Source of the DNA: Lentzea guizhouensis
GTDB taxonomy: Bacteria > Actinomycetota > Actinomycetes > Mycobacteriales > Pseudonocardiaceae
Assembly (NCBI RefSeq): GCF_001701025.1
Contig: NZ_CP016793.1
Coordinates: 1,302,001-1,366,000, forward strand
Direction of reading: 5' to 3'
Length of the DNA stretch: 64,000 nucleotides
The notes under the pieces are model-generated. The model searched no databases. It was not told the DNA's origin and saw only the letters and a list, made by a program, of their open reading frames with translations. The number at the start of each line of letters is the position of its first letter. The stretch's first letter is position 1. Shown here piece by piece: positions 1 through 64,000 of the stretch. A program made the translations under genes and the position numbers.

Positions 1-2
1 GG

Positions 3-416
3 GTCGGGTTCGCGCTGCCTGACCAGGCACTCGACGGCTGTGACCTGGTGTTCCACGCCAGTGCGACGGAGGCCGGGCTCACCACGGCGTTGAACCTGCT
101 CGCGCCGGAGGGCCGGGTGGTCGAGCTGAGCTGGTACGGGGACAAGCGGGTCGCCGTGCCGTTGGGCGAGTTCTTCCACTCGAAGCGGCTCACGATCCGC
201 AGCAGCCAGGTCGGCACGGTCGGCCGCTCGGACCGCTCCTACGCCGAACGCATGGCGCTGGCGCTCGACCTGCTGGCCGACGCCCGGTTCGACGCGTTGA
301 TCACCGGTTCCAGTGCGTTCGAGGAGTTGCCCGCCGTCATGCCGAAGCTGGCCGACGGGGAGATTCCGGCGCTGTGCCACCGCATTGACTACGGTCGGGG
401 TCATGTTCCCTCGTGA
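3..416 (+). CDS. Zinc-type alcohol dehydrogenase-like protein, C-terminal part (truncated by window edge)
   Basis: The frame is open from base 3 with no start, so this is the C-terminal ~137 residues of a medium-chain dehydrogenase/reductase. It shows the end of a Rossmann fold (DLVFHASATEAGL, then LLAPEGRVVELSWYG) and the helical C-terminus of MDR proteins. The N-terminal half, with the zinc ligands, lies outside the window, so the substrate cannot be judged. The stop (414-416) overlaps the start of the creatininase gene at 403, which implies translational coupling. The neighbours (cyclohydrolase II, PTPS, methyltransferase, glycosyltransferase) suggest a role in one pterin or purine-derived pathway; that role is inferred. 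Confidence 0.8.
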   Translation, partial: VGFALPDQALDGCDLVFHASATEAGLTTALNLLAPEGRVVELSWYGDKRVAVPLGEFFHSKRLTIRSSQVGTVGRSDRSYAERMALALDLLADARFDALITGSSAFEELPAVMPKLADGEIPALCHRIDYGRGHVPS

Positions 417-1095
417 CACCACGGTCGACGTCCGCGACCAGCGCGTGGCCGTGCTCCCGGTCGGCAGCACCGAGCAGCACGGCCCGTTCCTGCCGCTGGC
501 CACGGACGCGGTGATCGCGTGGACCATCGCGTCGGCGCTCGCGGAGGCGTACCCGGTGCGGTTGCTCGCGCCGATCCAGTTCTCCTGCTCGCAGGAGCAC
601 GCCGACTGGTCCGGAACCGTCAGCATCTCCGCGCGCACGCTGGTGTCAGTGGTCACGGACATCGCGGAATCGTTGCGGCACAACGGGGTCGAGCACCTCG
701 TGCTGGTGAACGCGCACGGCGGCAACTACGTGCTCTCCAACGTCGTGCAGGAGTCGCGTGGCATGGCGCTCTTCCCCGGTCGCGACGACTGGGCGTTCGC
801 CAGGGCGAAGGCCGGCATCGAGACCTCGGCGTACAGCGACATGCACGCGGGTGAGCTGGAGACCTCGATCCTGCTGCACGCCCACCCCGATCTCGTCCGT
901 CCCGGCTACGACTCCGCTGACCACCTGGCGGAGGACCGGCGGCACATGCTCACCCTGGGTCTGGCGCCGTACACGTCCTCCGGCGTCGTCGGGCGCCCGT
1001 CCCTGGCCTCAGCGCACAAGGGCGAGCTCCTGCTCACGGGGCTGGTCGAGTCGTTCCGGCACTACCTCGACCTGTTCGACGGCCTTGCGCCGTGA
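403..1095 (+). CDS. Creatininase-family amidohydrolase
   Basis: A 230-residue creatininase-fold protein, close to the family norm. Visible motifs are GSTEQHG near residue 23, an Asp in LATDAV, NAHGGN near residue 105 and MHAGELETS near residue 146, which give the metal-binding His/Asp/Glu set. Family members hydrolyse cyclic amides such as creatinine, or act on FAPy and peptide intermediates in riboflavin/F420 and mycofactocin pathways. Start ATG 403 is chosen because it overlaps the upstream stop and follows a GGGG run. Beside a variant GTP cyclohydrolase II, hydrolysis of a formamidopyrimidine-type intermediate is an attractive guess, as in archaeal ArfB. Its last 87 bases overlap the convergent membrane-protein gene. 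Confidence 0.88.
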   Translation: MFPRDTTVDVRDQRVAVLPVGSTEQHGPFLPLATDAVIAWTIASALAEAYPVRLLAPIQFSCSQEHADWSGTVSISARTLVSVVTDIAESLRHNGVEHLVLVNAHGGNYVLSNVVQESRGMALFPGRDDWAFARAKAGIETSAYSDMHAGELETSILLHAHPDLVRPGYDSADHLAEDRRHMLTLGLAPYTSSGVVGRPSLASAHKGELLLTGLVESFRHYLDLFDGLAP

Positions 1096-1971
1096 GGTGA
1101 ACAGCACGACCGCGCCCGGCAGGCTCGCGATCAACGCGAGCACGCCGTAGACGATGCCGGTGGTGAACCCCTGCTGGGCCCCCAGCCCGGCGGCGCCGAA
1201 CGCGACCGCGAGGAACGCCTCGCGCGGGCCGAACCCGCCGATGTTCACCGGGATCGCCATCACCAGCAGCGCGACGATGACGACCGGCGCGAGCTGCGTG
1301 ACGGTGGCGTCCGACCCGGCGGCGCGGGCGGCGACCAGGAACAGCGCGACGTATCCGGCGACCGCACCCGCGGACAGCACGACCACCGCGGGCCAGGTCG
1401 TGAACGACAGCAGCCTGATGCCGTCCGCGAGCGTGTTGACCAGGACCTTCTTGATCGGCTTGACGTGCCAGCCGATGACCGCGAGCGCGGCCAGGCAGGC
1501 AAGCACGACGGCGACCGTGGTGCCGTCCGGCGCGAAGTCGAGGCCGGGAGCGGGGTGCGTGAGGAACACCGCGACCCCGATCCCGATCAGCACGAACTGG
1601 CCGGCGAAGCGCTCGAAGAACACAGCGCGCACACCACGTCCGACGTCACCCGACTCACGCCCGTGGTTCACCGCGCGGTGCACGTCGCCGAGCACGCCCG
1701 CAGGCAGAACGGCGTTCACGAGCTGTGCGCGGTAGTAGTCGCTGACCGCGGTCTTCACGGTCAGCGGCAGGCCGAGGCGGCGCGCGACGAGCACCCAGCG
1801 ACCGGCGCTGAGCAGGGTCGTCGCGAACCCGATCGCCAGTGCGGCGGCGACGGAGAACGCGTCGATCGCGCGCAACCCGTCGAGGAACGCCCCGGTGCCC
1901 AGGCGCAGGCCCAGACCCACGAGGATGCCCACCGCCACCAGCAGCCGAAGCCACGGCCAGAAACGCTTCAT
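1009..1971 (-). CDS. Integral membrane protein of the lysylphosphatidylglycerol synthase TM / UPF0104 family
   Basis: About 320 residues with roughly eight hydrophobic segments, beginning MKRFWPWLRLLVAVGI. It matches the membrane domain of MprF/AglD-type proteins (UPF0104), including the conserved stretch around GGFGPREAF near residue 265. Such stand-alone domains are thought to flip or export lipid-linked or small substrates. Start ATG 1971 overlaps the methyltransferase stop in an ATGA arrangement, so it is read as the last gene of the minus-strand operon 4079-1009. Its 3' end overlaps the convergent creatininase gene. In this context it may export or transfer the pathway product; that is inference from position. 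Confidence 0.85.
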   Translation of the reverse strand: MKRFWPWLRLLVAVGILVGLGLRLGTGAFLDGLRAIDAFSVAAALAIGFATTLLSAGRWVLVARRLGLPLTVKTAVSDYYRAQLVNAVLPAGVLGDVHRAVNHGRESGDVGRGVRAVFFERFAGQFVLIGIGVAVFLTHPAPGLDFAPDGTTVAVVLACLAALAVIGWHVKPIKKVLVNTLADGIRLLSFTTWPAVVVLSAGAVAGYVALFLVAARAAGSDATVTQLAPVVIVALLVMAIPVNIGGFGPREAFLAVAFGAAGLGAQQGFTTGIVYGVLALIASLPGAVVLFTSRRKAVEQVEVVPERLDQPREQELALVR

Positions 1972-2750
1972 CACGCAACTCCAGGTAGTGCCAGCAGGTC
2001 GACGTGGTGGACCACCGCGGACGCCTCCGACCTGCGGCGCAGGTAGTCGGACGCGTCCGCGGCCAGTGCGGGTTCCTGCTCGACCGCCGCGCCGACCCAG
2101 CCCTTCAGCCATTCCCGCTGCAGGGCGTCGGCATTCGTGCGCCAGGGGCTCTGGGCCGTCCGGACCGTCGCCCCCAGTGCCGTGAACGCCTCTTCGGCGG
2201 CCTGGGGAGCGTCCGGCCCGAGCAGCCGCCGCCCGTCCACGACGCGCCGCTGGTGGGCGTTGAACGCGTCCTGGAAGGCGGCGTCGAGCGGCTCGGCCGG
2301 ATCGAACTCGATCCGGCCGGCCACCGAGAGCGTGAACAGAGCGGGCACATGAGCTTCTACGCAGGCAGTGGCCAGAGCGTTCATCTCGTCGGCGGTGAGC
2401 AGGTCGAGCAACGCGGAGCAGGTGACCAGGTCGGCGCCCGCGAGGTCGGCGGCGGTGAGCGCGGTGAGGTCACCCTCCCGCGTCTCGGCGGTGACGTTCT
2501 CGATCGCGCTCATGCCGGCCTGCGCCAAGCCGAGCAGCCGGGGGTCGCGGTCGTGCAGCACCCAGTGCTGCACACCGCCGAGCCTCCCGGCGAGCCATCG
2601 TCCCATCGATCCCGTGCCACAACCGAGGTCACGGATCGTCAGGGTGGTTCGGTTCACCAGAGTTTTCCCGAGCACGTCGACGAGCTCGGTCGAGCGCGCT
2701 TGTGCGTCAGCGTTCTCCCGCAGTGCCAGCCATTCGGGGGCGAAGGTCAT
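1971..2750 (-). CDS. Class I SAM-dependent methyltransferase
   Basis: A 259-residue protein with a clear SAM-binding motif I (DLGCGTGSMGRWL, about residues 42-54), an acidic residue after strand 2 (HDRDPRLL) and a later DLVTCSALLDLL motif. The substrate cannot be read from sequence. Start ATG 2750 overlaps the glycosyltransferase stop (ATGA) and its own stop overlaps the next gene start, so the four minus-strand genes form one coupled operon. A methylation step on a sugar, pterin or purine-derived product would fit the neighbouring glycosyltransferase and cyclohydrolase; this is inferred. Confidence 0.88.
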   Translation of the reverse strand: MTFAPEWLALRENADAQARSTELVDVLGKTLVNRTTLTIRDLGCGTGSMGRWLAGRLGGVQHWVLHDRDPRLLGLAQAGMSAIENVTAETREGDLTALTAADLAGADLVTCSALLDLLTADEMNALATACVEAHVPALFTLSVAGRIEFDPAEPLDAAFQDAFNAHQRRVVDGRRLLGPDAPQAAEEAFTALGATVRTAQSPWRTNADALQREWLKGWVGAAVEQEPALAADASDYLRRRSEASAVVHHVDLLALPGVA

Positions 2751-3752
2751 GGCGGCAGACTAGCCAGCGCCCTTCGCAGGTCCTGTGTGGATTCGTCCCA
2801 AGTGGACAAAGTGGCCCGTCGGCGCGCCGCTCTGACCCGGAGCGCGGCACGGAAACGCCGATCTTCGAACCACCGTGTCAGTGCAGCTTCGAACGCGTTT
2901 TCGTCGGCCGGCGGGAGGAGCAGGCCCCCGTCCTGGAGCGCGTCCGGGACGGAGCTCGCGATGACCGGCAGACCGTGCGCGAGGGCTTCGGTGACGACCA
3001 TGCCGTAGGTCTCGTTCCTGCTCGCCAGCACGAACAGGTCGGCGTTGACGTAAGCGCTGGTCAGGGCCTCGCCGACGAGTGGTCCGGGGAAGCTGACGCG
3101 GTCGTCTCGCGGGATCTCGCGCAGGAACGGGCTGTGCGGGCCCACGCACGTCAGCCGCCAGTCGTGGTTCGTTCGCTGTAGTGCTCTGACCAGCACGTCC
3201 TGGCCTTTGCGCGGTGTGATGGACGCGACGCAGAGGAGGTTCGTCCTGCCGTCCGTGCCGGTGGCCTGCGGCGCTGGGTCCGTGCCCGGTACGACGACGT
3301 GGACGTGCTTCAGCCCGTGCCTGGTCTTGATGCCGTGCGCCGCCGTCGGACTGGTCGCGATGACAGCTGCCGCGGCGTGCAGCACCTGCCGTTCTGCGAC
3401 GTCGAGCTCGTGCGCGGTCACGGGATCGAGACCGGTCTCATCGGCCAACGGCAGGTGCACGAGTACGGCGAGCTTCAACCGCCGTGCGTGCGGCACGACC
3501 ACTTCGGGCACACCACAGCTCACCAGCCCGTCGAGGAGCACCACCTCCCCGTCCGGAATTCCCGCAAGCGCTTGCCGCAGCGCTCCGGCATCGCTCGGTC
3601 GCGGCCAGTCACCAGCGACGGCGATCTGGTGCAGACCACCGCCGACCCTGAGGTCGTAGACGTTGCCGCCGCTGGGACTGCCCGGATCGGCGACGTCAGC
3701 CGGCAGTACGAAGTGCACGTTCGTAGCTGGCCCACGCCACATGCGACTCATG
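2747..3752 (-). CDS. Glycosyltransferase family 4
   Basis: About 334 residues with a GT-B fold. The N-terminus carries the [14 protein letters not shown] loop, and the C-terminal domain has [14 protein letters not shown] and the sugar-nucleotide motif [21 protein letters not shown] with its conserved Glu residues. It should transfer a sugar from an activated donor. The start is uncertain: ATG 3752, ATG 3743 and GTG 3718 are all in frame and none has a strong ribosome site; all overlap the end of the PTPS gene (3696). The stop overlaps the methyltransferase start. The acceptor is unknown; the operon suggests a pterin or pyrimidine-like compound. Confidence 0.85.
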
Positions 3753-4079
3753 AAGTGTGACGGTGATCCCATCGATGCCGTGAGCGCCCTCACCGAGAGC
3801 CCCCGCCACGATGGCGTCCGCGAGCTGGTCGGCGATGTGCTTGGCGAGCCACTCCGTCGACGTGTTGATGCCCGCGAACTGCGGTTCTTCGTCGAGGTTG
3901 CGGTAGTTGAACGCGGCCAGGACCTTGCCCAGCTCCTGCGTGGCCAGTCCGATGTCGACGACGATGTTGTCCTGGTCGAGCTCAGCCCGTTTGAACGTTG
4001 CGTCCACCACGAACGTTGCACCATGCAGACGTTGTGCCGGACCGAAGACCTCGCCGCGGAAACTGTGGGCGATCATCAC
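3696..4079 (-). CDS. 6-pyruvoyl-tetrahydropterin synthase / QueD-family protein with altered active site
   Basis: A 127-residue T-fold protein. It has IAHSF near the N-terminus, the [10 protein letters not shown] loop, [39 protein letters not shown] and a C-terminal HES. Canonical members have Cys-x3-His-Gly-His in the second motif. Here the Cys position reads Ala and HGH reads HGA, so the usual nucleophile and one zinc His are missing. It probably acts on a pterin-like product of the neighbouring cyclohydrolase homologue, but not by the standard QueD chemistry. Start is GTG 4079 or ATG 4076. It is the first gene of the minus-strand operon and divergent from the cyclohydrolase gene. Confidence 0.85.
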
Positions 4080-4181
4080 GTGATCGCGAACGGTGATGCT
4101 GAACAGGATGACCTCCGCTGTGCGGCCGGGTTACGGTGCGACGTCAGGCCCGAGCGTAGTTGAACGCCCGGGAGGAACCTG

Positions 4182-4832
4182 GTGACGAGGGGACCCGAGA
4201 TGTTCGAACAGGCCTTCAACGAAGAAGACGTGGCGGAGTCCGACCTGGTGACCCGCCGTGGCACCTTCCGCGCAATCGCCTTCCGCGCGGACGGCCACGA
4301 ACACATGGCACTCGTCTACGGCAAGACGAAGCTGCGCGAGAACGTCCTCGTCCGCATCCACTCCGAGTGCATGACCGGCGACATCTTCGGCGCCATGCGC
4401 TGCGAATGCGGCGAGCAACTCGACGCCGCCCTGAACACCATCATCCGCGAGGGCAGCGGCGTGCTCGTCTACCTGCGCGGCCATGAAGGCCGAGGCATCG
4501 GTTTGGTGGCAAAGGTCCGCACCCACGTCCTGCAGGACGCCGGCATGGACACCCTCGACTCGGCCACCTCCCTGGGCCTGCCGGTCGACGTCCGCGACTA
4601 CTCCCCCGCCGCGCGCGTGCTCCGGCACCTGCGCGTCCAGTCCGTGCGCCTGATGTCCAACAACCCGGACAAGATCGCGGCCCTGGAGGACAACGGCATC
4701 CCGGTCACCGCACGGGTGCCGCTGCTGATGCCGCCGAACCCGCACAACATCGCGTACCTGACGGCGAAGAGGGACCGGCTGGGGCACGACCTGCCGCAGG
4801 TGGACACGTTCACGCTGCCGCACGCCCGCTGA
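4182..4832 (+). CDS. ribA: GTP cyclohydrolase II homologue with Tyr-to-His active-site change
   Basis: A 216-residue GTP cyclohydrolase II. The zinc site HSECMTGD...MRCECG is intact, as are EGRGIGL and the DVRDY motif with Asp136 and the Arg138 nucleophile. The residue matching E. coli Tyr105 (in RAYALQ) is His115 (VRTHVLQ). In Streptomyces coelicolor a paralogue with a different residue at this position (SCO6655) was reported to stop at the formamidopyrimidine stage; by analogy this protein may not serve riboflavin. GTG 4182 is chosen because GGAGG at 4171-4175 lies six bases upstream; ATG 4200 is the alternative. It diverges from the PTPS operon. The ribA symbol refers to the family, not proven function. 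Confidence 0.9.
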   Translation: MTRGPEMFEQAFNEEDVAESDLVTRRGTFRAIAFRADGHEHMALVYGKTKLRENVLVRIHSECMTGDIFGAMRCECGEQLDAALNTIIREGSGVLVYLRGHEGRGIGLVAKVRTHVLQDAGMDTLDSATSLGLPVDVRDYSPAARVLRHLRVQSVRLMSNNPDKIAALEDNGIPVTARVPLLMPPNPHNIAYLTAKRDRLGHDLPQVDTFTLPHAR

Positions 4833-4887
4833 CCGCGCACCGAGGTCAAGCGCGCCGATCTTGTCGGTGGTGCTGAGTACGTTGTAA

Positions 4888-4920
4888 CGCAGGGGTTCCC
4901 GATCAGGGGGTACCCCTGCG
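4888..4920 (+). terminator. Stem-loop downstream of the cyclohydrolase gene
   Basis: CGCAGGGGT (4888-4896) pairs with ACCCCTGCG (4912-4920) across a 15-base loop. No T-run follows, as is common in actinomycetes. The rest of the 4833-5045 gap shows no open frame or clear promoter. Confidence 0.5.
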
Positions 4921-5045
4921 AAGCGTGCGCGGACCTCGCCATGTCGCCGCTCGCATCCAGAGCACTACCCAGCGCACTCCGACCGATCGAGTGACCAGCC
5001 CGTCTACCATTGCTTTCCCAGCATGTGAAGCTCAGACTGACCGCC

Positions 5046-6227
5046 ATGCTGGCGCTGAGAGCCGCGCGTGCCTTCGACGGTGAGCACTCGCTCGCCGGCC
5101 CCGTCACGGTCATCACCGAGAACGGCACCATCACCGCGGTCGAGCAGGGCCACCCCGACGTGCCGGGCGCCGAGGTGGTCGAGCTCGGCGACGCGACCGT
5201 CCTGCCCGGACTCGTCGACACGCACGTCCACCTCGGAGCCGACAGCGAGAACGGTGCGCTCGACCGCCTTCCCGGGTTCAGCGCCGAGCACCTCGACGCG
5301 GTGATCGAGGACAGCCTCGACCGCCACCTGAAGGCCGGCGTCACCACGGTGCGCGACCTCGGTGACCGGGCGTGGTCGGTGGTCGAGCAGCGTGACCGGC
5401 ACCGGCAGCGCGTCCTCGCCTCCGGGCCGCCCATCACCAGTGTGAAAGGGCATTGCTGGTCGATGGGCGGGGAGAGCGCCGGTGAGGACGCCCTCAAGCG
5501 GGCGGTGCGGGAGCGGGCCGAGCGGGGAGTCGACGTCGTCAAGATCATGGCCAGTGGTGGGTTCGCCACGCCTGGCACGGTCGTCGACGACTGCCAGTTC
5601 ACCGAGCGCGAGCTCCGCGTTGTCGTGGAGGAAGCGCACGGGTGCGGGCTGCCGGTGACGGCGCACGCCCACAGCCTCGCCTCGGTGCAGCGCGCGGTGG
5701 CCGCCGGGGTCGACGGCATCGAGCACTGCACGTGTCTGGCCGGCGGGGCGATGGTCGTGCCGGTCGAGTTGATGGACGCGTTGGCCGAGGCGGACGTCGC
5801 CGTCTGCCACACCCTCGGCGTCACGGTGGAGCCGCCGCCCTTCATCAGGGAGGCGTTCGAGCGGATGGGGATGAGCCTCGCCGCCAAGATCGCCGCGGTC
5901 GGCCGGATGCACGACCACGGGGTGCGGTCGGTGTCCGGTACCGATGGCGGGATCGCGGCGGGCAAGCCGCACGGGATCACGGCCCACGCGCTCGCGGACA
6001 TGATCGAGGCGGGTGTGCCGAACGCGGCGGTGCTGGCCAGTGCGACCAGTCAGGCCGCGAAGGCGTGCGGTGTCAGCAAAGGCGTGCTGAGGGCGGGGTG
6101 GGACGCGGACATCATCGCGGTGCGGGGAGATCCCGTGCGGGACATCAAGGCGATGCACCGCGTGACCACCGTGGTGATCGGCGGTCAGATCGTGACGACG
6201 ACCTTGCCGGCCGACCGTCGCGAGTAG
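5046..6227 (+). CDS. Metal-dependent amidohydrolase (imidazolonepropionase/prolidase-like)
   Basis: A 393-residue amidohydrolase-superfamily TIM barrel. Metal ligands are seen in VDTHVHLG near residue 60, KIMASGG (carboxylated Lys candidate), TAHAHS, HCTCL and SGTDGG. The N- and C-terminal beta-sandwich segments are present (AFDGEHSLAGPVTVI and GWDADIIAVRGDPVRDI). Relatives hydrolyse dipeptides or cyclic amides such as Xaa-Pro substrates; the exact substrate is not evident. ATG 5046 gives the usual family N-terminus; GTG 5025 and TTG 5010 are upstream alternatives. It is monocistronic and its end overlaps the convergent oxidoreductase gene by 43 bases. Confidence 0.88.
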   Translation: MLALRAARAFDGEHSLAGPVTVITENGTITAVEQGHPDVPGAEVVELGDATVLPGLVDTHVHLGADSENGALDRLPGFSAEHLDAVIEDSLDRHLKAGVTTVRDLGDRAWSVVEQRDRHRQRVLASGPPITSVKGHCWSMGGESAGEDALKRAVRERAERGVDVVKIMASGGFATPGTVVDDCQFTERELRVVVEEAHGCGLPVTAHAHSLASVQRAVAAGVDGIEHCTCLAGGAMVVPVELMDALAEADVAVCHTLGVTVEPPPFIREAFERMGMSLAAKIAAVGRMHDHGVRSVSGTDGGIAAGKPHGITAHALADMIEAGVPNAAVLASATSQAAKACGVSKGVLRAGWDADIIAVRGDPVRDIKAMHRVTTVVIGGQIVTTTLPADRRE

Positions 6228-7129
6228 ACGTGGTCGATCGCCTCAAGTGCTTCTGACAGAGGGAAGGTGCGGTCGACGGCCGGCTTGACCTCGCCGGCCT
6301 CGATGAGGACGCGCAGCTCCTCGAAGACGTCACCGCGTTCCGCCGACGTCAGTCCGACGAGCTTCTGCGGGACGAAGAGGTTCAGCGCCAGCGCCCGCAA
6401 CGACCGGTCGAACCCGCCGAAGATCGGCTCCGTCGTCTCCGAGCCGACGATCACCACCGTGCCGCGCTTGCCCGCCGCGTCGCGCAGCCGGGACAACGAA
6501 CGGTGGCCGCCGCAGTCCAGCACCAGGTCGTAGGTGCCGGTGAAGTCCGCGACCGTGTAGTCGACAACCTCGTGCACGCCCAACGAACGGACGAGCTCGA
6601 CCTTCTTCGTGCTGCACACGCCCGTGACGTGCGCACCGAGCGATCGTGCGATCTGCACGCCGTACGAACCGACGCCGCCGCCCGCGCCGAGCACCAGGAC
6701 CCGTTGTCCCGCCTTGACCGAACGCAACCCCTGCAACGCGGTGCCACCCGAGATCGGCACTGCCGCCGCCTCCGCGAACGAGAGGCCCGCCGGCTTGCGT
6801 GCCAGCCGCTTGGCCTGCGTGACGGCGTACTCGGCGAACGCTCCGTCACAGGTGCCGAACACCTCGTCGCCCACGGCGAACTCGGTCACCTGCGGACCGA
6901 CCGCCGTCACGACACCGGACACGTCCCGTCCCGGCACCGGCGACTTCGGTCCGCGGAACCCGAAGCCGATGACCCGCAACAGGTAAGGCTTGCCGCTGAG
7001 GAGGTGCCAGGTGCCCATGTCGACGCCGGCCGCCCGCACCTCCAGCAGAACCTCACCCTGCCCAGGCACGGGCACATCCAGGTCACCGAGCACCGCCGAT
7101 CCGTATCTTCGCTGCACAACAGCCTTCAC
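6185..7129 (-). CDS. NAD(P)-dependent zinc-free MDR oxidoreductase (quinone reductase-like)
   Basis: A 314-residue medium-chain reductase beginning VKAVVQRRYG. It has the GRDVSGVVTAVGPQV loop, the GAGGGVGSYGVQIARSLG nucleotide-binding motif near residue 155, and CSTKK for NADP phosphate contact. The structural-zinc cysteines are absent, so it belongs with quinone oxidoreductases (QOR/ zeta-crystallin type). GTG 7129 overlaps the stop of the upstream XRE regulator (GTGA), making it the third gene of a coupled operon 7772-6185. It probably reduces quinones or enones, with expression set by the operon's own repressor. Confidence 0.88.
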   Translation of the reverse strand: MKAVVQRRYGSAVLGDLDVPVPGQGEVLLEVRAAGVDMGTWHLLSGKPYLLRVIGFGFRGPKSPVPGRDVSGVVTAVGPQVTEFAVGDEVFGTCDGAFAEYAVTQAKRLARKPAGLSFAEAAAVPISGGTALQGLRSVKAGQRVLVLGAGGGVGSYGVQIARSLGAHVTGVCSTKKVELVRSLGVHEVVDYTVADFTGTYDLVLDCGGHRSLSRLRDAAGKRGTVVIVGSETTEPIFGGFDRSLRALALNLFVPQKLVGLTSAERGDVFEELRVLIEAGEVKPAVDRTFPLSEALEAIDHVYSRRSAGKVVVTI

Positions 7130-7350
7130 GTCGTCTCCTCCTCCGGGTACTGGAACACCTCTTCGAGCGGAACCCCGAACACGCGCGCGATCCGGAACGC
7201 CACCTCCAGCGAGGGCGAGTACCGCCCCTGCTCGATGGCGATCAACGTCTGCCGCGTCACGCCGATCGCCGCGGCGAGGTCGGCCTGCTTCATCTCGTCG
7301 TGCGCGAACCGCAACGCGCGGATCGAGTTCGTGACCTTCGTCGGCTTCAC
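7126..7350 (-). CDS. Small XRE-family transcriptional regulator
   Basis: A 74-residue single-domain helix-turn-helix protein of the YozG/xre type: MKQADLAAAIGVTRQTLIAIEQGRYSPS carries the HTH, followed by FGVPLEEVF. Such minimal regulators usually sit next to a small membrane protein, as here. GTG 7350 overlaps the membrane-protein stop and its stop overlaps the oxidoreductase start. It likely autoregulates the operon through the inverted repeats found upstream at 7786-7835; that link is inferred. Confidence 0.85.
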   Translation of the reverse strand: MKPTKVTNSIRALRFAHDEMKQADLAAAIGVTRQTLIAIEQGRYSPSLEVAFRIARVFGVPLEEVFQYPEEETT

Positions 7351-7772
7351 CGCACGCCCTGCCGGTAGGCCGCGATCTTGGCGAGGGAACCGAGCACGGC
7401 GGACAGCGCGAAGCACAGGTAGAGCACGTTCGCGATCCAGAAGTGCGGCGCCTCGGCCATCGCCAGCACCAGTGCGGCCACACCGCCGATCACGACGAAC
7501 GACTGGCCGACGTGGTCGCCGAAGCGCCCGATCTCCACGTCGCGCTCGTCGACCTGCAGCCCGCCTTCCCGGCGCGACGCGATGCCGAACCAGATGCCGG
7601 ACACGATCCCCACGACGATCCCGAACCCGATCGTCCACAGCGCCGCGTCGACGTACGGCACCTCGGCCAGCGGCCGCCCACCGGCCCGCCCCAGCACGAG
7701 CACGACGTACACCGCGTAGCCGACCGCGGCGACGATCGCCATGGCCCACGCGCGCTTCTCCTCGAAGGCCAC
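7347..7772 (-). CDS. Small multi-pass membrane protein
   Basis: A 141-residue protein with about four predicted transmembrane segments (AMAIVAAVGYAVYVVLVLG; AALWTIGFGIVVGIVSGIWFG; SFVVIGGVAALVLAMA; IANVLYLCFALSAVLGS) and a charged loop carrying VDERDVEIGRFGD. This resembles the DUF2178-like partners of YozG-type regulators, although family assignment is tentative. GTG 7772 is preceded by AGGAG at a good distance. It is the first gene of the operon with the XRE regulator and the MDR oxidoreductase. No enzymatic motif is visible. Confidence 0.75.
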   Translation of the reverse strand: MAFEEKRAWAMAIVAAVGYAVYVVLVLGRAGGRPLAEVPYVDAALWTIGFGIVVGIVSGIWFGIASRREGGLQVDERDVEIGRFGDHVGQSFVVIGGVAALVLAMAEAPHFWIANVLYLCFALSAVLGSLAKIAAYRQGVR

Positions 7773-7785
7773 GACCCGCTCCTGA

Positions 7786-7835
7786 TGTCAAAGAAACCTG
7801 ACACGACCAAGGTAAAGCGAAGCAGACACCGTGTC
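7786..7835. promoter_or_regulatory. Candidate XRE operator repeats in divergent promoter region
   Basis: Two inverted repeats of the same sequence family lie upstream of the membrane-protein/XRE operon: TGTCA-N8-TGACA at 7786-7803 and GACACcGTGTC at 7825-7835. The surrounding 60 bases are AT-richer than their neighbours. They sit between the operon (start 7772) and the divergent lipoprotein gene (start 7931). Assignment to the XRE protein is inferred from position. Confidence 0.5.
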
Positions 7836-7930
7836 AAACATCTTTTACTCAGATTCGGGTTTAGCCACAAAACACGCAGATCGGACGGTCTGCCGTCCGG
7901 CGGTCGACGTCACCCGTCCGGAGGTCTACG

Positions 7931-8797
7931 GTGCGGCTCATGCTCCGGCCGATCCTCGTTGCGTGCGCGCTCGCCCTGACTGCCTGCAGCGCCGCCGTGC
8001 CGGCCGGACCACCCGCCGCGGCGCCGCTCACGCACTCCCCCGCGGCGGCACCTCTGATCGCGGTGCCCGAGATCTGCCCGATGCCCGACAGCGGCTTCGA
8101 CTGCGCACTCCAGAAGCGCATCCAGGAGGCCCAGCTGTACGCCGAGACGAGACCCGGCACCGTCGGCATCGTCCTGCGCGACCGCCACAACGGCGTGGTC
8201 TGGCGCAACAAGCACGCCGCCGACAAGGTGTGGACCGCCTCCACCATCAAGCTCGCGATGATCGTGAACCTGCTCGAACGCCACCGCGCCGGCAAGATCC
8301 GCCTGAGCACCGACGACCGCCGCCTGATGACCGCGATGCTGCACAGCTCCGACGACGACGCGGCCGACACGCTCTGGCAGCGCTACAACGGCGCGACCTT
8401 CACCGCCGCGTTCCCCGAGTACGGCATGACCGGCCTGGTCGCGCAGCGCGGCTACGCGTCCTCGTTCCCGTACTGGGGCTTCGAGAAGTGCACGGCCGAC
8501 GACCTGGACCGGCTGATCAACCACGTCCTCGACGAGGTGGACCCGGCCGACCGGGCGTACATCGTGGAACAGATGCGCAGCGTCGGCCCCGAGCAGCAGT
8601 GGGGCGTGTGGGGCCCGGACTCCGGCGTGAAGAACGGCTGGTCGCAGGAGGACACCGGCTGGGTGATGAACTCCGTCGGCTTCGTCGGCGCCGACCAGCG
8701 CTACACGTTGGTGATCATGAACAACCTCGCCGGTGAGGGCGGGTACGACGAGGGCCGCGCCACCGACACGGAGATCACCCGCATCCTCTTTCGCTAA
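7931..8797 (+). CDS. Lipoprotein with serine beta-lactamase fold
   Basis: A 288-residue exported protein. A signal peptide ends in the lipobox LTAC, followed by an Ala/Pro-rich linker and a class A beta-lactamase-like domain with SxxK (ASTIKLAM), an SDD motif in HSSDDDAAD and KNG in place of KTG. It may be a peptidase or penicillin-interactive hydrolase rather than a true beta-lactamase, as no Glu166-type omega-loop was identified. GTG 7931 has GGAGG at 7920-7924; ATG 7940 is the alternative. It is transcribed alone, divergent from the XRE operon and convergent with an SDR gene. Confidence 0.85.
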   Translation: MRLMLRPILVACALALTACSAAVPAGPPAAAPLTHSPAAAPLIAVPEICPMPDSGFDCALQKRIQEAQLYAETRPGTVGIVLRDRHNGVVWRNKHAADKVWTASTIKLAMIVNLLERHRAGKIRLSTDDRRLMTAMLHSSDDDAADTLWQRYNGATFTAAFPEYGMTGLVAQRGYASSFPYWGFEKCTADDLDRLINHVLDEVDPADRAYIVEQMRSVGPEQQWGVWGPDSGVKNGWSQEDTGWVMNSVGFVGADQRYTLVIMNNLAGEGGYDEGRATDTEITRILFR

Positions 8798-9462
8798 CTC
8801 ACCGGAAGCGGCTCGAAGTGGAACGAGCGGATGAAGCAGTCGCGCGGCTGGTTCACGGCGAACAACACGCAATCGGCCACAGACCGTGCCGTCAGCACGC
8901 CGTCCCGGCCGTCACCGTCCTCGAAGTCCGGCGGGTACAGCGAGATCATCCGGATGCCCTCCGGCCGCAGGCGCTGGGACATGATCTCCGCGTAACGCCC
9001 CTGCCCCGCCTTGGCCGCGTGGAACGCCGCGTGCGCGATGTGCGCCGGATCGCTGCGCGACTCGGCTTCCAGCGACACGACCGTCACCACGTCCGCGCGT
9101 CCGGAACGGCGCAGCAGCGGCAGGAAGTGCTCCGTCATCAGCACCGTCCCGGCCGCGCCGGACAGGATCGTGCGCACGATCGCGTCGTCGTCCGCCTGCG
9201 ACTCCGCGAGGAACCCGGCCCCGTTGTTGACCAACACGTCGACGTGTCCGAGCAGCTCCGCCGTCTGCTCGGCACAACGCCGGACGGACGCCGGGTCCGT
9301 CAGGTCGCACTGCAGCGCGTGGGCGTCCGGCAGCAGGTCACGCGTGCGCTGCGCGGCAGCCAACGTCCGCGCCGTCACCACCACCGTCGCACCCTGCTCG
9401 GCGAACCGCCGCGCCAGCGTGCGCCCGAACCCCCTGCCGCCACCCGTGATCACCACGTTCAT
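8794..9462 (-). CDS. Short-chain dehydrogenase/reductase
   Basis: A 222-residue SDR with the cofactor motif TGGGRGFGRTLA near residue 6, the NNGAGF motif and VVSLEAES. The usual Tyr-x3-Lys is not clear: the matching region reads HAAFHAAKAGQGRYAE, with a Lys but Phe in place of Tyr, so catalysis may be altered. The substrate is unknown. ATG 9462 matches the family N-terminus; GTG 9477 is possible. The stop overlaps the convergent lipoprotein gene by four bases. Confidence 0.8.
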   Translation of the reverse strand: MNVVITGGGRGFGRTLARRFAEQGATVVVTARTLAAAQRTRDLLPDAHALQCDLTDPASVRRCAEQTAELLGHVDVLVNNGAGFLAESQADDDAIVRTILSGAAGTVLMTEHFLPLLRRSGRADVVTVVSLEAESRSDPAHIAHAAFHAAKAGQGRYAEIMSQRLRPEGIRMISLYPPDFEDGDGRDGVLTARSVADCVLFAVNQPRDCFIRSFHFEPLPVS

Positions 9463-9509
9463 GCCCGGATGCTGCACCCTCCAGCGCGCTGGAGGTCAAG
9501 CCGCGGCGC

Positions 9510-9872
9510 TCACGCCTCCTGGATCGACTCCCACAGGCACAGCACCGAACCCTCGCTGTCCTTCACGTACTGCGAGAACCCGTAGGCGCCGACCTGCTCC
9601 TTGGCGTTCAGCAGGACACCGCCGGACGCCACCACCCGCGGCGCGACGTCGTCGATCGACGGCACCTCGACGATGAGCACCGGTCCCTGCACGAACTCGG
9701 TGCGCGGCGAGATCCCGCCATCGCTGTCGGCCACGTCGACGGGCTCGCCGTCGGTGTCGACGAGCGCGTACGGGAACGGCAGCCGCAACGACTCCCACCC
9801 GAAGACGTCCCGGTAGAACGCGGTCGCCCGATCGAGGTCGTCGGCGGGCAGCTCGAACTTGACCCTGGTCAT
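9510..9872 (-). CDS. VOC (glyoxalase/dioxygenase fold) protein
   Basis: A 120-residue vicinal-oxygen-chelate protein with two beta-alpha-beta-beta-beta modules: VKFELPADDLDRATAFYRDVFGW at the N-terminus and YVKDSEGSVLCLWE at the C-terminus, where the Glu is a usual metal ligand. Relatives are annotated as glyoxalase/bleomycin-resistance-like enzymes; the function is not specified by sequence. ATG 9872 is preceded by AGAGGAC. It is probably co-transcribed with the upstream YjbR-like gene 12 bases away. Confidence 0.85.
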   Translation of the reverse strand: MTRVKFELPADDLDRATAFYRDVFGWESLRLPFPYALVDTDGEPVDVADSDGGISPRTEFVQGPVLIVEVPSIDDVAPRVVASGGVLLNAKEQVGAYGFSQYVKDSEGSVLCLWESIQEA

Positions 9873-9883
9873 CGTGTGTCCTC

Positions 9884-10228
9884 TCAGCGCGCCAGGTCCG
9901 GGACAACGGCGACCAGCTCCTCCGGCGCGGACAGCCGCCACGCCTCGAAGACCAGCTCGGCGAGCTCGTCGGCCTCGATCCCCTCCAGGTACACGACGAC
10001 CCAGCCGAACCCGCCCGAGGTGAACTGCTCCTCGAACACCTCCGGGCGTTCGGCGACCAGCGCCTGCTGCTCGGACAGCGTCTGCTTCAGACCCACGGTC
10101 TGCGTGCTCGGCCAGTAGTAGCCGAACACCTTGCCGCGCACGCGGAAGGTGTCGTACTGCTGCCCGGAGGAGCGCTGCACCTCGGTGAGCGCGCCCGCGA
10201 TGTCCAGGAACTCGTTCGGTGTAGCCAC
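9884..10228 (-). CDS. MmcQ/YjbR-family protein
   Basis: A 114-residue protein of the MmcQ/YjbR DNA-binding-like family, recognised from the pattern TFRVRGKVFGYYW, VGLKQTLSEQQAL and GGFGWVVVYLEGI. The fold resembles cyd-type helix-turn arrangements but the role is unknown. GTG 10228 follows a GGGGG ribosome site. It precedes the VOC gene by 12 bases, suggesting a two-gene unit. Confidence 0.82.
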   Translation of the reverse strand: MATPNEFLDIAGALTEVQRSSGQQYDTFRVRGKVFGYYWPSTQTVGLKQTLSEQQALVAERPEVFEEQFTSGGFGWVVVYLEGIEADELAELVFEAWRLSAPEELVAVVPDLAR

Positions 10229-10268
10229 TGCCGACCCCCAAAGCCGAAGGACAGCAGTATAAATCCGA

Positions 10269-11471
10269 CTATTCCGACCGGTCAGACACGTGCGGCGAGC
10301 GGTCGCGCGGCACGGTCGCCCGCGACACCACCTCGAAGATCTCGTCGGCGATCACGTCGACCGGCGTGACGGCGGTGTCCCTGGCGACGCGGTCGGCGAG
10401 ACTCGGGCTGTGGCGCAGCAGATCCCCGATCGTCAGGCCGTGCAGCACGGGCAGGACGACCTGGCCTCCTCCCGCCGCGTTGCCGCGGGTGATGAGGCCG
10501 TCCAGCTCGTACGTGGTCCAGCCCTTGGTCAGGAACGACGGCGACAGCACCACCACACCGAAGCGGCTGTGGGCGATGCCCTCGTCGATCTTGCGCCTCA
10601 GCGAGTCGCCGATCCTCAGCTCGAACTCGTCGTACCAGACACGCAGGCCCTTGGCGCGCAACGCATGTGCGAGCGGCCGGACCACGGCGTCCTTGTCCTC
10701 GGACGCGTGCGAGATGAAGACGTCGCGCTCCTTGTCGAGCAACCTGCCACCGTCGTGGTTCACAGCGGCGACGGGCCCGACCAGGTCGGTGAGCGGACGA
10801 CCACCACCACCCACGATCCCGGCGGGCAGGACCGCGGTGTTCGGGCGCGACCTGACCACCGTGCCGTCGCTGAGCCGGGCACGCGCCACGTGACCGGGAC
10901 TCGGCACGGCCGGCACGCCGTGCGCGGCCTGCCAGGTCTCGAACAGCTCCCCGGGGTGCAGCACCGCGGGCAGCGGGCGGTGCGGGTTGTCGACCACGAC
11001 CTGGGGCGTGGTGTCGAACCAGACAGCGTCCAGCCTGACCGGCGCCGTGCCCTCGTTGGTGACCTTCAGGAAGTACTGGGGCACCGCGGAACCCCCGAAG
11101 AACGCGACGTGCACCAGCAGGCTGACCGCCGACAGGTCCTGCCCGGACGTGGTGCGGGCGACCAGGTCCTCGTGGTCGGACTTCACGCCCAGCAACACGT
11201 GCGGCGGGTAGCTCTCGCGCGCTCACCGGTGACGATCTCGCTGTCGGCCGCGCACAGCAGGACGAGGTTCTCGTAGCTGTCCGGGTGGCGTGGCGACGGC
11301 GCCAGGTCCTCGGTGCGGATGCGCAACCTCGCGACCTGCGTCGCCGACAGGGCGCTTGCAGATGGCGCACCGGCCACCCGCACGCTCCCACAGCAGCGCT
11401 CTGTTGGGGTCCAACGTGACCGTTCCTCTGCGCGGGACGGAAAACCAGCCGGGCAGAAGGGTACCGGGCAC
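10269..11471 (-). pseudogene. HNH nuclease-TIR domain protein with two compensating 2-bp frameshifts
   Basis: The N-terminal part (from GTG 11471 or TTG near 11417) encodes ALLWERAGGRCAICKRPV, the start of an HNH zinc-knuckle nuclease domain. After EVAH at about 11320 the HNH continuation (IRTEDL, then HPDSYENLVLLCAADSEIV) lies in another frame. At 11214-11222 the frame returns to the original one (ESYPPHVLLGVKSD) and runs to the stop at 10269. The C-terminal half is a TIR domain (RDVFISHASEDKDAVV, WYDEFELRIGDSL with a putative catalytic Glu). TIR proteins cleave NAD or signal in antiphage defence. A 2-bp loss and a 2-bp GC gain would explain the pattern; either real inactivation or sequence error. 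The TIR part alone could start at GTG 11198. Confidence 0.72.
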
Positions 11472-11640
11472 CCCGTCAGTTCATGTGCCTCCTCGGGTGG
11501 TTGGGCGGCCCGACAGGGCCGGGAACTGGCTTGCTCGGTGGGGTCCGCGGGGGCTGCGAGGGTGGTCGGGGTCGCCGCCGGGGCGGCCGAGGTCGCGCGT
11601 CGGCGGCTGACGGCACGCCTCGGCTCGGCTCGCCCATCAC

Positions 11641-12195
11641 GCAGGCGGCTCGGCCTCCTCCACGGGATTCCGATCACGCAGGCTGCTCGGCCTCCTCCAT
11701 GGACTTCTGGTCGCGCAAGCAGCTCCGCCTCCCCACGGCTTCCGGTCGCGCAGGCGGCTCGCCTGCTCTGCGGGCATCCTCGGATGAGTTGGGCGGCTCG
11801 GAAGGGCCAGAGGTGGCTCGCTCGGCTGGTGTTCGCAAGGGCTGCTCAGCAGCGGCCGAGGTCGCATGCCAGCTCCCGGCGCCACGCCTCGTCCTGCCGG
11901 TCGCGCAGGCGGCCGGCCTCCTCCGCAGGCTCCGATCTCGCAGGCAGCCGTTCTCCTCCACGGGCCTCCGGTCACGCAGACAACTCGCCTGCTCTGCGGG
12001 CTTCCCGCCACGCAGGCGACTCGGCCCCCTCCACGGGCATCCGGTTGCGCAGGCGGCTCGCCTGCTCTGCGGGCTTGCCGGTCACCCAGGCGGCTCGGCC
12101 CCCTCCACGGCTTCCGGTCGCGCAGGCGGCTCGCCTGCTCTGCGAACTTGCCGGTCACTCAAACGGCTCGGCCCCTCCACGGGCTCCGCGAGCCG
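11641..12195. repeat. Degenerate tandem array of ~36/37-bp units in two alternating types
   Basis: Units begin with GCAGGCGGCTCG and run 35-37 bp. Clear copies start at 11641, 11678, 11715, 11750, then after ~120 bp of diverged sequence at 11905, 11940, 11976, 12012, 12049, 12086, 12122 and 12159. From 11976 two types alternate: one with CGCCTGCTCTGCGGGC and one with CGGCCCCCTCCACGG, giving a ~73-bp higher-order unit. The unit length is not a fixed multiple of three and no start site is seen, so it is probably non-coding. The stretch 11472-11640 before it holds no gene I can support. Confidence 0.75.
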
Positions 12196-12768
12196 TCAGG
12201 TGGCCTGCGGAAGACCGGACGTGGTCGCTGAGTTGCCGTCGTCGAGCCTCCTCACGTGGTCAGCGATCAGCGCCGCGTGCGACAGGGGCGTGCTGAGGTC
12301 GTCGACGTCGCCGTTCGTCGTGTAGTCGAGCAGTACGACCGACGTCGACCCGGCTAACGCGCGCAGCTCCGCCACGAGGTCCGGTAGCCGGTGGTCGAGG
12401 ACCCAGCGGTAGGTCGGCAGGTAGATCTCCTGGCGGGCGGTGCGGTAGTCGAGCAGGGTGGAGCCGTGCAGGCCGGCGCGGTGGCCGTGGACCTGGCCGA
12501 AGCGGCGGACGGTGCGCTTGAGGCCCTTCATCGACCGCACGCCCAGCTTCGCGGGGTCCACATCGGACTTCTCGAAGACCTTCAGCGCCTGCCACACGCC
12601 CTCGACGGACTCGCTCACCACGCCCGGCGACAGCGGGACCGGGATGCCGCCGTGCGGGTAGAACGGGCTGAAGCGCACCCACGGCTCGGGGCCGCGGGAG
12701 GTCACGTCGAGGACGACCGCGTCGGGACGGTTGAGCTTGCGGCGCTTGCTCGCCACCTCGATCTGCAC
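12196..12768 (-). CDS. Hypothetical conserved protein (190 aa)
   Basis: A 190-residue soluble protein beginning VQIEVASKRRKLNRPDAVV. It has RFSPFYPHGGIPVPLSPG, a SVEGVWQALKVFEKSD segment, RRFGQVHGHRAGLHG and a C-terminal VVLLDYTTNGDVDD. No signal peptide or membrane segment is present. The pattern suggests a conserved actinobacterial/phage family of unknown role (possibly a DUF6939-type protein, from memory only). GTG 12768 is supported by GAGGAG about seven bases upstream. Its stop lies at the edge of the tandem repeat array. Confidence 0.75.
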   Translation of the reverse strand: MQIEVASKRRKLNRPDAVVLDVTSRGPEPWVRFSPFYPHGGIPVPLSPGVVSESVEGVWQALKVFEKSDVDPAKLGVRSMKGLKRTVRRFGQVHGHRAGLHGSTLLDYRTARQEIYLPTYRWVLDHRLPDLVAELRALAGSTSVVLLDYTTNGDVDDLSTPLSHAALIADHVRRLDDGNSATTSGLPQAT

Positions 12769-12839
12769 TGGACACTCCTCTGCTCGGGTAGGTCGAGCAT
12801 GGCAGGAGGGTCTGACAATTTTCGGAGGGTCCGCCGGCG

Positions 12840-13730
12840 TCAGCGGACCGCCGGCTCCGCCACGGAGTTCGTTGACACCACACGGCTTCGTTGGGTCAGC
12901 ACCACACACACGAGCACCACTGCGGCGGTCACGAGTGCGGGCCAGCCGACCGGTTCGCCGAGCACCAAGGCGGCCCACCCGAGGGACAGAACGGGTTGCG
13001 CGAGCTGCAGTTGGCCGATCTTGGCGACTCCGCCCGCGGCCATGGCGGCGTACCAGGCGACGAAGCCGAGGAACATCGAAATCGTGGTCACGTAGGCGAA
13101 GTGGAACCAGACGCCGGTGGTGGCGCGGGAGAAGTCCGCTGTGTACAGCGAAACCGGGATGGTGACCGGCAGGGCGACGACGAGGGCCCAGCAGATCGTG
13201 CGGGCGCCGCCGAGCTCGCGGGACAGGGCGCCGCCCTCGGCGTAACCGAGGCCGCACACCACGACCGCGATGAGCAGGTAGAGGTCGGCCACGCTGAACG
13301 AGCCGGAGAGGCCGCCGCCTGCCGCCAGGAACGCCAGCACGGCGAGCAGGCCGGCACCGCTGGAGAGCCAGAACGCGAGGGGTGGGCGTTCGTGGGCGCG
13401 CAGGACGGCCCAGATCGCGGTCGACATGGGCAGCACGGCGATGACGACGGCGCCGTGTGCGGAGGTCTGGGTGGTGAGGGCCAAGGACGTGAAGAGCGGG
13501 AAGCCGATGACGATGCCCGCGGCCACGACGACGAGACGGCGCACCTGCGTTACCGAGGGCAGTGACGCTCGGGATAACACGAGGTAGGCGATCGCCAGCA
13601 CAGCGGCGCCGACCGCACGGCCGAAAGCGACGAACCACGGGTCGAGACCCATTACAGCCAAGCGGGTCGCGGGCAGCGAGTAGCTGAACCCCAGCACCGC
13701 GAGCGCGCCGAGTGTTACCCCCGGAGGCAC
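12840..13730 (-). CDS. EamA-family (DMT) transporter
   Basis: About 296 residues with ten hydrophobic segments in two EamA repeats; the second repeat includes HFAYVTTISMFLGFVAWY and ends QPVLSLGWAALVLGEPVGW. Such proteins export amino acids or small metabolites. It is divergent from a MocR-type regulator, a common pairing where the regulator senses the exported amine. GTG 13730 avoids overlap with the regulator; ATG 13754 would add eight residues but would collide with the divergent start region. Confidence 0.85.
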   Translation of the reverse strand: MPPGVTLGALAVLGFSYSLPATRLAVMGLDPWFVAFGRAVGAAVLAIAYLVLSRASLPSVTQVRRLVVVAAGIVIGFPLFTSLALTTQTSAHGAVVIAVLPMSTAIWAVLRAHERPPLAFWLSSGAGLLAVLAFLAAGGGLSGSFSVADLYLLIAVVVCGLGYAEGGALSRELGGARTICWALVVALPVTIPVSLYTADFSRATTGVWFHFAYVTTISMFLGFVAWYAAMAAGGVAKIGQLQLAQPVLSLGWAALVLGEPVGWPALVTAAVVLVCVVLTQRSRVVSTNSVAEPAVR

Positions 13731-13786
13731 GATAACGTTACTCTTGGCTCTCATGAATGAGGATAACGCAGCCATGCGCGTTATCG
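13731..13786. promoter_or_regulatory. ATAACG repeats between EamA and MocR genes
   Basis: Three copies of a GATAACG-type word occur here: the palindrome ATAACGTTA at 13732-13740, GGATAACGC at 13761-13769 and the inverted GCGTTATC at 13778-13785. They flank the start of the MocR gene and the divergent EamA start, as expected for an autoregulator binding site. Assignment to the MocR protein is inferred. Confidence 0.5.
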
Positions 13787-15138
13787 AGGAGCTGAGAGCC
13801 ACGGCACGCTCCGGACGCGCGGGCGATCGGATGCCGTCGGTGCGCGACCTGATGGCCCGGCACAAGGCCTCGCCGGCGACCGTGCAGCAGGCGATCCAGC
13901 GCGTCGCCGCGGAGGGGCTCGTCGAGGTCAGGCCCGGTCGCGGGAGCTTCGTCGCCGCGAGGAACGCACGGGCGACCGGACAGGACCTGTCCTGGCAGTC
14001 GGTGGCGCTGGGCGAGGGGCGGCCGGGCGAGGACCTGGTCGCGAACCTGGTCGCGGTGCCGAGACCCGAGGTCATCCAGCTCTCCAGCGGGTACCTCGAC
14101 CCGGATCTGCAGCCGGCGGAGGCGCTCGGCGCCGCGCTCACCCGTGCCGCGCGCAGGCCCGCCTCCTGGGGGCGCGTGCCGGTCGAGGGCAAGGAGGAGC
14201 TGCGGGCCTGGTTCGCCAAAGAGGCCGGTGGCGACCTCAGGGCCGGTGACATGACGGTGTGCGCGGGCGCGCAGGAGGCGCTGGCCACGGTGTTCCGCGG
14301 CCTCGGCCAGCGCGGCGACACGGTGCTCGTCGAGTCGCCCACCTACCTCGGGGCGATCGCGGCGGCGCGGGACGCGGGGCTCAAGGTCGTGCCGGTGCCC
14401 GCGGACGAGGACGGCGTGCGACCGGACCTGCTCCAGGCCGCTTTCACCCACACGGGCGCGAAGCTCTTCTACTGCCAGCCGTTGCACGCGAACCCGCACG
14501 GCGGCGTGCTGTCCGACGAGCGGCGGCCCGAGGTCATGCGGATCGTCGCGACGGCCGGGGCGTTCCTGGTCGAGGACGACTGGGCGCGCGGCTTCACCAT
14601 CGACGGCACCGCGCCGCCCACGCTCGCCTCGCAGGACACCGACGGGCACGTCGTCCACGTCCGCTCGCTCACCAAGATCGCCGCACCGGGCCTGCGGGTC
14701 GCCGCGATCGGCGCGCGCGGGCCTGCCGGGCGGCGGTTGCGGACCACCAGGTCGCGGCAGGACCTGTACGTCGCCGGGCCGTTGCAGGAGGCGGCGATCG
14801 ACTTCGTGACGTCGCCGGCCTGGCGCCGGCACCTGCGCACGCTGCACCAGGCCCTGCGGCACCGGCGTGACGCCCTGCGGACCGCGCTGGCCACTCACCT
14901 GCCGGAGTTCACGGTGGCACCGACCTCCGGCGGGCTACACCTCTGGGTGAAGTTGCCGGACGGGCTCGACGACGTCGAGCTGACCACCGCCGCCGCGGCC
15001 CGCGACGTGGTGGTGTTCCCCGGACGGCCTTGGTTCGCGGCTGAACCGCCGGGCAACTTCCTCCGTTTGACCTATGGGGGCGCGCCGGAGCACGCGCTGG
15101 TCGAGGGCGTTCGCCGGTTGTCTGACATCACTCGTTAA
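13774..15138 (+). CDS. MocR/GabR-type regulator (GntR DNA-binding domain plus aminotransferase domain)
   Basis: A 454-residue fusion. The N-terminal winged helix (MPSVRDLMARHKASPATVQQAIQRV) belongs to GntR; the rest is a fold-type I PLP domain with the cofactor Lys in SLTKIAAPGLR near residue 305 and CQPLHANPHGG. MocR proteins respond to amino acids or PLP and often control a nearby transporter, here the divergent EamA gene. ATG 13774 is preferred for its GAGGA ribosome site ten bases upstream; ATG 13753 is in frame but lacks one. Confidence 0.88.
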   Translation: MRVIEELRATARSGRAGDRMPSVRDLMARHKASPATVQQAIQRVAAEGLVEVRPGRGSFVAARNARATGQDLSWQSVALGEGRPGEDLVANLVAVPRPEVIQLSSGYLDPDLQPAEALGAALTRAARRPASWGRVPVEGKEELRAWFAKEAGGDLRAGDMTVCAGAQEALATVFRGLGQRGDTVLVESPTYLGAIAAARDAGLKVVPVPADEDGVRPDLLQAAFTHTGAKLFYCQPLHANPHGGVLSDERRPEVMRIVATAGAFLVEDDWARGFTIDGTAPPTLASQDTDGHVVHVRSLTKIAAPGLRVAAIGARGPAGRRLRTTRSRQDLYVAGPLQEAAIDFVTSPAWRRHLRTLHQALRHRRDALRTALATHLPEFTVAPTSGGLHLWVKLPDGLDDVELTTAAAARDVVVFPGRPWFAAEPPGNFLRLTYGGAPEHALVEGVRRLSDITR

Positions 15139-15139
15139 C

Positions 15140-15157
15140 TTGACTCATTCCAGAAAA
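15140..15157 (+). promoter_or_regulatory. furA promoter/operator
   Basis: TTGACTCATTCCAGAAAA lies about 20-35 bases before the furA start. An AT-rich element of this kind upstream of actinobacterial furA-katG is the known site of FurA autoregulation. TTGACT would serve as the -35 box. Sequence resemblance and position are the only evidence. Confidence 0.5.
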
Positions 15158-15175
15158 GCGGGCAAGGTTGCGGCC

Positions 15176-15610
15176 GTGCCCACGGCTTCCGATTTCGAGC
15201 GAATGTTGCGTGGAGCGTCACTGCGCGTGACGGCTCCGCGGATGGCTGTGCTGTCCGCGGTGCACAACCACCCGCACGCCGACACGGACTCGATCATCGG
15301 TGTCGTGCGTCAGAACCTCGGCGCGGTCTCCCATCAGGCCGTGTACGACGTACTCCGCGCACTCACCGGAGCAGGCCTGCTGCGCCGCATAGAACCGCAG
15401 GGGTCGGTAGCGCGCTATGAGGCTCGTGTCGGGGACAACCACCACCACGTCGTATGCCGTTCCTGCGGTTCCATCGCCGACGTCGACTGCGCCGTCGGCC
15501 ACGCACCGTGCCTGGACGCGTCCGACGACCACGGTTTCGTCATCGACGAGGCCGAGGTCATCTACTGGGGCACCTGCCCCGAGTGCACGACCGCCGCGAA
15601 AAGTTCTTGA
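15176..15610 (+). CDS. furA: Fur-family peroxide-responsive repressor FurA
   Basis: A 144-residue Fur/PerR-type protein. The winged helix includes LRVTAPRMAVLSAVHNHPHAD and VSHQAVYDVLRALTGAGL; the dimer/metal domain has HHHVVCRSCG and a second CPEC pair for structural zinc. It should repress furA-katG and release on peroxide or iron change. GTG 15176 gives the standard N-terminus. It precedes katG by 18 bases, the conserved actinobacterial arrangement. Confidence 0.92.
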   Translation: MPTASDFERMLRGASLRVTAPRMAVLSAVHNHPHADTDSIIGVVRQNLGAVSHQAVYDVLRALTGAGLLRRIEPQGSVARYEARVGDNHHHVVCRSCGSIADVDCAVGHAPCLDASDDHGFVIDEAEVIYWGTCPECTTAAKSS

Positions 15611-17878
<2,268 letters not shown>

Positions 17879-17902
17879 GCGGCTCCACCGTTCCCACCAC
17901 AC

Positions 17903-17941
17903 CCGGTGCCCCACGCCAACTCCCCCGGCCTGGGGCACCGG
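17903..17941. terminator. Convergent stem-loop after katG
   Basis: CCGGTGCCCCA (17903-17913) pairs with TGGGGCACCGG (17931-17941), an 11-bp perfect stem with a 17-base loop, between the stops of katG and the convergent DUF gene. No T-run is seen; it could serve both directions. Confidence 0.65.
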
Positions 17942-17954
17942 CGTGTTCGGGGGG

Positions 17955-18956
17955 TCAGCGGGCGCGGCCGGCTCGCACGGCGTTGCAGCGGGCGGCAGCG
18001 AGAGCGTCGACGGGGTTGTCGCAGCGGGCGGCGATGACGGCGGCACGTGCGTGGGCCCGTTTTTCGGCCAGGCGTTCCTCGGCAGGTTCGGTTCGGTGTC
18101 TGGTGACGGAGGCTTGGAGCTGGGCGATCCGGTCCAGCGCGGGATCGGGCGGGGCGCACCGGTCCCAGCGCAGTTGCAGGGTTCGGGTGTAGTCGCGGCG
18201 GACGTCGTCGAGGGTGGCCTCGGCGGGGATGTCGACGGCTGCGCAAGCGGCACGGGCGGTTTCCGCGGCGGCGGCACGGACGTCGTCGCTGGACGCGGTG
18301 GCGGCCCAGTCCAGCAGTTCGGGTTCGTTGCTCCTCAGCCAGACGGTCGGATCTTTCGGCAGGAACCGCCGCAGGTCGACGATCGCCGACGCCTGGTGCG
18401 GCGTCGTCGCCCACTCCTCGGTCAGTCGTGTGCCGGACACGCGCTCCACGAACGCCAACGACTCCGCGCACTTGCGGTAGGGGTCGTCGAACGCCAGCCC
18501 GTCCAGGTACGGCAGCAGCGCGTCCGGTCTCTCCGTGCCGATGACGAAGTCGAACGCGCCCAGCAGTTCCCCGCCGCAGGCCAAGCTGAGAGTGCTGTGG
18601 AAGTTGACGTTCCAGAAGGCGGAGGCCACCACTGTGTCCCGCGAAAGCTGTTGCAGCACATCGGCTTTCGCGCCGTGCCACCCGTTGTTCTCGGCCAGCA
18701 GCACCCAACCGGACACCTCCCCCGCGACCACCGTGAGAAGCTCGTCGGGATAGGCGTTGACCGAGCGCACGCCCGTCTCGCCCAGGTCCGCCTCACGCCA
18801 CCGCGGGATGCCGCCGAAGCGGGTGAGGGCCTCGTCCACGCCCAGGCCGCGCACCGCGGTGAGGCAGAAGGAGTCGGAGGGCAGCGCATCGGACGACAGC
18901 AGGCGGTCGTAGTGGTCGACCGCGTCCGGGCGGATCACCGGTTCTGGCAACGACAT
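17955..18956 (-). CDS. DUF6461-like hypothetical protein
   Basis: A 333-residue soluble protein. The N-terminal ~190 residues resemble the DUF6461 family (SFCLTAVRGLGVDEALTRFGG, VSGWVLLAENNGWHGA, VASAFWNVNFHST), often found in actinomycetes and sometimes near immunity or toxin loci. The C-terminal ~120 residues are Ala/Arg-rich and helical. Function is unknown; the family name is from memory. ATG 18956 is the first start. It is convergent with katG. Confidence 0.72.
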   Translation of the reverse strand: MSLPEPVIRPDAVDHYDRLLSSDALPSDSFCLTAVRGLGVDEALTRFGGIPRWREADLGETGVRSVNAYPDELLTVVAGEVSGWVLLAENNGWHGAKADVLQQLSRDTVVASAFWNVNFHSTLSLACGGELLGAFDFVIGTERPDALLPYLDGLAFDDPYRKCAESLAFVERVSGTRLTEEWATTPHQASAIVDLRRFLPKDPTVWLRSNEPELLDWAATASSDDVRAAAAETARAACAAVDIPAEATLDDVRRDYTRTLQLRWDRCAPPDPALDRIAQLQASVTRHRTEPAEERLAEKRAHARAAVIAARCDNPVDALAAARCNAVRAGRAR

Positions 18957-19013
18957 GGCTCAACGCTGGCACGTCACGCCGCGGACCTCGACCTGACCGC
19001 CGCGAAGCGCACG

Positions 19014-19400
19014 GTGAACGACAGTGTGCCGACTGTCACAGGAATCCGGCCGACGCTCACCAACTCGGACGCGCTCGCCAGGTCCCACGGCCAAGACGAC
19101 GAGCCCGACGAGATCATCCCGACCCCAGGTTCGCCCTGCTCAGCACTGCCGGAACCGCCCAGACTCGCTGATCCGTCCACAGCAGCACCGGCACAGGAGG
19201 ACCTCGTTCCGCCGCTACCGTTCCGCCCGGAACGGCTCGCTGACACCGGCGCGCCGCCACTGATCCCGTCGCCCACCGGAATTGTGCTGCTGGGCAGCGG
19301 CATCACCCTTGCAACCGCCGCTCACCTGGCTGACCCGAAGAACATCCACCGGGCATGGAACGGTCGGCGACCAGGTTCTTCACCCGTCTGGAGGACTTGA
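19014..19400 (+). CDS. Small protein with LAxTG-like C-terminal sorting signal (tentative)
   Basis: A 128-residue frame whose third codon positions are almost all G or C, as in real genes here. It is Pro/Glu/Asp-rich, and its C-terminus reads RLADTG, then a hydrophobic stretch (GIVLLGSGITLATAA) and a basic tail (HRAWNGRR). This is the layout of sortase class E substrates (LAxTG). No signal peptide is seen after GTG 19014 and the ribosome site is weak, so it may be a remnant or start elsewhere. Nothing else occupies 18957-19416. Confidence 0.4.
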   Translation: MNDSVPTVTGIRPTLTNSDALARSHGQDDEPDEIIPTPGSPCSALPEPPRLADPSTAAPAQEDLVPPLPFRPERLADTGAPPLIPSPTGIVLLGSGITLATAAHLADPKNIHRAWNGRRPGSSPVWRT

Positions 19401-19416
19401 TCACTATGATGAGTGA

Positions 19417-20919
19417 GTGTCCCTGAGTCGCCGACCTCTTCCGCTGCTCGCTGCACTCGCGCTCGTCGGCGCGGTCACGGCGTGCACGAATGCGGCTGTC
19501 GGCGACCCCGTGGCGGCCCCGAGCGAGCAGAAGCCCACGTCGACGGGCAGCACGCGGAAGGCGCCCGCTCCCAGGAACCAGATCGCGCTCAAGACCGAGC
19601 TCGGCAGGCAGAGTCCCGGCGTTGTGGTCGCCGGGGCCGGTGACGCGCCCTACAACTACGCGCCCGCCGTGATGTTCGACGGTGGCAAGGTGCGGACGTG
19701 GTGGTGCAGCCAGCTCAGCGCCGCGCCGCCCGGTGGTGACGACGTCCTCTACAGCGAGGGTCCCGGGCTCGACGGGCCGATGAGCACGGCGGTGCCGGTG
19801 TTCTCCGGCAGCGGGACCAGCTTCGACGCGATGCACACGTGCGACCCGTCGCTGATCAAGATCGGCGGCACCTACTACATGTATTACACCGGGGCGTCGC
19901 GCGACAACCACGCGAACGGCAGCTCCGTCGGTGTCGCGACCAGCCCGGACGGGATCGGCTGGACCCGCGCGAACAACGGTCAGTCGATCGTCGTGCCCTC
20001 CGGCGACGTGATCCGCGAGAACACCTACGGCGCGGGTCAGCAGTCCGCCGTCTACCTCGACGGCTGGGTGTACCTGATGTTCACCGACACCACCGGCCTC
20101 GCCTCGCACCAGAACGGTGCCGGGCAGTACGTGCTGCGGTCGAAGGACCCGACGTTCACGAGCGGTGTCGAGGCGCTGAGCGCGTCCGGGTTCCAGCCGG
20201 TGTCCGCGACGAACAAGCCGCGCACCCGGTCGGTCGTCGAGGCGTTCAGCGCGGACTGGATGTGGATCGACGCGGCGTCGACGTGGGCGATCGCGCACTC
20301 GACCGACCACGGCACGACCGTGACGTTCTGGAACAAGGACTTCACCCGGCACCCGTTCAGCCCCGTGCTCATCCCCGGCATCTGGCGCGAGGGCCCCGGC
20401 CTGGCGCGCACGCCGCTGGGACACGCCCCGGTCAACGCCGTGGACCCGTGCGGGCGCGTGGCGCTGGACGTGTTCCGCTCCACCGTCGACGGGGCGGCCA
20501 ACGCGCCCACGAACATCACCCGCTTCGGCCTCGACGTGCTCGGGCTGCGGGGCTGCGAGACGTCCGACGAGGCGAGTGCGCTCAACGGCTTCGCGATGCC
20601 GTCGCCGGAACGCACGGTCGACGTGGTCGTCGGCGGCAAGGTCGTGCGGTTCGAACGCCGCTCGGTCGCGGAGAAGTTCGCCCGCACCGTGCTGAACGAC
20701 CGGCCGCCGGGCGTCGACCACCTGAAGGTCGCGGCACGGGTGCCCGCCGGGGTGCCCGCGGTCGCCAACCCCCAAGGTGTCGTGGGTCTGCTGCTCGAGG
20801 ACAAGCTCTGGGTGATCGGGTCCGCCGAGGCCGCGAACCTGAACTCGTCGGACATCCGGCAGGTCAGCGCCGAGCAGTGGGAGCGTTACGAGCGCCACCA
20901 GGACCTCGCCGCGCGCTGA
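19417..20919 (+). CDS. Lipoprotein with five-bladed beta-propeller glycosidase fold
   Basis: A 500-residue exported protein. The signal peptide ends in the lipobox VTAC, followed by a Ser/Thr/Pro linker. Residues ~60-390 show GH43/GH32-like propeller repeats: YNYAPAVMFDGGKVRTWW, DPSLIKIGGTYYMYYTG, VATSPDGIGWTR and SAVYLDGWVYLMFTD. A C-terminal ~100-residue domain follows. It may act on surface or environmental glycans, but catalytic residues were not assigned. GTG 19417 gives the signal peptide. The gene is followed 27 bases later by a polytopic membrane protein that may be co-transcribed. Confidence 0.78.
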   Translation: MSLSRRPLPLLAALALVGAVTACTNAAVGDPVAAPSEQKPTSTGSTRKAPAPRNQIALKTELGRQSPGVVVAGAGDAPYNYAPAVMFDGGKVRTWWCSQLSAAPPGGDDVLYSEGPGLDGPMSTAVPVFSGSGTSFDAMHTCDPSLIKIGGTYYMYYTGASRDNHANGSSVGVATSPDGIGWTRANNGQSIVVPSGDVIRENTYGAGQQSAVYLDGWVYLMFTDTTGLASHQNGAGQYVLRSKDPTFTSGVEALSASGFQPVSATNKPRTRSVVEAFSADWMWIDAASTWAIAHSTDHGTTVTFWNKDFTRHPFSPVLIPGIWREGPGLARTPLGHAPVNAVDPCGRVALDVFRSTVDGAANAPTNITRFGLDVLGLRGCETSDEASALNGFAMPSPERTVDVVVGGKVVRFERRSVAEKFARTVLNDRPPGVDHLKVAARVPAGVPAVANPQGVVGLLLEDKLWVIGSAEAANLNSSDIRQVSAEQWERYERHQDLAAR

Positions 20920-20946
20920 CCGGTAGCTTCACCCCCGGAACCGGAC

Positions 20947-22269
20947 GTGGGGGACGGCAGGGTGACGGCGACCAAGATCAGACCGCAGGCGCTCGCGGAG
21001 AGCGTGGTACCGGAGTCGAACGGCGAGCGGGCCGTCACCGGGTACGTGCTCGGCTTCCTGGGGTCGGTGGCGTTCCTGCTGCTCATCCCGGCCGGCTGGG
21101 CACGCCTGGACCACCTGTGGGCCGAGGACGGCGCACGGTTCGCGGTCGACGCGATCCGCTTCCCCGCCTGGCAGAACGTCGTCGACCCGTACGGCGGGTA
21201 CCTGCACCTGCTGCCGCGGCTGGTGGCCGAGGTCGTGGCGCTGCTGCCGCTGGAGTGGACGGCGGCCGGGTTCGCGGTGGCCGCGGCGGTGCTGCGGGCG
21301 GTCGTCGCGCTGGTCACGTTCGCGGCGTCCGGGGCGTACCTGAGGTCGACCGGGCTGCGGTTCGTGCTGGCCTCGCTCGTGGTGGTGCTGCCGGCGGGCA
21401 ACTCCGAGACGTTGAACAACATGGCGAACCTGCACTGGTTCCTGCTGTACGGCGTGTTCTGGGCGTTGCTGTGGCGCACCGGTCCACGTGTGCCGGTCGC
21501 GTTGTCCGTGGTGCTGGCGGCGCTGTCGAGCCCGTTGGTCTTCCTGCTGGCCCCGGTCGCGCTGGTGCGGCTCTTCCTGCCGCGCAAGGAGGTGCCGATC
21601 GCGTTCTTCGGCGCCGTGCTGACGCAGGGCCTGGTGATGCTGTTCGCCGAACGCACGCCGTACTCGCAGGACGCGGTCGATCCCGTGCAGGTGGTGCTGG
21701 CAAGCCTGCTGCGGGTGCCGGTGGTGGCGTTGACGGGGTCGGAACGGGTCACGGCGTTCTACCCGGCGCACGGCAACCTGGTGGTCCTCGGCGCGGTGCT
21801 GGTGACCGGGCTGCCGGTGGTGCTCGGGCTGTGGTGGGGCGACCGGGCCGGGCGGGCGCTGGCGGCCGTCGCCACCGGGTACAGCGCGCTGGTGATCCTG
21901 CTCTGCCTGGTGCTGAACTGGAGTGCGGTGCTGCAGGTGCAGCAGCCGGGTGTGGTGATCTCCGGTCAGCGGTACAGCATCGCGCCGGTGCTGTTCCTGT
22001 TCACGGCGATGGCGGTGGGGCTGGACGCGGCACCCGCCGTCGCGTGGCGGCGGTTCACGGTGCGCGCCGGGCAGTGGGTGGTCGGGATCCTGCTCGTGTC
22101 GAGCGTCATCGGGTACTTCCAGGAGCCGGGGCCGGTGTTGCGCGGCGTGCCGTGGGACGTGAGCGTCGAGCAGGGGCGGGCGCAGTGTGCGTCAGGGGCG
22201 GCGGACGCACGGCTGGAGCACGAGCCCGCGAACTGGTTCTTCGTGGTGCCCTGCGGGCAGCTGGAGTAG
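20947..22269 (+). CDS. Polytopic membrane protein, glycosyltransferase-like
   Basis: About 440 residues with around ten transmembrane helices. Early features (LDHLWAEDGARFAVDA, then DPYGGYLHLLPRL) resemble the acidic first periplasmic loop of lipid-linked GT-C glycosyltransferases or DUF2029-like enzymes. The exact reaction is unknown. It lies just after the beta-propeller lipoprotein, hinting at a shared cell-envelope glycan role. GTG 20947 or GTG 20962 could be the start. Confidence 0.72.
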   Translation: MGDGRVTATKIRPQALAESVVPESNGERAVTGYVLGFLGSVAFLLLIPAGWARLDHLWAEDGARFAVDAIRFPAWQNVVDPYGGYLHLLPRLVAEVVALLPLEWTAAGFAVAAAVLRAVVALVTFAASGAYLRSTGLRFVLASLVVVLPAGNSETLNNMANLHWFLLYGVFWALLWRTGPRVPVALSVVLAALSSPLVFLLAPVALVRLFLPRKEVPIAFFGAVLTQGLVMLFAERTPYSQDAVDPVQVVLASLLRVPVVALTGSERVTAFYPAHGNLVVLGAVLVTGLPVVLGLWWGDRAGRALAAVATGYSALVILLCLVLNWSAVLQVQQPGVVISGQRYSIAPVLFLFTAMAVGLDAAPAVAWRRFTVRAGQWVVGILLVSSVIGYFQEPGPVLRGVPWDVSVEQGRAQCASGAADARLEHEPANWFFVVPCGQLE

Positions 22270-22307
22270 CCCTGTCGAAAACGCGCCCGCCCGTTCGACG
22301 GTCAGGC

Positions 22308-22826
22308 ATGACGAACTCGACGACCCACACCCGCAACCTCGACCAGTACGGCCACGCGGCGCTGCCGTGGAGCCGGGCGCAGGACCAGCTCGCCACCGAG
22401 ACGGCGTCGGCCGACGTGCCGTACTTCCTGAACACCGTGCGGCCGGACGGCAGGCCGCACTCGGCCGGCATCGGTGCCGTGTGGTTCGAGGACGCCCTGT
22501 ACTTCGTGAGCGGGCCCGGCACCCGCAAGTCGCGCAACATCGCGGCCAACCCCGCGTGCACCGTGTCGGTGCGGCTGACCGGCCTCGACCTCGTGCTGGA
22601 GGGCGAGGCCGAGCGGGTCGTGGACACCGCCGTCCTGGGCCGGCTCGCCGCGCGCTACCGGGAGGCGGGGTGGCCGGCCGAGGTGGCGGGCGAGGCGTTC
22701 ACGGCACCGTTCACCGCGCCCAGCGGCGGGCCACCGCCGTGGTACGTCTACCGGCTCGTCCTGCGCGGCGCGCACGCGGTGGCGAGCCGGGAGCCGTACG
22801 GGGCGACGCGGTGGACGTTCGGCTAG
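22308..22826 (+). CDS. Pyridoxamine 5'-phosphate oxidase-family flavin protein
   Basis: A 172-residue split-barrel protein (VPYFLNTVRPDGRPHSAGIGAVW, KSRNIAANPACTVSVRL, WYVYRLVLR). Members bind FMN, F420 or haem. The sequence resembles single-domain PPOX proteins that reduce small substrates with F420 or FMN; the cofactor cannot be fixed here. ATG 22308 follows an AGG element. It is monocistronic and convergent with the OYE gene, with a 3-base gap. Confidence 0.82.
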   Translation: MTNSTTHTRNLDQYGHAALPWSRAQDQLATETASADVPYFLNTVRPDGRPHSAGIGAVWFEDALYFVSGPGTRKSRNIAANPACTVSVRLTGLDLVLEGEAERVVDTAVLGRLAARYREAGWPAEVAGEAFTAPFTAPSGGPPPWYVYRLVLRGAHAVASREPYGATRWTFG

Positions 22827-22829
22827 GAG

Positions 22830-23882
22830 CTAGTGCCGGTAGCTCGAGAAGTCGATGTAGCCCTTGTCACCGCCCTGGAACCACGTCTCGGCGTCCGCGG
22901 TGGCGAGGGGGAGGCCGAGCCGGAAGCGTTCGACCAGGTCGGGGTTCGCCAGGTAGGCGCGGCCGTAGCTGATCAGGTCGGCGCCGTTGGCGAGCCAGCG
23001 CTCACCCTGCTCCCTGGTGCCCTCGACAGGGCTGATCTGGCCGCCGGGGTTGAGGATGAACGCGGTCGGCCACGCCTTGCGCAGGCCCATCAGCGTCTCG
23101 TCGTCGGTCGTCGCGAGGACGTGGATGTAGGCGATGTCCGGCAGTGCCTTCACCAACGCCGAGTACAGCGCGGGCACGTCGTCCTCCACCACGTCCCACA
23201 CGGTGCCGCCGGGTGAGAAGCGGATGCCGACACGTTCGGCGCCGATGGCGTCCACCGCCGCCTCCACGGCCTCGACGGCGAAGCGGATGCGGCCGGTGAT
23301 CGAGCCGCCGTAGCCGTCGGTGCGCAGGTTCGCGTTGGAGGACAGGAACTGCTGGATCAGGTAGCCGTTGGCGCCGTGCAGCTCCACGCCGTCGAAGCCG
23401 GCGTCGACCGCGCGACGGGCGGCGTCGGCGAACGTCTGGACCTCGGCGGCGATCTCGGAGGAGGCGAACGCGCGGGGCGTGGGCGCGGGCTTGCGGCCAC
23501 CGCCGGCGAAGACCTCGGTGGTCAGTGCCACCGCGGACGGGCCGGCCGGGTGGTGGCCCGCGATCTCCGGGTGGCTGACCCGGCCGCCGTGCATGAGCTG
23601 GGCGAAGATGCGGCCGCCGTTGGCGTGCACGGCGTCGGTGACCGTCCGCCAGGCCTCGACCTGGTCGTCGCGGTGCAGGCCCGGCGTGAACGGGCCGGAC
23701 TGGCTCGGCGCGCTCGGGTGCAGGCCCTCGGTGACGATGAGGCCGGCGGTGGCGCGCTGGGCGTAGTAGGTGGCCGTCGATGCGGTCGGTTTGTCGTCCA
23801 CGGCGCGTGACCGGGTCATCGGCGCCATGACGAGGCGGTTCGGGAGGGTCAGGTTTCCGAGGCGGTAGCTGCTGAGGAGCAT
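22830..23882 (-). CDS. Old yellow enzyme-type alkene reductase
   Basis: A 350-residue FMN-dependent TIM-barrel ene-reductase. Diagnostic sites are MAPMTRSRA near the N-terminus, QLMHGGRVSHPE, HGANGYLIQQFLS (substrate-binding His and Asn) and DGYGGS. It reduces activated C=C bonds or nitro groups with NAD(P)H. ATG 23882 is clear. It diverges from a MerR regulator, with a MerR-type palindrome between them that probably makes expression inducible by electrophiles. Confidence 0.92.
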   Translation of the reverse strand: MLLSSYRLGNLTLPNRLVMAPMTRSRAVDDKPTASTATYYAQRATAGLIVTEGLHPSAPSQSGPFTPGLHRDDQVEAWRTVTDAVHANGGRIFAQLMHGGRVSHPEIAGHHPAGPSAVALTTEVFAGGGRKPAPTPRAFASSEIAAEVQTFADAARRAVDAGFDGVELHGANGYLIQQFLSSNANLRTDGYGGSITGRIRFAVEAVEAAVDAIGAERVGIRFSPGGTVWDVVEDDVPALYSALVKALPDIAYIHVLATTDDETLMGLRKAWPTAFILNPGGQISPVEGTREQGERWLANGADLISYGRAYLANPDLVERFRLGLPLATADAETWFQGGDKGYIDFSSYRH

Positions 23883-23899
23883 GGCCTCTACGCTAGAAA

Positions 23900-23917
23900 C
23901 CTGACACTGACGTCAGG
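23900..23917. promoter_or_regulatory. MerR-type operator
   Basis: CCTGAC (23900-23905) and GTCAGG (23912-23917) form an inverted repeat in the 59-base gap between the OYE and MerR genes, the place expected for a MerR-family site that adjusts promoter spacing. Confidence 0.6.
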
Positions 23918-23941
23918 GGTAGCTTTTGTGGTGGAGGTCAT

Positions 23942-24313
23942 ATGCGCATCGGAGACCTGGCGGCGGAGACCGGCGTGAGCGTGCGGTCCCTGCGCTACTA
24001 CGAGGAGAAGGGCCTGCTCACATCCGAACGCACCGCGAGCGGGCAACGGCGGTACGACGCGGAGGCCGCCGACCGGGTGGAGCTGATCCAGCAGCTCTAC
24101 GGCGCCGGGCTGTCCACCGGCGGGATCCTGGAGCTGCTGCCGTGCGTGGTGAACGGTGAGGCGTCGCCGGAGCTGCTGGTGCGGCTGCGCGAGCACCGCG
24201 GGTCGGTCGAGCGGCAGATCAACGACCTGCGCGGCACGCTCGACCGACTCGACTCGGTGATCGCGAGGGCGACCAGGGCGCACGACAGCGGCATGCCCTG
24301 CCGTGAGGGTTAG
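23942..24313 (+). CDS. MerR-family transcriptional regulator
   Basis: A 123-residue regulator. The N-terminal HTH ([26 protein letters not shown]) is standard MerR, followed by a coiled coil ([28 protein letters not shown]). It lacks a clear metal-binding C-terminal pair except one late Cys (MPCREG), so an organic or redox signal is more likely. ATG 23942 is preceded by GGAGG. It likely controls the divergent alkene reductase. Its end overlaps the convergent alcohol dehydrogenase gene. Confidence 0.9.
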
Positions 24314-25350
24314 ATCGTCGCGGTGTCGATCACGAACCGGTACCGCACGTCGCTCGACAGCACCCGGTCGTAGGCGGTGTTGATCTCCTCGGCGGTGATC
24401 AGCTCGATCTCCGCGCCGATGCCGTGCCCGGCGCAGAAGTCCAGCATCTCCTGGGTCTCCGCGATGCCGCCGATCATCGAGCCGGCGAGCGTCTTGCGCT
24501 GACCGATCAGGCTGAACAGGTTGAGCGAGATCGGCTCCTCCGGCGCGCCCACGTTGACCAGGGCGCCCTCGGTCCTGAGCAGGCCCAGGTAGGCGCTGAA
24601 GTTCAGCGGCGCGGACACCGTGGACACGATCACGTCGAACTTGCCGGCGAGCTCGGTGAACGTCGCCGGGTCATTGGTCGCGCGGTAGTCGTGGGCGCCG
24701 AGCTTGAGCCCGTCGGCCTTCTTGCGCAACGACTGCGACAGCACGGTGACCTCGGCGCCGAGTGCGACGGCGAGCTTGACGCCCATGTGGCCGAGACCGC
24801 CCAGGCCGACGATCGCGACCTTCTTGCCGGGGCCGACGTTCCAGTGCCGCAACGGCGAGTACAGCGTGATGCCGGCGCACAGCAGCGGCGCGGCCACGTC
24901 CAGCGGCAGCGAGTCCGGGATGCGCACGGCGTAGTTCTCGTCGACCACGATCTGCTTCGAGTAGCCGCCGTAGGTGACGTCGCCGTTGTGGTCGATCGCG
25001 TTGTAGGTCTGGACGTTGCCCTTGGCGCAGTACTGCTCCAGGCCGCGCAGGCAGTAGTCGCACTCGCGGCACGAGTCCACGAAGCAGCCCACGCCGACAC
25101 GGTCACCCACGGCGTACTTCGTCACCTCGGTGCCGACCTCGGTGACGACTCCGGCGATCTCGTGGCCGGGGACCATCGGGAAGATGGCCTCGCCCCAGCC
25201 CTCGTTGACCTGGTGGATGTCGGAGTGGCAGATGCCCGCGTACTTGATGTCGATCAGGATGTCGTGCGCACCGACCGCGCGACGCACGATCGTGGTGCGC
25301 TCCAACGGTGCCTTGGGTGCCGGGGCGGCGTAGGCAGCGACGGTGCTCAT
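24310..25350 (-). CDS. Zinc-dependent alcohol dehydrogenase (YahK/cinnamyl type)
   Basis: A 346-residue MDR enzyme with both zinc sites: catalytic CHSDIH and GHEIAG, and the structural four-Cys lobe ([17 protein letters not shown]). Nucleotide binding is at [14 protein letters not shown]. The profile matches NADP-dependent aldehyde reductases of the YahK/CAD group. ATG 25350 is well placed. It diverges from an XRE-type regulator at 25496, which may control it. Confidence 0.93.
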
Positions 25351-25495
25351 CAGGTGTTCTCCTCGGTTCGTCGTGTCGATGACGACACTCCTCCGGTTCG
25401 AGGGCGCTACCCAGACACCTGGTCCGCCTACGTCCGCTGTGCCTACCACCGGCAGTAGCAGGCACAGTTCGCCCAGGTCAGGGATACTCGGAACC

Positions 25496-26371
25496 ATGCC
25501 TGTCGACCCGCGCACCGAGCTGAGCGAGTTCCTGCGCAGCCGCCGCGCGCGGCTGTCACCCGACGACGTGGGGCTGCCGCAGTTCGGCCGCACCCGCCGC
25601 GTTCCCGGTCTGCGCCGGGAGGAGCTGGCGCAGCTCGCGGGCGTCTCGGTCGCGTACTACACGCGGCTGGAACAGGGCAACGGCCGCAACGTCTCGGCCG
25701 AGGTGTGGGACTCGATCGCGCGTGCGTTGCAGCTGAGCGAAGCCGAGCACGCGCACCTGCGGAACCTCACGCAGTGCCGGGTCGGCGGCCCCAAGAAGAA
25801 GGCACAGCGCACGTACGTGCGACCGGCGTTGCGGCACCTGCTCGACAACGTCGGCGTGCCCGCGTACATCGGCGGCCGGCGCTCGGACGTCCTGGCCTGG
25901 AACCCGATGGCGGCCGCGTTGTTCGGCGACTGGTCCGAGCTCGAGCCGCGGGAGCGCAACTGGGCCAGGCTGATCTTCCTGCAGCCGTCCTACCAGGACC
26001 TCTTCGTCAACTGGCAGAGCAAGGCCGCCGACGTCGTGGGCTTCCTGCGGATGGACGCCGGGTGCTTCCCCGACGACCCCGAGCTGGCCGCACTGGTCGG
26101 AGAGCTTTCGCTGAAGAGCCCGTTGTTCCGCAAGCTGTGGGCCAAGCACGACGTGAAGGAGAAGTCCTTCGGCACCAAGGTGGTGCGCCACCCGCTGGTG
26201 GGCGAGATGACGCTCTCCTACGAGACGCTGCGGATGCCCAGCGAGCCGGAGCTGTTCCTCACCACCTACCACGCCGAGCCGGGCTCGCCGTCCGCGCAAG
26301 CCCTGCAGCTGCTGGCCAGCTGGGGCCGCGACGCGACCCGCGCGGGGACTTCGGTTCAATCGCAGGCATGA
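25496..26371 (+). CDS. XRE regulator with MmyB-like ligand-binding domain
   Basis: A 291-residue protein. The N-terminal HTH ([24 protein letters not shown]) is followed by the MmyB-like PAS-type domain ([49 protein letters not shown]), which binds fatty acids in the founding member. These regulators commonly sit divergent from an oxidoreductase, as here. ATG 25496 fits the family N-terminus. The stop overlaps the next small gene. Confidence 0.92.
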
Positions 26372-26652
26372 GGACGCCCCGGCTGGAGATCGAGTACTGC
26401 ACCCAGTGCCGCTGGCTGCTGCGCGCCGGCTGGACCGCGCAGGAGCTGCTGACCACGTTCACGACCGAGCTGGGCGAGGTCGCGCTGATCCCCGGCACCG
26501 GGGGCGTGTTCGACGTGCGGCTGGACGGCGAGACGGTGTGGTCGCGCAAGGAGCAGGACGGGTTCCCGGACCTCGCGATGCTCAAGCAGCTGGTGCGCGA
26601 CCGGGTGGCGCCGGAGCGGTCACTCGGTCACACCGACCGCAAGCATTCCTAG
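26368..26652 (+). CDS. SelT/SelW/SelH-like thioredoxin-fold protein
   Basis: A 94-residue protein starting [16 protein letters not shown]; the CxxC motif (CTQC) and the later GTGGVFDVRLDGETVWSRKEQDGFPD match the selenoprotein-W-like Rdx family, with Cys in place of selenocysteine. It probably has a redox role. ATG 26368 overlaps the upstream regulator stop, so the two genes are translationally coupled. Confidence 0.88.
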   Translation: MRTPRLEIEYCTQCRWLLRAGWTAQELLTTFTTELGEVALIPGTGGVFDVRLDGETVWSRKEQDGFPDLAMLKQLVRDRVAPERSLGHTDRKHS

Positions 26653-26662
26653 AGCCGGTGTC

Positions 26663-27439
26663 CTAAGCCGACATCGCGGCCATCGCGCGGACCGCCTGAC
26701 GCCGGCTCGCCAGCCGCGACAACGACACGATCACCCGGTTCAGCCGCCCGACCGCGATGCTCGGCGGCGGGTTGCGCCGGTCCAGCGTCCGCAACGCCGT
26801 GCGCACCACCAGCTCCGGGCCGACCCTGCGCGCACCACCGGCCGCCTGCTCGCCCGCGACGTCGAAGAACTCCGTCTCGGTCGCGCCGGGTGAGAGCGCG
26901 AGCACCCGCAGACCGCTGCGCCGGTGCTCCTGCCACAGCGCCTCGGTGAAGCTCAGCACGAACGCCTTGGCCGCGCCGTAGACCGCCATCCGCGGCACCG
27001 GGTGGTAGGCGGCCATGCTCGCGACGTTGACCAGCACGCCGCGCCCGGACGCCACCAGCTCGCCGAGGAACGTCCTGGACAGCTCCACGACCGCGGAGAT
27101 GTCGAGGGCGATCTCGGTGCGCAGGCGGTCGGCGTCCTCCTCGGCGAACGGCCCGTACGTGCCGAACCCGGCGTTGTTGATCAACCCGGTGAGCTTCAGG
27201 CCACGACTGCGCAGTTCCGCCGCCAGCTTCGGCACGGCGTCCGGCTCGGTGAGGTCGCACGGCAGCACCGTGACGTCGACCCCCGTCAGCTCGGCGGCGA
27301 GCGCCTCCAGCCGTTCCACCCTGCGAGCCACCAGCACCAGGTCAGCGCCCCTGCGGGCGAGCTCACGGGCGAACTCCGCACCGATCCCGGCACTCGCGCC
27401 GGTGACCAGGACACGCGCACCTCGGTAGTCGATTGTCAC
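26663..27439 (-). CDS. Short-chain dehydrogenase/reductase
   Basis: A 258-residue classical SDR: TGASAGIGAEFARELARRG (cofactor), NNAGFG, NVASMAAYHPVPRMAVYGAAKAF with catalytic Ser and Tyr-x3-Lys. The C-terminus is basic (RLNRVIVSLSRLASRRQ), as in membrane-associated family members acting on lipids or aldehydes. GTG 27439 follows AAGGAGG. It diverges from a TetR gene that almost certainly represses it through the perfect operator at 27454-27484. Confidence 0.9.
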   Translation of the reverse strand: MTIDYRGARVLVTGASAGIGAEFARELARRGADLVLVARRVERLEALAAELTGVDVTVLPCDLTEPDAVPKLAAELRSRGLKLTGLINNAGFGTYGPFAEEDADRLRTEIALDISAVVELSRTFLGELVASGRGVLVNVASMAAYHPVPRMAVYGAAKAFVLSFTEALWQEHRRSGLRVLALSPGATETEFFDVAGEQAAGGARRVGPELVVRTALRTLDRRNPPPSIAVGRLNRVIVSLSRLASRRQAVRAMAAMSA

Positions 27440-27453
27440 TTCAGGGCCTCCTT

Positions 27454-27484
27454 GGCATCTAGTGCCAAGTTAGCACTAGATGCC
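27454..27484. promoter_or_regulatory. TetR operator: perfect 12-bp inverted repeat
   Basis: GGCATCTAGTGC (27454-27465) and GCACTAGATGCC (27473-27484) are exact reverse complements separated by seven bases, in the 75-base gap between the SDR and TetR genes. A further half site, GGCACTAGG, lies at about 27498-27506. It should bind the adjacent TetR protein and control both genes. Confidence 0.8.
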
Positions 27485-27514
27485 GGAGAGGCGCCACGGC
27501 ACTAGGGTTGGGGA

Positions 27515-28102
27515 ATGCCAGACCGCCTGTGGGACCGCACTCGCCGCCGCGTCCAGGAGGAGGTCGTGGACGCCGCGCTGGCGTTGTTCCTCGAGCAGGG
27601 CTTCGAGGAGACGACGGTCGACCAGGTGGTGGCGGCGACCGGGATCTCGCGGCGCTCGTTCTTCCGGTACTTCGGCTCGAAGGAGGACATCGTCTTCGGT
27701 GACCTCGCCGAGCAGGGGCCGGTGATCCTGGAGGCACTGCGCGCGCGTCCCGACGACGAGCCGATCTACGACGCGCTCGGGCACGCGCTCGAGGTGGTGG
27801 GTGAGCTCACCAGCCACGAGCGGGGCACGATGATCGCCCGGCTGGTCGCGACCACCCCCGCGTTGCGGGCGGCCCACCTGGAGAAGCACCTGCGCTGGCA
27901 GGAGGTGCTGGCGCCGGAGGTCGAACGCAGGATCGGCACCGGTGACGCCCCGGCCGGGCTGGTCGGCGAGGCGGTCGTGGCGAGCCTGCTGGCGTGCCTC
28001 GACGCGGCCACCACCGTCTGGCTGCGGCAGGGCGGCGGTGACCTCGACGAGCTGCGGCGGCTGACCGGGCAGGCGCTCGACGCAGTCCGAAGTGGACGAT
28101 GA
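27515..28102 (+). CDS. TetR-family transcriptional regulator
   Basis: A 195-residue repressor with the TetR HTH (DAALALFLEQGFEETTVDQVVAATGISRRSFFRYFGSKEDI) at residues 18-58 and an all-helical ligand domain. The RRSFFRYF pattern is typical of the acyl-CoA/quinone-responsive MftR-like subgroup, though the ligand is unknown. ATG 27515 is chosen as the first good start. It faces the SDR gene across a perfect palindrome. Confidence 0.92.
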   Translation: MPDRLWDRTRRRVQEEVVDAALALFLEQGFEETTVDQVVAATGISRRSFFRYFGSKEDIVFGDLAEQGPVILEALRARPDDEPIYDALGHALEVVGELTSHERGTMIARLVATTPALRAAHLEKHLRWQEVLAPEVERRIGTGDAPAGLVGEAVVASLLACLDAATTVWLRQGGGDLDELRRLTGQALDAVRSGR

Positions 28103-28128
28103 GCTGCCGGTGGCCGGGCTGGGTTGGG

Positions 28129-28251
28129 TTGAGCCGAAGCGCGGGTTTGTTCATTCCACCGCTCGCCTTCGCGCCCGCGATCGCGCTGGTGCTGCAGTTG
28201 GTCGCGACGGTCCTGTCGGTGCTGCCGGTGGTCGGCCGCGCGATGCGGTGA
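28129..28251 (+). CDS. Possible small hydrophobic peptide
   Basis: A 40-residue frame from TTG 28129 (SRSAGLFIPPLAFAPAI..., ending VVGRAMR) that would form one transmembrane helix. Codon third positions are GC-rich. No strong ribosome site is seen. It may simply be intergenic sequence between the TetR gene and the transporter operon. Confidence 0.25.
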   Translation: MSRSAGLFIPPLAFAPAIALVLQLVATVLSVLPVVGRAMR

Positions 28252-28252
28252 C

Positions 28253-28294
28253 CAGTCCGTGGTGATCAGTCGGTGGTGATCAGTCCGTGGTGAC
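28253..28294. repeat. Three tandem copies of a 14-bp word
   Basis: CAGTCCGTGGTGAT is repeated at 28253, 28267 (one change) and 28281 (last base differs). The array covers the C-terminal codons and the stop (28280-28282) of the binding-protein gene, so the duplication sits at its 3' end. Confidence 0.8.
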
Positions 28295-29210
28295 GAACCC
28301 CTTCGACACCATCCAGTCGCGGGCCACGGCACCGGCGTCCTTGCCCTCGACATCGACCTGACGGCACAGCTCGATCATCTGGTCGTTGGTGAGCGCCCTG
28401 CTCACCGTCTCCAGCGGTCCACGCACCTGCGGGTACCGCGCGAGGAACTCGGCGCGCAGCGTCGGGGCGACGTTGTACTGCGGGAAGGCCTTCCTGTCGT
28501 CCTCCAGGACGCGCAGCTCCTGCGCGGCGATGCGGCCGTCGGTGGTGAAGACCTCGCCGACCGGGCAGGTGCCGCCGGCGATCGCGGAGTAGATCGTGCC
28601 GATGCCGAAGTTCTTGATCTGCGCCTGCGGCAGGCCGTAGGTGCTGGCGGCTGGTGAACTCGGTCTCCAGGCAGAACACGGCCTGGTCCGGGTTCTTCGC
28701 GAGGAACGCGGCCAGGTCGGAGTTGGTGCGCAGGCCGTGCTGCTCGCCGTAGGCCTCGGTGACGGCGAACGCGTACTGGTCGTTGAGCGGCGAGTAGGCG
28801 AGCCACTCGACGCCGAACCGGTCGAGGTCCGCCTTCTTCGTCGCGTCGTACTGGGCCTGCTCGCCGCCGGTCACGGGCAGCTCGTTGCCCTGGTAGTTGA
28901 TCCAGCCGGTGCCGGTGTACTCCCACACGACGTCGATCTCGCCGTTGAGCAGCGCCTGACGCGCGGTCTGCGAGCCCTTGAGGTCGGTCATGTCGATGAC
29001 CTCGGCACCTGCGGCGGACAACGCCATCTCCGCGAGGTAGCCGAGCAGGATGTTCTCGGTGAAGTCCTTGGAGCCGACGGTGACCTCGACGCCGCGCAAC
29101 GACGGCTCGGGTTTGATGGAGCCGGGAAACACCTTGTAGGGCAACGACGAGTTGATGTCGAGGCCGCAACCGCCCAGCAGCAGCACCACGACGAGCACGA
29201 GCCGTTTCAC
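28280..29210 (-). pseudogene. Osmoprotectant ABC transporter substrate-binding protein, frameshifted
   Basis: From GTG 29210 the frame encodes a lipoprotein signal (VVLLLGGCG) and an OpuAC/ProX-type domain (VTVGSKDFTENILLGYLAEM, VWEYTGTGWINY) up to CLETEFTSRQ near 28650. There the expected DGLPG segment is missing and the rest (YGLPQAQIKNFGIGTIYSA, EVFTTDGRIAAQELRVLEDD, ending KGFVTTD) is in another frame to the stop at 28280. A deletion of a non-multiple of three explains this. Intact homologues bind glycine betaine, choline or related solutes for the adjacent ABC transporter. Either the transporter has lost its receptor, or the base sequence is wrong here. Confidence 0.8.
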
Positions 29211-29941
29211 CGCAGTCCCTTCGGTCCGAGGCCGTGTTCGAGCACCGCGCCCACCCAGTCGACGAGCAGTGCGAGACCCGCGGCCAGTGCCGAGCCGGTG
29301 ACCAGCACCTTCATCAGGTTGAGCTTGTAGCCGGTGTCGATCAGCAACCCGAAGCCGCCCGCGTTGACGAAGAGCCCGAACGTCGCCGTGCCGACCGCGA
29401 GCACCAGCGCGGTCCGCAGACCGGCCAGGATGAGTGGCACGGCCAGCGGTAGTTCGACCCGCCACAGCACCGACCGGGCGGACATCCCGATGCCGCGCCC
29501 GGCGTCCACGAGGGACGGGTCGACCTGCTGGATGCCGACGATCGTGTTGCGCAGCACCGGGAGCAGCGAGTAGAACGCGAGCGGCAGCGCGGCCACCCAC
29601 AACCCTCCGGTGGCGCCGGTGAGCAGGAACCACAGCACCAGCACGCCGAGTGCGGGTGCGGCCTGGCCGACGTTCGCGACCGCCAGGAACACCGGCGCGA
29701 GCCAGCGCGCCCACGGCCGGGTCACGACGACGCCCGCCGGTACCGCGACGGCGACGACGATCGCGGTCACCACGACCGTCATCAGCAGGTGGTCGGCCAG
29801 CGCCCGCAGCAACGAGCTCGCGTTCAGCGTGCCCTTCTCGGTCGCGGTCAGCTCGCCGGAGAACACCCACGCCAGCACGCCGCCGACGATCAGCAGCACC
29901 GCGAGCGGCTGCGCCCAGAACCTGATCCGCTCGGCCGTCAT
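29207..29941 (-). CDS. Osmoprotectant ABC transporter permease (OpuC/ProW type)
   Basis: A 244-residue inner-membrane permease with six hydrophobic segments and the EAA-loop region LRNTIVGIQQVDPSLVDAGRGIGMS, typical of ProW/OpuCB subunits. It pairs with the second permease (31043-31690) and the ATPase. Start ATG 29941 overlaps the ATPase stop and its stop overlaps the start of the binding-protein gene. It would import quaternary amines driven by ATP. Confidence 0.9.
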   Translation of the reverse strand: MTAERIRFWAQPLAVLLIVGGVLAWVFSGELTATEKGTLNASSLLRALADHLLMTVVVTAIVVAVAVPAGVVVTRPWARWLAPVFLAVANVGQAAPALGVLVLWFLLTGATGGLWVAALPLAFYSLLPVLRNTIVGIQQVDPSLVDAGRGIGMSARSVLWRVELPLAVPLILAGLRTALVLAVGTATFGLFVNAGGFGLLIDTGYKLNLMKVLVTGSALAAGLALLVDWVGAVLEHGLGPKGLR

Positions 29942-31056
29942 GCGGTGGCCCGCAGCCGTTGCACGACCTCGGTGACGGTCGTGAGGTCGATCGTGCCGAC
30001 GTACTCGCCGCGGCCGCCGGTGACGATCGCACGACCGCCCTCGGTGACCATCGCCTCCAGCGCGTCGCGCAACGTCGACTGCAGCGACACCGAGTCCTGC
30101 ACCGGCCGGCCGAGGCCGCGCAACGACGTCGCGCGCTCCAGCTCCTTCGCGTGCACCCAGCGCAGCGGCCGGTCGCGTTCGTCGAGCACCAGCAGGTACC
30201 GCTCGTCCGCCAGCTCGACAGTGGACGGCTCCGCGGTGACCTTCGCGGTGAGCGCCTGGCCGAGCTCGACATCGCGGACCCGCGTCAGCGTCAGCGCCTT
30301 CAGCGACGCGCCCTCGCCGACGAACCCGGCCACCGTGTCGTCGGCGGGGTTGGCGAGGATCGCGTCCGGCGTGTCGTACTGCAGGATCGTCGACCGCTCC
30401 CCCAGCACCGCGATCCGGTCGCCGAGCTTCACCGCCTCGTCGAAGTCGTGCGTGACGAACACGATCGTCTTGCGCAGCTCGGTCTGCAGCCGCAGCAGCT
30501 CGTCCTGCAGGTGTCCGCGGGTGATCGGGTCGACGGCACCGAACGGTTCGTCCATCAGCAGCACCGGCGGGTCGGCGGCCAACGCGCGCGCCACCCCGAC
30601 CCGTTGCTGCTGGCCACCGGAGAGCTGGCGCGGGAACCGGTCGGCGAACTCGCCGGGGTCGAGCCCGACGAGGTCCATCATCTCGTCGACCCGCGCGGCG
30701 ACCTTCTTCTTGTCCCAGCCGAGCAGCCCCGGCACGATCGCGATGTTCTGCGCCACCGTGAAGTGCGGGAACAACCCGGCCTGCTGGATCGCGTACCCGA
30801 CGCGGCGGCGCAGGTCGTCCGGGTCGATCTTGAGCGCGTCCTCGCCGCCGATCGTGATCGTGCCGGACGTCGGCTCGATCAACCGGTTGATCATCCGCAT
30901 GGTCGTCGTCTTGCCGCAGCCCGACGGTCCCACGAACACCACGATCTCCCCGGCGGGCACGACCATGGAGAAGTCGTCGACCGCGGCGGCCTGCTGGCCC
31001 GGATACCGCTTGGTGACGTGGTCGAGCCGGATCTCGATTCCCTCAGCCACGGACAC
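29938..31056 (-). CDS. Osmoprotectant ABC transporter ATPase (OpuCA/ProV type)
   Basis: A 372-residue ATPase with Walker A (GPSGCGKTTTMRM), Q-loop (AIQQAGLFPH), signature LSGGQQQRVGVARAL, Walker B (VLLMDEPFGAVD) and switch His (VTHDFDEA). Residues ~250-370 carry a pair of CBS domains, which in OpuA-type transporters sense ionic strength. Start GTG 31056 overlaps the upstream permease end by 14 bases. Confidence 0.95.
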   Translation of the reverse strand: MSVAEGIEIRLDHVTKRYPGQQAAAVDDFSMVVPAGEIVVFVGPSGCGKTTTMRMINRLIEPTSGTITIGGEDALKIDPDDLRRRVGYAIQQAGLFPHFTVAQNIAIVPGLLGWDKKKVAARVDEMMDLVGLDPGEFADRFPRQLSGGQQQRVGVARALAADPPVLLMDEPFGAVDPITRGHLQDELLRLQTELRKTIVFVTHDFDEAVKLGDRIAVLGERSTILQYDTPDAILANPADDTVAGFVGEGASLKALTLTRVRDVELGQALTAKVTAEPSTVELADERYLLVLDERDRPLRWVHAKELERATSLRGLGRPVQDSVSLQSTLRDALEAMVTEGGRAIVTGGRGEYVGTIDLTTVTEVVQRLRATA

Positions 31057-31690
31057 CCCTCGAGACGGTGAGACGGTTGACGAGCACGTAGACCCCGTCC
31101 AGCACCAGGGCGAGGACCACCACGCCGACGGTGCCGGTGACGGCCTGGTTGAGCGCGTTGGCGCTGCCGGCGTTCGCGAGCCCGGAGAACACCTCCGAGC
31201 CCAGCCCCGGCCCCTTCGCGTAGGCCGCGATGACCGCGATCCCCATGAGCATCTGGGTGGCGACCCGCATCCCGGCCAGGATCGCGGGCCACGCGAGCCG
31301 CAGCTCCACCCGCGTCAGCACGCCGAACCGGCCCATGCCGATCCCCCTGGCGGCATCGCTGACCGCGGGATCCACCCCGGCGAGTCCCACGATCGTGTTC
31401 CGCACGATCGGCAACAACGCGTAGAGCACCAACGCCACCACCGTCGTGTCCGCGCCGAGCCCGAACACCGGGATCAGCAACGCCAGCAGCGCGAACGACG
31501 GAACCGTCAGGATCGTGCTCGCCAACGCGGTGGCCAGCGCCGACCCGGCCGGACTGCGGTACACGGCGACACCGATCGCCACGCCGATCACCGCGGCCAG
31601 CAACGTGCACTGGACCACCGCGCTGACGTGCAGCAACGCCTGCAACGACAACCGATCCCAGCGATCGGCCACGTACTCGAGCACGTTCAT
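31043..31690 (-). CDS. Osmoprotectant ABC transporter permease (first gene of operon)
   Basis: A 215-residue permease with about five to six membrane segments and the conserved loop LLPIVRNTIVGLAGVDPAVSDAARGIGMG. It is the promoter-proximal gene of the permease-ATPase-permease-receptor operon, the standard opuC/proVWX-like set. ATG 31690 is clear. It faces the NRPS operon across a 293-base divergent region. Confidence 0.9.
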   Translation of the reverse strand: MNVLEYVADRWDRLSLQALLHVSAVVQCTLLAAVIGVAIGVAVYRSPAGSALATALASTILTVPSFALLALLIPVFGLGADTTVVALVLYALLPIVRNTIVGLAGVDPAVSDAARGIGMGRFGVLTRVELRLAWPAILAGMRVATQMLMGIAVIAAYAKGPGLGSEVFSGLANAGSANALNQAVTGTVGVVVLALVLDGVYVLVNRLTVSRGVRG

Positions 31691-31734
31691 CCCCGTCGAC
31701 CCCGATCGCCGAAGTTGGCGTCAACCCAACCCCA

Positions 31735-31763
31735 TTCACGGTGAACGGGCAACCATTCACCGT
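31735..31763. promoter_or_regulatory. Repeated CCATTCAC motif in the divergent transporter/NRPS promoter region
   Basis: CCATTCACGGT (31733-31743) and CCATTCACCGT (31753-31763) repeat with 20-bp spacing, two helical turns, and the first copy is part of the palindrome TTCACGGTGAA (31735-31745). The remaining region to 31983 is AT-richer and holds no gene I can support. Which regulator would bind is unknown. Confidence 0.45.
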
Positions 31764-31983
31764 CGTATCAAGACGGGCGCGCTCGGAATTTGTGTGCTAT
31801 ACCGCCGAAAACGCGAAAAGGAGTTTGCCGAACCGTCCCAAGTGGAACTCGGTTCGGTTCACAGCCCCCGCAGCACGGTCTCGGCACGTCCTCCAGACGG
31901 ATTCGAGCCGGCGTTCGTACGGTTTTCAACGTCCTGGGCTCTCGAACCCATTGGTCATCACCGACGCCTTGGGGGCATTCCGC

Positions 31984-34900
31984 ATGTCGAACGCAGCTTC
32001 AGTCGATCGGACACAGCTCGACGGCGGTTGCCTGCCCGACCTGCTGCGCAAGCAGGTCGAGGAGCACCCCGACCGCACGGCCGTGGTGGTCGGCGAGAAC
32101 AGCACCAGCTACGGCGAGCTGTTCGAGCAGAGCTCCGCGCTGGCAACACATCTGCGCCGGTTGGGCATCACCGCCGACGACTGCGTGGGAATGTTCGTCG
32201 AACCGTCGCTGGACCTCGTGGTCGGCGCGTGGGGCATCCTCTGCAGCGGCGGCGCCTACCTCCCGCTGAGCCCCGAGTACCCCGAGGAACGCCTGCGGTA
32301 CATGATCGAGGACTCGCGCACGAAGGTCGTCGTGACGCAGCCGGAGCTCAAGGCGCGCTTGACCGAGCTCGCCCCCAGCGGCACCAGGGTCGTCACGCTC
32401 GCCGACTGCGACGAGGCGTTCGACGACGGGTTCAGCCCGGCGCACGACAGCCTCGCGTACATCATCTACACCTCGGGCAGCACCGGTAAGCCCAAGGGCG
32501 TGATGATCGAGCACCGCAGCATCGTCAACCAGATGCTGTGGCTGCACGACGAGCACGGCATCGACGGCACCAAGCGGGTCGTGCAGAAAACACCGATGAG
32601 CTTCGACGCGGCGCAGTGGGAGATCCTCGCGCCGGCGGTCGGCAGCACCGTCGTGATGGGACAGCCGGGCATCTACCGCGATCCCGAGATGCTCATCGGC
32701 ACGATCCGGCAGCACGGGGTCACGACGCTGCAGTGCGTGCCGACGTTGCTGCAGGCGCTGATCGACACCGAGGAGTTCCACACCTGCACCAGCCTGGAGC
32801 AGATCTTCAGCGGTGGTGAGGCGTTGTCGCGCACGCTCGCGGTCAGCGCGACCGGGACCATGCCGCACACGCGGCTCATCAACCTCTACGGGCCGACGGA
32901 AACGACGATCAACTCGTCGTCGTTCACCGTCGACCCGACGAAGCTGGCGGACGCCCCCAAGTCCATCTCCATCGGCGCGCCGGTCGCGAACACCACCTAC
33001 CTGGTGCTCGACGAGAACCGGGACGTGGTGCCGCTGGGCGAGATCGGCGAGCTGTACATCGGCGGCATCCAGGTCGCCCGCGGGTACCTGCACCAGCCGG
33101 AGCTCACCGCGGAACGGTTCGTGGACGGCATGTTCCGCACCGGCGACCTGGTCACCCGGAACTCCGACGGCACCGTGCAGTTCGCCGGTCGCGCGGACAG
33201 CCAGGTGAAGCTGCGCGGCTACCGGGTGGAGCTGGACGAGATCCGGCTCGCGATCGAGACGCACGACTGGGTCCGCAACGCGGCGGTCATCGTGAAGTCC
33301 GACGAGCGCACCGGGTTCCAGAACCTGATCGCGTGCGTCGAGCTGAACCCGAAGGAAGCCGCCCTGATGGACCAGGGCAACGCCGGTGCGCACCACCAGT
33401 CGAAGGCGAGCAGGCTGCAGGTCCGCGCGCAGCTGTCGAACCCCGGCGTGCGCGACGACCTCGGCGGGCGCGAGGCGTTCGAGCTGCCCGGCGAGGAGGC
33501 GTCCTGCCTGCAGCGCAAAGTCGTGTTCTCGCGCAAGTCCTACCGGTTCTACGAGGGTGGCGCGGTCACCGCGGCGGACCTCGCCGCGCTGCTGGGCCGG
33601 ACCGTCGAGGCGGTCGGTTCGAAGGACCCGAAGTCCGTGCGGTTCGCCGAGCTCGGCGAGATCCTGCGCTACTTCGGCGCGCACTACAGCGACCAGCGGC
33701 TGCTGCCGAAGTACGGCTACGCCTCGCCGGGTTCGCTCTACGCGACCCAGATCTACCTCGAACTGCACCACATCGCGGGTCTGCCGGCCGGGTTGTACTA
33801 CTACCACCCGCTGCGCCACCAGCTCGTCCAGATCAGCCGCGTCGAGGAGCAGGAGCCGCAGGTCAAGCTGCACTTCATCGGGCGCAAGGCCGCGATCGAG
33901 GGCGTCTACCAGAACAACATCGCGGAGGTCCTGGAGATCGAGACCGGCCACATGGTCGGCCTCTTCGAGGAGGTCCTGCCCGGCTACGGCCTCGACCTGC
34001 ACGCCGCCGCACACACCCCGCAGACCAAGGACCTGCTCGACGTCGCGGACGAGGACTACTACCTCGGCACGTTTCAGCTGAGCGCCTACACCGGCCCGCG
34101 CACCGACTCCGTGGACGTCTACGTCCAGACCCACCCCGGCAAGGTCGAGGGCCTGCCCGCCGGCCAGTACCGCTACCGCGCGGGCGAGTTCGAGCGCGTG
34201 TCGGACGAACTGGTGCTGCGCAAGCACGTCATCGCCATCAACCAGGCCGTGTACGAGCGGGCCAGCTTCGGCGTCACGGTCGTCAGCCGCGCCACCGAGC
34301 CGTGGCGCGAGTACGTCGACCTCGGCCGGGCCATGCACCGGTTGTCCGCCAACGACGTCGACCTCGGGTTCATGTCGTCGGGCTACAGCTCCAAGTCCGG
34401 CAACGACCTGCCGTCGGCCAAGCGCATCAACGGCGTGCTGGCCGAGATCGGCGAGGAGCCCGGCCCGTCGTACTTCTTCCTGGGCGGCAAGGTCTCCTAC
34501 GCCCAGCGCCGCAGTCCCGGTATGAACGAGGACGTCGTGCACATGAAGGGCCCTGCCGAGCTGATCCGCGACGACCTGGTCAACTTCCTGCCCGACTACA
34601 TGATCCCGAACAAGGTCGTGGTGCTGGACGCGTTGCCGATCACCGCGAACGGCAAGATCGACGTCAAGGCGCTGGAGAAGTCCGACAAGACGAACGCCGA
34701 CGACAACGACCGCCCGTTCGTCGCGCCGCGCACCACGACCGAACGCCGCATCAGCGAGCTGTGGAAGAAGCTGATGAAGCGCGAGACCGTGTCGACGCAC
34801 GACGACTTCTTCGAGACCGGCGGCAACTCGCTGATCGCGGTCGGCCTGGTCAACCGGATCAACAAGGACTTCGGCACCAGCCTCCCGCTGCAGGTGCTGT

Positions 34901-35865
34901 TCGAGTCGCCGACGATCGAGCAGCTGTCCCGCCGGGTCGACGGTGTCCACGAAGGACCGATCTCCCGGCTCGTGCCCATGCAGTCCGGCACCGGTGCACC
35001 GGTGTTCTGCTGGCCGGGTCTCGGTGGCTACCCGATGAACCTGCGCACGCTGGCGTCGAAGTCCGAGACGACCTTCTACGGCGTGCAGGCGCACGGCATC
35101 AACGAGGGCGAGACGCCGTACCGCACGATCCGCGAGATGGCCGCCGCCGACATCGAGGCGATCAAGAAGATCCAGCCGGAGGGCCCGTACACGCTGTGGG
35201 GCTACTCGTTCGGCGCGCGGGTCGCGTTCGAGACCGCGCACCAGCTGGAGCAGGCCGGGCACGAGGTGCGGAACCTGTTCCTGATCGCGCCGGGCTCGCC
35301 GAAGGTCCGCGACGAACGGGACTCCAACGAGGCCACGTACGACAACAAGGCGTTCGTGACGATCCTGTTCTCGGTGTTCGCGGGCAGCATCACCGACCCG
35401 CGACTCCAGCAGTGCCTCCAGGTCGCCCAGGACGAGGAGAGCTTCGCGGCGTTCATCAGCGGCGAGTTCCGCGACCTCGACGGCGAGCTGGTCCGGCGGA
35501 TCATCCGGATCGTCACCGAGACGTTCTCCTTCAAGTACACCTTCAGCGAGCTGGCCGAGCGCACGGTCACCGCGCCGATCACGATCTTCAAGGCCCGTGG
35601 CGACGACTACTCGTTCATCGAGGGCAGCGAGGGCTTCTCCGTGGTGCCACCGGTCATCGTGGACCTGGAGGCCGACCACTACAGCCTGCTGCGCGAGCCC
35701 GACATCGACGAGCTGATGACCGCGATCGGCGCGTCGCAGGTGCGCCAGCAGGTCGAGCTGCACGCCCCACAGCACGTGCCGGTCCTGCTCACCGACGAGC
35801 AGATGTCCGAGCTGATCGAAGCCGTGACCAAGGCGGTCACGCTGGCGATCGGAGGTCGTTCGTGA
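31984..35865 (+). CDS. minA: Single-module NRPS (A-Ox-T-TE), indigoidine/minimycin synthetase type
   Basis: A 1293-residue enzyme, matching IndC/BpsA/MinA in length and order. Adenylation: [11 protein letters not shown] near residue 162, [20 protein letters not shown] near 300, GYRVELDEI near 412. An FMN oxidase domain ([10 protein letters not shown] onward, ~510-830) is inserted before the A10 motif (LPDYMIPNK near 869). The carrier domain has FETGGNSL (Ser949) and the thioesterase GYSFGA (Ser1075). Known relatives activate and oxidise L-glutamine to the precursor shared by indigoidine and minimycin. ATG 31984 follows a GGGGG element; the frame upstream has poor coding character. It leads a five-gene operon. 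Confidence 0.95.
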
Positions 35866-36782
35866 GCGTTCCCCTGGTGTACAGCGAGGAAGTGGCCGAG
35901 GCGATCACAGCCGGGCAGCCCGTGGTGGCGTTGGAGTCCAACGTCATCACGCACGGCCTGGACTACCCGGAGAACGCCGAGACCGCCCGCCGGGTGCAGG
36001 ACGCCGTGCGCGCGGGTGGTGCGGTGCCGGCCACGATCGGCATCGACGGCGGCCGGATCCTCGTCGGCATGACCGACACCGACATCGAGCGGTTCGCGTC
36101 CACGCCGAAGATCCCGAAGGTCAGCAGCCGCGACCTGCCGATCGTGCTGGCGCGGGGCGGGATGGGTGCCACGACCGTGGCCTCGTCGGTGATCGCGGCC
36201 GAGCTCGCCGGGCTGAAGTTCTTCTCCTCCGCGGGGATCGGTGGCGTGCACCGGGGTGCGGAGCGGACGATGGACGTGTCGTCCGACCTGATCCAGTTCA
36301 CCCGCTCGAAGGTCGCCGTGGTGTGCGCGGGCGCGAAGAACATCCTCGACCTCGGGCTCACGATGGAGTTCCTGGAGACGCACTGCGTTCCCGTGGTGGC
36401 GTACCGGTCCGACGACTTCCCGGCGTTCTACTGCGTGTCCAGCGGACTGCGCAGCCCGCACCGGGTCGACGACCCCGCCGTGCTGGCGCACGCGATCGAG
36501 AACCACTGGCGGCTCGGCGGCCCCGGCTCGTTCCTGGTCACCACACCCACCCGGCCGGGTGACGCGATCGACGGCGGCGAGGTCGAGGCCGTGATCGCCG
36601 AAGCGGTCGAGCGCGCCGACCGTGACGGCGTGAGCGGCCAGGCGATCACGAAGTACCTGATGAAGGCCGTCGAACGCGCCACGGAAGGCCGCTCCGCCAA
36701 GGCGAACATGGCCGTGCTGGTCAGCACCGCCGAGGTCGCCGGTGAGCTGGCCACGGCCCACGCGAGGGAGTTCAGCCGATGA
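35862..36782 (+). CDS. minB: Pseudouridine-5'-phosphate glycosidase-type C-glycosynthase
   Basis: A 306-residue PsuG-family protein. It shows [34 protein letters not shown] and [11 protein letters not shown] with the Schiff-base Lys of PsuG. In E. coli PsuG cleaves pseudouridine 5'-phosphate; in minimycin biosynthesis the homologue (MinB, IndA-like) forms the C-glycosidic bond between ribose 5-phosphate and the heterocycle. GTG 35862 overlaps the NRPS stop (GTGA), showing coupling. Its presence points to the C-nucleoside branch as well as pigment formation. Confidence 0.93.
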
Positions 36783-37444
36783 GCCGCCGCTGCGTGGTGT
36801 TCGACCTGGACGGCACGCTGGTCGACACCCCGACCGGGATCGTCACCACGTTCGCCGCCGTGTTCGCCCAGCTCGGCCTGCCCACCGCCGACTCCGGCGC
36901 GATCCGGTCCACGATCGGGCTCCCGCTGCCGGCCGCGTTCGCGAAGCTGCTCGGTGTCGCGACCGACGACCCGGTGGCCGCCGACTGCGTGGAGCTCTAC
37001 CAGTCGACGTTCCGCAGGATCGTGCTGCCGATGGCCACCCAGCTGGTGTTCCCCGGTGTCCACGACGGCCTGGAGGAGCTGGAGGACAACGGCTTCCTGC
37101 TCGCCGTGGCCACCAGCAAGTTCATCGCCAACGCCGAGGCGCTGCTCACCGCGGCCGGCCTGCGCGAGCACTTCAAGATCGTCGTCGGCGCCGACCAGGT
37201 GCCCGCGCCGAAGCCCGACCCGGCGTCCGGGTTCCTCGTGCTGACCGCGCTCGACGTGGCCGCGGCGAACGCGGTGATGGTCGGCGACACCACCCACGAC
37301 GTGCTGATGGCGCACGCCGCCGGGATGGCGTCGATCGGCGTGACCTACGGCGTGCACAGCGTCGAACAGCTGCTCAGTGCCAACCCCACCTGGCTCGTCG
37401 ACTCGTTCGCCGGGGTCGTGGCCGCTGCCAAGGAGTGCCCGTGA
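36779..37444 (+). CDS. HAD-family phosphatase
   Basis: A 221-residue HAD hydrolase with motif [12 protein letters not shown] (nucleophile Asp near residue 9), motif II ATSKF, the PKPDP motif and [10 protein letters not shown] for metal binding. It corresponds to IndB or to the N-terminal phosphatase half of MinC, which dephosphorylates minimycin 5'-monophosphate. Here the domain is free-standing; no C-terminal extension is present. The start overlaps the glycosynthase stop (ATGA). Confidence 0.92.
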
Positions 37445-38106
37445 CCTCGATCGAGGCGTACCTCGAAAAAAACGTGCATCTGTTGCCGCAGACCAACCAG
37501 CTGCGCGCGATGCACACGATCGTCCGCAACCGCGACGCCTCCCGCGAGGAGTTCGTCTTCTACACCGAGCGGATCATCCGGCTGCTCGTGGAGGCGGGTC
37601 TCGACCTGCTGCCGTTCGCACCGCGGGACGTCACGACCCCGGTCGGCGCGACCTACCACGGGCTGCGGTTCGCGGAGGACCTCGTCGGCGTCCCGATCGT
37701 GCGCGCCGGCGAGAGCATGGAGGCAGGGCTGCGGGCGGTCGTCAGGGGTGTGCGGATCGGCAAGATCCTGATCCAGCGCGACAAGGTGACCAAGCTGCCG
37801 AAGTTGTACTACTCGGCACTACCGGAGGACATCGCGTCGCGGCACGTGCTGCTGCTCGACCCGATGCTCGCCACCGGCGGCACGGCGTTGGCGGCGATTC
37901 AAGTGCTGCTCGACCGCGGGGTGGTAGAAGAGAACATCGTCTTCGTCACCTTCATCACCGTGCCCGAAGGCATCGAGGCGGTGTGCTCGCGCTACCCGCG
38001 AGTGCGGATCGTGACGTCCGCGATCGAGGAACGGCTCAACGAGAACGCCTACATGCTGCCCGGCATCGGCGACTTCGGCGATCGGTTCTTCGGCACCGAC
38101 AAGTGA
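37441..38106 (+). CDS. minD: Uracil phosphoribosyltransferase (MinD-like self-resistance)
   Basis: A 221-residue type I phosphoribosyltransferase with the PRPP-binding loop LLLDPMLATGGTA and the uracil-site C-terminus GIGDFGDRFFGT. It makes UMP from uracil and PRPP. In the published minimycin cluster the homologue MinD protects the producer by raising the UMP pool against minimycin monophosphate. GTG 37441 overlaps the phosphatase stop, so it is part of the operon rather than the housekeeping upp; whether it is the only copy cannot be seen here. Confidence 0.93.
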   Translation: MTSIEAYLEKNVHLLPQTNQLRAMHTIVRNRDASREEFVFYTERIIRLLVEAGLDLLPFAPRDVTTPVGATYHGLRFAEDLVGVPIVRAGESMEAGLRAVVRGVRIGKILIQRDKVTKLPKLYYSALPEDIASRHVLLLDPMLATGGTALAAIQVLLDRGVVEENIVFVTFITVPEGIEAVCSRYPRVRIVTSAIEERLNENAYMLPGIGDFGDRFFGTDK

Positions 38107-38120
38107 CGGGGGCTGGGGTC

Positions 38121-39026
38121 ATGAAAGGCGACCGACTGCTGGCGGACTCGGCGATCACCGCGCTGGCACCGGTGATCTGGGGCAGCACGTACCTCGTCAC
38201 CACCCAGCTGCTGCCGCCGGACCGGCCGTTGCTGGCCGCGGTGGTGCGCGCGTTGCCGGCGGGGCTCATCCTGCTGCTGTTCGGGCGGGTGCTGCCGACC
38301 GGCGTGTGGTGGTGGCGCGCTCTGGTGCTGGGCACGTTGAACATCGGCGCGTTCTTCTTCCTGCTGTTCGTCGCGGCCTACAAGCTGCCGGGCGGTGTCG
38401 CGGCACTCGTCGGCTCCGTGCAGCCGATGGTCGTGCTGGTGCTCGCCGCGCTGCTGCTCGGCGACCGGGTGCGGCTGCCGCACCTGGTCGCCTGCCTGGC
38501 CGCGTCGGCCGGGGTGGCGTTGCTGGTGCTGAAGGCCACCGCCCAGCTCGACCTCGTCGGCGTGCTGGCGGCGTTGGGCGGTGCGGTCTGCATGGCCTCC
38601 GGCATCGTGCTGACCAAGCGGTGGCAACGACCGGCCGGGGTGAACGTGCTGCTGTTCACCGGCTGGCAGCTGACCGCGGGCGGGATCGTGCTGCTGCCGG
38701 CGCTGTTCCTGCTGGAGGGCCTGCCCCGGTCGATCACCGGGACGAACGTGCTCGGCTTCGGCTACCTCGTCGTGTTCGGGTCGCTCTTCGCGTACTCCGT
38801 CTGGTTCCGCGGCACCGACCGGGTGCCGGCGATCGGGCTGTCGTTCCTCGGCTTCTTCAGCCCGATCGTCGCCACCCTGCTCGGGCTGGTGTTCCTCGGT
38901 CAGACGTTGTCGCTGCTGCAACTGGCCGGCGCGCTGGTCCTGATCGGCTCGATCGTCCTGGTCCAGCTCACGCCGGCGAGACCGGCGGTGCTGCCGGAAC
39001 GCGAACTTCAGCGCACGACGTCGTAG
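38121..39026 (+). CDS. EamA-family exporter (MinT-like)
   Basis: A 301-residue DMT transporter with ten membrane segments in two EamA repeats (APVIWGSTYLVTTQLLP; ALVGSVQPMVVLVLAALLLGDRV; then GLSFLGFFSPIVATLLGLVFLGQ). As fifth gene of the operon it is the probable exporter of the C-nucleoside or pigment, in the position of MinT. ATG 38121 follows GGGGG; GTG 38103 would overlap the upstream stop and add six residues. Its end overlaps the convergent RibD-like gene. Confidence 0.9.
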   Translation: MKGDRLLADSAITALAPVIWGSTYLVTTQLLPPDRPLLAAVVRALPAGLILLLFGRVLPTGVWWWRALVLGTLNIGAFFFLLFVAAYKLPGGVAALVGSVQPMVVLVLAALLLGDRVRLPHLVACLAASAGVALLVLKATAQLDLVGVLAALGGAVCMASGIVLTKRWQRPAGVNVLLFTGWQLTAGGIVLLPALFLLEGLPRSITGTNVLGFGYLVVFGSLFAYSVWFRGTDRVPAIGLSFLGFFSPIVATLLGLVFLGQTLSLLQLAGALVLIGSIVLVQLTPARPAVLPERELQRTTS

Positions 39027-39580
39027 ACCAGCTTCTGGATGCCGTTGCCGTAGGACTCGCTCTCGACCAGCTTCAGCATCTGCTTGTCCTTGTCGGTCTG
39101 GCTGAACAGCCGCTTGCCCGCGCCGAGCAGCAGCGGGAACACCAGCAGGTGGTAGCGGTCGATCAGACCGGCGTCGGACAGGTTGCGGTTCAGCGTCGCG
39201 CTGCCGTGGATGGAGATCGGGCCGCCCTCGGTCTCCTTCAGCGCGGCCACGTCGTCGAGCGAGCGCAGGATCGTGATGTCGCCCCAGTTGTCGACGAGCT
39301 GGTCCTCCTTCAGCGTGCTGGAGACGACGAACTTCGGCATCGCGTTGTACTGCGGGAAGTAGTCGAGCGTCGGCCACACCGGCGAGAAGGCCTCGTAGCT
39401 GACCCGGCCCATCATCATGGCCGCGGCTTCCTCCTGCTCACGGCCCTTGATCTCGTAGGCGGCCTCGTCGAACTCGATGTCCTGGAAGGTCCAGCCGGAG
39501 CTGCGGTGGCCCGGCTCGCCGCCGGGGGCCTCGACGACGCCGTCGAGCGAGACGAACGCGGTGGCGATCAGGGTGCGCAT
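39008..39580 (-). CDS. RibD C-terminal/dihydrofolate-reductase-fold protein
   Basis: A 190-residue protein (ATAFVSLDGVVEAPGGEPG, MMMGRVSYEAFSPVW, ISIHGSATLNRNL, FPLLLGAGKRLF), a common actinomycete family called dihydrofolate reductase family protein. It likely binds NADPH; the substrate is unknown. ATG 39580 is preceded by AGGAGA. It is convergent with the exporter gene and probably not part of the minimycin-type operon. The 249 bases upstream (39581-39829) show nothing I can support. Confidence 0.88.
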   Translation of the reverse strand: MRTLIATAFVSLDGVVEAPGGEPGHRSSGWTFQDIEFDEAAYEIKGREQEEAAAMMMGRVSYEAFSPVWPTLDYFPQYNAMPKFVVSSTLKEDQLVDNWGDITILRSLDDVAALKETEGGPISIHGSATLNRNLSDAGLIDRYHLLVFPLLLGAGKRLFSQTDKDKQMLKLVESESYGNGIQKLVYDVVR

Positions 39581-39829
39581 CTGGGTTCTCCTCAGGTGGT
39601 CTGGTGTGCTCTCACCAGTGCGTCGAACGGGACTGGCCGGAATCGACACGCGCATCCTGCCCGATTTTCGCGACGGCGGCGCCGCGCACCCCACCGAGCG
39701 CGGCACCGCCCGCGTGATCGTCCACACCCGACTGGGCGAAGTTCACGACCGGTCAGGAATCGAGAAGCACCGGAGGGCCCCGCACTCCTAGCGTCTACCT
39801 CGGCAGACACCCCGACTGGGAGGTTCGAG

Positions 39830-40039
39830 ATGAGCAAGCGGATGCGCCGGTTCCACCGCCTCGTGAGCATGGTCTTCATGGCCACGGTCGTCTTCACGGC
39901 GGTCGCGCTGACCGTGGACGCCTCGGTGGTGTGGGTGTCCTACGTGCCCCTGCTGCCGCTGTTCGTGCTCATGGTCACCGGCATCACGATGTGGTTCCGC
40001 CCGAAGCGCCGGGCCGCGACGACCCAGGGCACGGCCTAG
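39830..40039 (+). CDS. Small two-helix membrane protein
   Basis: A 69-residue protein: basic N-terminus (MSKRMRRFHRLVS), two hydrophobic segments (MVFMATVVFTAVAL and VSYVPLLPLFVLMVTGITMWF) and a basic tail RPKRR. ATG 39830 follows GGAGG at about six bases, so it is probably translated. Function is unknown. Confidence 0.72.
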   Translation: MSKRMRRFHRLVSMVFMATVVFTAVALTVDASVVWVSYVPLLPLFVLMVTGITMWFRPKRRAATTQGTA

Positions 40040-40214
40040 CAGTACAGGCGGTTCTGCAGGTGTGTCAGGGTGGCGTCCAGCGCCACCCCCTACACCGCCG
40101 TTCGTGCTCCTCGGCGGTGAACCGCAGCCGCACAGCCTCGATGTGGTCCGCGTGACGGGCAACCTGACTGATCTCGACGGGTCCGAACGGTAGCAGCGCT
40201 ACCCTGCCTGTCAT
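40036..40214 (-). pseudogene. Possible short frameshifted gene
   Basis: Minus-strand ATG 40214 opens MTGRVALLPFGPVEISQVA, continuing to EEHERR with good codon bias, then loses the frame near 40090. A second frame carries ALDATLTHLQNRLYC to a stop at 40036. Together they look like one ~58-residue protein with a small indel. No ribosome site is seen and the start overlaps the divergent LRR gene start, so support is weak. Confidence 0.3.
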
Positions 40215-40821
40215 GGGGGAAATCGACGACAGGGGCGCCCGGCTGCGCCCGGACCGCCAGCTCCCCTCGGCGTCGAGCTGGCTGCACCTGCTGGAACTGG
40301 TCGAGGAAGCCGCCTCCGACGGGCGGACCGCCTTCCACCCGTTGCGCGAGCTGAGCCAGGACGAGCGGCGCGAGATCGTCACGCTGCCGCCGACCATCGC
40401 GAAGCTGACCCGCGTCGAGGTGCTGGACCTGCACGGCTCGAACCTCGTGCGCATCCCGCCGGAGATCGGGGCGATGACGAGCCTGCGCCGGTTCGACCCG
40501 TCCGACTCGCCGCGGCTGCACTGGTTCCCGTACGAGCTGACCCGCTGCACCCGGCTCACCGACCTCCGGGCCGACACCGCCGCCCTCTACGGTCCGCTTC
40601 CCGTGCTGCCGCCACCGACGGCCGGCCTGGCCGACCTCGACCCCGGCACGCACGGCACCGAGTACGTCCGCTCGTGCAGCGTGTGCGACGCCCCGGTGGT
40701 GGAGCTGCACCAGCGGTGGACCGTTCAGCCCGTCGCCGGAAACCCGGTGCCGCTGCTCGTGAACGCCTGCTCGGCCGGGTGCGCCGCCTCAGTCCCGGAC
40801 CAGGGCGAGCAGCTCCGGTGA
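40213..40821 (+). CDS. Leucine-rich-repeat protein with C-terminal Cys cluster
   Basis: A 202-residue protein. Residues ~60-110 have two to three short leucine-rich repeats (LPPTIAKLTRVEVLDLHGSN, RIPPEIGAMTSLRRFD). The C-terminus has SCSVCDAPVV and later CSAGC, a possible zinc ribbon. The role is unknown; LRRs suggest protein binding. ATG 40213 is tentative. The 3' end overlaps the convergent thioesterase gene by 33 bases. Confidence 0.75.
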   Translation: MGEIDDRGARLRPDRQLPSASSWLHLLELVEEAASDGRTAFHPLRELSQDERREIVTLPPTIAKLTRVEVLDLHGSNLVRIPPEIGAMTSLRRFDPSDSPRLHWFPYELTRCTRLTDLRADTAALYGPLPVLPPPTAGLADLDPGTHGTEYVRSCSVCDAPVVELHQRWTVQPVAGNPVPLLVNACSAGCAASVPDQGEQLR

Positions 40822-41385
40822 GTCGAGCAGGTCGGAGTGACCGCCGGGGAACTCTCGTCGCACGAACCCGCCCGTGGTCACTTCCGCCCACGCCGCAACA
40901 CCTTCCGCGGACGTCAGCGGGTCCGACTGCCCGTGCGCGGCCACGACCGGGCACCGCACCACCGGCCAGTCCTCCGCTCGAAACCCGCTGAGCAGCTTCA
41001 TGTCCTCCGCGGCGGTCTCGACGACCACGTCCCGCCACTCGCCCTCGACCAGCCCTGGCGACACCCGTCCCAGGTAGGCCTCGGTGTCCGAAATGGACTC
41101 TGGATCCACCGAATGCCGGGCAGGCGCAACGGCTCCGACCACCACGAGCCGCGCGACGTCCGGTAGCAACCCGGCCGTCGCGTATGCCACGTACGCGCCG
41201 AAGCTGTGCCCGACGAGCACCGGCCGTTCCCCGTCGACCTGCTCCGCGCACGCCTGCGCCAGCGACGCGAACGAGGAGGCCGCGGCACTCCGCCCGAACC
41301 GTCCCGGGTACTTGACCAGCCGTCCCGACCGCAGCAGTGTGCCGCAGTCGCTGCCGAACGACCCGGCACCGGGGAAGACGTACAC
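40789..41385 (-). CDS. Type II thioesterase
   Basis: A 198-residue alpha/beta hydrolase: VYVFPGAGSFGSD near the start, the nucleophile elbow GHSFGAYVAY, the acid in HGQSDPLT and the late GGHSD His. This is the layout of type II thioesterases that clear misprimed carrier proteins, though the N-terminus is short for the family. GTG 41385 begins one base after the amidotransferase stop, so it is the last gene of the five-gene operon 46656-40789. It should edit the adjacent free A-T protein. Confidence 0.88.
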   Translation of the reverse strand: MYVFPGAGSFGSDCGTLLRSGRLVKYPGRFGRSAAASSFASLAQACAEQVDGERPVLVGHSFGAYVAYATAGLLPDVARLVVVGAVAPARHSVDPESISDTEAYLGRVSPGLVEGEWRDVVVETAAEDMKLLSGFRAEDWPVVRCPVVAAHGQSDPLTSAEGVAAWAEVTTGGFVRREFPGGHSDLLDSPELLALVRD

Positions 41386-41386
41386 A

Positions 41387-43144
41387 TCAGACCCGCAACC
41401 CGAGCTCATCCACCACCATCGCGATGCTGATCGCACTCAACCGGAAGTCGAACTTGTCCGTGCCGGGAGCGACGGTCAGGCAACCGGGCACCAGCACCCC
41501 GCTGTCCGCCACCAGCTCCTCCCACCGCGCCCACGTCGCGCGGTCCACCACCGAGTCCAGGTCGTACGCGGTGAACCCGTGCTTGCCCCGGTCGAGCACC
41601 GAGTCGGGCACGATCCCGCGGTAGGCCGACTTCAGGCACGCCTTGCCCTCGAAGTCCGCCACCTTCTCCTCGTCCGGCACCCGCAGCGCCGCGTCGACGA
41701 CCGCGTTGCCGAGGAACGGGTACCGGCCCTCGACCGAGTTCCGCATCACCATCGCGTCGCCGTGGTCGCCGAGCAGGTGCCCGGACAGCTGCACGTACAC
41801 GTCCGCCACCGACCGCAGCTGCATCGGTGACAACGCCGCCACCTCGTCGTCGGTGAACGGGATCAGCCGCGAACGCCAGAACTCCGCACCCCGCAACGCT
41901 TCCTGCACGTCACCGGACAGGAACGCCGATCGCCGGGACCCGACCTTGTCCCAGTTCACCTCCCACGCGAAGTCCGCGCGGCCCCACGCCTCCAGGTTCT
42001 CCGCACGGCCAGGCCGCCGGCCACGACCCGCGCTGTCGAACGCGTAGGAGTCGTAACCGAAGAACAGCTCGTCGGCGCCCTCACCCGACACCACGCCCTT
42101 GATCCCGGCCGACCGCACCGCGTCCGCCAGCATCATCGCGGCGACGTTGTAGGTCTCCCGCTGCGGGAAACAGCAGTGCCGCACCATCTTCTCGAACAAC
42201 CCGGTGATGTCGGAGACCCGGCACGGGATCTGCTCGTGCTTCGTCTCGGCCAGCGCCGCGACCTCGCGCTGGAACCTGCCCTCGTCCAGCGACGGGTCGT
42301 CGAACACGACCGAGAACGTCCTCATCGGACGGTCAACGAGCGACGACGCCTCCATCACGATCGCCGTCGAGTCGAAGCCGCCGCTGAGGTACGCGCCGAT
42401 CTCCACGTCCGCGTGCAGCCGTGCCGACACCGACTCCCGCAACGCCGACCGCAGCTCGTCGGCGGACACCTGCGAAGCCGAGAAGTCCCCGTAACGCCAG
42501 TACCGCACGGTTTCCACGCCGTCGGCCGAGATCCGCACCGCACAACCCGGCGGCACCGCGAACACGCCTCGCACCAACGTGCGCGGCGCGACGACGTTGC
42601 CGAGCGAGAAGTACTGGTCGACCGCGGTCACGTCGACCTGCCAAGCACTGCCGGCGCACTGCACCAGCGGTTTGAGCTCCGAGCAGAAGTGCACGGAGGA
42701 GCCCACCGCCGTGTAGTACAGCGGGCAGACGCCGAACCGGTCACGGGCCAGGTACAGCGCGTTCTCGGCCCGGTCGAACACCACGGACGCGAACTGCCCG
42801 TCGACCTCCGCCAGCCCCGCGATCCCCTGCGCGGCAACGAGGTCCGGGATCACGGCGACGTCGACGCCGTTGGCCGGGTCGGTGCCGAGCCGCGCTTTCA
42901 ACGCGGGCGCGTTGTAGATCTCGCCGTTCGTCATCGCCACGAACCGGCCGCCGCGGTCCTCGGCCGGCTGCCAGCCGTCGGCCAGGCCGGTCATCCCGAG
43001 CCTGCCCAGCTTCACCGCCAGCACCGGCGTGTTCAGCGAGTAGGTCTCGTCCGGCCCGCGGTGCACGAGCCGGGTGTGCATGGCCGCCGCGACACCGCGG
43101 TCGACGGTGCCGTCGGGGGCGAAGGTTCCGCAGACGCCGCACAT
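41387..43144 (-). CDS. Asparagine-synthetase-like glutamine amidotransferase
   Basis: A 585-residue class II amidotransferase. N-terminal Ntn glutaminase with Cys2 in MCGVCG, RLVHRGPDE, GEIYNAP; C-terminal ATP-PPi synthetase with LSGGFDSTAIV, SGEGADELFFGYD and KHGFTAYDL. Family members amidate Asp, carrier-bound acids, or close lactams. With both active sites kept it probably transfers glutamine ammonia to an acid made in this locus. ATG 43144 places Cys right after Met; GTG 43147 is one codon earlier. It overlaps the NRPS stop and abuts the thioesterase gene. Confidence 0.9.
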   Translation of the reverse strand: MCGVCGTFAPDGTVDRGVAAAMHTRLVHRGPDETYSLNTPVLAVKLGRLGMTGLADGWQPAEDRGGRFVAMTNGEIYNAPALKARLGTDPANGVDVAVIPDLVAAQGIAGLAEVDGQFASVVFDRAENALYLARDRFGVCPLYYTAVGSSVHFCSELKPLVQCAGSAWQVDVTAVDQYFSLGNVVAPRTLVRGVFAVPPGCAVRISADGVETVRYWRYGDFSASQVSADELRSALRESVSARLHADVEIGAYLSGGFDSTAIVMEASSLVDRPMRTFSVVFDDPSLDEGRFQREVAALAETKHEQIPCRVSDITGLFEKMVRHCCFPQRETYNVAAMMLADAVRSAGIKGVVSGEGADELFFGYDSYAFDSAGRGRRPGRAENLEAWGRADFAWEVNWDKVGSRRSAFLSGDVQEALRGAEFWRSRLIPFTDDEVAALSPMQLRSVADVYVQLSGHLLGDHGDAMVMRNSVEGRYPFLGNAVVDAALRVPDEEKVADFEGKACLKSAYRGIVPDSVLDRGKHGFTAYDLDSVVDRATWARWEELVADSGVLVPGCLTVAPGTDKFDFRLSAISIAMVVDELGLRV

Positions 43145-44772
43145 CACGAGCTCCGCGAACGCAGTGTGGTGGTCAGCGACCTCAGGTTCTCCGCGCGCAG
43201 CACGTCCCGCACGCCCGCGTCCATCCAGCCGAGCTTGCGCAGCTCCCCGACCAGCACCACGGTCGAGGCCGAGTCGCCGCCGATGTCGAAGAAGTTGTCG
43301 TTCAGCGACGCGTCGGACACGCCGGTGAGCTGCCGGGCCAGGGCGAGGACCCGGTCCTCCGGCGAGTCGGACACCGCTTCGGTGTGCCGGGAGGCGCGCA
43401 GGGCGTCCCGGTCGACCTTGCCGTTCGGCGTGTACGGCATCTGCGGGATGCGGGTGACCACCGACGGCACCTTGTACGGGTCGAGCACCGACTCCAGGTG
43501 CGCGCGCACGGCCCGTTCGTCCGCTGTGCCGACGAAGTAGCAGACCAGCGCGTCGGCGATCTCCGAACCGTCGTGCGACTCCGCTGTCACGACCGCCTCG
43601 ACCACGCTGGCGAACCGGCAGGCCGCGGCCTCGATCTCGCCGGGGTCGAGCCGGTAGCCGCGGACCTTCAGCTGGCGGTCCGCGCGTTCCACGAAGTGCA
43701 GCTGCCCGTCGCGCTGCTCGACCACGTCACCGGTGCGGTAGGAGCCCCCGAACCGTTGCACGCCATCGGCTGTCAGGTACCCGATGGCCACGCTCCGGCC
43801 CGTGATCACCAGCTCGCCGCGGGAGTCGGGGTCACCGGGACGCGGCACGATCTCGTACCCGCAGTCGCCGACGACGTCGCCCAGCGGCACGGAGCCGGTG
43901 TGCACGGCCGGGTCGAGCACGTCGCTGAGCAGGTTGCAGACGGTGGTCTCGGTCAGCCCGTAGGCGTTGTGGAACGCGGCCACCACCGACCACTTCCCGA
44001 CCAGCACCGGACGGCACGCGCCACCACCGTTCACCACGTGCCGCAACGCCATCGAGCCCGTCGGTTCGGTGGCGGTCAGCGCGAACGGCGTGGTCTTCAG
44101 GTGCGTGATCTTCAGGTCCTCCAGCGTGGCCTGCAGCACCGGGCCGGGTGCCAGCCGTTCCTCGTCGACCACCACCAGGCAGGCGCCCGAGGTCAGCGTC
44201 CAGAGGATCTCGGTGACGCAGCCGTCGAACGTCAGCCGCGCGAACTGCAGCGTGCGGGAGTCCGGGGTGAGCTCCAGGCGCCGCACGTGGTCGGCGATCA
44301 TGCGCGCCAGCGGGTCCACCGCGACCAGCACGCACTTCGGTTCGCCGGTCGAGCCCGAGGTGTGGATCGCGTACGCGACCCCGTCGGCCTCGACCGCCCG
44401 CTTCTCGCCGGCGACCTCGACCAGCTCACCGCCTCTGGCCAGCCAGGAGACGCCGAGCGCGGCGACCTTCACCGCGTTCGACGTGCTGTCCCGCGGGTCG
44501 AGCACCACGAACGGCCGTCCTGAGGTCAGCGCCGCGGCCATGGCGACGATCGTCGAGGCGCTGCGGGCGGCCTCGATCCCGACGAACTCACCTGGTGCGG
44601 TGCGTTCCTCCAGCCGCGCGGCGAACGCGGCGACCCGTGCGCCGAGCTCGCGGTAGGTGATCGTCCCGGTGGCGGTCTCGACGGCACTGCGGTCGGCGTG
44701 CTCGGTGACGGCCCGCCTGATCGCGTCCACAATGGACATCTGGTCTGCCAACACGCCTGTCGCCCCCTTCAC
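43144..44772 (-). CDS. Free-standing NRPS adenylation-thiolation didomain
   Basis: A 542-residue protein with A3 HTSGSTGEPK, A4/A5 motifs FDGCVTEILW and AYGLTETTV, A7 YRTGDVV, A8 RGYRLDPGEIEAA and A10 PNGKVDR, then a carrier domain FFDIGGDSAST with the phosphopantetheine Ser. The Asp of FDG that binds the alpha-amino group is kept, so an alpha-amino acid substrate is likely, but the specificity code was not decoded. No condensation or terminal thioesterase domain is present. GTG 44772 overlaps the FAH stop; ATG 44739 is an alternative. Confidence 0.9.
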   Translation of the reverse strand: MKGATGVLADQMSIVDAIRRAVTEHADRSAVETATGTITYRELGARVAAFAARLEERTAPGEFVGIEAARSASTIVAMAAALTSGRPFVVLDPRDSTSNAVKVAALGVSWLARGGELVEVAGEKRAVEADGVAYAIHTSGSTGEPKCVLVAVDPLARMIADHVRRLELTPDSRTLQFARLTFDGCVTEILWTLTSGACLVVVDEERLAPGPVLQATLEDLKITHLKTTPFALTATEPTGSMALRHVVNGGGACRPVLVGKWSVVAAFHNAYGLTETTVCNLLSDVLDPAVHTGSVPLGDVVGDCGYEIVPRPGDPDSRGELVITGRSVAIGYLTADGVQRFGGSYRTGDVVEQRDGQLHFVERADRQLKVRGYRLDPGEIEAAACRFASVVEAVVTAESHDGSEIADALVCYFVGTADERAVRAHLESVLDPYKVPSVVTRIPQMPYTPNGKVDRDALRASRHTEAVSDSPEDRVLALARQLTGVSDASLNDNFFDIGGDSASTVVLVGELRKLGWMDAGVRDVLRAENLRSLTTTLRSRSS

Positions 44773-45605
44773 GGTGCCTGGTCAACGGTGTGCGCGAGCG
44801 TGCCGACGCCCTCCACCACGGCGTGGACCGAGTCGCCCGCGGAGATCACGGCGGCGCCCGGGGTGCCCGTGCAGATGACCGTTCCCGGTGCGATGGTGCG
44901 GCCGGCGGTGAAGTACTCCACCAGGTAGCCGAGGTCGTAGAGCATGTCGGAAACGGGAGCCGACGCGATGACCTCACCGTTGCGCACGGTCGAAACCTGA
45001 ATTGTGTCGAAGTCGGAGATTTCGTCGACCGTCACCAGCTGCGGGCCGACACTGCAGAACGTGTCGAATCCCTTCGCCCACGGGATGTACCGCGGATTCT
45101 CCCGAATCACGTCCTCCGCGGTCATGTCGAGAACGGCCGTCACGCCGGCGACAACGGAAAGCCATTCGTCGCGCGACACGTTCTTGCATTCCCGGCCGAT
45201 GACGAGCCCGAGCTCGGCCTCCGCGGTGACGCGTTCGCTCTGCCGCGGCAGCTCGATCACCCCGCCGTTGCCGATCAGCGCGCCGTCCGGGCGCAGGTAG
45301 GAGCCGGGGCCGGACTTGGGCTGCTCGGTCAGCAGGTCCTGCGAGTGCTTGCGGTAGTTGAGGCCGGCGCCCCACACCGGGCCCTGCGCGACCGTCGCCG
45401 CGTCGCCGAGGTCCAGCTCGACGCCCTGTCCCGCGAGGCTTCTGACCTGCTCTTCCAGCTCGCCGCGCCGATCGTCGGCGACGAGGTCCACCAGCCTCAC
45501 CGCGTCGGCGTAGCCGGGGATGAGCGCCAGCGGCACCCACCGCCCGTCGTCGAGGCTCGCGTACACCTTGTGGCTGATCCCCGTGGAGAACCGCGCCAGC
45601 TTCAC
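44769..45605 (-). CDS. Fumarylacetoacetate hydrolase-fold enzyme
   Basis: A 278-residue protein with a short N-terminal domain and an FAH catalytic domain: GLNYRKHSQD, metal ligands in TAEAELGLVIG, DMTAEDV, AKGFDTFCSVGP and CTGTPGAAVI. Family chemistry includes C-C hydrolysis of acylpyruvates, 2-keto-4-pentenoate hydration and oxaloacetate decarboxylation. Next to an aldolase-like enzyme, a hydratase/dehydratase or retro-Claisen step on a 2-oxo acid is likely. GTG 45605 is preceded by GGGGGGAG, 13 bases after the aldolase-like stop. Confidence 0.9.
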   Translation of the reverse strand: MKLARFSTGISHKVYASLDDGRWVPLALIPGYADAVRLVDLVADDRRGELEEQVRSLAGQGVELDLGDAATVAQGPVWGAGLNYRKHSQDLLTEQPKSGPGSYLRPDGALIGNGGVIELPRQSERVTAEAELGLVIGRECKNVSRDEWLSVVAGVTAVLDMTAEDVIRENPRYIPWAKGFDTFCSVGPQLVTVDEISDFDTIQVSTVRNGEVIASAPVSDMLYDLGYLVEYFTAGRTIAPGTVICTGTPGAAVISAGDSVHAVVEGVGTLAHTVDQAP

Positions 45606-45618
45606 CGCGTCTCCCCCC

Positions 45619-46656
45619 TCAGGCCCGTGCGCCGACGGTCGCGGGCACGGCCAGCAGCTCGGCGGCCGCCCTGATGTCGGCGCCGTCGACACTGCGCGTG
45701 GCCAGGTCGGCGGCCTTCTCCATGACCGACGCCGGGTCCAGCCGGTGCTGCGCGCACAGGTCCTCGACCAGCTGGTAGTAGTTCGAGTGCACGCCCAGCA
45801 CACCGCCGAGGACCTGCATGTTCCGGTTGTCGGGCAGCACCTCGAGGTGCTCGCGGCAGAACTCGGCCATGCGGGAGAGCTCGCGGTAGTCGTAGCGGTC
45901 CTCACCCTTGACCGCGAGGATCCCGGCGAGCGACTCGGTCTCGGCGTTGCCGGAACCGCGGCCGAAGCCGTGCAGCGTGCCGTCGACGATCGACGCCCCC
46001 GCCGTGAGCGCCGCGATGCTGTTGGCGTTGGCGAGCCCCAGGTTGTTGTGGCCGTGGAAGCCGACGACCGGGAACGAGCGCAGCACGACGCTGACGTAGC
46101 GGTGCACGTCGCTGGGCATCATCGAGCCGTAGGAGTCGACGACGTAGACGCCAGCGACCTCCCGCGGCACGTCCTTGAGCAGCTCGGGAAGCGCCTGGTA
46201 GGGCGTGGAGCTGGACTTCATCAGGTTGAGGTAGACCTGCCCGCAGATCTCGGTGGCGCGGCGCAGGTAGCCGAGGTTGGCCTCGATCTTCTCGGCCTCC
46301 ATGCCGACGCGGACGAACGTCATGCCCGCCGCGACCAGCTCGGACATGGTCTCCAGGCGGCTGAACGACGGCTGCGCGAACGCGCCCCACGTCGAGGACC
46401 GCAGGTGGGTGGCGGCCAGCTCGCACCAGCGGTGCAGCGGGATGCTGCCCGGCCGGTTGCCCGCCCGTTCCGCCTCGTAGCCCACTCCGTGCGCGATCTC
46501 GATCTTTTCGATCGGGGTGGCGTCCAGGCGGCGCATCAGCTCGACGACGAAATTCTCGTCGAACTGGAAATCGACGGCGTAGGAACCGTCGCGCAACGTC
46601 GTGTCGAGAATCTCGCTGGTCAACGGCAGCAGAAGTGGGTCGTATTCGGCAGTCAT
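45619..46656 (-). CDS. DRE-TIM metallolyase (HMGL-like, 4-hydroxy-2-oxovalerate aldolase-related)
   Basis: A 345-residue TIM barrel. LDTTLRDGSYAVDFQFD holds the Arg-Asp pair; the metal-binding HGHNNLGLANANS follows near residue 200 and GFGRGSGNAETE after it. In DmpG/BphI the residue two after RDG is the catalytic His; here it is Tyr, as in a separate uncharacterised subgroup. It likely makes or breaks a C-C bond next to a 2-oxo acid such as pyruvate. ATG 46656 has GGGA upstream; ATG 46662 and TTG 46668 are alternatives. It is the first gene of the operon. Confidence 0.88.
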   Translation of the reverse strand: MTAEYDPLLLPLTSEILDTTLRDGSYAVDFQFDENFVVELMRRLDATPIEKIEIAHGVGYEAERAGNRPGSIPLHRWCELAATHLRSSTWGAFAQPSFSRLETMSELVAAGMTFVRVGMEAEKIEANLGYLRRATEICGQVYLNLMKSSSTPYQALPELLKDVPREVAGVYVVDSYGSMMPSDVHRYVSVVLRSFPVVGFHGHNNLGLANANSIAALTAGASIVDGTLHGFGRGSGNAETESLAGILAVKGEDRYDYRELSRMAEFCREHLEVLPDNRNMQVLGGVLGVHSNYYQLVEDLCAQHRLDPASVMEKAADLATRSVDGADIRAAAELLAVPATVGARA

Positions 46657-46758
46657 GTCCATTCCCAAATTCGGTCGGGTGATGACAAATGCCTAGCACG
46701 CGTTATCGCGGAGTCGCAACGAATAGCGCTCGTTCCATCTTTTCCCGGTCCCGCCCGT

Positions 46759-46789
46759 GTCCTGTCGCCAGGACGCCGGTTGCACCGGC
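46759..46789. promoter_or_regulatory. Two abutting palindromes in the divergent promoter of the second NRPS locus
   Basis: GTCCTG-TCGC-CAGGAC (46759-46774) is followed with one shared junction by GCCGGT-TGC-ACCGGC (46775-46789), within the 187-base gap between the aldolase-like gene and the divergent SDR gene. LmbU of the lincomycin cluster was reported to bind a GC-rich palindrome, so the local LmbU homologue is a candidate ligand; this is inference. Confidence 0.5.
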
Positions 46790-46843
46790 CGGAGTGCACT
46801 GCTATCCAATTCAGCAGTTGCCGATTCGTGGTTGGGGGACTTC

Positions 46844-47617
46844 ATGGATCTCGGACTGGCGGGACGCACCGCTGTCGTTTGTTCGTCGACCGGCGGAATC
46901 GGGGAGGCGATCGCCCGCGCGCTCGCCGCGGAGGGTGCCGACACGGTCGTGTGCGGCCGCCGGGGTGACCGCGCTCAGGAGATCGCCGCGTCGTTGCCCA
47001 GCGCTCTCGGGGTGGAGGCCGACCTCCTCGCGGAGGACGGTCCCGCCGCGCTCGTCGCCGCGACGGTCGACCGGTTCGGGCCACCGGACGTGCTGGTGCT
47101 CAACGGCCCAGGCCCGCGCCAGGGGCCCGCGCACGACCTGGACGTGGCCGACGCCGACGGCGCACTGGAAGCGTTGCTGCGGCCCCACCTCCGGCTCGTC
47201 GCGCTGTGCCTGCCCGCGATGCGGGAACGCGGCTGGGGCCGGATCCTCGCGGTCGGCTCCAGCGGGGTCGCGGCACCACTGCCGAACATGGCGCTGTCGA
47301 ACATCGGCCGGGCCGCCCTCGCCGGATACCTCAAGACCCTCGCCGGTGAGGTGGCCGCGGCCGGCATCACGGTGAACATGGTGCTGCCGGGCCGGATCGA
47401 GACCGAACGCCTGGCCGCCGTCGACACCGCGAACGCCGAACGGACCGGCCGCACGGTGGCCGAGGTCCGGCAGTCGTCGACCGCCACGATCCCGGCCGGC
47501 CGCTACGGGCGCCCGGAGGAGTTCGCCGCCGTGGCCGCGTTCCTGTGCGGTGCGCCCGCCTCGTACATCACCGGCACGGCGGTGCGCTGCGACGGCGGTC
47601 TCGTCCGGCACCTGTAG
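46844..47617 (+). CDS. SDR-fold oxidoreductase lacking the Tyr-x3-Lys motif
   Basis: A 257-residue SDR. The cofactor loop is STGGIGEAIARALAAEG, NNAG is replaced by LNGPGP, and the catalytic segment reads MALSNIGRAALAGYLKT where Tyr-x3-Lys is expected. A subgroup with LSNxxR is common in bacteria but poorly characterised. GG at the C-terminus (DGGLV) is normal. ATG 46844 follows GGGGGA. It diverges from the NRPS-like operon and precedes, convergently, the LmbU-type gene. Confidence 0.85.
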   Translation: MDLGLAGRTAVVCSSTGGIGEAIARALAAEGADTVVCGRRGDRAQEIAASLPSALGVEADLLAEDGPAALVAATVDRFGPPDVLVLNGPGPRQGPAHDLDVADADGALEALLRPHLRLVALCLPAMRERGWGRILAVGSSGVAAPLPNMALSNIGRAALAGYLKTLAGEVAAAGITVNMVLPGRIETERLAAVDTANAERTGRTVAEVRQSSTATIPAGRYGRPEEFAAVAAFLCGAPASYITGTAVRCDGGLVRHL

Positions 47618-47623
47618 CAGCCT

Positions 47624-48247
47624 TCAGGAGACGACGCGCAGAGCCTGGCCGGTCCGCAACGTGCGTTCGGCCGCGCGGTCGAGGTTCGTCACGAGCCACT
47701 GCTCGAAGTCCTGCCCGACCACGTCGGCCGCCTGCCGCCAGGTCCCGACGCGGTCCTGCGGGACGCTGATGCGCGAGTCAGCCGAAACCTCGTTCCCGGA
47801 GTCTTTTTCGCCGCGAATGGCGGACCGCAGCTGACGAGTCGTCCACGAATTCGTTTCCGCCTGCATCAGCAGGTATTCCTGAACATCCGGCGGCAACGAG
47901 GCGACTTCTGCGTGGTGTTGAAATGTCAACGCCGCGCGCCGCCTCGTCAAATCGAACCGCCCGGCCACCCAAGCGTAGTTGCGCAATGTCTGATAGCTCA
48001 GACCGACCGCCCGCACGGCGTGCTGGTAGCGATCGGAGTAGTGCTCCTTGCCGAACACGAGCCAATCACCGAGCGACCACGCGGAGGAATCCACGAGCTC
48101 GGCCAGCCTGCGCCCGGCACGTTCCCAGTCGTCGAAGCTCAACGCCGTGGGGATGCGCAGCCCGACCCTCGTCATCATCACCTGGTCACCACTGCGACCT
48201 GCACGGTTGACTGCTGCCCTGCGCCCTCGGACGTCTCCTGAGCTCAT
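47624..48247 (-). CDS. LmbU-family cluster-situated transcriptional regulator
   Basis: A 207-residue protein. The core VGLRIPTALSFDDWERAGRR, SSAWSLGDWLVFG, YQTLRNYAWVAGRFDLTRRR and TFQHHAEVASLP is characteristic of LmbU/NovE/HmtD-type regulators of lincomycin, novobiocin and hormaomycin clusters. It probably binds DNA through the central helical region. ATG 48247 is preceded by GAGGAGGGGG. Its presence six bases from the SDR gene stop marks the edge of a specialised-metabolite locus and suggests it activates it. Confidence 0.88.
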   Translation of the reverse strand: MSSGDVRGRRAAVNRAGRSGDQVMMTRVGLRIPTALSFDDWERAGRRLAELVDSSAWSLGDWLVFGKEHYSDRYQHAVRAVGLSYQTLRNYAWVAGRFDLTRRRAALTFQHHAEVASLPPDVQEYLLMQAETNSWTTRQLRSAIRGEKDSGNEVSADSRISVPQDRVGTWRQAADVVGQDFEQWLVTNLDRAAERTLRTGQALRVVS

Positions 48248-48741
48248 GACGTGCCCCCTCCTCGTCACTTCCGCCGACCTCGCCGCCGGCGCGCGCCGAC
48301 CACCGCCGTGGTCACGAACACCATTAAGCCGAGCTGGACCATCAGCCATTCAACCCGGAAATACGACTTCACAACGCCGGAGTGGTCTCCTCAGCCAGAT
48401 CGGCGAAAACAACTCGCCGATGACCGCTCCTTCGTCGCTCACCAAGCTCGAACCCGAGCGTAGAGGCTGGGTGGAACACTGACAAGGAAGCTCACATGTT
48501 GGTTGGAGACTGAATCACGCACCGAGTGCCCGCATTCTTCCGGCGCTAAACAATGCGAGCAACTTGCACCGAAAGAGACCCAAAAGGCTCCACTGTAGAC
48601 GTCCTTTCACGAGCCTTTTCGGCCAGTCGTGCCGACCCAAACCGTCTCTTGTGGAGCGATGGCCCAGCTGTTAACTGGCAACGCGCGCAACCGACGGCAG
48701 GCCGTGGCCGGGACACCGCGGTCTGCACCACGGTGAAAGCC
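48248..48741. other. Intergenic region between LmbU-type gene and M6 peptidase gene
   Basis: Nearly 500 bases, AT-richer than the average, with no open frame of convincing codon use on either strand. The frame of the peptidase gene extends back to 48553 but with poor coding bias and no signal peptide, so it is treated as leader sequence. No terminator or clear operator was identified. Confidence 0.5.
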
Positions 48742-50841
48742 ATGGACCGCACTCCTGTTCGTCGCCGAAACCGGCGTACGTCATTGCTGGTCACCGCGAT
48801 GCTGTCGGTCGGCGCACTCGTCGCCGGCACCTCCGGCGTGAACGCCGCCCCTCCCGACGCACCCCACTGGCAGTTCGACCACTGGCCTCAGCAGCAGCCG
48901 TGGCAGCAGTCGCGTGACGCCGCGAGAGTGGCGGCGCAGGCCGGTCTTCCCGGCCCGATCGACCCGCAGAACTGGGTCAACCCCGACCACATGACGTGGG
49001 AGAGGGACTACAAGAAGATCCCCGGCACCAACTGGGCCGATCCTGCGAAGCAGGGTTCGGTGCGCACGTTCAAGGGCGCGCTGGTGCTGCTCGACTACCC
49101 CAACCAGCCGTTCGTGGTGACGCAGCCCGCGCACTCCACGGTGTTCGGCAACCCGAGCACCGAGGCCAGCGGTGTGCCGCGCGAGCAGGTCGCGCAGTTC
49201 TACCAGGACTTCCTCAACTCACCGAACGGCCTCAACCGCGGCCACACCGTGCACGAGTACTGGATGGAGACCTCGGGCGGGCGCTACGGCGTCGACCTGA
49301 AGGCGTTCGGCCCGTACACGATGCCGGGCAAGGACCACGAGTACGCCATGGAGTTCCAGGGCGGCACCGGTTGCCCGGCCGGTGACACGTGCAACCGCAA
49401 CATCCGCACCGACGGCCGTGCCGCGTGGGTGGCCGACGTCGGCGCCGAGGTGCCCGCGGGCTACGACTTCATCTACTACCTGTCGGCCGGTCAGGACGAG
49501 TCCGGCACGTGGCAGGAGTTCGGGATGATGAAGTTCCGGACCAAGGAGGACGTCACCGACGACTTCGGCCCGCCGGACCCCGCGCTGCCGAACTGGTCAC
49601 GGACCCGGTACGTCGACTGGACGTCGTGGGCGGCGGGCTCGTCGATCTGGCCCAACGCGGGCGGCGGCTCGTCGACCCAGGCCGAGAGCTCCGGCCAGGG
49701 CGTCTACGCGCACGAGCTGAGCCACATCCTCGGCATCGGCGACAACTACAACAACCCGTACGGCAACCCGCCGCGACGTGACTACTCCGGCCCGTGGGAC
49801 ATGCTGTCGCGCGGCTCGTTCAACGGTCCCGGCGGCCCGCACTCGCGCTGGACCATCCCGGCCACCGGCGGCGCGTCGCTCGGCGCACAGCAGACCCTGC
49901 GCAACAAGATCAAGCTCGGCATCGTCGACGAGAAGAACGTCCTGCGGTTGTCGCGGGAGGCGCTGGCCGGCTCCGGCACGGTCATCGCGAAGATCACCGC
50001 CAGGTCCGTGCAGCCCGGCGCGAACGGGCTCACCGGCGTCAACATCGCGATGAACGCCGACCGGTCGCCGTCGTGCGACGTCACCACGAACCCGTTCTGC
50101 GACGGCGGTGGCTACAACAACTACACGCTGGAAGTCGTCGACCGCATGGGCGCCGACTCGTTCACCCCGGACTCCGGCGTGATGCTCGCCAAGACCAAGA
50201 ACGCCGACGCGGCGCCGTTCACCTGGGTGGTCGACGCCAACCCGCAGGACATCGGCATGACCGACTACGTCCTGCCCGACGGCACCAAGGTCCCGATCAC
50301 GGTCGGCGACTACCGGCAGCTGTCGGACGCGTTGTTCCACGCGGGCACCAACTCCGGCAGCGAGTTCGAGTACGTCGACGAGGCCAACCGGCTGCACTTC
50401 TACGTCCTCGACGTGAAGCGCGACTCGACCGGCGTGCTGTCCTACACCGTCGCCGTCCGCTCGCTGGACGGTGCCGGCCCGCAGCAACGGGGTGTGCGCC
50501 TGACGCCCACCGCCGCCGGCACGGGCTCGGACAGCTTGGCCACGTGCCGGTTCCCGCTGACCAACACCGGTCGCGCGGCCACCGCCGGCGGTCACCCCGA
50601 GGACGTCACCCAGTACCTCGGCGGTGACGTCTACCGCCTGTCCGCCAAGGTCGCGGGCAACGGCTGGACCGTCTCGCTGCCGAACGCGCTCACGACCGCG
50701 AAGTTCGGCGGCCGGGTGGACGTTCCGGTGCACGCCAAGCGGAACGGCGGTTCTCTCATGGCCAAGGTGACGCTCACGGCGACGTCCGAGAGCAACCCGG
50801 CGAAGACCGCGACCGCCACCTGCACGGTCGCCGGCCGCTAG
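48742..50841 (+). CDS. Secreted M6-type (immune inhibitor A-like) metallopeptidase
   Basis: A 699-residue exported protein. A signal peptide (RRNRRTSLLVTAMLSVGALVAG, cleaved after NAA) is followed by a propeptide-like region, a catalytic domain with the zinc motif HELSHILGIGDNY near residue 324 and a downstream GPWDMLSRGSF met-turn-like stretch. The C-terminal ~100 residues form a beta-rich domain (LTNTGRAATAGGHPED). It degrades extracellular proteins. ATG 48742 gives the best signal peptide; GTG 48733 adds three residues. Confidence 0.88.
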   Translation: MDRTPVRRRNRRTSLLVTAMLSVGALVAGTSGVNAAPPDAPHWQFDHWPQQQPWQQSRDAARVAAQAGLPGPIDPQNWVNPDHMTWERDYKKIPGTNWADPAKQGSVRTFKGALVLLDYPNQPFVVTQPAHSTVFGNPSTEASGVPREQVAQFYQDFLNSPNGLNRGHTVHEYWMETSGGRYGVDLKAFGPYTMPGKDHEYAMEFQGGTGCPAGDTCNRNIRTDGRAAWVADVGAEVPAGYDFIYYLSAGQDESGTWQEFGMMKFRTKEDVTDDFGPPDPALPNWSRTRYVDWTSWAAGSSIWPNAGGGSSTQAESSGQGVYAHELSHILGIGDNYNNPYGNPPRRDYSGPWDMLSRGSFNGPGGPHSRWTIPATGGASLGAQQTLRNKIKLGIVDEKNVLRLSREALAGSGTVIAKITARSVQPGANGLTGVNIAMNADRSPSCDVTTNPFCDGGGYNNYTLEVVDRMGADSFTPDSGVMLAKTKNADAAPFTWVVDANPQDIGMTDYVLPDGTKVPITVGDYRQLSDALFHAGTNSGSEFEYVDEANRLHFYVLDVKRDSTGVLSYTVAVRSLDGAGPQQRGVRLTPTAAGTGSDSLATCRFPLTNTGRAATAGGHPEDVTQYLGGDVYRLSAKVAGNGWTVSLPNALTTAKFGGRVDVPVHAKRNGGSLMAKVTLTATSESNPAKTATATCTVAGR

Positions 50842-50902
50842 TCCCGCTTGCCCCCGTCCGTCACCGACGTATTCTCTTGTCGGTGACGGACGGGAGGCAG
50901 CG

Positions 50903-51727
50903 ATGACGGTGACCGAGGTGCTGGCCAGGCTGGCCGCGCTCGAAGACCCCAAGGCACGCGCCGTGAACGAGAAGCACGGCGACGACCACGGCGTGAACCT
51001 GGGCAAGCTCCGCGCGCTGGCCAAGGAGCTCAAGACCCAGCAGGACCAAGGGCCTGTGTCGAGGTCCATGTTCGCGACAGCCGGGCCTGAGGCGGCCCCT
51101 GGGGGCACGGCTGGGCAGCCCACGTACAACACCGGTACGCGGGCTGCCCAGCCGCACCGCCAGGAACCACCTCAGGCGCGACTCTCATCGAACGGGACCT
51201 CGACACAGGCCCTTGCCGTGCAACTGTGGGCGACCGGCGACACGGCCGCACGGCTGGTGGCGTTGCTGATCTGCCGCCCCAAGGCGTTCACCCGCGACGA
51301 GCTCGACACGATGCTGCGCGAGGCGCACAAGCCCAAGGTGCACGACTGGCTCGTGAACTACGTCGTGAAGAAGAGCGCCCACGCCGAGGACCTGCGCGTG
51401 ACGTGGTTCGCCGACCCGGACCCCGTGGTGGCGAGCGCCGGGTGGGCGTTGACGGTCGACCGGGTGGCGAAGAAGCCGGAGGGCCTCGACCTCGACGGGC
51501 TGCTGGACGTCGTCGAGGAGGAGATGCGCGACGCCCCGCCACGACTGCAGTGGGCGATGAACCACTGCCTGGCGCAGATCGGGATCGAGCACCCGGAGCT
51601 GCGGGAGCGGGCGGTCGACATCGGCGAGCGGCTGGAAGTGCTCAAGAACTACCCGACGCCGCCGAACTGCACCTCGCCGTTCGCGCCGGTCTGGATCACC
51701 GAGGTGGTGCGCCGCCAGAACGCCTGA
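50903..51727 (+). CDS. AlkD-like DNA alkylation repair protein carrying an in-frame palindromic insertion
   Basis: A 274-residue frame. Residues 1-48 (NEKHGDDHGVNLGKLRALAKELKTQ) and ~104 onward (LAVQLWATGDTAARLVALLI, KVHDWLVNYVVKKS, WFADPDPVVASAGWAL, WAMNHCLAQIGIEHPE) are a HEAT-like alkylation repair fold that removes alkylated bases. Between them ~55 Gly/Pro/Gln-rich residues are encoded by a 169-bp palindrome (51047-51215). Removing it would join the two halves at the expected place. The insertion keeps the frame open, so a protein with an added loop may still be made; its activity is uncertain. Confidence 0.82.
   Translation: MTVTEVLARLAALEDPKARAVNEKHGDDHGVNLGKLRALAKELKTQQDQGPVSRSMFATAGPEAAPGGTAGQPTYNTGTRAAQPHRQEPPQARLSSNGTSTQALAVQLWATGDTAARLVALLICRPKAFTRDELDTMLREAHKPKVHDWLVNYVVKKSAHAEDLRVTWFADPDPVVASAGWALTVDRVAKKPEGLDLDGLLDVVEEEMRDAPPRLQWAMNHCLAQIGIEHPELRERAVDIGERLEVLKNYPTPPNCTSPFAPVWITEVVRRQNA
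51047..51215. mobile_element. MITE-like 169-bp palindromic element inside the AlkD-like gene
   Basis: The ends are exact 21-bp inverted repeats (CAAGGGCCTGTGTC... at 51047-51067 and its complement at 51195-51215). The interior is also nearly self-complementary through to the centre (CGTAC-aacaccg-GTACG, 51123-51139), for example GGCTGGGCAGCCC against GGGCTGCCCAGCC. Because of this, both strands encode a similar peptide (QGPVSRS near the start, TSTQAL near the end). No transposase is encoded and no clear target duplication was found. It looks like a non-autonomous element or a REP-like hairpin. Confidence 0.8.
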
Positions 51728-51733
51728 CAACGC

Positions 51734-51768
51734 GCAAGGGGAGCGCTCGTGGCGAGCACTCCCCTTGC
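51734..51768. terminator. Bidirectional stem-loop between AlkD-like and I36-like genes
   Basis: GCAAGGGGAGCGCTCG pairs with CGAGCACTCCCCTTGC across a 3-base loop (51734-51768), with one mismatch. It lies between two convergent stops and should terminate in both directions. Confidence 0.75.
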
Positions 51769-51821
51769 ACAGCACCGGATCAGGCTGACGTCCCCCTGCC
51801 GGCCGTCAGCGGTCCGGCAGC

Positions 51822-52709
51822 TCAGTCACCGTGCGGGTTCTGCACGGAGACGTGGACGTGGTCGTAGTGGCCACCGGTGACACCGCTGCCCGCGGTGTAG
51901 TTGCGCCAGCCCTCGGACGAACGCGCGACGCTCCAGATCTTGCCCTGCCAGATCACGTAGCGGACGTCGAGCTTCGCGGCGTGCTTCTGCAGCCAGCGGG
52001 CGAGCTTCCAGCCCTGCTCCTTCTGCGCGGCGCTCGGGTAGGAGCCGATCGCGTTGGAGATGGTGCAGTCGAGCGCGTTGCCGGTGTTGTGGTTGCTCGT
52101 CGACGACTCGTAGCTGCGGTAGTCACCGACCCAGCAGTCCTTCTCGCCGGTCAGCGAGCGGATCTGGTCGTCGATGAACTGCGTGCGCTTCGTGGCCTGC
52201 GGAGCCCGTGCGGTGGCCGACGGGTGCGGGTTGGTCGCCGGGGTGCCGTAGGAACCGCCGGGGGGCGGGGTGGTGCCGCCGCCGTCGCCGAACTTGTGGG
52301 CGGCGTTCTCGTTCTTCAGGTCCGAGTTCAGGTTGACCTTGCCGCCGGCGGCGATCGTCTGCCGCGGGCCGGCGTAGCCGCTGTTGAAGTAGACCGTGAC
52401 CGGGCCGCTGGTGCGGTTCCAGACGGAGGCGGCCTCGTTCTTCACGCACAGGCCCTTGCCGTTGCCCGCGCCCTTGAAGTCGTAGCAGCTCGGCTGCTCG
52501 TCGCCGTAGTCGGGGACCGACGAGGTGAAGTCGGACACCGAACCGGCGTGGTCGCTGTTGTAGTAGAGGCAGAACTCGCCTGCCTCGCAGGAGCCGTTGC
52601 GGGCGGTCGCCGCGTTGGCCGTGGCCGCGCCCATGGACACGCCGACCAGCGCGCCCATCATCGCCACGAAGGTGATTCTCTTGAGCGCCGAGAGCGCTGA
52701 CTTCCTCAT
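51822..52709 (-). CDS. Secreted protein: I36-type N-terminal domain plus ARB-07466-like C-terminal domain
   Basis: A 295-residue exported protein. Signal peptide MRKSALSALKRITFVAMM to ATANA; then a peptidase-inhibitor-I36-like domain (CEAGEFCLYYNSDHAGSVSDF, VWNRTSGPVTVYFNSGYAG) and a Gly/Pro linker. The C-terminal domain (SNHNTGNALDC, QKEQGWKLARWLQKH, GGHYDHVHVS) resembles the His-rich domain of secreted cell-wall-associated actinobacterial proteins. It may inhibit proteases or act on the envelope. ATG 52709 is chosen over GTG 52739 for the signal peptide. Confidence 0.82.
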   Translation of the reverse strand: MRKSALSALKRITFVAMMGALVGVSMGAATANAATARNGSCEAGEFCLYYNSDHAGSVSDFTSSVPDYGDEQPSCYDFKGAGNGKGLCVKNEAASVWNRTSGPVTVYFNSGYAGPRQTIAAGGKVNLNSDLKNENAAHKFGDGGGTTPPPGGSYGTPATNPHPSATARAPQATKRTQFIDDQIRSLTGEKDCWVGDYRSYESSTSNHNTGNALDCTISNAIGSYPSAAQKEQGWKLARWLQKHAAKLDVRYVIWQGKIWSVARSSEGWRNYTAGSGVTGGHYDHVHVSVQNPHGD

Positions 52710-52741
52710 GGCCTGAAGACTCCCCAGCGGCGCTGACACTT

Positions 52742-52773
52742 CACTGACACCGCGTGCAAGCGTCGTGTCAGTG
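52742..52773. promoter_or_regulatory. Inverted repeat upstream of the I36-like gene
   Basis: CACTGACAC (52742-52750) and GTGTCAGTG (52765-52773) are exact reverse complements 14 bases apart, 30-65 bases upstream of the secreted-protein start. It could be an operator or an mRNA leader hairpin. Confidence 0.45.
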
Positions 52774-52833
52774 GGTCACCGTGCGGGATCTACCAGGAAA
52801 AACGGGTGGCGCCGGTGCGCGATGATGGTGTCG

Positions 52834-55630
52834 ATGTCGATCCAGTTGGCGTTCGGGGTGACGGCCGGACCCGGGCTGTCCTGTCAGTCCGTGTCGGGCG
52901 GTACCGCCGTGCCCGGCGCACCGGTCGCGCTCGGTCCGGCCGACGCGGCGCCCGACGTGGTGCGGGAGGCGGTCGAACGGCTCGCTCTCCTGGTGCGGCA
53001 GGGCACGGTGACGGCCGCGGGGGCGGGTGTCGACCTCGGTGGCGGCTTCACCTCGGCCCGGCTGGCCGGCGCCACGGTGACCGGCGGGACGCGGTGCTGG
53101 CCGCGTTGCCGGTGCTCGGGGACGGCGTGCACCGGCTGGGCGACCGGACCGCCGGACTGGTGGCGCTGTTCGGCCTGCCGCGACCAAACGGGTCGGTGCG
53201 GCCGCACCGGGCCGTGGCGGAGCAGCGCTGGGCCGCGCTCCGGCTGGCGTCGGCGGCGTCGGACCTGCTCGGGCCGGAACAGCTGGAGCAGGTGCTCGAT
53301 CTCCGCGCCCCGGCGGGCGTCGACCCGTTCCCGCACGGCGCGGCGTCCACTGTGGCCGATCATCTCGCGCGAGTGCTGGGCGGTTACCGGAAGCCGCGCA
53401 GGCTCGCGTTGGTCATCAGTCTGTGGGACCACGTGTGCGCGCTGCAGGAGGAACGACAGCGGGTGGTCCGCCTGGACAGGTCGCAAGTCCGCGCGGACCG
53501 GGTCGACAGGCTCCGCGAACGTCACCGCGCCCACTACGACGACGCGATCGTGCAGCGGCTGACCTGGGAGAACGGTGACCGTCCGCTGACGCTCGCCACC
53601 GCCGCCCGCTGGCAGCCGCCGTACTGGTGGACCTCGCAGGAGCTCCGTCGGCTGCTGCACGACGCCATCGCCGCGACCGCGTTGCTGCGGTTTGCCAGGA
53701 CCCTGTCCGACGAAGGCCTCGCGGTGGCCGCTGAACGGCACCGCGCCGAGCTGGTGTCGGCCGACGCCTGCCTGTCCGAGGAGGCGCGGTCGGCGGCCTC
53801 ACGCCGTCCTGAGGGCGGGTACAGCCATCCGGCGAGGCCGGGCGTCCACGTCCACCGGCTGGTGCGCGCACTGGACCGGGCCGGCACGGCGAAGGCCGAG
53901 GCGAGGATCACGGAGATGGCCGCCATGGCCCGCAACTACGGCACGGTCGTGTTCGACGCCGTGGACGCGGCGCTGGGCAACCTGGACGAGCCGCTGCGCG
54001 ACCAGGACACCCGCCGGCCGTGGCGCTCGCCGCACCTGACCAGGTGGCGCGCGGAGGTCGGCCACCTCCGCGGGCCGGCCGGCTGGGAACAGCCGCCGTT
54101 GGCCGACGCGCACCCCGACGGCCCGAAACTGCCGCTGGCACAACGGATCGGCGACGAGGACCCGGCGACCGCCGAGGCACCGCACGACCTGCTCTGGTTC
54201 GCCGACCTCGCCGACGCGCTGGCGCCCTTCTACGGCAACAGGTCCGCCGTCGTGCGGCACGAGCGTCCCCTGCCGCTGCTGGCCTACCTTTCGCCGCAAC
54301 CGGAGGAGCTCGAACGCCGACGCGCCGGCTCGGTGCCGCTCGCCGCCGCCGGGGTCGCGCAGCTGGTCATGTTCGGCGCGCAGCCGCCGCCGAGGTGCGG
54401 CGGCTGGGCCGAGCTGGTCGCAGGTGTCACGGCGGCCGCCTCGGTCGCCGAGGCCAGCACCGGCGGCTTCCCGATCCCGGCCGAACTGTCCTCTGTGGAG
54501 GGAAGTCTCGTCGCGGGGCTGACCGTGGAGCTCGGCCGCGAACCGCGCCGGCTCGCGGAGTGGTCCGGCTACATGGGCAACTGCATCGGCGAGTCCTGGT
54601 ACAGCGACCAGGCGCGCAAGGGCCAGTGCGTGCTGATGGCGTTGCGCGACCCCGCCGACGGCCGCGTCGTCGCCAACCTCGACATCCGCCGCCACACCGG
54701 CGGCTGGCACGTGTACGAGCTGCGCGCGCGGTTCAACGACGACGTGGCGGACGACCTGGAGCAGCAGGTGAAGCAGTGGGTCGAGCGCCTGCCCGTGCCC
54801 GCGCCGCCCGCTCCCGAACCGCTGCTGCCCGTGCCGCCGGTGCGGGTGCGGGCGGGTCGGCCCGGCGGTCGGCCGGGCCGGTTGCCGAGCGAGCTGCTCC
54901 GCGCTGACCACCGCCGTGGAACGGGAGCTGGCCGCCGGCCGTGTCCGCCCGCCGGACCTACGCCGCGCTGGCCGCGGTCTCGGCCGCCCGGGGCACCCCG
55001 CCGACTTCGAACCGGACGCGGCGGTGGTCGCGTTGAAGCGGGTGGACGACCACACCGGCCTCGTCCGCTCGGCGTTCGCAGACGGGCTCGGCGCGACGAC
55101 CCTGTGGCGGGCCACCGGGATCCGGCCGCTCACCGCCGGTGCGGCGCCTCGACCCGGCGCTGCGCGAGCACGACCGGCTGCACACCCTCACTGACGGCTC
55201 ACCGCTGCCGCGCACGTTGCGGGCGTTGGTGCGGCGACCGGAGATCGCCCCCGCGCACGCCATGGACGTCGTGGCGCGGTCGGTCCGCGCCGCCATGGGT
55301 GCCCTGGTGGCCGACGGCGCGCTGGCCCGTGCAGTCGCCCGCCGTCCGTCCACCGAACTGGTGTGCGCGCTGGCGATCGTCGCCACCATGCAGTCCACAA
55401 AGGACGCCATTTCGGTAGCCGAGCCCAAGAAGACGACCGTTCCCGGCTTTCCCGCCAGCGACCTGAGCGACCCGGAGGGCCCGTGGCAGCAGGCGATGGC
55501 CGCGGCCGTCGACCTCGGCGCGCCCGCGGAGGAGTTCTGGCCGCGAATCGCCGAGCACGGGCTGCTCGTCCCGGCCGCGTTGCTGGGCAAGGGCGGCTGG
55601 CCCGTGCTGTGGAGCCGGCTACACCGCTGA
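52834..55630 (+). pseudogene. PcfJ-like large protein gene broken by several frameshifts
   Basis: Three reading frames join into one ~930-residue protein. The first (MSIQLAFGVTAG to LAGATVTGG) ends near 53090; the second runs from DAVLAALPVLGDGVHRLGD to about 54900 and includes GNCIGESWYSDQARKGQCVLMALRD, a PcfJ-like signature; the third region (VERELAAGRV, FEPDAAVVALKRVDDH, then RRLDPALREHDRL to the stop at 55630) needs at least two more shifts near 54950 and 55140. All segments have strong coding bias. Either a recently inactivated gene or an error-prone stretch. The end overlaps the convergent histidine kinase gene. Confidence 0.7.
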
Positions 55631-56695
55631 TTCCGGCAGCCGCACCGTGACGACCAGGCCGCCGGCGGGCCGGGCTTCGAGCTCGAGGGTGCCGTCGTGC
55701 GCGCGGACGATGCTGTGCACGATGGCCAGCCCGAGCCCGACGCCCGCGTGCTCGTCGGTGCGGACCCGCGCGGTGCCGCGCTGGAAGGGTTCGGTCAGGG
55801 TCGGCACGAGGTCCGCGGGCAGCGGCGGACCGGTGTTCTCGACCCGCAGCACGCTCACGCCGGACCACGACCCGGTGTGCACGGTGACGGTGCCACCGGT
55901 GGGGAGGTTGTGCACCACGGCGTTCTGGACGAGGTTCGTGACCATCCGCAGGAGCAGCGCCGGGGAACCGGCGGTCCTGGTCGGCTCGCCGGTGACGTCG
56001 AGGGTGGTCTGACGCCGTTCGGCGAGCGGCAGCAGCGTCTCCGCCGCCTCCTCCGCGACGAGCGAGAGGTCGACGGGCTCGCGGGTGAAGCCGCCCTGGT
56101 CGCTGCGGCTGAGCACGAGCAGCGCCTCGGTGAGGTCGATCGCGCGGGTGTTGACGACGTGCAGGCGTTCGACGAGGTCGTCGCGTGCCGGGTCCTTGCG
56201 GGCGACGTCGAGCAGCGACTGCGTGATGGCCAGCGGGGTGCGCAGCTCGTGGGAGGCGTTCGCGGCGAACCGGCGCTGCTCGGCGACGTGCGCCTCCAGC
56301 TGTTCGAGCATCGTGTCGAACGCGTCGGCGAGCTCGCGGAACTCGTCGGTGCGGCCGGGCAGCCGGATCCGGTGCGACAGCGACCCGTTCGTGGCCGCCC
56401 GCGCGGCGTCGCCGATCTCGGTGAGCGGCGCCAGCATCCGCCCGGCGAGCCACCACCCGCCCAGCAGCCCGAACACCAGCAGCCACGCCATGGCGATCGC
56501 GGCGGCGCTGCCGAAGATGCGCACCAGCAGATAGCGGTTGGGGGCGATGTACAGCAGGCCCTGCGAGTGGTCGGGCACATAACGCAGGAGGAACAACCAC
56601 ACGGCGGCCAGCAGCACCGCGCCCGCGACCATGATCACGCCGGCGTAGCTCAGGGTGAGCCTCATCCGGACGCTGAGCCCCGGCTGCCGGGTCAC
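55619..56695 (-). CDS. Sensor histidine kinase
   Basis: A 358-residue membrane kinase with two transmembrane helices (LTLSYAGVIMVAGAVLLAAVW; IFGSAAAIAMAWLLVFGLLGG), HAMP domain, phospho-acceptor ANASHELRTPLAI, N-box NLVQNAVVHNL and G-boxes (VGLGLAIVHSIV). The extracellular loop is short. GTG 56695 overlaps the response-regulator stop (GTGA). It works with the OmpR-type regulator 56692-57354. Confidence 0.93.
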   Translation of the reverse strand: MTRQPGLSVRMRLTLSYAGVIMVAGAVLLAAVWLFLLRYVPDHSQGLLYIAPNRYLLVRIFGSAAAIAMAWLLVFGLLGGWWLAGRMLAPLTEIGDAARAATNGSLSHRIRLPGRTDEFRELADAFDTMLEQLEAHVAEQRRFAANASHELRTPLAITQSLLDVARKDPARDDLVERLHVVNTRAIDLTEALLVLSRSDQGGFTREPVDLSLVAEEAAETLLPLAERRQTTLDVTGEPTRTAGSPALLLRMVTNLVQNAVVHNLPTGGTVTVHTGSWSGVSVLRVENTGPPLPADLVPTLTEPFQRGTARVRTDEHAGVGLGLAIVHSIVRAHDGTLELEARPAGGLVVTVRLPESAV

Positions 56696-57354
56696 CCGGC
56701 GTCGATCCGGTAGCCGACGCCGGGCACCGTGACGATCAGCCAGGGTTCGCCGAGTCGTTTGCGCAGCGCGGAGACGGTGATGCGGACGGCGTTGGTGAAC
56801 GGGTCGGCGTTCTCGTCCCACGCCCGTTCCAGCAGGTCCTCGGCGCTGACGACCCCGCCCTCCGCCGCGACGAGCACCTCCAGCACGGCGAACTGCTTGC
56901 GGGTGAGCGCCACGTACCGCCCGTCGCGGAAGACCTCGCGGCGGAACGGGTCCAGCCGCAGGCCCGCGATCTCGCGGACCGGCGGCCTGGCGTGCGCGCG
57001 CCTGCGGTCCAGCGCCCGCAGCCGCAGGACGAGCTCGCGCAGCTCGAACGGTTTGGTGAGGTAGTCGTCGGCGCCGAGCTCGAACCCGGACGCCTTGTCG
57101 TCGATCCGGTCGGCGGCGGTGAGCATGAGGATCGGGATGCCGCTGCCGGACGCGACGATCTGCCTGGCGACCTCGTCACCGGACGGGCCGGGGATGTCGC
57201 GGTCGAGCACCGCGAGGTCGTAGGCGTTGACGCTCAACAGCTCCAGCGCCGTGTCGCCGTCACCCGCGACGTCGGCCGCGATGGCCTCCAGCCGCAGGCC
57301 GTCACGGACGGCTTCGGCCAGGAAGGGCTCGTCCTCCACGATCAGCACCCGCAT
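56692..57354 (-). CDS. OmpR-family response regulator
   Basis: A 220-residue regulator: receiver domain with VEDEP, phospho-acceptor Asp in AVLDRDIPG, and Lys in LTKPFEL; C-terminal winged helix (YVALTRKQFAVLEVLVAAEGG, VRITVSALRKRLGEP, TVPGVGYRID). ATG 57354 is clear. It is co-translated with the downstream kinase and overlaps the end of the VanZ-like gene by 53 bases. Confidence 0.95.
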   Translation of the reverse strand: MRVLIVEDEPFLAEAVRDGLRLEAIAADVAGDGDTALELLSVNAYDLAVLDRDIPGPSGDEVARQIVASGSGIPILMLTAADRIDDKASGFELGADDYLTKPFELRELVLRLRALDRRRAHARPPVREIAGLRLDPFRREVFRDGRYVALTRKQFAVLEVLVAAEGGVVSAEDLLERAWDENADPFTNAVRITVSALRKRLGEPWLIVTVPGVGYRIDAG

Positions 57355-57901
57355 GGTCCGAGCCTAGGGAACCCGGCATATCGCCGCCGTATCCAGCGCG
57401 CCACCACGGCCACGACAGCACCGCGGCCAGCCCGGCGCCGGTCGCGTTGAGCAGCACGTCGTCCACGGAGGACACCCGGTCGAGCAGCAGCACGTACTGC
57501 GCGGTCTCGACGACCACCGAGCAGGCCGCCCCGAGCGCCAGCACCCGCGGCACGGACGCGAGCACCGGGAACCGCAGTGGCGCGAAGAACCCGAGCGCCG
57601 CGAACACCAGCAGGTTGCCGACGACCTGACCGGTGTCCCAGGAAAGCAGGTCCCGCAACGGCACCAGGCTCACCTCGCCGGCCTCGCCGAGCCGTTCGCC
57701 CGGCAACAGGATCATCCACACCGGCGGCACGGTCCCGTAGACCATGCCGACGTCAGCCAACGCCGTGCGCCACGGCCGGTCGCCTTTGCGCCGCCGCCAG
57801 CGCAGCACGCCGACCGCCAGCACGGCCAACGGCAGCGCGAACACCGTTGTCGCCACGACACCGGTGAACGTACCGACCCACTCTTGCCACGTGTCGAGCA
57901 C
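57302..57901 (-). CDS. VanZ-like membrane protein
   Basis: A 199-residue protein with four to five membrane segments and the VanZ-type features VPLRDLL, VGNLLVFAALGFFAPLRFP and SVVVETAQYVLLLDRVSSVDDVLLNATGA. VanZ confers low-level teicoplanin resistance in enterococci, but most homologues have unknown function. GTG 57901 follows GGAGAA. It lies 14 bases after the serine hydrolase stop, and directly upstream of the two-component genes, so all may be one transcript. Confidence 0.85.
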   Translation of the reverse strand: MLDTWQEWVGTFTGVVATTVFALPLAVLAVGVLRWRRRKGDRPWRTALADVGMVYGTVPPVWMILLPGERLGEAGEVSLVPLRDLLSWDTGQVVGNLLVFAALGFFAPLRFPVLASVPRVLALGAACSVVVETAQYVLLLDRVSSVDDVLLNATGAGLAAVLSWPWWRAGYGGDMPGSLGSDHAGADRGGRALPGRSRP

Positions 57902-57915
57902 TTGTTCTCCGTGTG

Positions 57916-59136
57916 TCAGGCCCGGCCGGTGATGGCGAGCTGCTCCTGGCCGAGGATGTCCTGCAACGGCACGTCGTCGTAGTTGCTGGTGACCGCGGTG
58001 GCCCAGCCGAGGTCCCGGTAGACCGTCCACGCGGCACCGCTGCCGGGGTTGGCCCCGGCGCGCCCGTACGTCCACATCCCGTCGCTGAGGTGGGTGGCCA
58101 TGCCGTACGCCGCGAAGCCCAGGTGACCGGGTGGCGGCGGCTGCTGGCCGTCCTTGGGCTGGAAGTTGGGCTGCTTGGGTCCGGTGAGCAGGTCGACGAA
58201 CGGCCGCTCCAGCACGGTGGCGTTCAGCAGCGCCTCCCCGAACCGCACGAGGTCCCGCGCGCTCGCGAACCCGCCGTCGGAGGCGTGGTCGATGAAGTTG
58301 CGGCCGGGGTTCTTGCCCGGTTCGAACGGCGCGATCCAGCTCTTGTCGAGGTTGCGCACGGCGTCCACCCGGCTGCCGTCGTGCTGGAGCATGTAGGAGT
58401 GCCCGATGTGCGGGTCGGTGAGCCACTGCGGCCTGGTGAAGAACCCCGCCCCGGTCATGCCGGCACGCCCGAAGACGTGCTCGTGCGCGTAGTCCCAGTA
58501 CGTCTGACCGGTGACCTTCTCGACGATCTGCGCGGCGATGGCGAAGATGCCGCCGGTGCGGTCGTTGTCCGAGCCGGGCGGGAACTGCAGCGTCGTCTGC
58601 CGGGTCCACTGCTCGTAGTAGGCGTGCACTTCTTCTTTGCTGTGGAACACGCGCTGCAGGTCGTGCGCGGGATGTGTGAGGCCGGACGTGCCCTGGAGCA
58701 GGTGGAAGATCCGCACCCGGTCCGCGACCTCCTGCGGGAAACCGGTGAGGTGCTTGCCGATCGGGTCCTCCAGCCGCAACCTGTGCTGTTGCGCCAGCTG
58801 GAGGACCGCCACCACGACGAACGGCTTGACCGCCGAGCCGAGGTTGACCGCGATGCCCTCGTGGTTGCGGATGCCCTTCTCCCTGTCCGCCATGCCGTAG
58901 CTGCGCGACAACACCGTCCGGCCGCGGTACGACAGCACGACCGAACCGGAGAACCTGTCCTCGGCGGCCAGCTTCGTCATGTACCGGTCGTACGCCCCAC
59001 CGGGCTTGGTGTCGGGCGGGATCCGGTCCTTGTGCGCATCCTTCTCGGCACCGGCCTGGCCGGTGCCGACCGCCACGCCCGCCAGCGCGCTCCAGCCGAG
59101 CACCTGACGCCGTCCCACACCTCGTGCTGACCCCAT
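57916..59136 (-). CDS. Tat-exported serine hydrolase (beta-lactamase-related class C fold)
   Basis: A 406-residue protein. The signal peptide carries a twin-arginine motif (GRRQVLGWSALAGVAVG), so Tat export is likely. The penicillin-binding-type domain has SxxK in NLGSAVKPFVVV, a TSGLTH motif and a YGRAGANPG segment in place of HxG. Relatives include D-aminopeptidases, esterases and EstB. ATG 59136 follows AGGAA. It starts the probable operon of serine hydrolase, VanZ-like protein, response regulator and kinase. Confidence 0.88.
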   Translation of the reverse strand: MGSARGVGRRQVLGWSALAGVAVGTGQAGAEKDAHKDRIPPDTKPGGAYDRYMTKLAAEDRFSGSVVLSYRGRTVLSRSYGMADREKGIRNHEGIAVNLGSAVKPFVVVAVLQLAQQHRLRLEDPIGKHLTGFPQEVADRVRIFHLLQGTSGLTHPAHDLQRVFHSKEEVHAYYEQWTRQTTLQFPPGSDNDRTGGIFAIAAQIVEKVTGQTYWDYAHEHVFGRAGMTGAGFFTRPQWLTDPHIGHSYMLQHDGSRVDAVRNLDKSWIAPFEPGKNPGRNFIDHASDGGFASARDLVRFGEALLNATVLERPFVDLLTGPKQPNFQPKDGQQPPPPGHLGFAAYGMATHLSDGMWTYGRAGANPGSGAAWTVYRDLGWATAVTSNYDDVPLQDILGQEQLAITGRA

Positions 59137-59227
59137 GGTTCCTCCCCAGTTGCTGGTGGGGTCCATGGAAGTGCAGCCGCGGTTGCCGGGACGTATCCGT
59201 TTCCCGATATGCCCGCGATACGCCGGC

Positions 59228-59843
59228 TCACACCAGGCCGTGCGACTGGGCGTAGAGGGCGGCCTGCGTCCGGTCGCGCAACCCGAGCCGGCCGAGGATG
59301 CGCGAGATGTGGTTCTTGACCGTGCCCTCCGACAGGTACAGCCGCTCGGCGATCTCCTTGTTCGTCGCACCGCCTGCGACCAGCCGCAGCACCTCGACCT
59401 CCCGCACGGTCAACGGTTCGCGCTGCCCACCCGACCGGTCCAGCACCGCCAGCCGCCGCGGCCGGGTCGAACTGCGCCACGCCCGCGGCGGCGAGCTTGA
59501 CCGCGGCCGCCAGCTCCCGTGACGGCAGGTCCTTGAGCAGGTAACCGCTCGCGCCCGCCTGCAGCGACCGCACCACGTAGTCCTCGTCGTCGAACGTCGT
59601 CAGCATCACCACCCGGCAGCCCGGCGCCCGCCTGCGCAGCACCGCCACCGCCTCCACGCCGTCCATGCCGGGCATCCGCACGTCCATCAGCACCACGTCC
59701 GGTGCGAGCGCCACCGCCTGCGCCACGGCCTCGTGCCCGTCCGCGGCGGTGCCGACGACCTCGACGCCGGGCTGGATGCCGAGCAACGACGCGATGCCCT
59801 CGCGGATGAGCCGCTGGTCGTCGACGACGAGCACACGGGTCAC
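59228..59843 (-). pseudogene. NarL/LuxR-type response regulator with a frameshift between receiver and HTH domains
   Basis: From GTG 59843 (or 59906, overlapping the kinase stop) the receiver domain reads VLVVDDQRLIREG, DVVLMDVRMPGMDG and [14 protein letters not shown]. After AQFDPAAA near 59460 the frame is lost in a GC-rich run; the DNA-binding domain ([39 protein letters not shown]) is in another frame to the stop at 59228. A -2 or +1 change restores a normal ~205-residue regulator. It would partner the kinase at 59903-60991. Sequence error is as likely as true inactivation. Confidence 0.78.
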
Positions 59844-59902
59844 GCCGCGCTCGGCTGCCTGACCGGCTTCGCCACCACCCGCGGTCGGCTCGACTCCCTC
59901 CC

Positions 59903-60991
59903 TCACACCGGCCTCGCCGCGGGAATCGTCACCGTCAGCCGCGTCCCCGCCGTCGTGCTCGCGAGCTCGACCCGCCCACCGGCGAGCGCCACCCGTTCCC
60001 GCATCCCCAGCAACCCGAACCCCTCCACCGCCGTCCCCATCCCCCGCCCGTCGTCGGTCACGGTCACCCGCGCGTGCTCGGCGTCGAGGTCCACCGCGAC
60101 CGCGATCGACGTGGCCTCGGCGTGCCGGCGCGAGTTCGTGATCCCCTCCTGCGCGGCCCGGTAGAGCGCGTGCAACGCACCTGTCTCGTGCCCCTCCGGC
60201 GATCCGCTCACCACGAGCGCCACGTCGTCGCCCGCCAGCTCGTCGAGCGCCGCGAGCAGGTGGAACGAGCGCAACGACCGCACCGACTCGCGCACCTCGC
60301 CCAACGCCCGCCGCGCCGAACGTCCGGCGTCGAGGACGGCGGCCTTCGCGGTGGCGGGCTCGCGGTCGTGGAACGCGGCGGCCTTCTCCAGCTGCACCAC
60401 GATCGCGGTCAGGTGGTGCCCCAGGTCGTCGTGCAGGTCCCTGGCCACCCGCGCCCGTTCCGCCGCCGCGGACAGCTCCGCCACCGTGCGGTGCGACTCC
60501 TGCAACCGGATCCGCCCGTCCCGCTCCCGCACCGCCACCGCGGCCATCGCGACGGTCAGCACCAGCCCGACGGTGAACATCACCAGGTCCGACACCTTCT
60601 CGACGTGCGCGTACCACTGCGGCGTGCTCACCACCGCGACCGCCAGGCACACCACGGCCAACGCGACCGCGACCCGTTGCCCGAACGCGAAGTACGCGGT
60701 CAACGGCACCAGCAACAGCAACAGCCGCGCCAGCCCCGACCCGTCCACGTACGCGATCCCGACGTACAACGCCGTCCGCACCACCAGCAACCCCGCCGCC
60801 ACCGGCCTCGGCGTCCGCACCGGGTACCGCCGGTGCTCGACCAGGTCCACGGCCACCAGCACCACCAGCCCACCGACCAGCAACGGCAACCGCGTGACAC
60901 CGAGCCCGGCAACCGCCGCGTACACCCCGGCGACCAGCACGGCGGCGCACAACACCGGCGAAACCCACGGCGCCGGTCGCGAGGTGTGCAT
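59903..60991 (-). CDS. NarL-type (HisKA_3) sensor histidine kinase
   Basis: A 362-residue membrane kinase. About five hydrophobic segments are followed by the HisKA_3 motif ERARVARDLHDDLGHHLTAIVVQ and the ATPase domain (AAQEGITNSRRHAEA, DDGRGMG, GFGLLGMRERVALAGG). It phosphorylates a LuxR-type regulator, here the adjacent frameshifted gene. ATG 60991 begins five bases after the upstream membrane-protein gene. Signal unknown. Confidence 0.93.
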   Translation of the reverse strand: MHTSRPAPWVSPVLCAAVLVAGVYAAVAGLGVTRLPLLVGGLVVLVAVDLVEHRRYPVRTPRPVAAGLLVVRTALYVGIAYVDGSGLARLLLLLVPLTAYFAFGQRVAVALAVVCLAVAVVSTPQWYAHVEKVSDLVMFTVGLVLTVAMAAVAVRERDGRIRLQESHRTVAELSAAAERARVARDLHDDLGHHLTAIVVQLEKAAAFHDREPATAKAAVLDAGRSARRALGEVRESVRSLRSFHLLAALDELAGDDVALVVSGSPEGHETGALHALYRAAQEGITNSRRHAEATSIAVAVDLDAEHARVTVTDDGRGMGTAVEGFGLLGMRERVALAGGRVELASTTAGTRLTVTIPAARPV

Positions 60992-60996
60992 GCGCG

Positions 60997-61560
60997 TCAG
61001 GCTAGTGCGCGGTGCGCCCGCCACACCGCTCCCGACAACCACATCAACACCGCCGCACACGCGATGTGCAGCAGCGCGGACAACGGCGTGTCCGGCAACG
61101 CCGCGAACACCGCCAGCAACGCGAACCCGATCCCGTACCCCCACGCCGGCACCGCGGGGAAGACCTTCGCCCGCACCATCGCGACCCCGAACAGCACGCT
61201 GCCGAGCACGAACACCAGCGACCCCACCCTGAGCACCGCGCCCGTCAACGCCGGCACCTGCCCCGGTTCCTGGAAGAACAGCACCAGGTTCAACGCGAAC
61301 GCCACCCCGGTGAACAACCCGAGCCCGATCATGTTGGCCGCGAACGCGAACGCCCCGAACCGCCCGGACGCGTGCGCCTGGTGCCCGTGGAACGCCACCA
61401 CCGCGGGCGCCCCGAACGCGGTCCCCAGCCCGATCACCAGACTGGTCGCCGCGGTCTCCCCGGTGAACGCCTCGACCGCACCGGGCACCCCGATCGACAG
61501 GGCCAGCACCCCACCGCACACCGCACCAAATCTAGGCAAGAAGATCCTGTTGTCCGTCAC
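60997..61560 (-). CDS. Polytopic membrane protein
   Basis: A 187-residue protein with about five to six hydrophobic helices (FGAVCGGVLALSIGVPGAVEA; SLVIGLGTAFGAPAVVAFHGH; GFALLAVFAALPDTPLSALLH). No catalytic motif is seen. GTG 61560 (VTDNRIFLPRF) is preferred; the longer frame to 61656 is soluble and poorly supported. It precedes the kinase gene by five bases and may be the sensed or regulated partner of that two-component system. Confidence 0.72.
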   Translation of the reverse strand: MTDNRIFLPRFGAVCGGVLALSIGVPGAVEAFTGETAATSLVIGLGTAFGAPAVVAFHGHQAHASGRFGAFAFAANMIGLGLFTGVAFALNLVLFFQEPGQVPALTGAVLRVGSLVFVLGSVLFGVAMVRAKVFPAVPAWGYGIGFALLAVFAALPDTPLSALLHIACAAVLMWLSGAVWRAHRALA

Positions 61561-61660
61561 GCCACCGACGTTAGGAACGGGGTGGGCGTGCACCGAAGTC
61601 CCGACCGGCCACAACGCCAGGCCGGAGGTCATGCCGGCGGGGGTGCCGATCGGCACGTGC

Positions 61661-62398
61661 TCACAACGCGGCCTGCGACGCGACCAGCCGGGTCATGTGC
61701 GCGGACGGGGCGACGCCGAGCTCGCGGTGCAGCAGGGCCCGGTACTGCTGGTAGTGCCGCAGCGCCGACCCGCTGTTGCCCTGGGCGAGGTGCGCCGCGA
61801 TCACCGTGCGGTGCGCGGTCTCGCGCACCGGGTCGATCGCGATCGCGGTGAACGCGGCCTCCAGCGCGGCCAGGTGCGCGCCGACCGAGATGAGCTGTTG
61901 CGCGATCGCCTCCAGCGCGTGCAACCGCACCTGTTCCCACCTCCGCCGCACCGGTGCGAGCCACTCCTCGGCCCAGTAGGGCAGCAGGTCGTGGGACAGG
62001 GCACCGACCAGGTCGTCCGCGGCGGCGAGGTCGGCGGGCGCGGCCGGGTTGACGACGAGGTGGGCCGCCCGGAGCGCACCGCAGAAGTCGACGGACAACG
62101 CCGGAGACAGCCGCAGCCGGTCCACCGAGGGTTCGACGACCGGCCGTTCCGTCGCCCGGCGCAGGTGCCACAGGGCCTGCCGCACGTTGGCGTTCGCGCG
62201 TTGCCGGCGGCACTCGGGCCACAAGTGCTCGGCAGCGGCCTGCCGGTTCACCGCGTCACCGTGGTGGATCGCGAGATAGGCCAGCAACCGTTGCGAACCC
62301 TTGGGCAACGGGACGGCCCGGCATCCGGCGAGCAGCTCGAACCGGCCCAGCAGCACCAACCGCACCCCGGCTCGTCTGTCGCCTTCCACCTCGGTCAT
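61661..62398 (-). CDS. Short BTAD (SARP/AfsR-like) transcriptional regulator
   Basis: A 245-residue protein with an OmpR-like winged-helix N-terminus (VRLVLLGRFELLAGCRAVPLPKGSQRLLAYLAI, NVRQALWHLRR) and the helical bacterial transcriptional activation domain (WEQVRLHALEAIAQQLI, ETAHRTVIAAHLAQGNSGSALRHYQQY). SARPs of this size usually activate antibiotic genes by binding direct repeats near -35 boxes. No biosynthetic operon lies next to it; its target may be the 62792 gene or a more distant cluster. ATG 62398 is the first start. Confidence 0.9.
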   Translation of the reverse strand: MTEVEGDRRAGVRLVLLGRFELLAGCRAVPLPKGSQRLLAYLAIHHGDAVNRQAAAEHLWPECRRQRANANVRQALWHLRRATERPVVEPSVDRLRLSPALSVDFCGALRAAHLVVNPAAPADLAAADDLVGALSHDLLPYWAEEWLAPVRRRWEQVRLHALEAIAQQLISVGAHLAALEAAFTAIAIDPVRETAHRTVIAAHLAQGNSGSALRHYQQYRALLHRELGVAPSAHMTRLVASQAAL

Positions 62399-62791
62399 CG
62401 TGTTCCTTCCGCGTCGGCGTCGTTGCTCCCACCGCCCCGAGCATCACCCGGAACCGTCTCCAGGGCATCTCCCGATCGCCTGCCGCCGCGTCCGCCCCAC
62501 GGTCGACGAGCGGCTGCCGCTCAGTCGTGCGCGGACTTGACGCACGCACCGGTGGTCACCCGTACGGGCACGAAGGGCAACGGCGTGTCGACTGTGCCCC
62601 GGCAACGCGCCCAGCCTCCGTAACGCCAATGGCCCAACGGAACCCGTCGGCTCCAGTCCAGCCCATCGGGTGACGCCGCACGCACCGGCGACAGCACGTC
62701 GTGCACAGCGGCGACTGACGGGAGACGGTCGCGCCGGAGCGTATGTCCCAGGGCCGCCAACACGCCCACCACACGACCAGAGGAGCGCACC
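62399..62791. other. Intergenic region between BTAD regulator and unknown gene
   Basis: About 390 bases. A minus-strand frame (62793-62521, 90 residues, VGVLAALGHTLRR) has fair codon bias but its start overlaps the start of the next gene and no ribosome site is seen, so it is not called. AGAGGAG at 62779-62785 is the ribosome site of the 62792 gene. No convincing SARP direct repeats were found by eye. Confidence 0.4.
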
Positions 62792-63730
62792 ATGCCCGCA
62801 GGTCAGGACAAGAGCGTCGACATCCAGATCGACCCCGACGACCTCAAGACGCTCAAGGACAACAACTACAAGCTGTGCTTCGCGAAGAAGGTCAACGACA
62901 CCTACAACGTGGTGTGGCAGTCGGCCGGGGACTACCTCGCAGACAACAGCTTCGCGTGGCAACCGCTCTACCGGCTCTTCGGCAGCAACAGCTTCTCCGG
63001 CGACGTGAAGGTGCGCGTCTCCACCAACGACGTGGCGATCGGCCTCGGCGACCAGGCCGTGCTCGACAAGGAGGGCATCCTGCACGACGCCTCCACCGGC
63101 GGTCCGCCGACCGAGATCACGATGGTCAACCAGTTCGGCAAGATCCACCCCGGCCTGTCCGCGTACTCGACGGACGTCCACGGCGAGAGCTCGACGACCC
63201 CGATCTACGTCGCCGAGAAGGAGATCGTCCTCGGCCAGGACACGCTCACACCGGTGGAGGCCGTACAGGTGTGGTTCGAGCAGAACATCGCCACGAGCAC
63301 CATGTTCAGCGACGCCAGGTCCAACGCCGAGGAGATCGACCTCACCACGGTCAACACGGCGGCCCGCCTCTACAGCGGCGGCAAGTGGTCGACACCGACG
63401 GCGAGCTCCCTCTACACCGACCCGGCCACCGTCCTGACCATCATCGCGACCCTCACCGCGGCCGTCTCCCTCTACGACCTCATGACGAAGATCTCCTCGC
63501 GCCTGACCGGCGTCTACAAGGACTTCAAAGCCGAGGTCACGAGCGAGGGCGGGACGACCGTCAAGATCAAGTACAAGGAGCAGCCACGGCTCACGGGCGC
63601 ACGGCTGACCCAGACCAGGCAGCTGCAGCAGGACCCGAAGCTGGTGGACCAGCTCTCGGACATCGCACTGAGAGCGTTCGCGCAGCTCAACGTGGGGTAC
63701 ACGGCGATGCAGGCGATTCCGGGCAGGTAA
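62792..63730 (+). CDS. Unrecognised 312-residue protein
   Basis: A soluble N-terminus without a signal peptide (VDIQIDPDDLKTLKDNNYKLCFAKKVND, YNVVWQSAGDYLADNSFAWQPLY) followed by a beta-rich stretch, then an Ala/Thr-rich hydrophobic segment near residue 215 (TVLTIIATLTAAVSLYDLM) and a helical end (QLQQDPKLVDQLSDIALRAFAQLN). The single hydrophobic segment could cross or insert in a membrane, so a pore-forming or secreted effector-like role is conceivable, but nothing proves it. ATG 62792 has a strong ribosome site. Codon use is Asn/Lys/Thr-richer than neighbours. Confidence 0.8.
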   Translation: MPAGQDKSVDIQIDPDDLKTLKDNNYKLCFAKKVNDTYNVVWQSAGDYLADNSFAWQPLYRLFGSNSFSGDVKVRVSTNDVAIGLGDQAVLDKEGILHDASTGGPPTEITMVNQFGKIHPGLSAYSTDVHGESSTTPIYVAEKEIVLGQDTLTPVEAVQVWFEQNIATSTMFSDARSNAEEIDLTTVNTAARLYSGGKWSTPTASSLYTDPATVLTIIATLTAAVSLYDLMTKISSRLTGVYKDFKAEVTSEGGTTVKIKYKEQPRLTGARLTQTRQLQQDPKLVDQLSDIALRAFAQLNVGYTAMQAIPGR

Positions 63731-63749
63731 CGGCGCCGGCAACGGCAGG

Positions 63750-63790
63750 AGCCCGTCTGCCCAGCGCGACCGCTGGACCAGACGGGCTTT
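63750..63790 (+). terminator. Strong stem-loop terminator after the 62792 gene
   Basis: AGCCCGTCTG (63750-63759) pairs with CAGACGGGCT (63779-63788) and the inner CCAGCG/CGCTGG extends the stem around a CGAC tetraloop; TTT follows at the right arm. It lies between two convergent stops. Confidence 0.85.
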
Positions 63791-63818
63791 CCCCGACCGC
63801 GCCTCTCGCCGGTGCCGC

Positions 63819-64000
63819 TCAGATCTGCAGGTCGGCCTCGATGCGCCGCAGCTGGTGCCTGGCGAGCGCGAGGTTCGCGTTGTCCCGCTCCAGCACCAGG
63901 TACAGGAACAGCGACCCCCTGTTCTTCACCCCGTTCATCAGCCGGATCAGGTGGTACTGGCGGTGCAGCGTGATCAGGATGTCCTCGATGGTGTCGTTGA
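63819..64000 (-). CDS. Conserved hypothetical protein, C-terminal part (truncated by window edge)
   Basis: The minus frame is open to the window end and encodes the last ~60 residues of a protein: [42 protein letters not shown] and [12 protein letters not shown]. The helix-strand-helix pattern and high conservation-like composition resemble small actinobacterial proteins of the conservon/roadblock neighbourhood, but the family was not identified. The stop is TGA at 63821-63819. Confidence 0.75.

Follow-up and report, generated by a model that had tools for sequence, protein, structure and literature searches.

The best-known palindromic MITEs inserted in frame are those of Rickettsia. The excerpted accounts describe the Rickettsia palindromic elements (RPEs) as palindromic repeats of about 105-150 bp, located in frame within unrelated protein genes and carrying a conserved peptide per family (PMC10969869, PMC2229807). 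One of the same excerpts reports ORFs fused in frame to host ORFs for the small bacterial MITEs ERIC, RU-2 (YPAL) and Correia-NEMIS (PMC2229807), while REPs are given a length of 20-40 bp in a further excerpt (PMC3733652).

Here we analyse a palindromic element, of a family that occurs in many soil actinobacteria, that lies in frame inside a repair-type gene of an actinobacterial window, the window being the whole 64,000-nucleotide stretch studied, taken from a contig of 9,997,872 bp. The identity of the element is well supported. The complete explanation, mechanistic steps included, is in our judgement very probably correct: the element is a foldback MITE of the IS5 type, non-autonomous, whose transposition hit a CTAG-like site in an AlkD/AlkF-like gene.

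The insertion and its host gene

The host gene (50903..51727, plus strand) encodes a HEAT-repeat protein of 274 residues, insert included, that matches PF08713 (DNA_alkylation, E 7.2e-21) and was placed in an alignment of 24 orthologues. An earlier note on this DNA had called the gene AlkD-type; the closest solved structures in sequence and fold are 1t06 and 3zbo (AlkF), with AlkD itself less close. The reading frame is open across the whole insert, the downstream remainder has neither stop nor frameshift, and 23 relatives align along the gene. Immediately upstream, a second hairpin (50845-50902), whose 24-nt arms are 88% complementary and enclose a 10-nt loop, takes up the short interval from the stop of an M6-peptidase gene to the start of the alkD/F-like gene, and may be a terminator or an operator.

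All 23 other genomes of the genus contain the gene and lack the insert, their matches splitting the query into residues ~1-48 and 102-274. The orthologue alignment places the break at QQD|LAVQLW, so that the earlier note had the LAVQLW side right and set the other side slightly too early, at KTQ. At the empty site of the nearest relative we read GACCTCGCG, while the window reads GACC-AA-[163 bp]-TT-GCC. Relative to the empty site the window has therefore gained one dinucleotide and one core, a net insertion of 165 bp (163 + 2), or 55 codons. The 169 bp first proposed also counts the outer C, the outer G and one dinucleotide, all of which are target sequence; the proposed gain of about 55 codons without a stop agrees with the data. 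In the protein, the 55 inserted residues QGPVSRSMFATAGPEAAPGGTAGQPTYNTGTRAAQPHRQEPPQARLSSNGTSTQA correspond to codons 49-103 (51047..51211, plus strand).

The MITE core of 163 bp, GGGCCTGTGTCGAGG...CCTCGACACAGGCCC, spans 51050..51212, its boundaries being defined by 83 other full copies and by the empty sites. It is flanked by the dinucleotides AA (51048..51049) and TT (51213..51214), which we compared with the flanks of 84 copies. Each 21-bp end consists of an 18-bp TIR, a flanking dinucleotide and one target base: target C, AA and TIR on the left (51047..51067, plus strand), and TIR, TT and target G on the right (51195..51215, minus strand). The two are exact inverted repeats, as originally described. 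The description as a perfect palindrome holds for these ends only, since complementarity is 79% over the whole arms (51047-51127 and 51135-51215), which 7 nt separate. In the RNA fold this spacer is the apical loop AACACCG (51128..51134, plus strand), within the 13-mer TACAACACCGGTA (51125-51137). The folded element strand reaches -139.8 kcal/mol, compared to -71.2 +/- 4.0 for 200 shuffles, none of which folds as well (z -17). As had been noticed, no stop interrupts the corresponding frame of the opposite strand either; the peptide encoded there is only partly similar.

Structure prediction with AlphaFold, using the 24-row alignment, gave a best model of five with a mean pLDDT of 80.9 and 170 of 274 residues at or above 90; the other four models ranged from 75.1 to 60.5. 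In the best model, residues 50-98 fall below a pLDDT of 50 and lie between helices 33-48 and 96-110. The protein is thus predicted to keep its repeat fold and to carry the insert as a disordered loop, in line with the flexible loop suggested in the earlier note. Both the production of the insert-bearing protein and its tolerance stand as predictions.

A dispersed family with IS5-like ends

At least eight copies are present in the genome itself: five are full, with cores of 156-163 bp, and three are shorter but still have both ends. Matches at E <= 1e-3 were found in 22 of 24 genomes of the genus, own genome included, and none in the remaining two (G016 and G019). At the same threshold, and counting the own genome and genus, a survey that scored two candidates per genome found matches in 85 of 297 genomes of the family, distributed over 18 of 46 genera. 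A plasmid collection returned no match to the element.

Among the 85 full genus copies examined, 84 had recognisable ends, L201 being dropped for lack of them. These copies are not all independent; L172 and L180, for example, share one orthologous site. Core lengths are 162 bp (52 copies), 163 bp (19), 164 bp (8) and other values (5). The flanks are TA/TA in 48 of the 84, and 31 of these 48 read C-TA-[element]-TA-G, that is, CTAG on both sides; the remaining 36 include 27 with TA on one side only. Inverted-complement flanks other than TA occur in four copies, the one in the window among them (AA/TT twice, CA/TG and AG/CT), and a single CG/CG copy shows a direct repeat other than TA/TA. Although TA is its own reverse complement, empty sites in relatives hold a single such dinucleotide, which fits a 2-bp duplication. 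For the window copy, whose AA/TT flanks form no direct repeat, the duplication has to be read from the family: AA and TT probably derive by change from a TA that had been duplicated. Among IS5-family elements, CTAG/TA targeting goes with the IS427-group label, which is putative for this family.

Relatives of 163-164 bp in Micromonospora have the same ends and central motif, with diverged arms. Exact matches to the 13-mer occur in 70 of the 84 genus copies and, among the Micromonospora copies examined, in 6 of 7; other Pseudonocardiaceae genera keep it exact in only 11 of 60 copies, and the apical loop was consequently dropped as a family-wide mark. Two-sided base changes were found at 33 of 66 hairpin pairs across 83 distinct copies (shuffle mean 16, maximum 21), a count inflated by the kinship of the copies.

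Ends and arms diverge differently with distance. Identity to the window copy is 0.84 for ends and 0.93 for arms within the genus, and 0.49 and 0.80, respectively, in 40 copies of other genera, with arms above ends in 40/40; the contrast is overstated, because ends were compared ungapped, arms gapped, and the copies had been picked by similarity. The two ends of one copy still match each other at 16-20 of 20 positions in 38 of these 40 (boundaries chosen by that match), which indicates that both ends change together; we cannot tell whether intramolecular correction or co-selection with a transposase is responsible. The other-genus loci L321-L340 and L380-L419 keep the size (~160-165 bp) and much of the arms, and carry quite different terminal repeats. 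These repeats look as if they had been re-fitted to other transposases.

A candidate partner was found in another genome of the genus (G009). Locus L266 is an element of 1042 bp, bounded by GGGCCTGTATCGAAGTCG and its imperfect inverse, with ACTA/TAGT flanks and hence TA on both sides. Its ends match the commonest family TIR at 16/17 and 14/17 terminal bases, and the TIR of the window copy with one base less. The transposase lies in two separate frames whose pieces match IS5-family NF033580, PF13340 and PF01609; activity of L266 is putative because of this split. In addition, Micromonospora sp. RP3T has three contig ends with the exact 18-bp TIR, and the sequence inside it is 93% similar to part of another genome, where a DUF4096 open frame overlaps the matched stretch. 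We detected no intact partner IS in the own genome, where neither of the two loci examined (L245 and L264, from five PF13340 matches) carries the TIR, and resident IS elements of other genera gave no MITE-matching TIRs in 30 loci (of 93 PF13340 matches) from nine genomes.

Taken globally, the element is short, has no transposase gene, has 18-bp TIRs and is present in several genomic copies, and through L266 it shares its ends with an IS5-family element. Together with the empty orthologous sites and the TA flanks, this supports the non-autonomous transposable element offered as one option in the earlier note, and the search of the genome and its relatives proposed there recovered the copies expected of one.

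Landing sites, open frames and rival readings

The 163-bp core plus TA makes 165 bp, or 55 codons, and the frame in CTA phase is open in both orientations in 19/19 copies with the 163-bp core, other frames being open in at most 3 of the 19. A DNA screen of 144 copies (84 + 20 + 40) detected in-frame read-through in five, at four independent sites: the AlkD/AlkF-like gene of the window; the start of an NRPS condensation domain (L172/L180, also L304/L305), at an orthologous site shared by two species, G005 and G021; a ROK regulator, where the element separates the HTH part from the ROK part (L330); and an 847-aa ORF without a Pfam match (L331). All five have the 163-bp core in one orientation and one frame, with diverged peptides at L330 and L331. 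The family is, then, a palindromic repeat found in frame within unrelated protein genes. Eight further loci passed the screen (L160, L184, L321, L323, L333, L340, L384 and L416) and were judged by eye to be shadow frames, with weaker signals or a better frame elsewhere. The frame-plot candidates L181, L231, L183, L228, L168, L005, L194 and L222 proved on reading not to be intact in-frame insertions.

Protein searches with the insert peptide extended this set. P0003 and P0004 represent one conserved hypothetical gene in two deposited strains, and 24/24 genus genomes match that gene split on either side of the insert. P0002 is a GDPD enzyme with the insert inside an apparent signal peptide, and was the only protein returned by a search for long carriers. 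P0005, a GH42 fragment, is a weaker case because the fragment begins inside the insert. The reverse-orientation peptide found one protein, without a Pfam domain, on a 947-bp contig. An orientation bias of the in-frame copies is suggestive only: since the first search used the forward peptide, what supports the bias is three independent cases at the DNA level in addition to the window.

Is the open frame maintained as coding sequence? Stop-making changes in the 163-bp class, both orientations together, number 0 against 4.7 expected. However, the 162-bp class, read in a frame that no in-frame insertion could use, shows a similar deficit (1 against 4.8, p 0.048), and of 82 changes 56 are non-synonymous, 58 being expected. 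Coding selection on the open frame was accordingly rejected. No peptide-specific selection was detected by these tests, a result that bears on the domesticated insert envisaged in the earlier note. As the copies share ancestry and the stop-avoidance tests gave no coding-specific signal, the openness of the frame may simply be inherited.

Many copies lie next to stop codons. With the frames of flanking genes called by a test of GC by codon position, the stop of a neighbouring gene is formed by TA and the first G of the element in 48 of 84 genus copies, on both sides in 15 of them, and a stop at the junction occurs in 10/20 and 24/40 copies of other genera. As background we took the ordinary CTAG sites of 206.5 kb of sequence from the genus (the window and 41 loci), not a random sample because many loci are orthologous neighbourhoods; there a stop occurs at 21 of 49 sites and on both sides at 2 of 49. 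Targeting of stop codons beyond CTAG is not significant for at least one stop (p 0.15). The double-stop class is weakly above background (Fisher p 0.029), and the phase of genes reading towards the element differs with weak significance (67/77 vs 23/34, p 0.033). Preference for CTAG and the elimination of harmful insertions together suffice to account for most of the stop pattern. At L231 and L181 the left flank is CA, which turns the expected TAG stop into a sense codon; the upstream protein (TetR-like by eye) would extend into the element by a few residues at L231 and further at L181.

Mechanistically, an IS5 transposase acting in trans would have moved the MITE into the gene, duplicating TA. 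Translation would run through the insert, since CTA encodes leucine and the frame GGG CCT... stays open over 55 codons. The peptide, in turn, would form a disordered loop between two helices of a protein that still folds, and the TA flanks of the window copy would later have become AA and TT. Elsewhere, the CTAG preference would place the element at TAG stops, with its first G restoring the stop.

The most serious rival accepts the transposition and disputes its outcome. The insertion may have been damaging, with a frame open by chance or inheritance, a protein that is misfolded, degraded or inactive, and a gene on its way out; we regard this as possible, though rather unlikely. The insert-bearing protein is known from one genome only (P0001 was a single member in the protein search), and dN/dS of the host gene is 0.17-0.26 between the window and six relatives, somewhat above the 0.11-0.19 of five relative-relative pairs. 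By rough arithmetic from these distances, with few changes, the window branch has a dN/dS of ~0.4 and its sister ~0.1, values that relaxed constraint fits as well as function. The gene would thus be constrained overall and perhaps relaxed on the window branch. On the other hand, the rest of the gene is intact and alignable with 23 relatives, the best predicted fold is retained, and two other in-frame insertions are each still present in a pair of species or strains (L172/L180 and P0003/P0004). Less likely again is a mobile hairpin kept to end or insulate transcription from both sides, with coding insertions as accidents, a role to which we give a small chance. The excess of double junction stops, the very stable fold and the two-sided base changes are what such a hairpin would show; for at least one stop, however, the excess is not clear, the copies being partly interdependent, the hairpin has no T run after it in the window sequence, and Rfam gave no match at the gathering score, only microRNA models far below cut-offs.

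The two remaining alternatives concern what the element is. The first, raised in the earlier note as a REP/BIME-like hairpin, is a repeat of REP/BIME type that a Y1 (RAYT) transposase would move; it shares with our family a hairpin repeated in many copies. We consider it highly improbable, given an element of ~163 bp with two 18-bp TIRs, TA/TA flanks in 48/84 copies and an IS5-type candidate partner, instead of a 20-40 bp palindrome lacking long TIRs and target duplication. That the segment is a native part of the repair protein, as its open frame might suggest, can practically be discarded: related DNA occurs at many unrelated loci, and the insert was found neither in the 23 genus orthologues, the comparison named beforehand as decisive, nor in any orthologue from the protein search, so that this reading is refuted within the genus sampled.

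A broader idea builds on the IS5-type MITE, namely that it has been shaped for harmless landing. Its CTAG target is often a TAG stop, which the first G would rebuild from either side; in CTA phase the 163-bp form would add 55 stop-free codons and a disordered peptide, such that hit genes still yield protein; and the arms are kept across genera while the TIRs change as if re-fitted to different transposases. We put this forward tentatively, as a speculation that is doubtful in its full form.

Comparison with known systems

In titles and abstract openings of the open-licence literature, we found no earlier description of this MITE family or of stop-rebuilding MITEs. In-frame palindromic MITEs in large actinobacterial genomes, combined with a candidate transposase family and empty sites, provide a testable system that bears on the gain of disordered protein segments through transposons, an NRPS being among the proteins concerned, and the CTAG/stop-codon geometry suggests how a dense family could spread with little damage.

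With the MITEs of IS5-family elements, the present family shares IS5-like TIRs (NF033580), TA flanks and the lack of a transposase gene; it differs by folding back along its entire ~163 bp and by having one frame that is open in either orientation. ERIC, RU-2 (YPAL) and Correia-NEMIS, compared here by description, belong to Enterobacteria and Neisseria, unlike this family. REP/BIME sequences are likewise dispersed palindromes, the present element having TIRs and TA flanks instead.

The closest precedent, judged by behaviour, is the RPEs. Both are palindromic repeats in frame inside unrelated protein genes, as far as the excerpted RPE accounts go. The present family, however, belongs to another phylum and has ends that match an IS5-family element with TA flanks, and its coding insertions are a minority (5/144), many other copies lying at stop codons. 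By this analogy, the actinobacterial IS5-type foldback MITE family is RPE-like in its apparent behaviour wherever an insertion falls into a gene in CTA phase.
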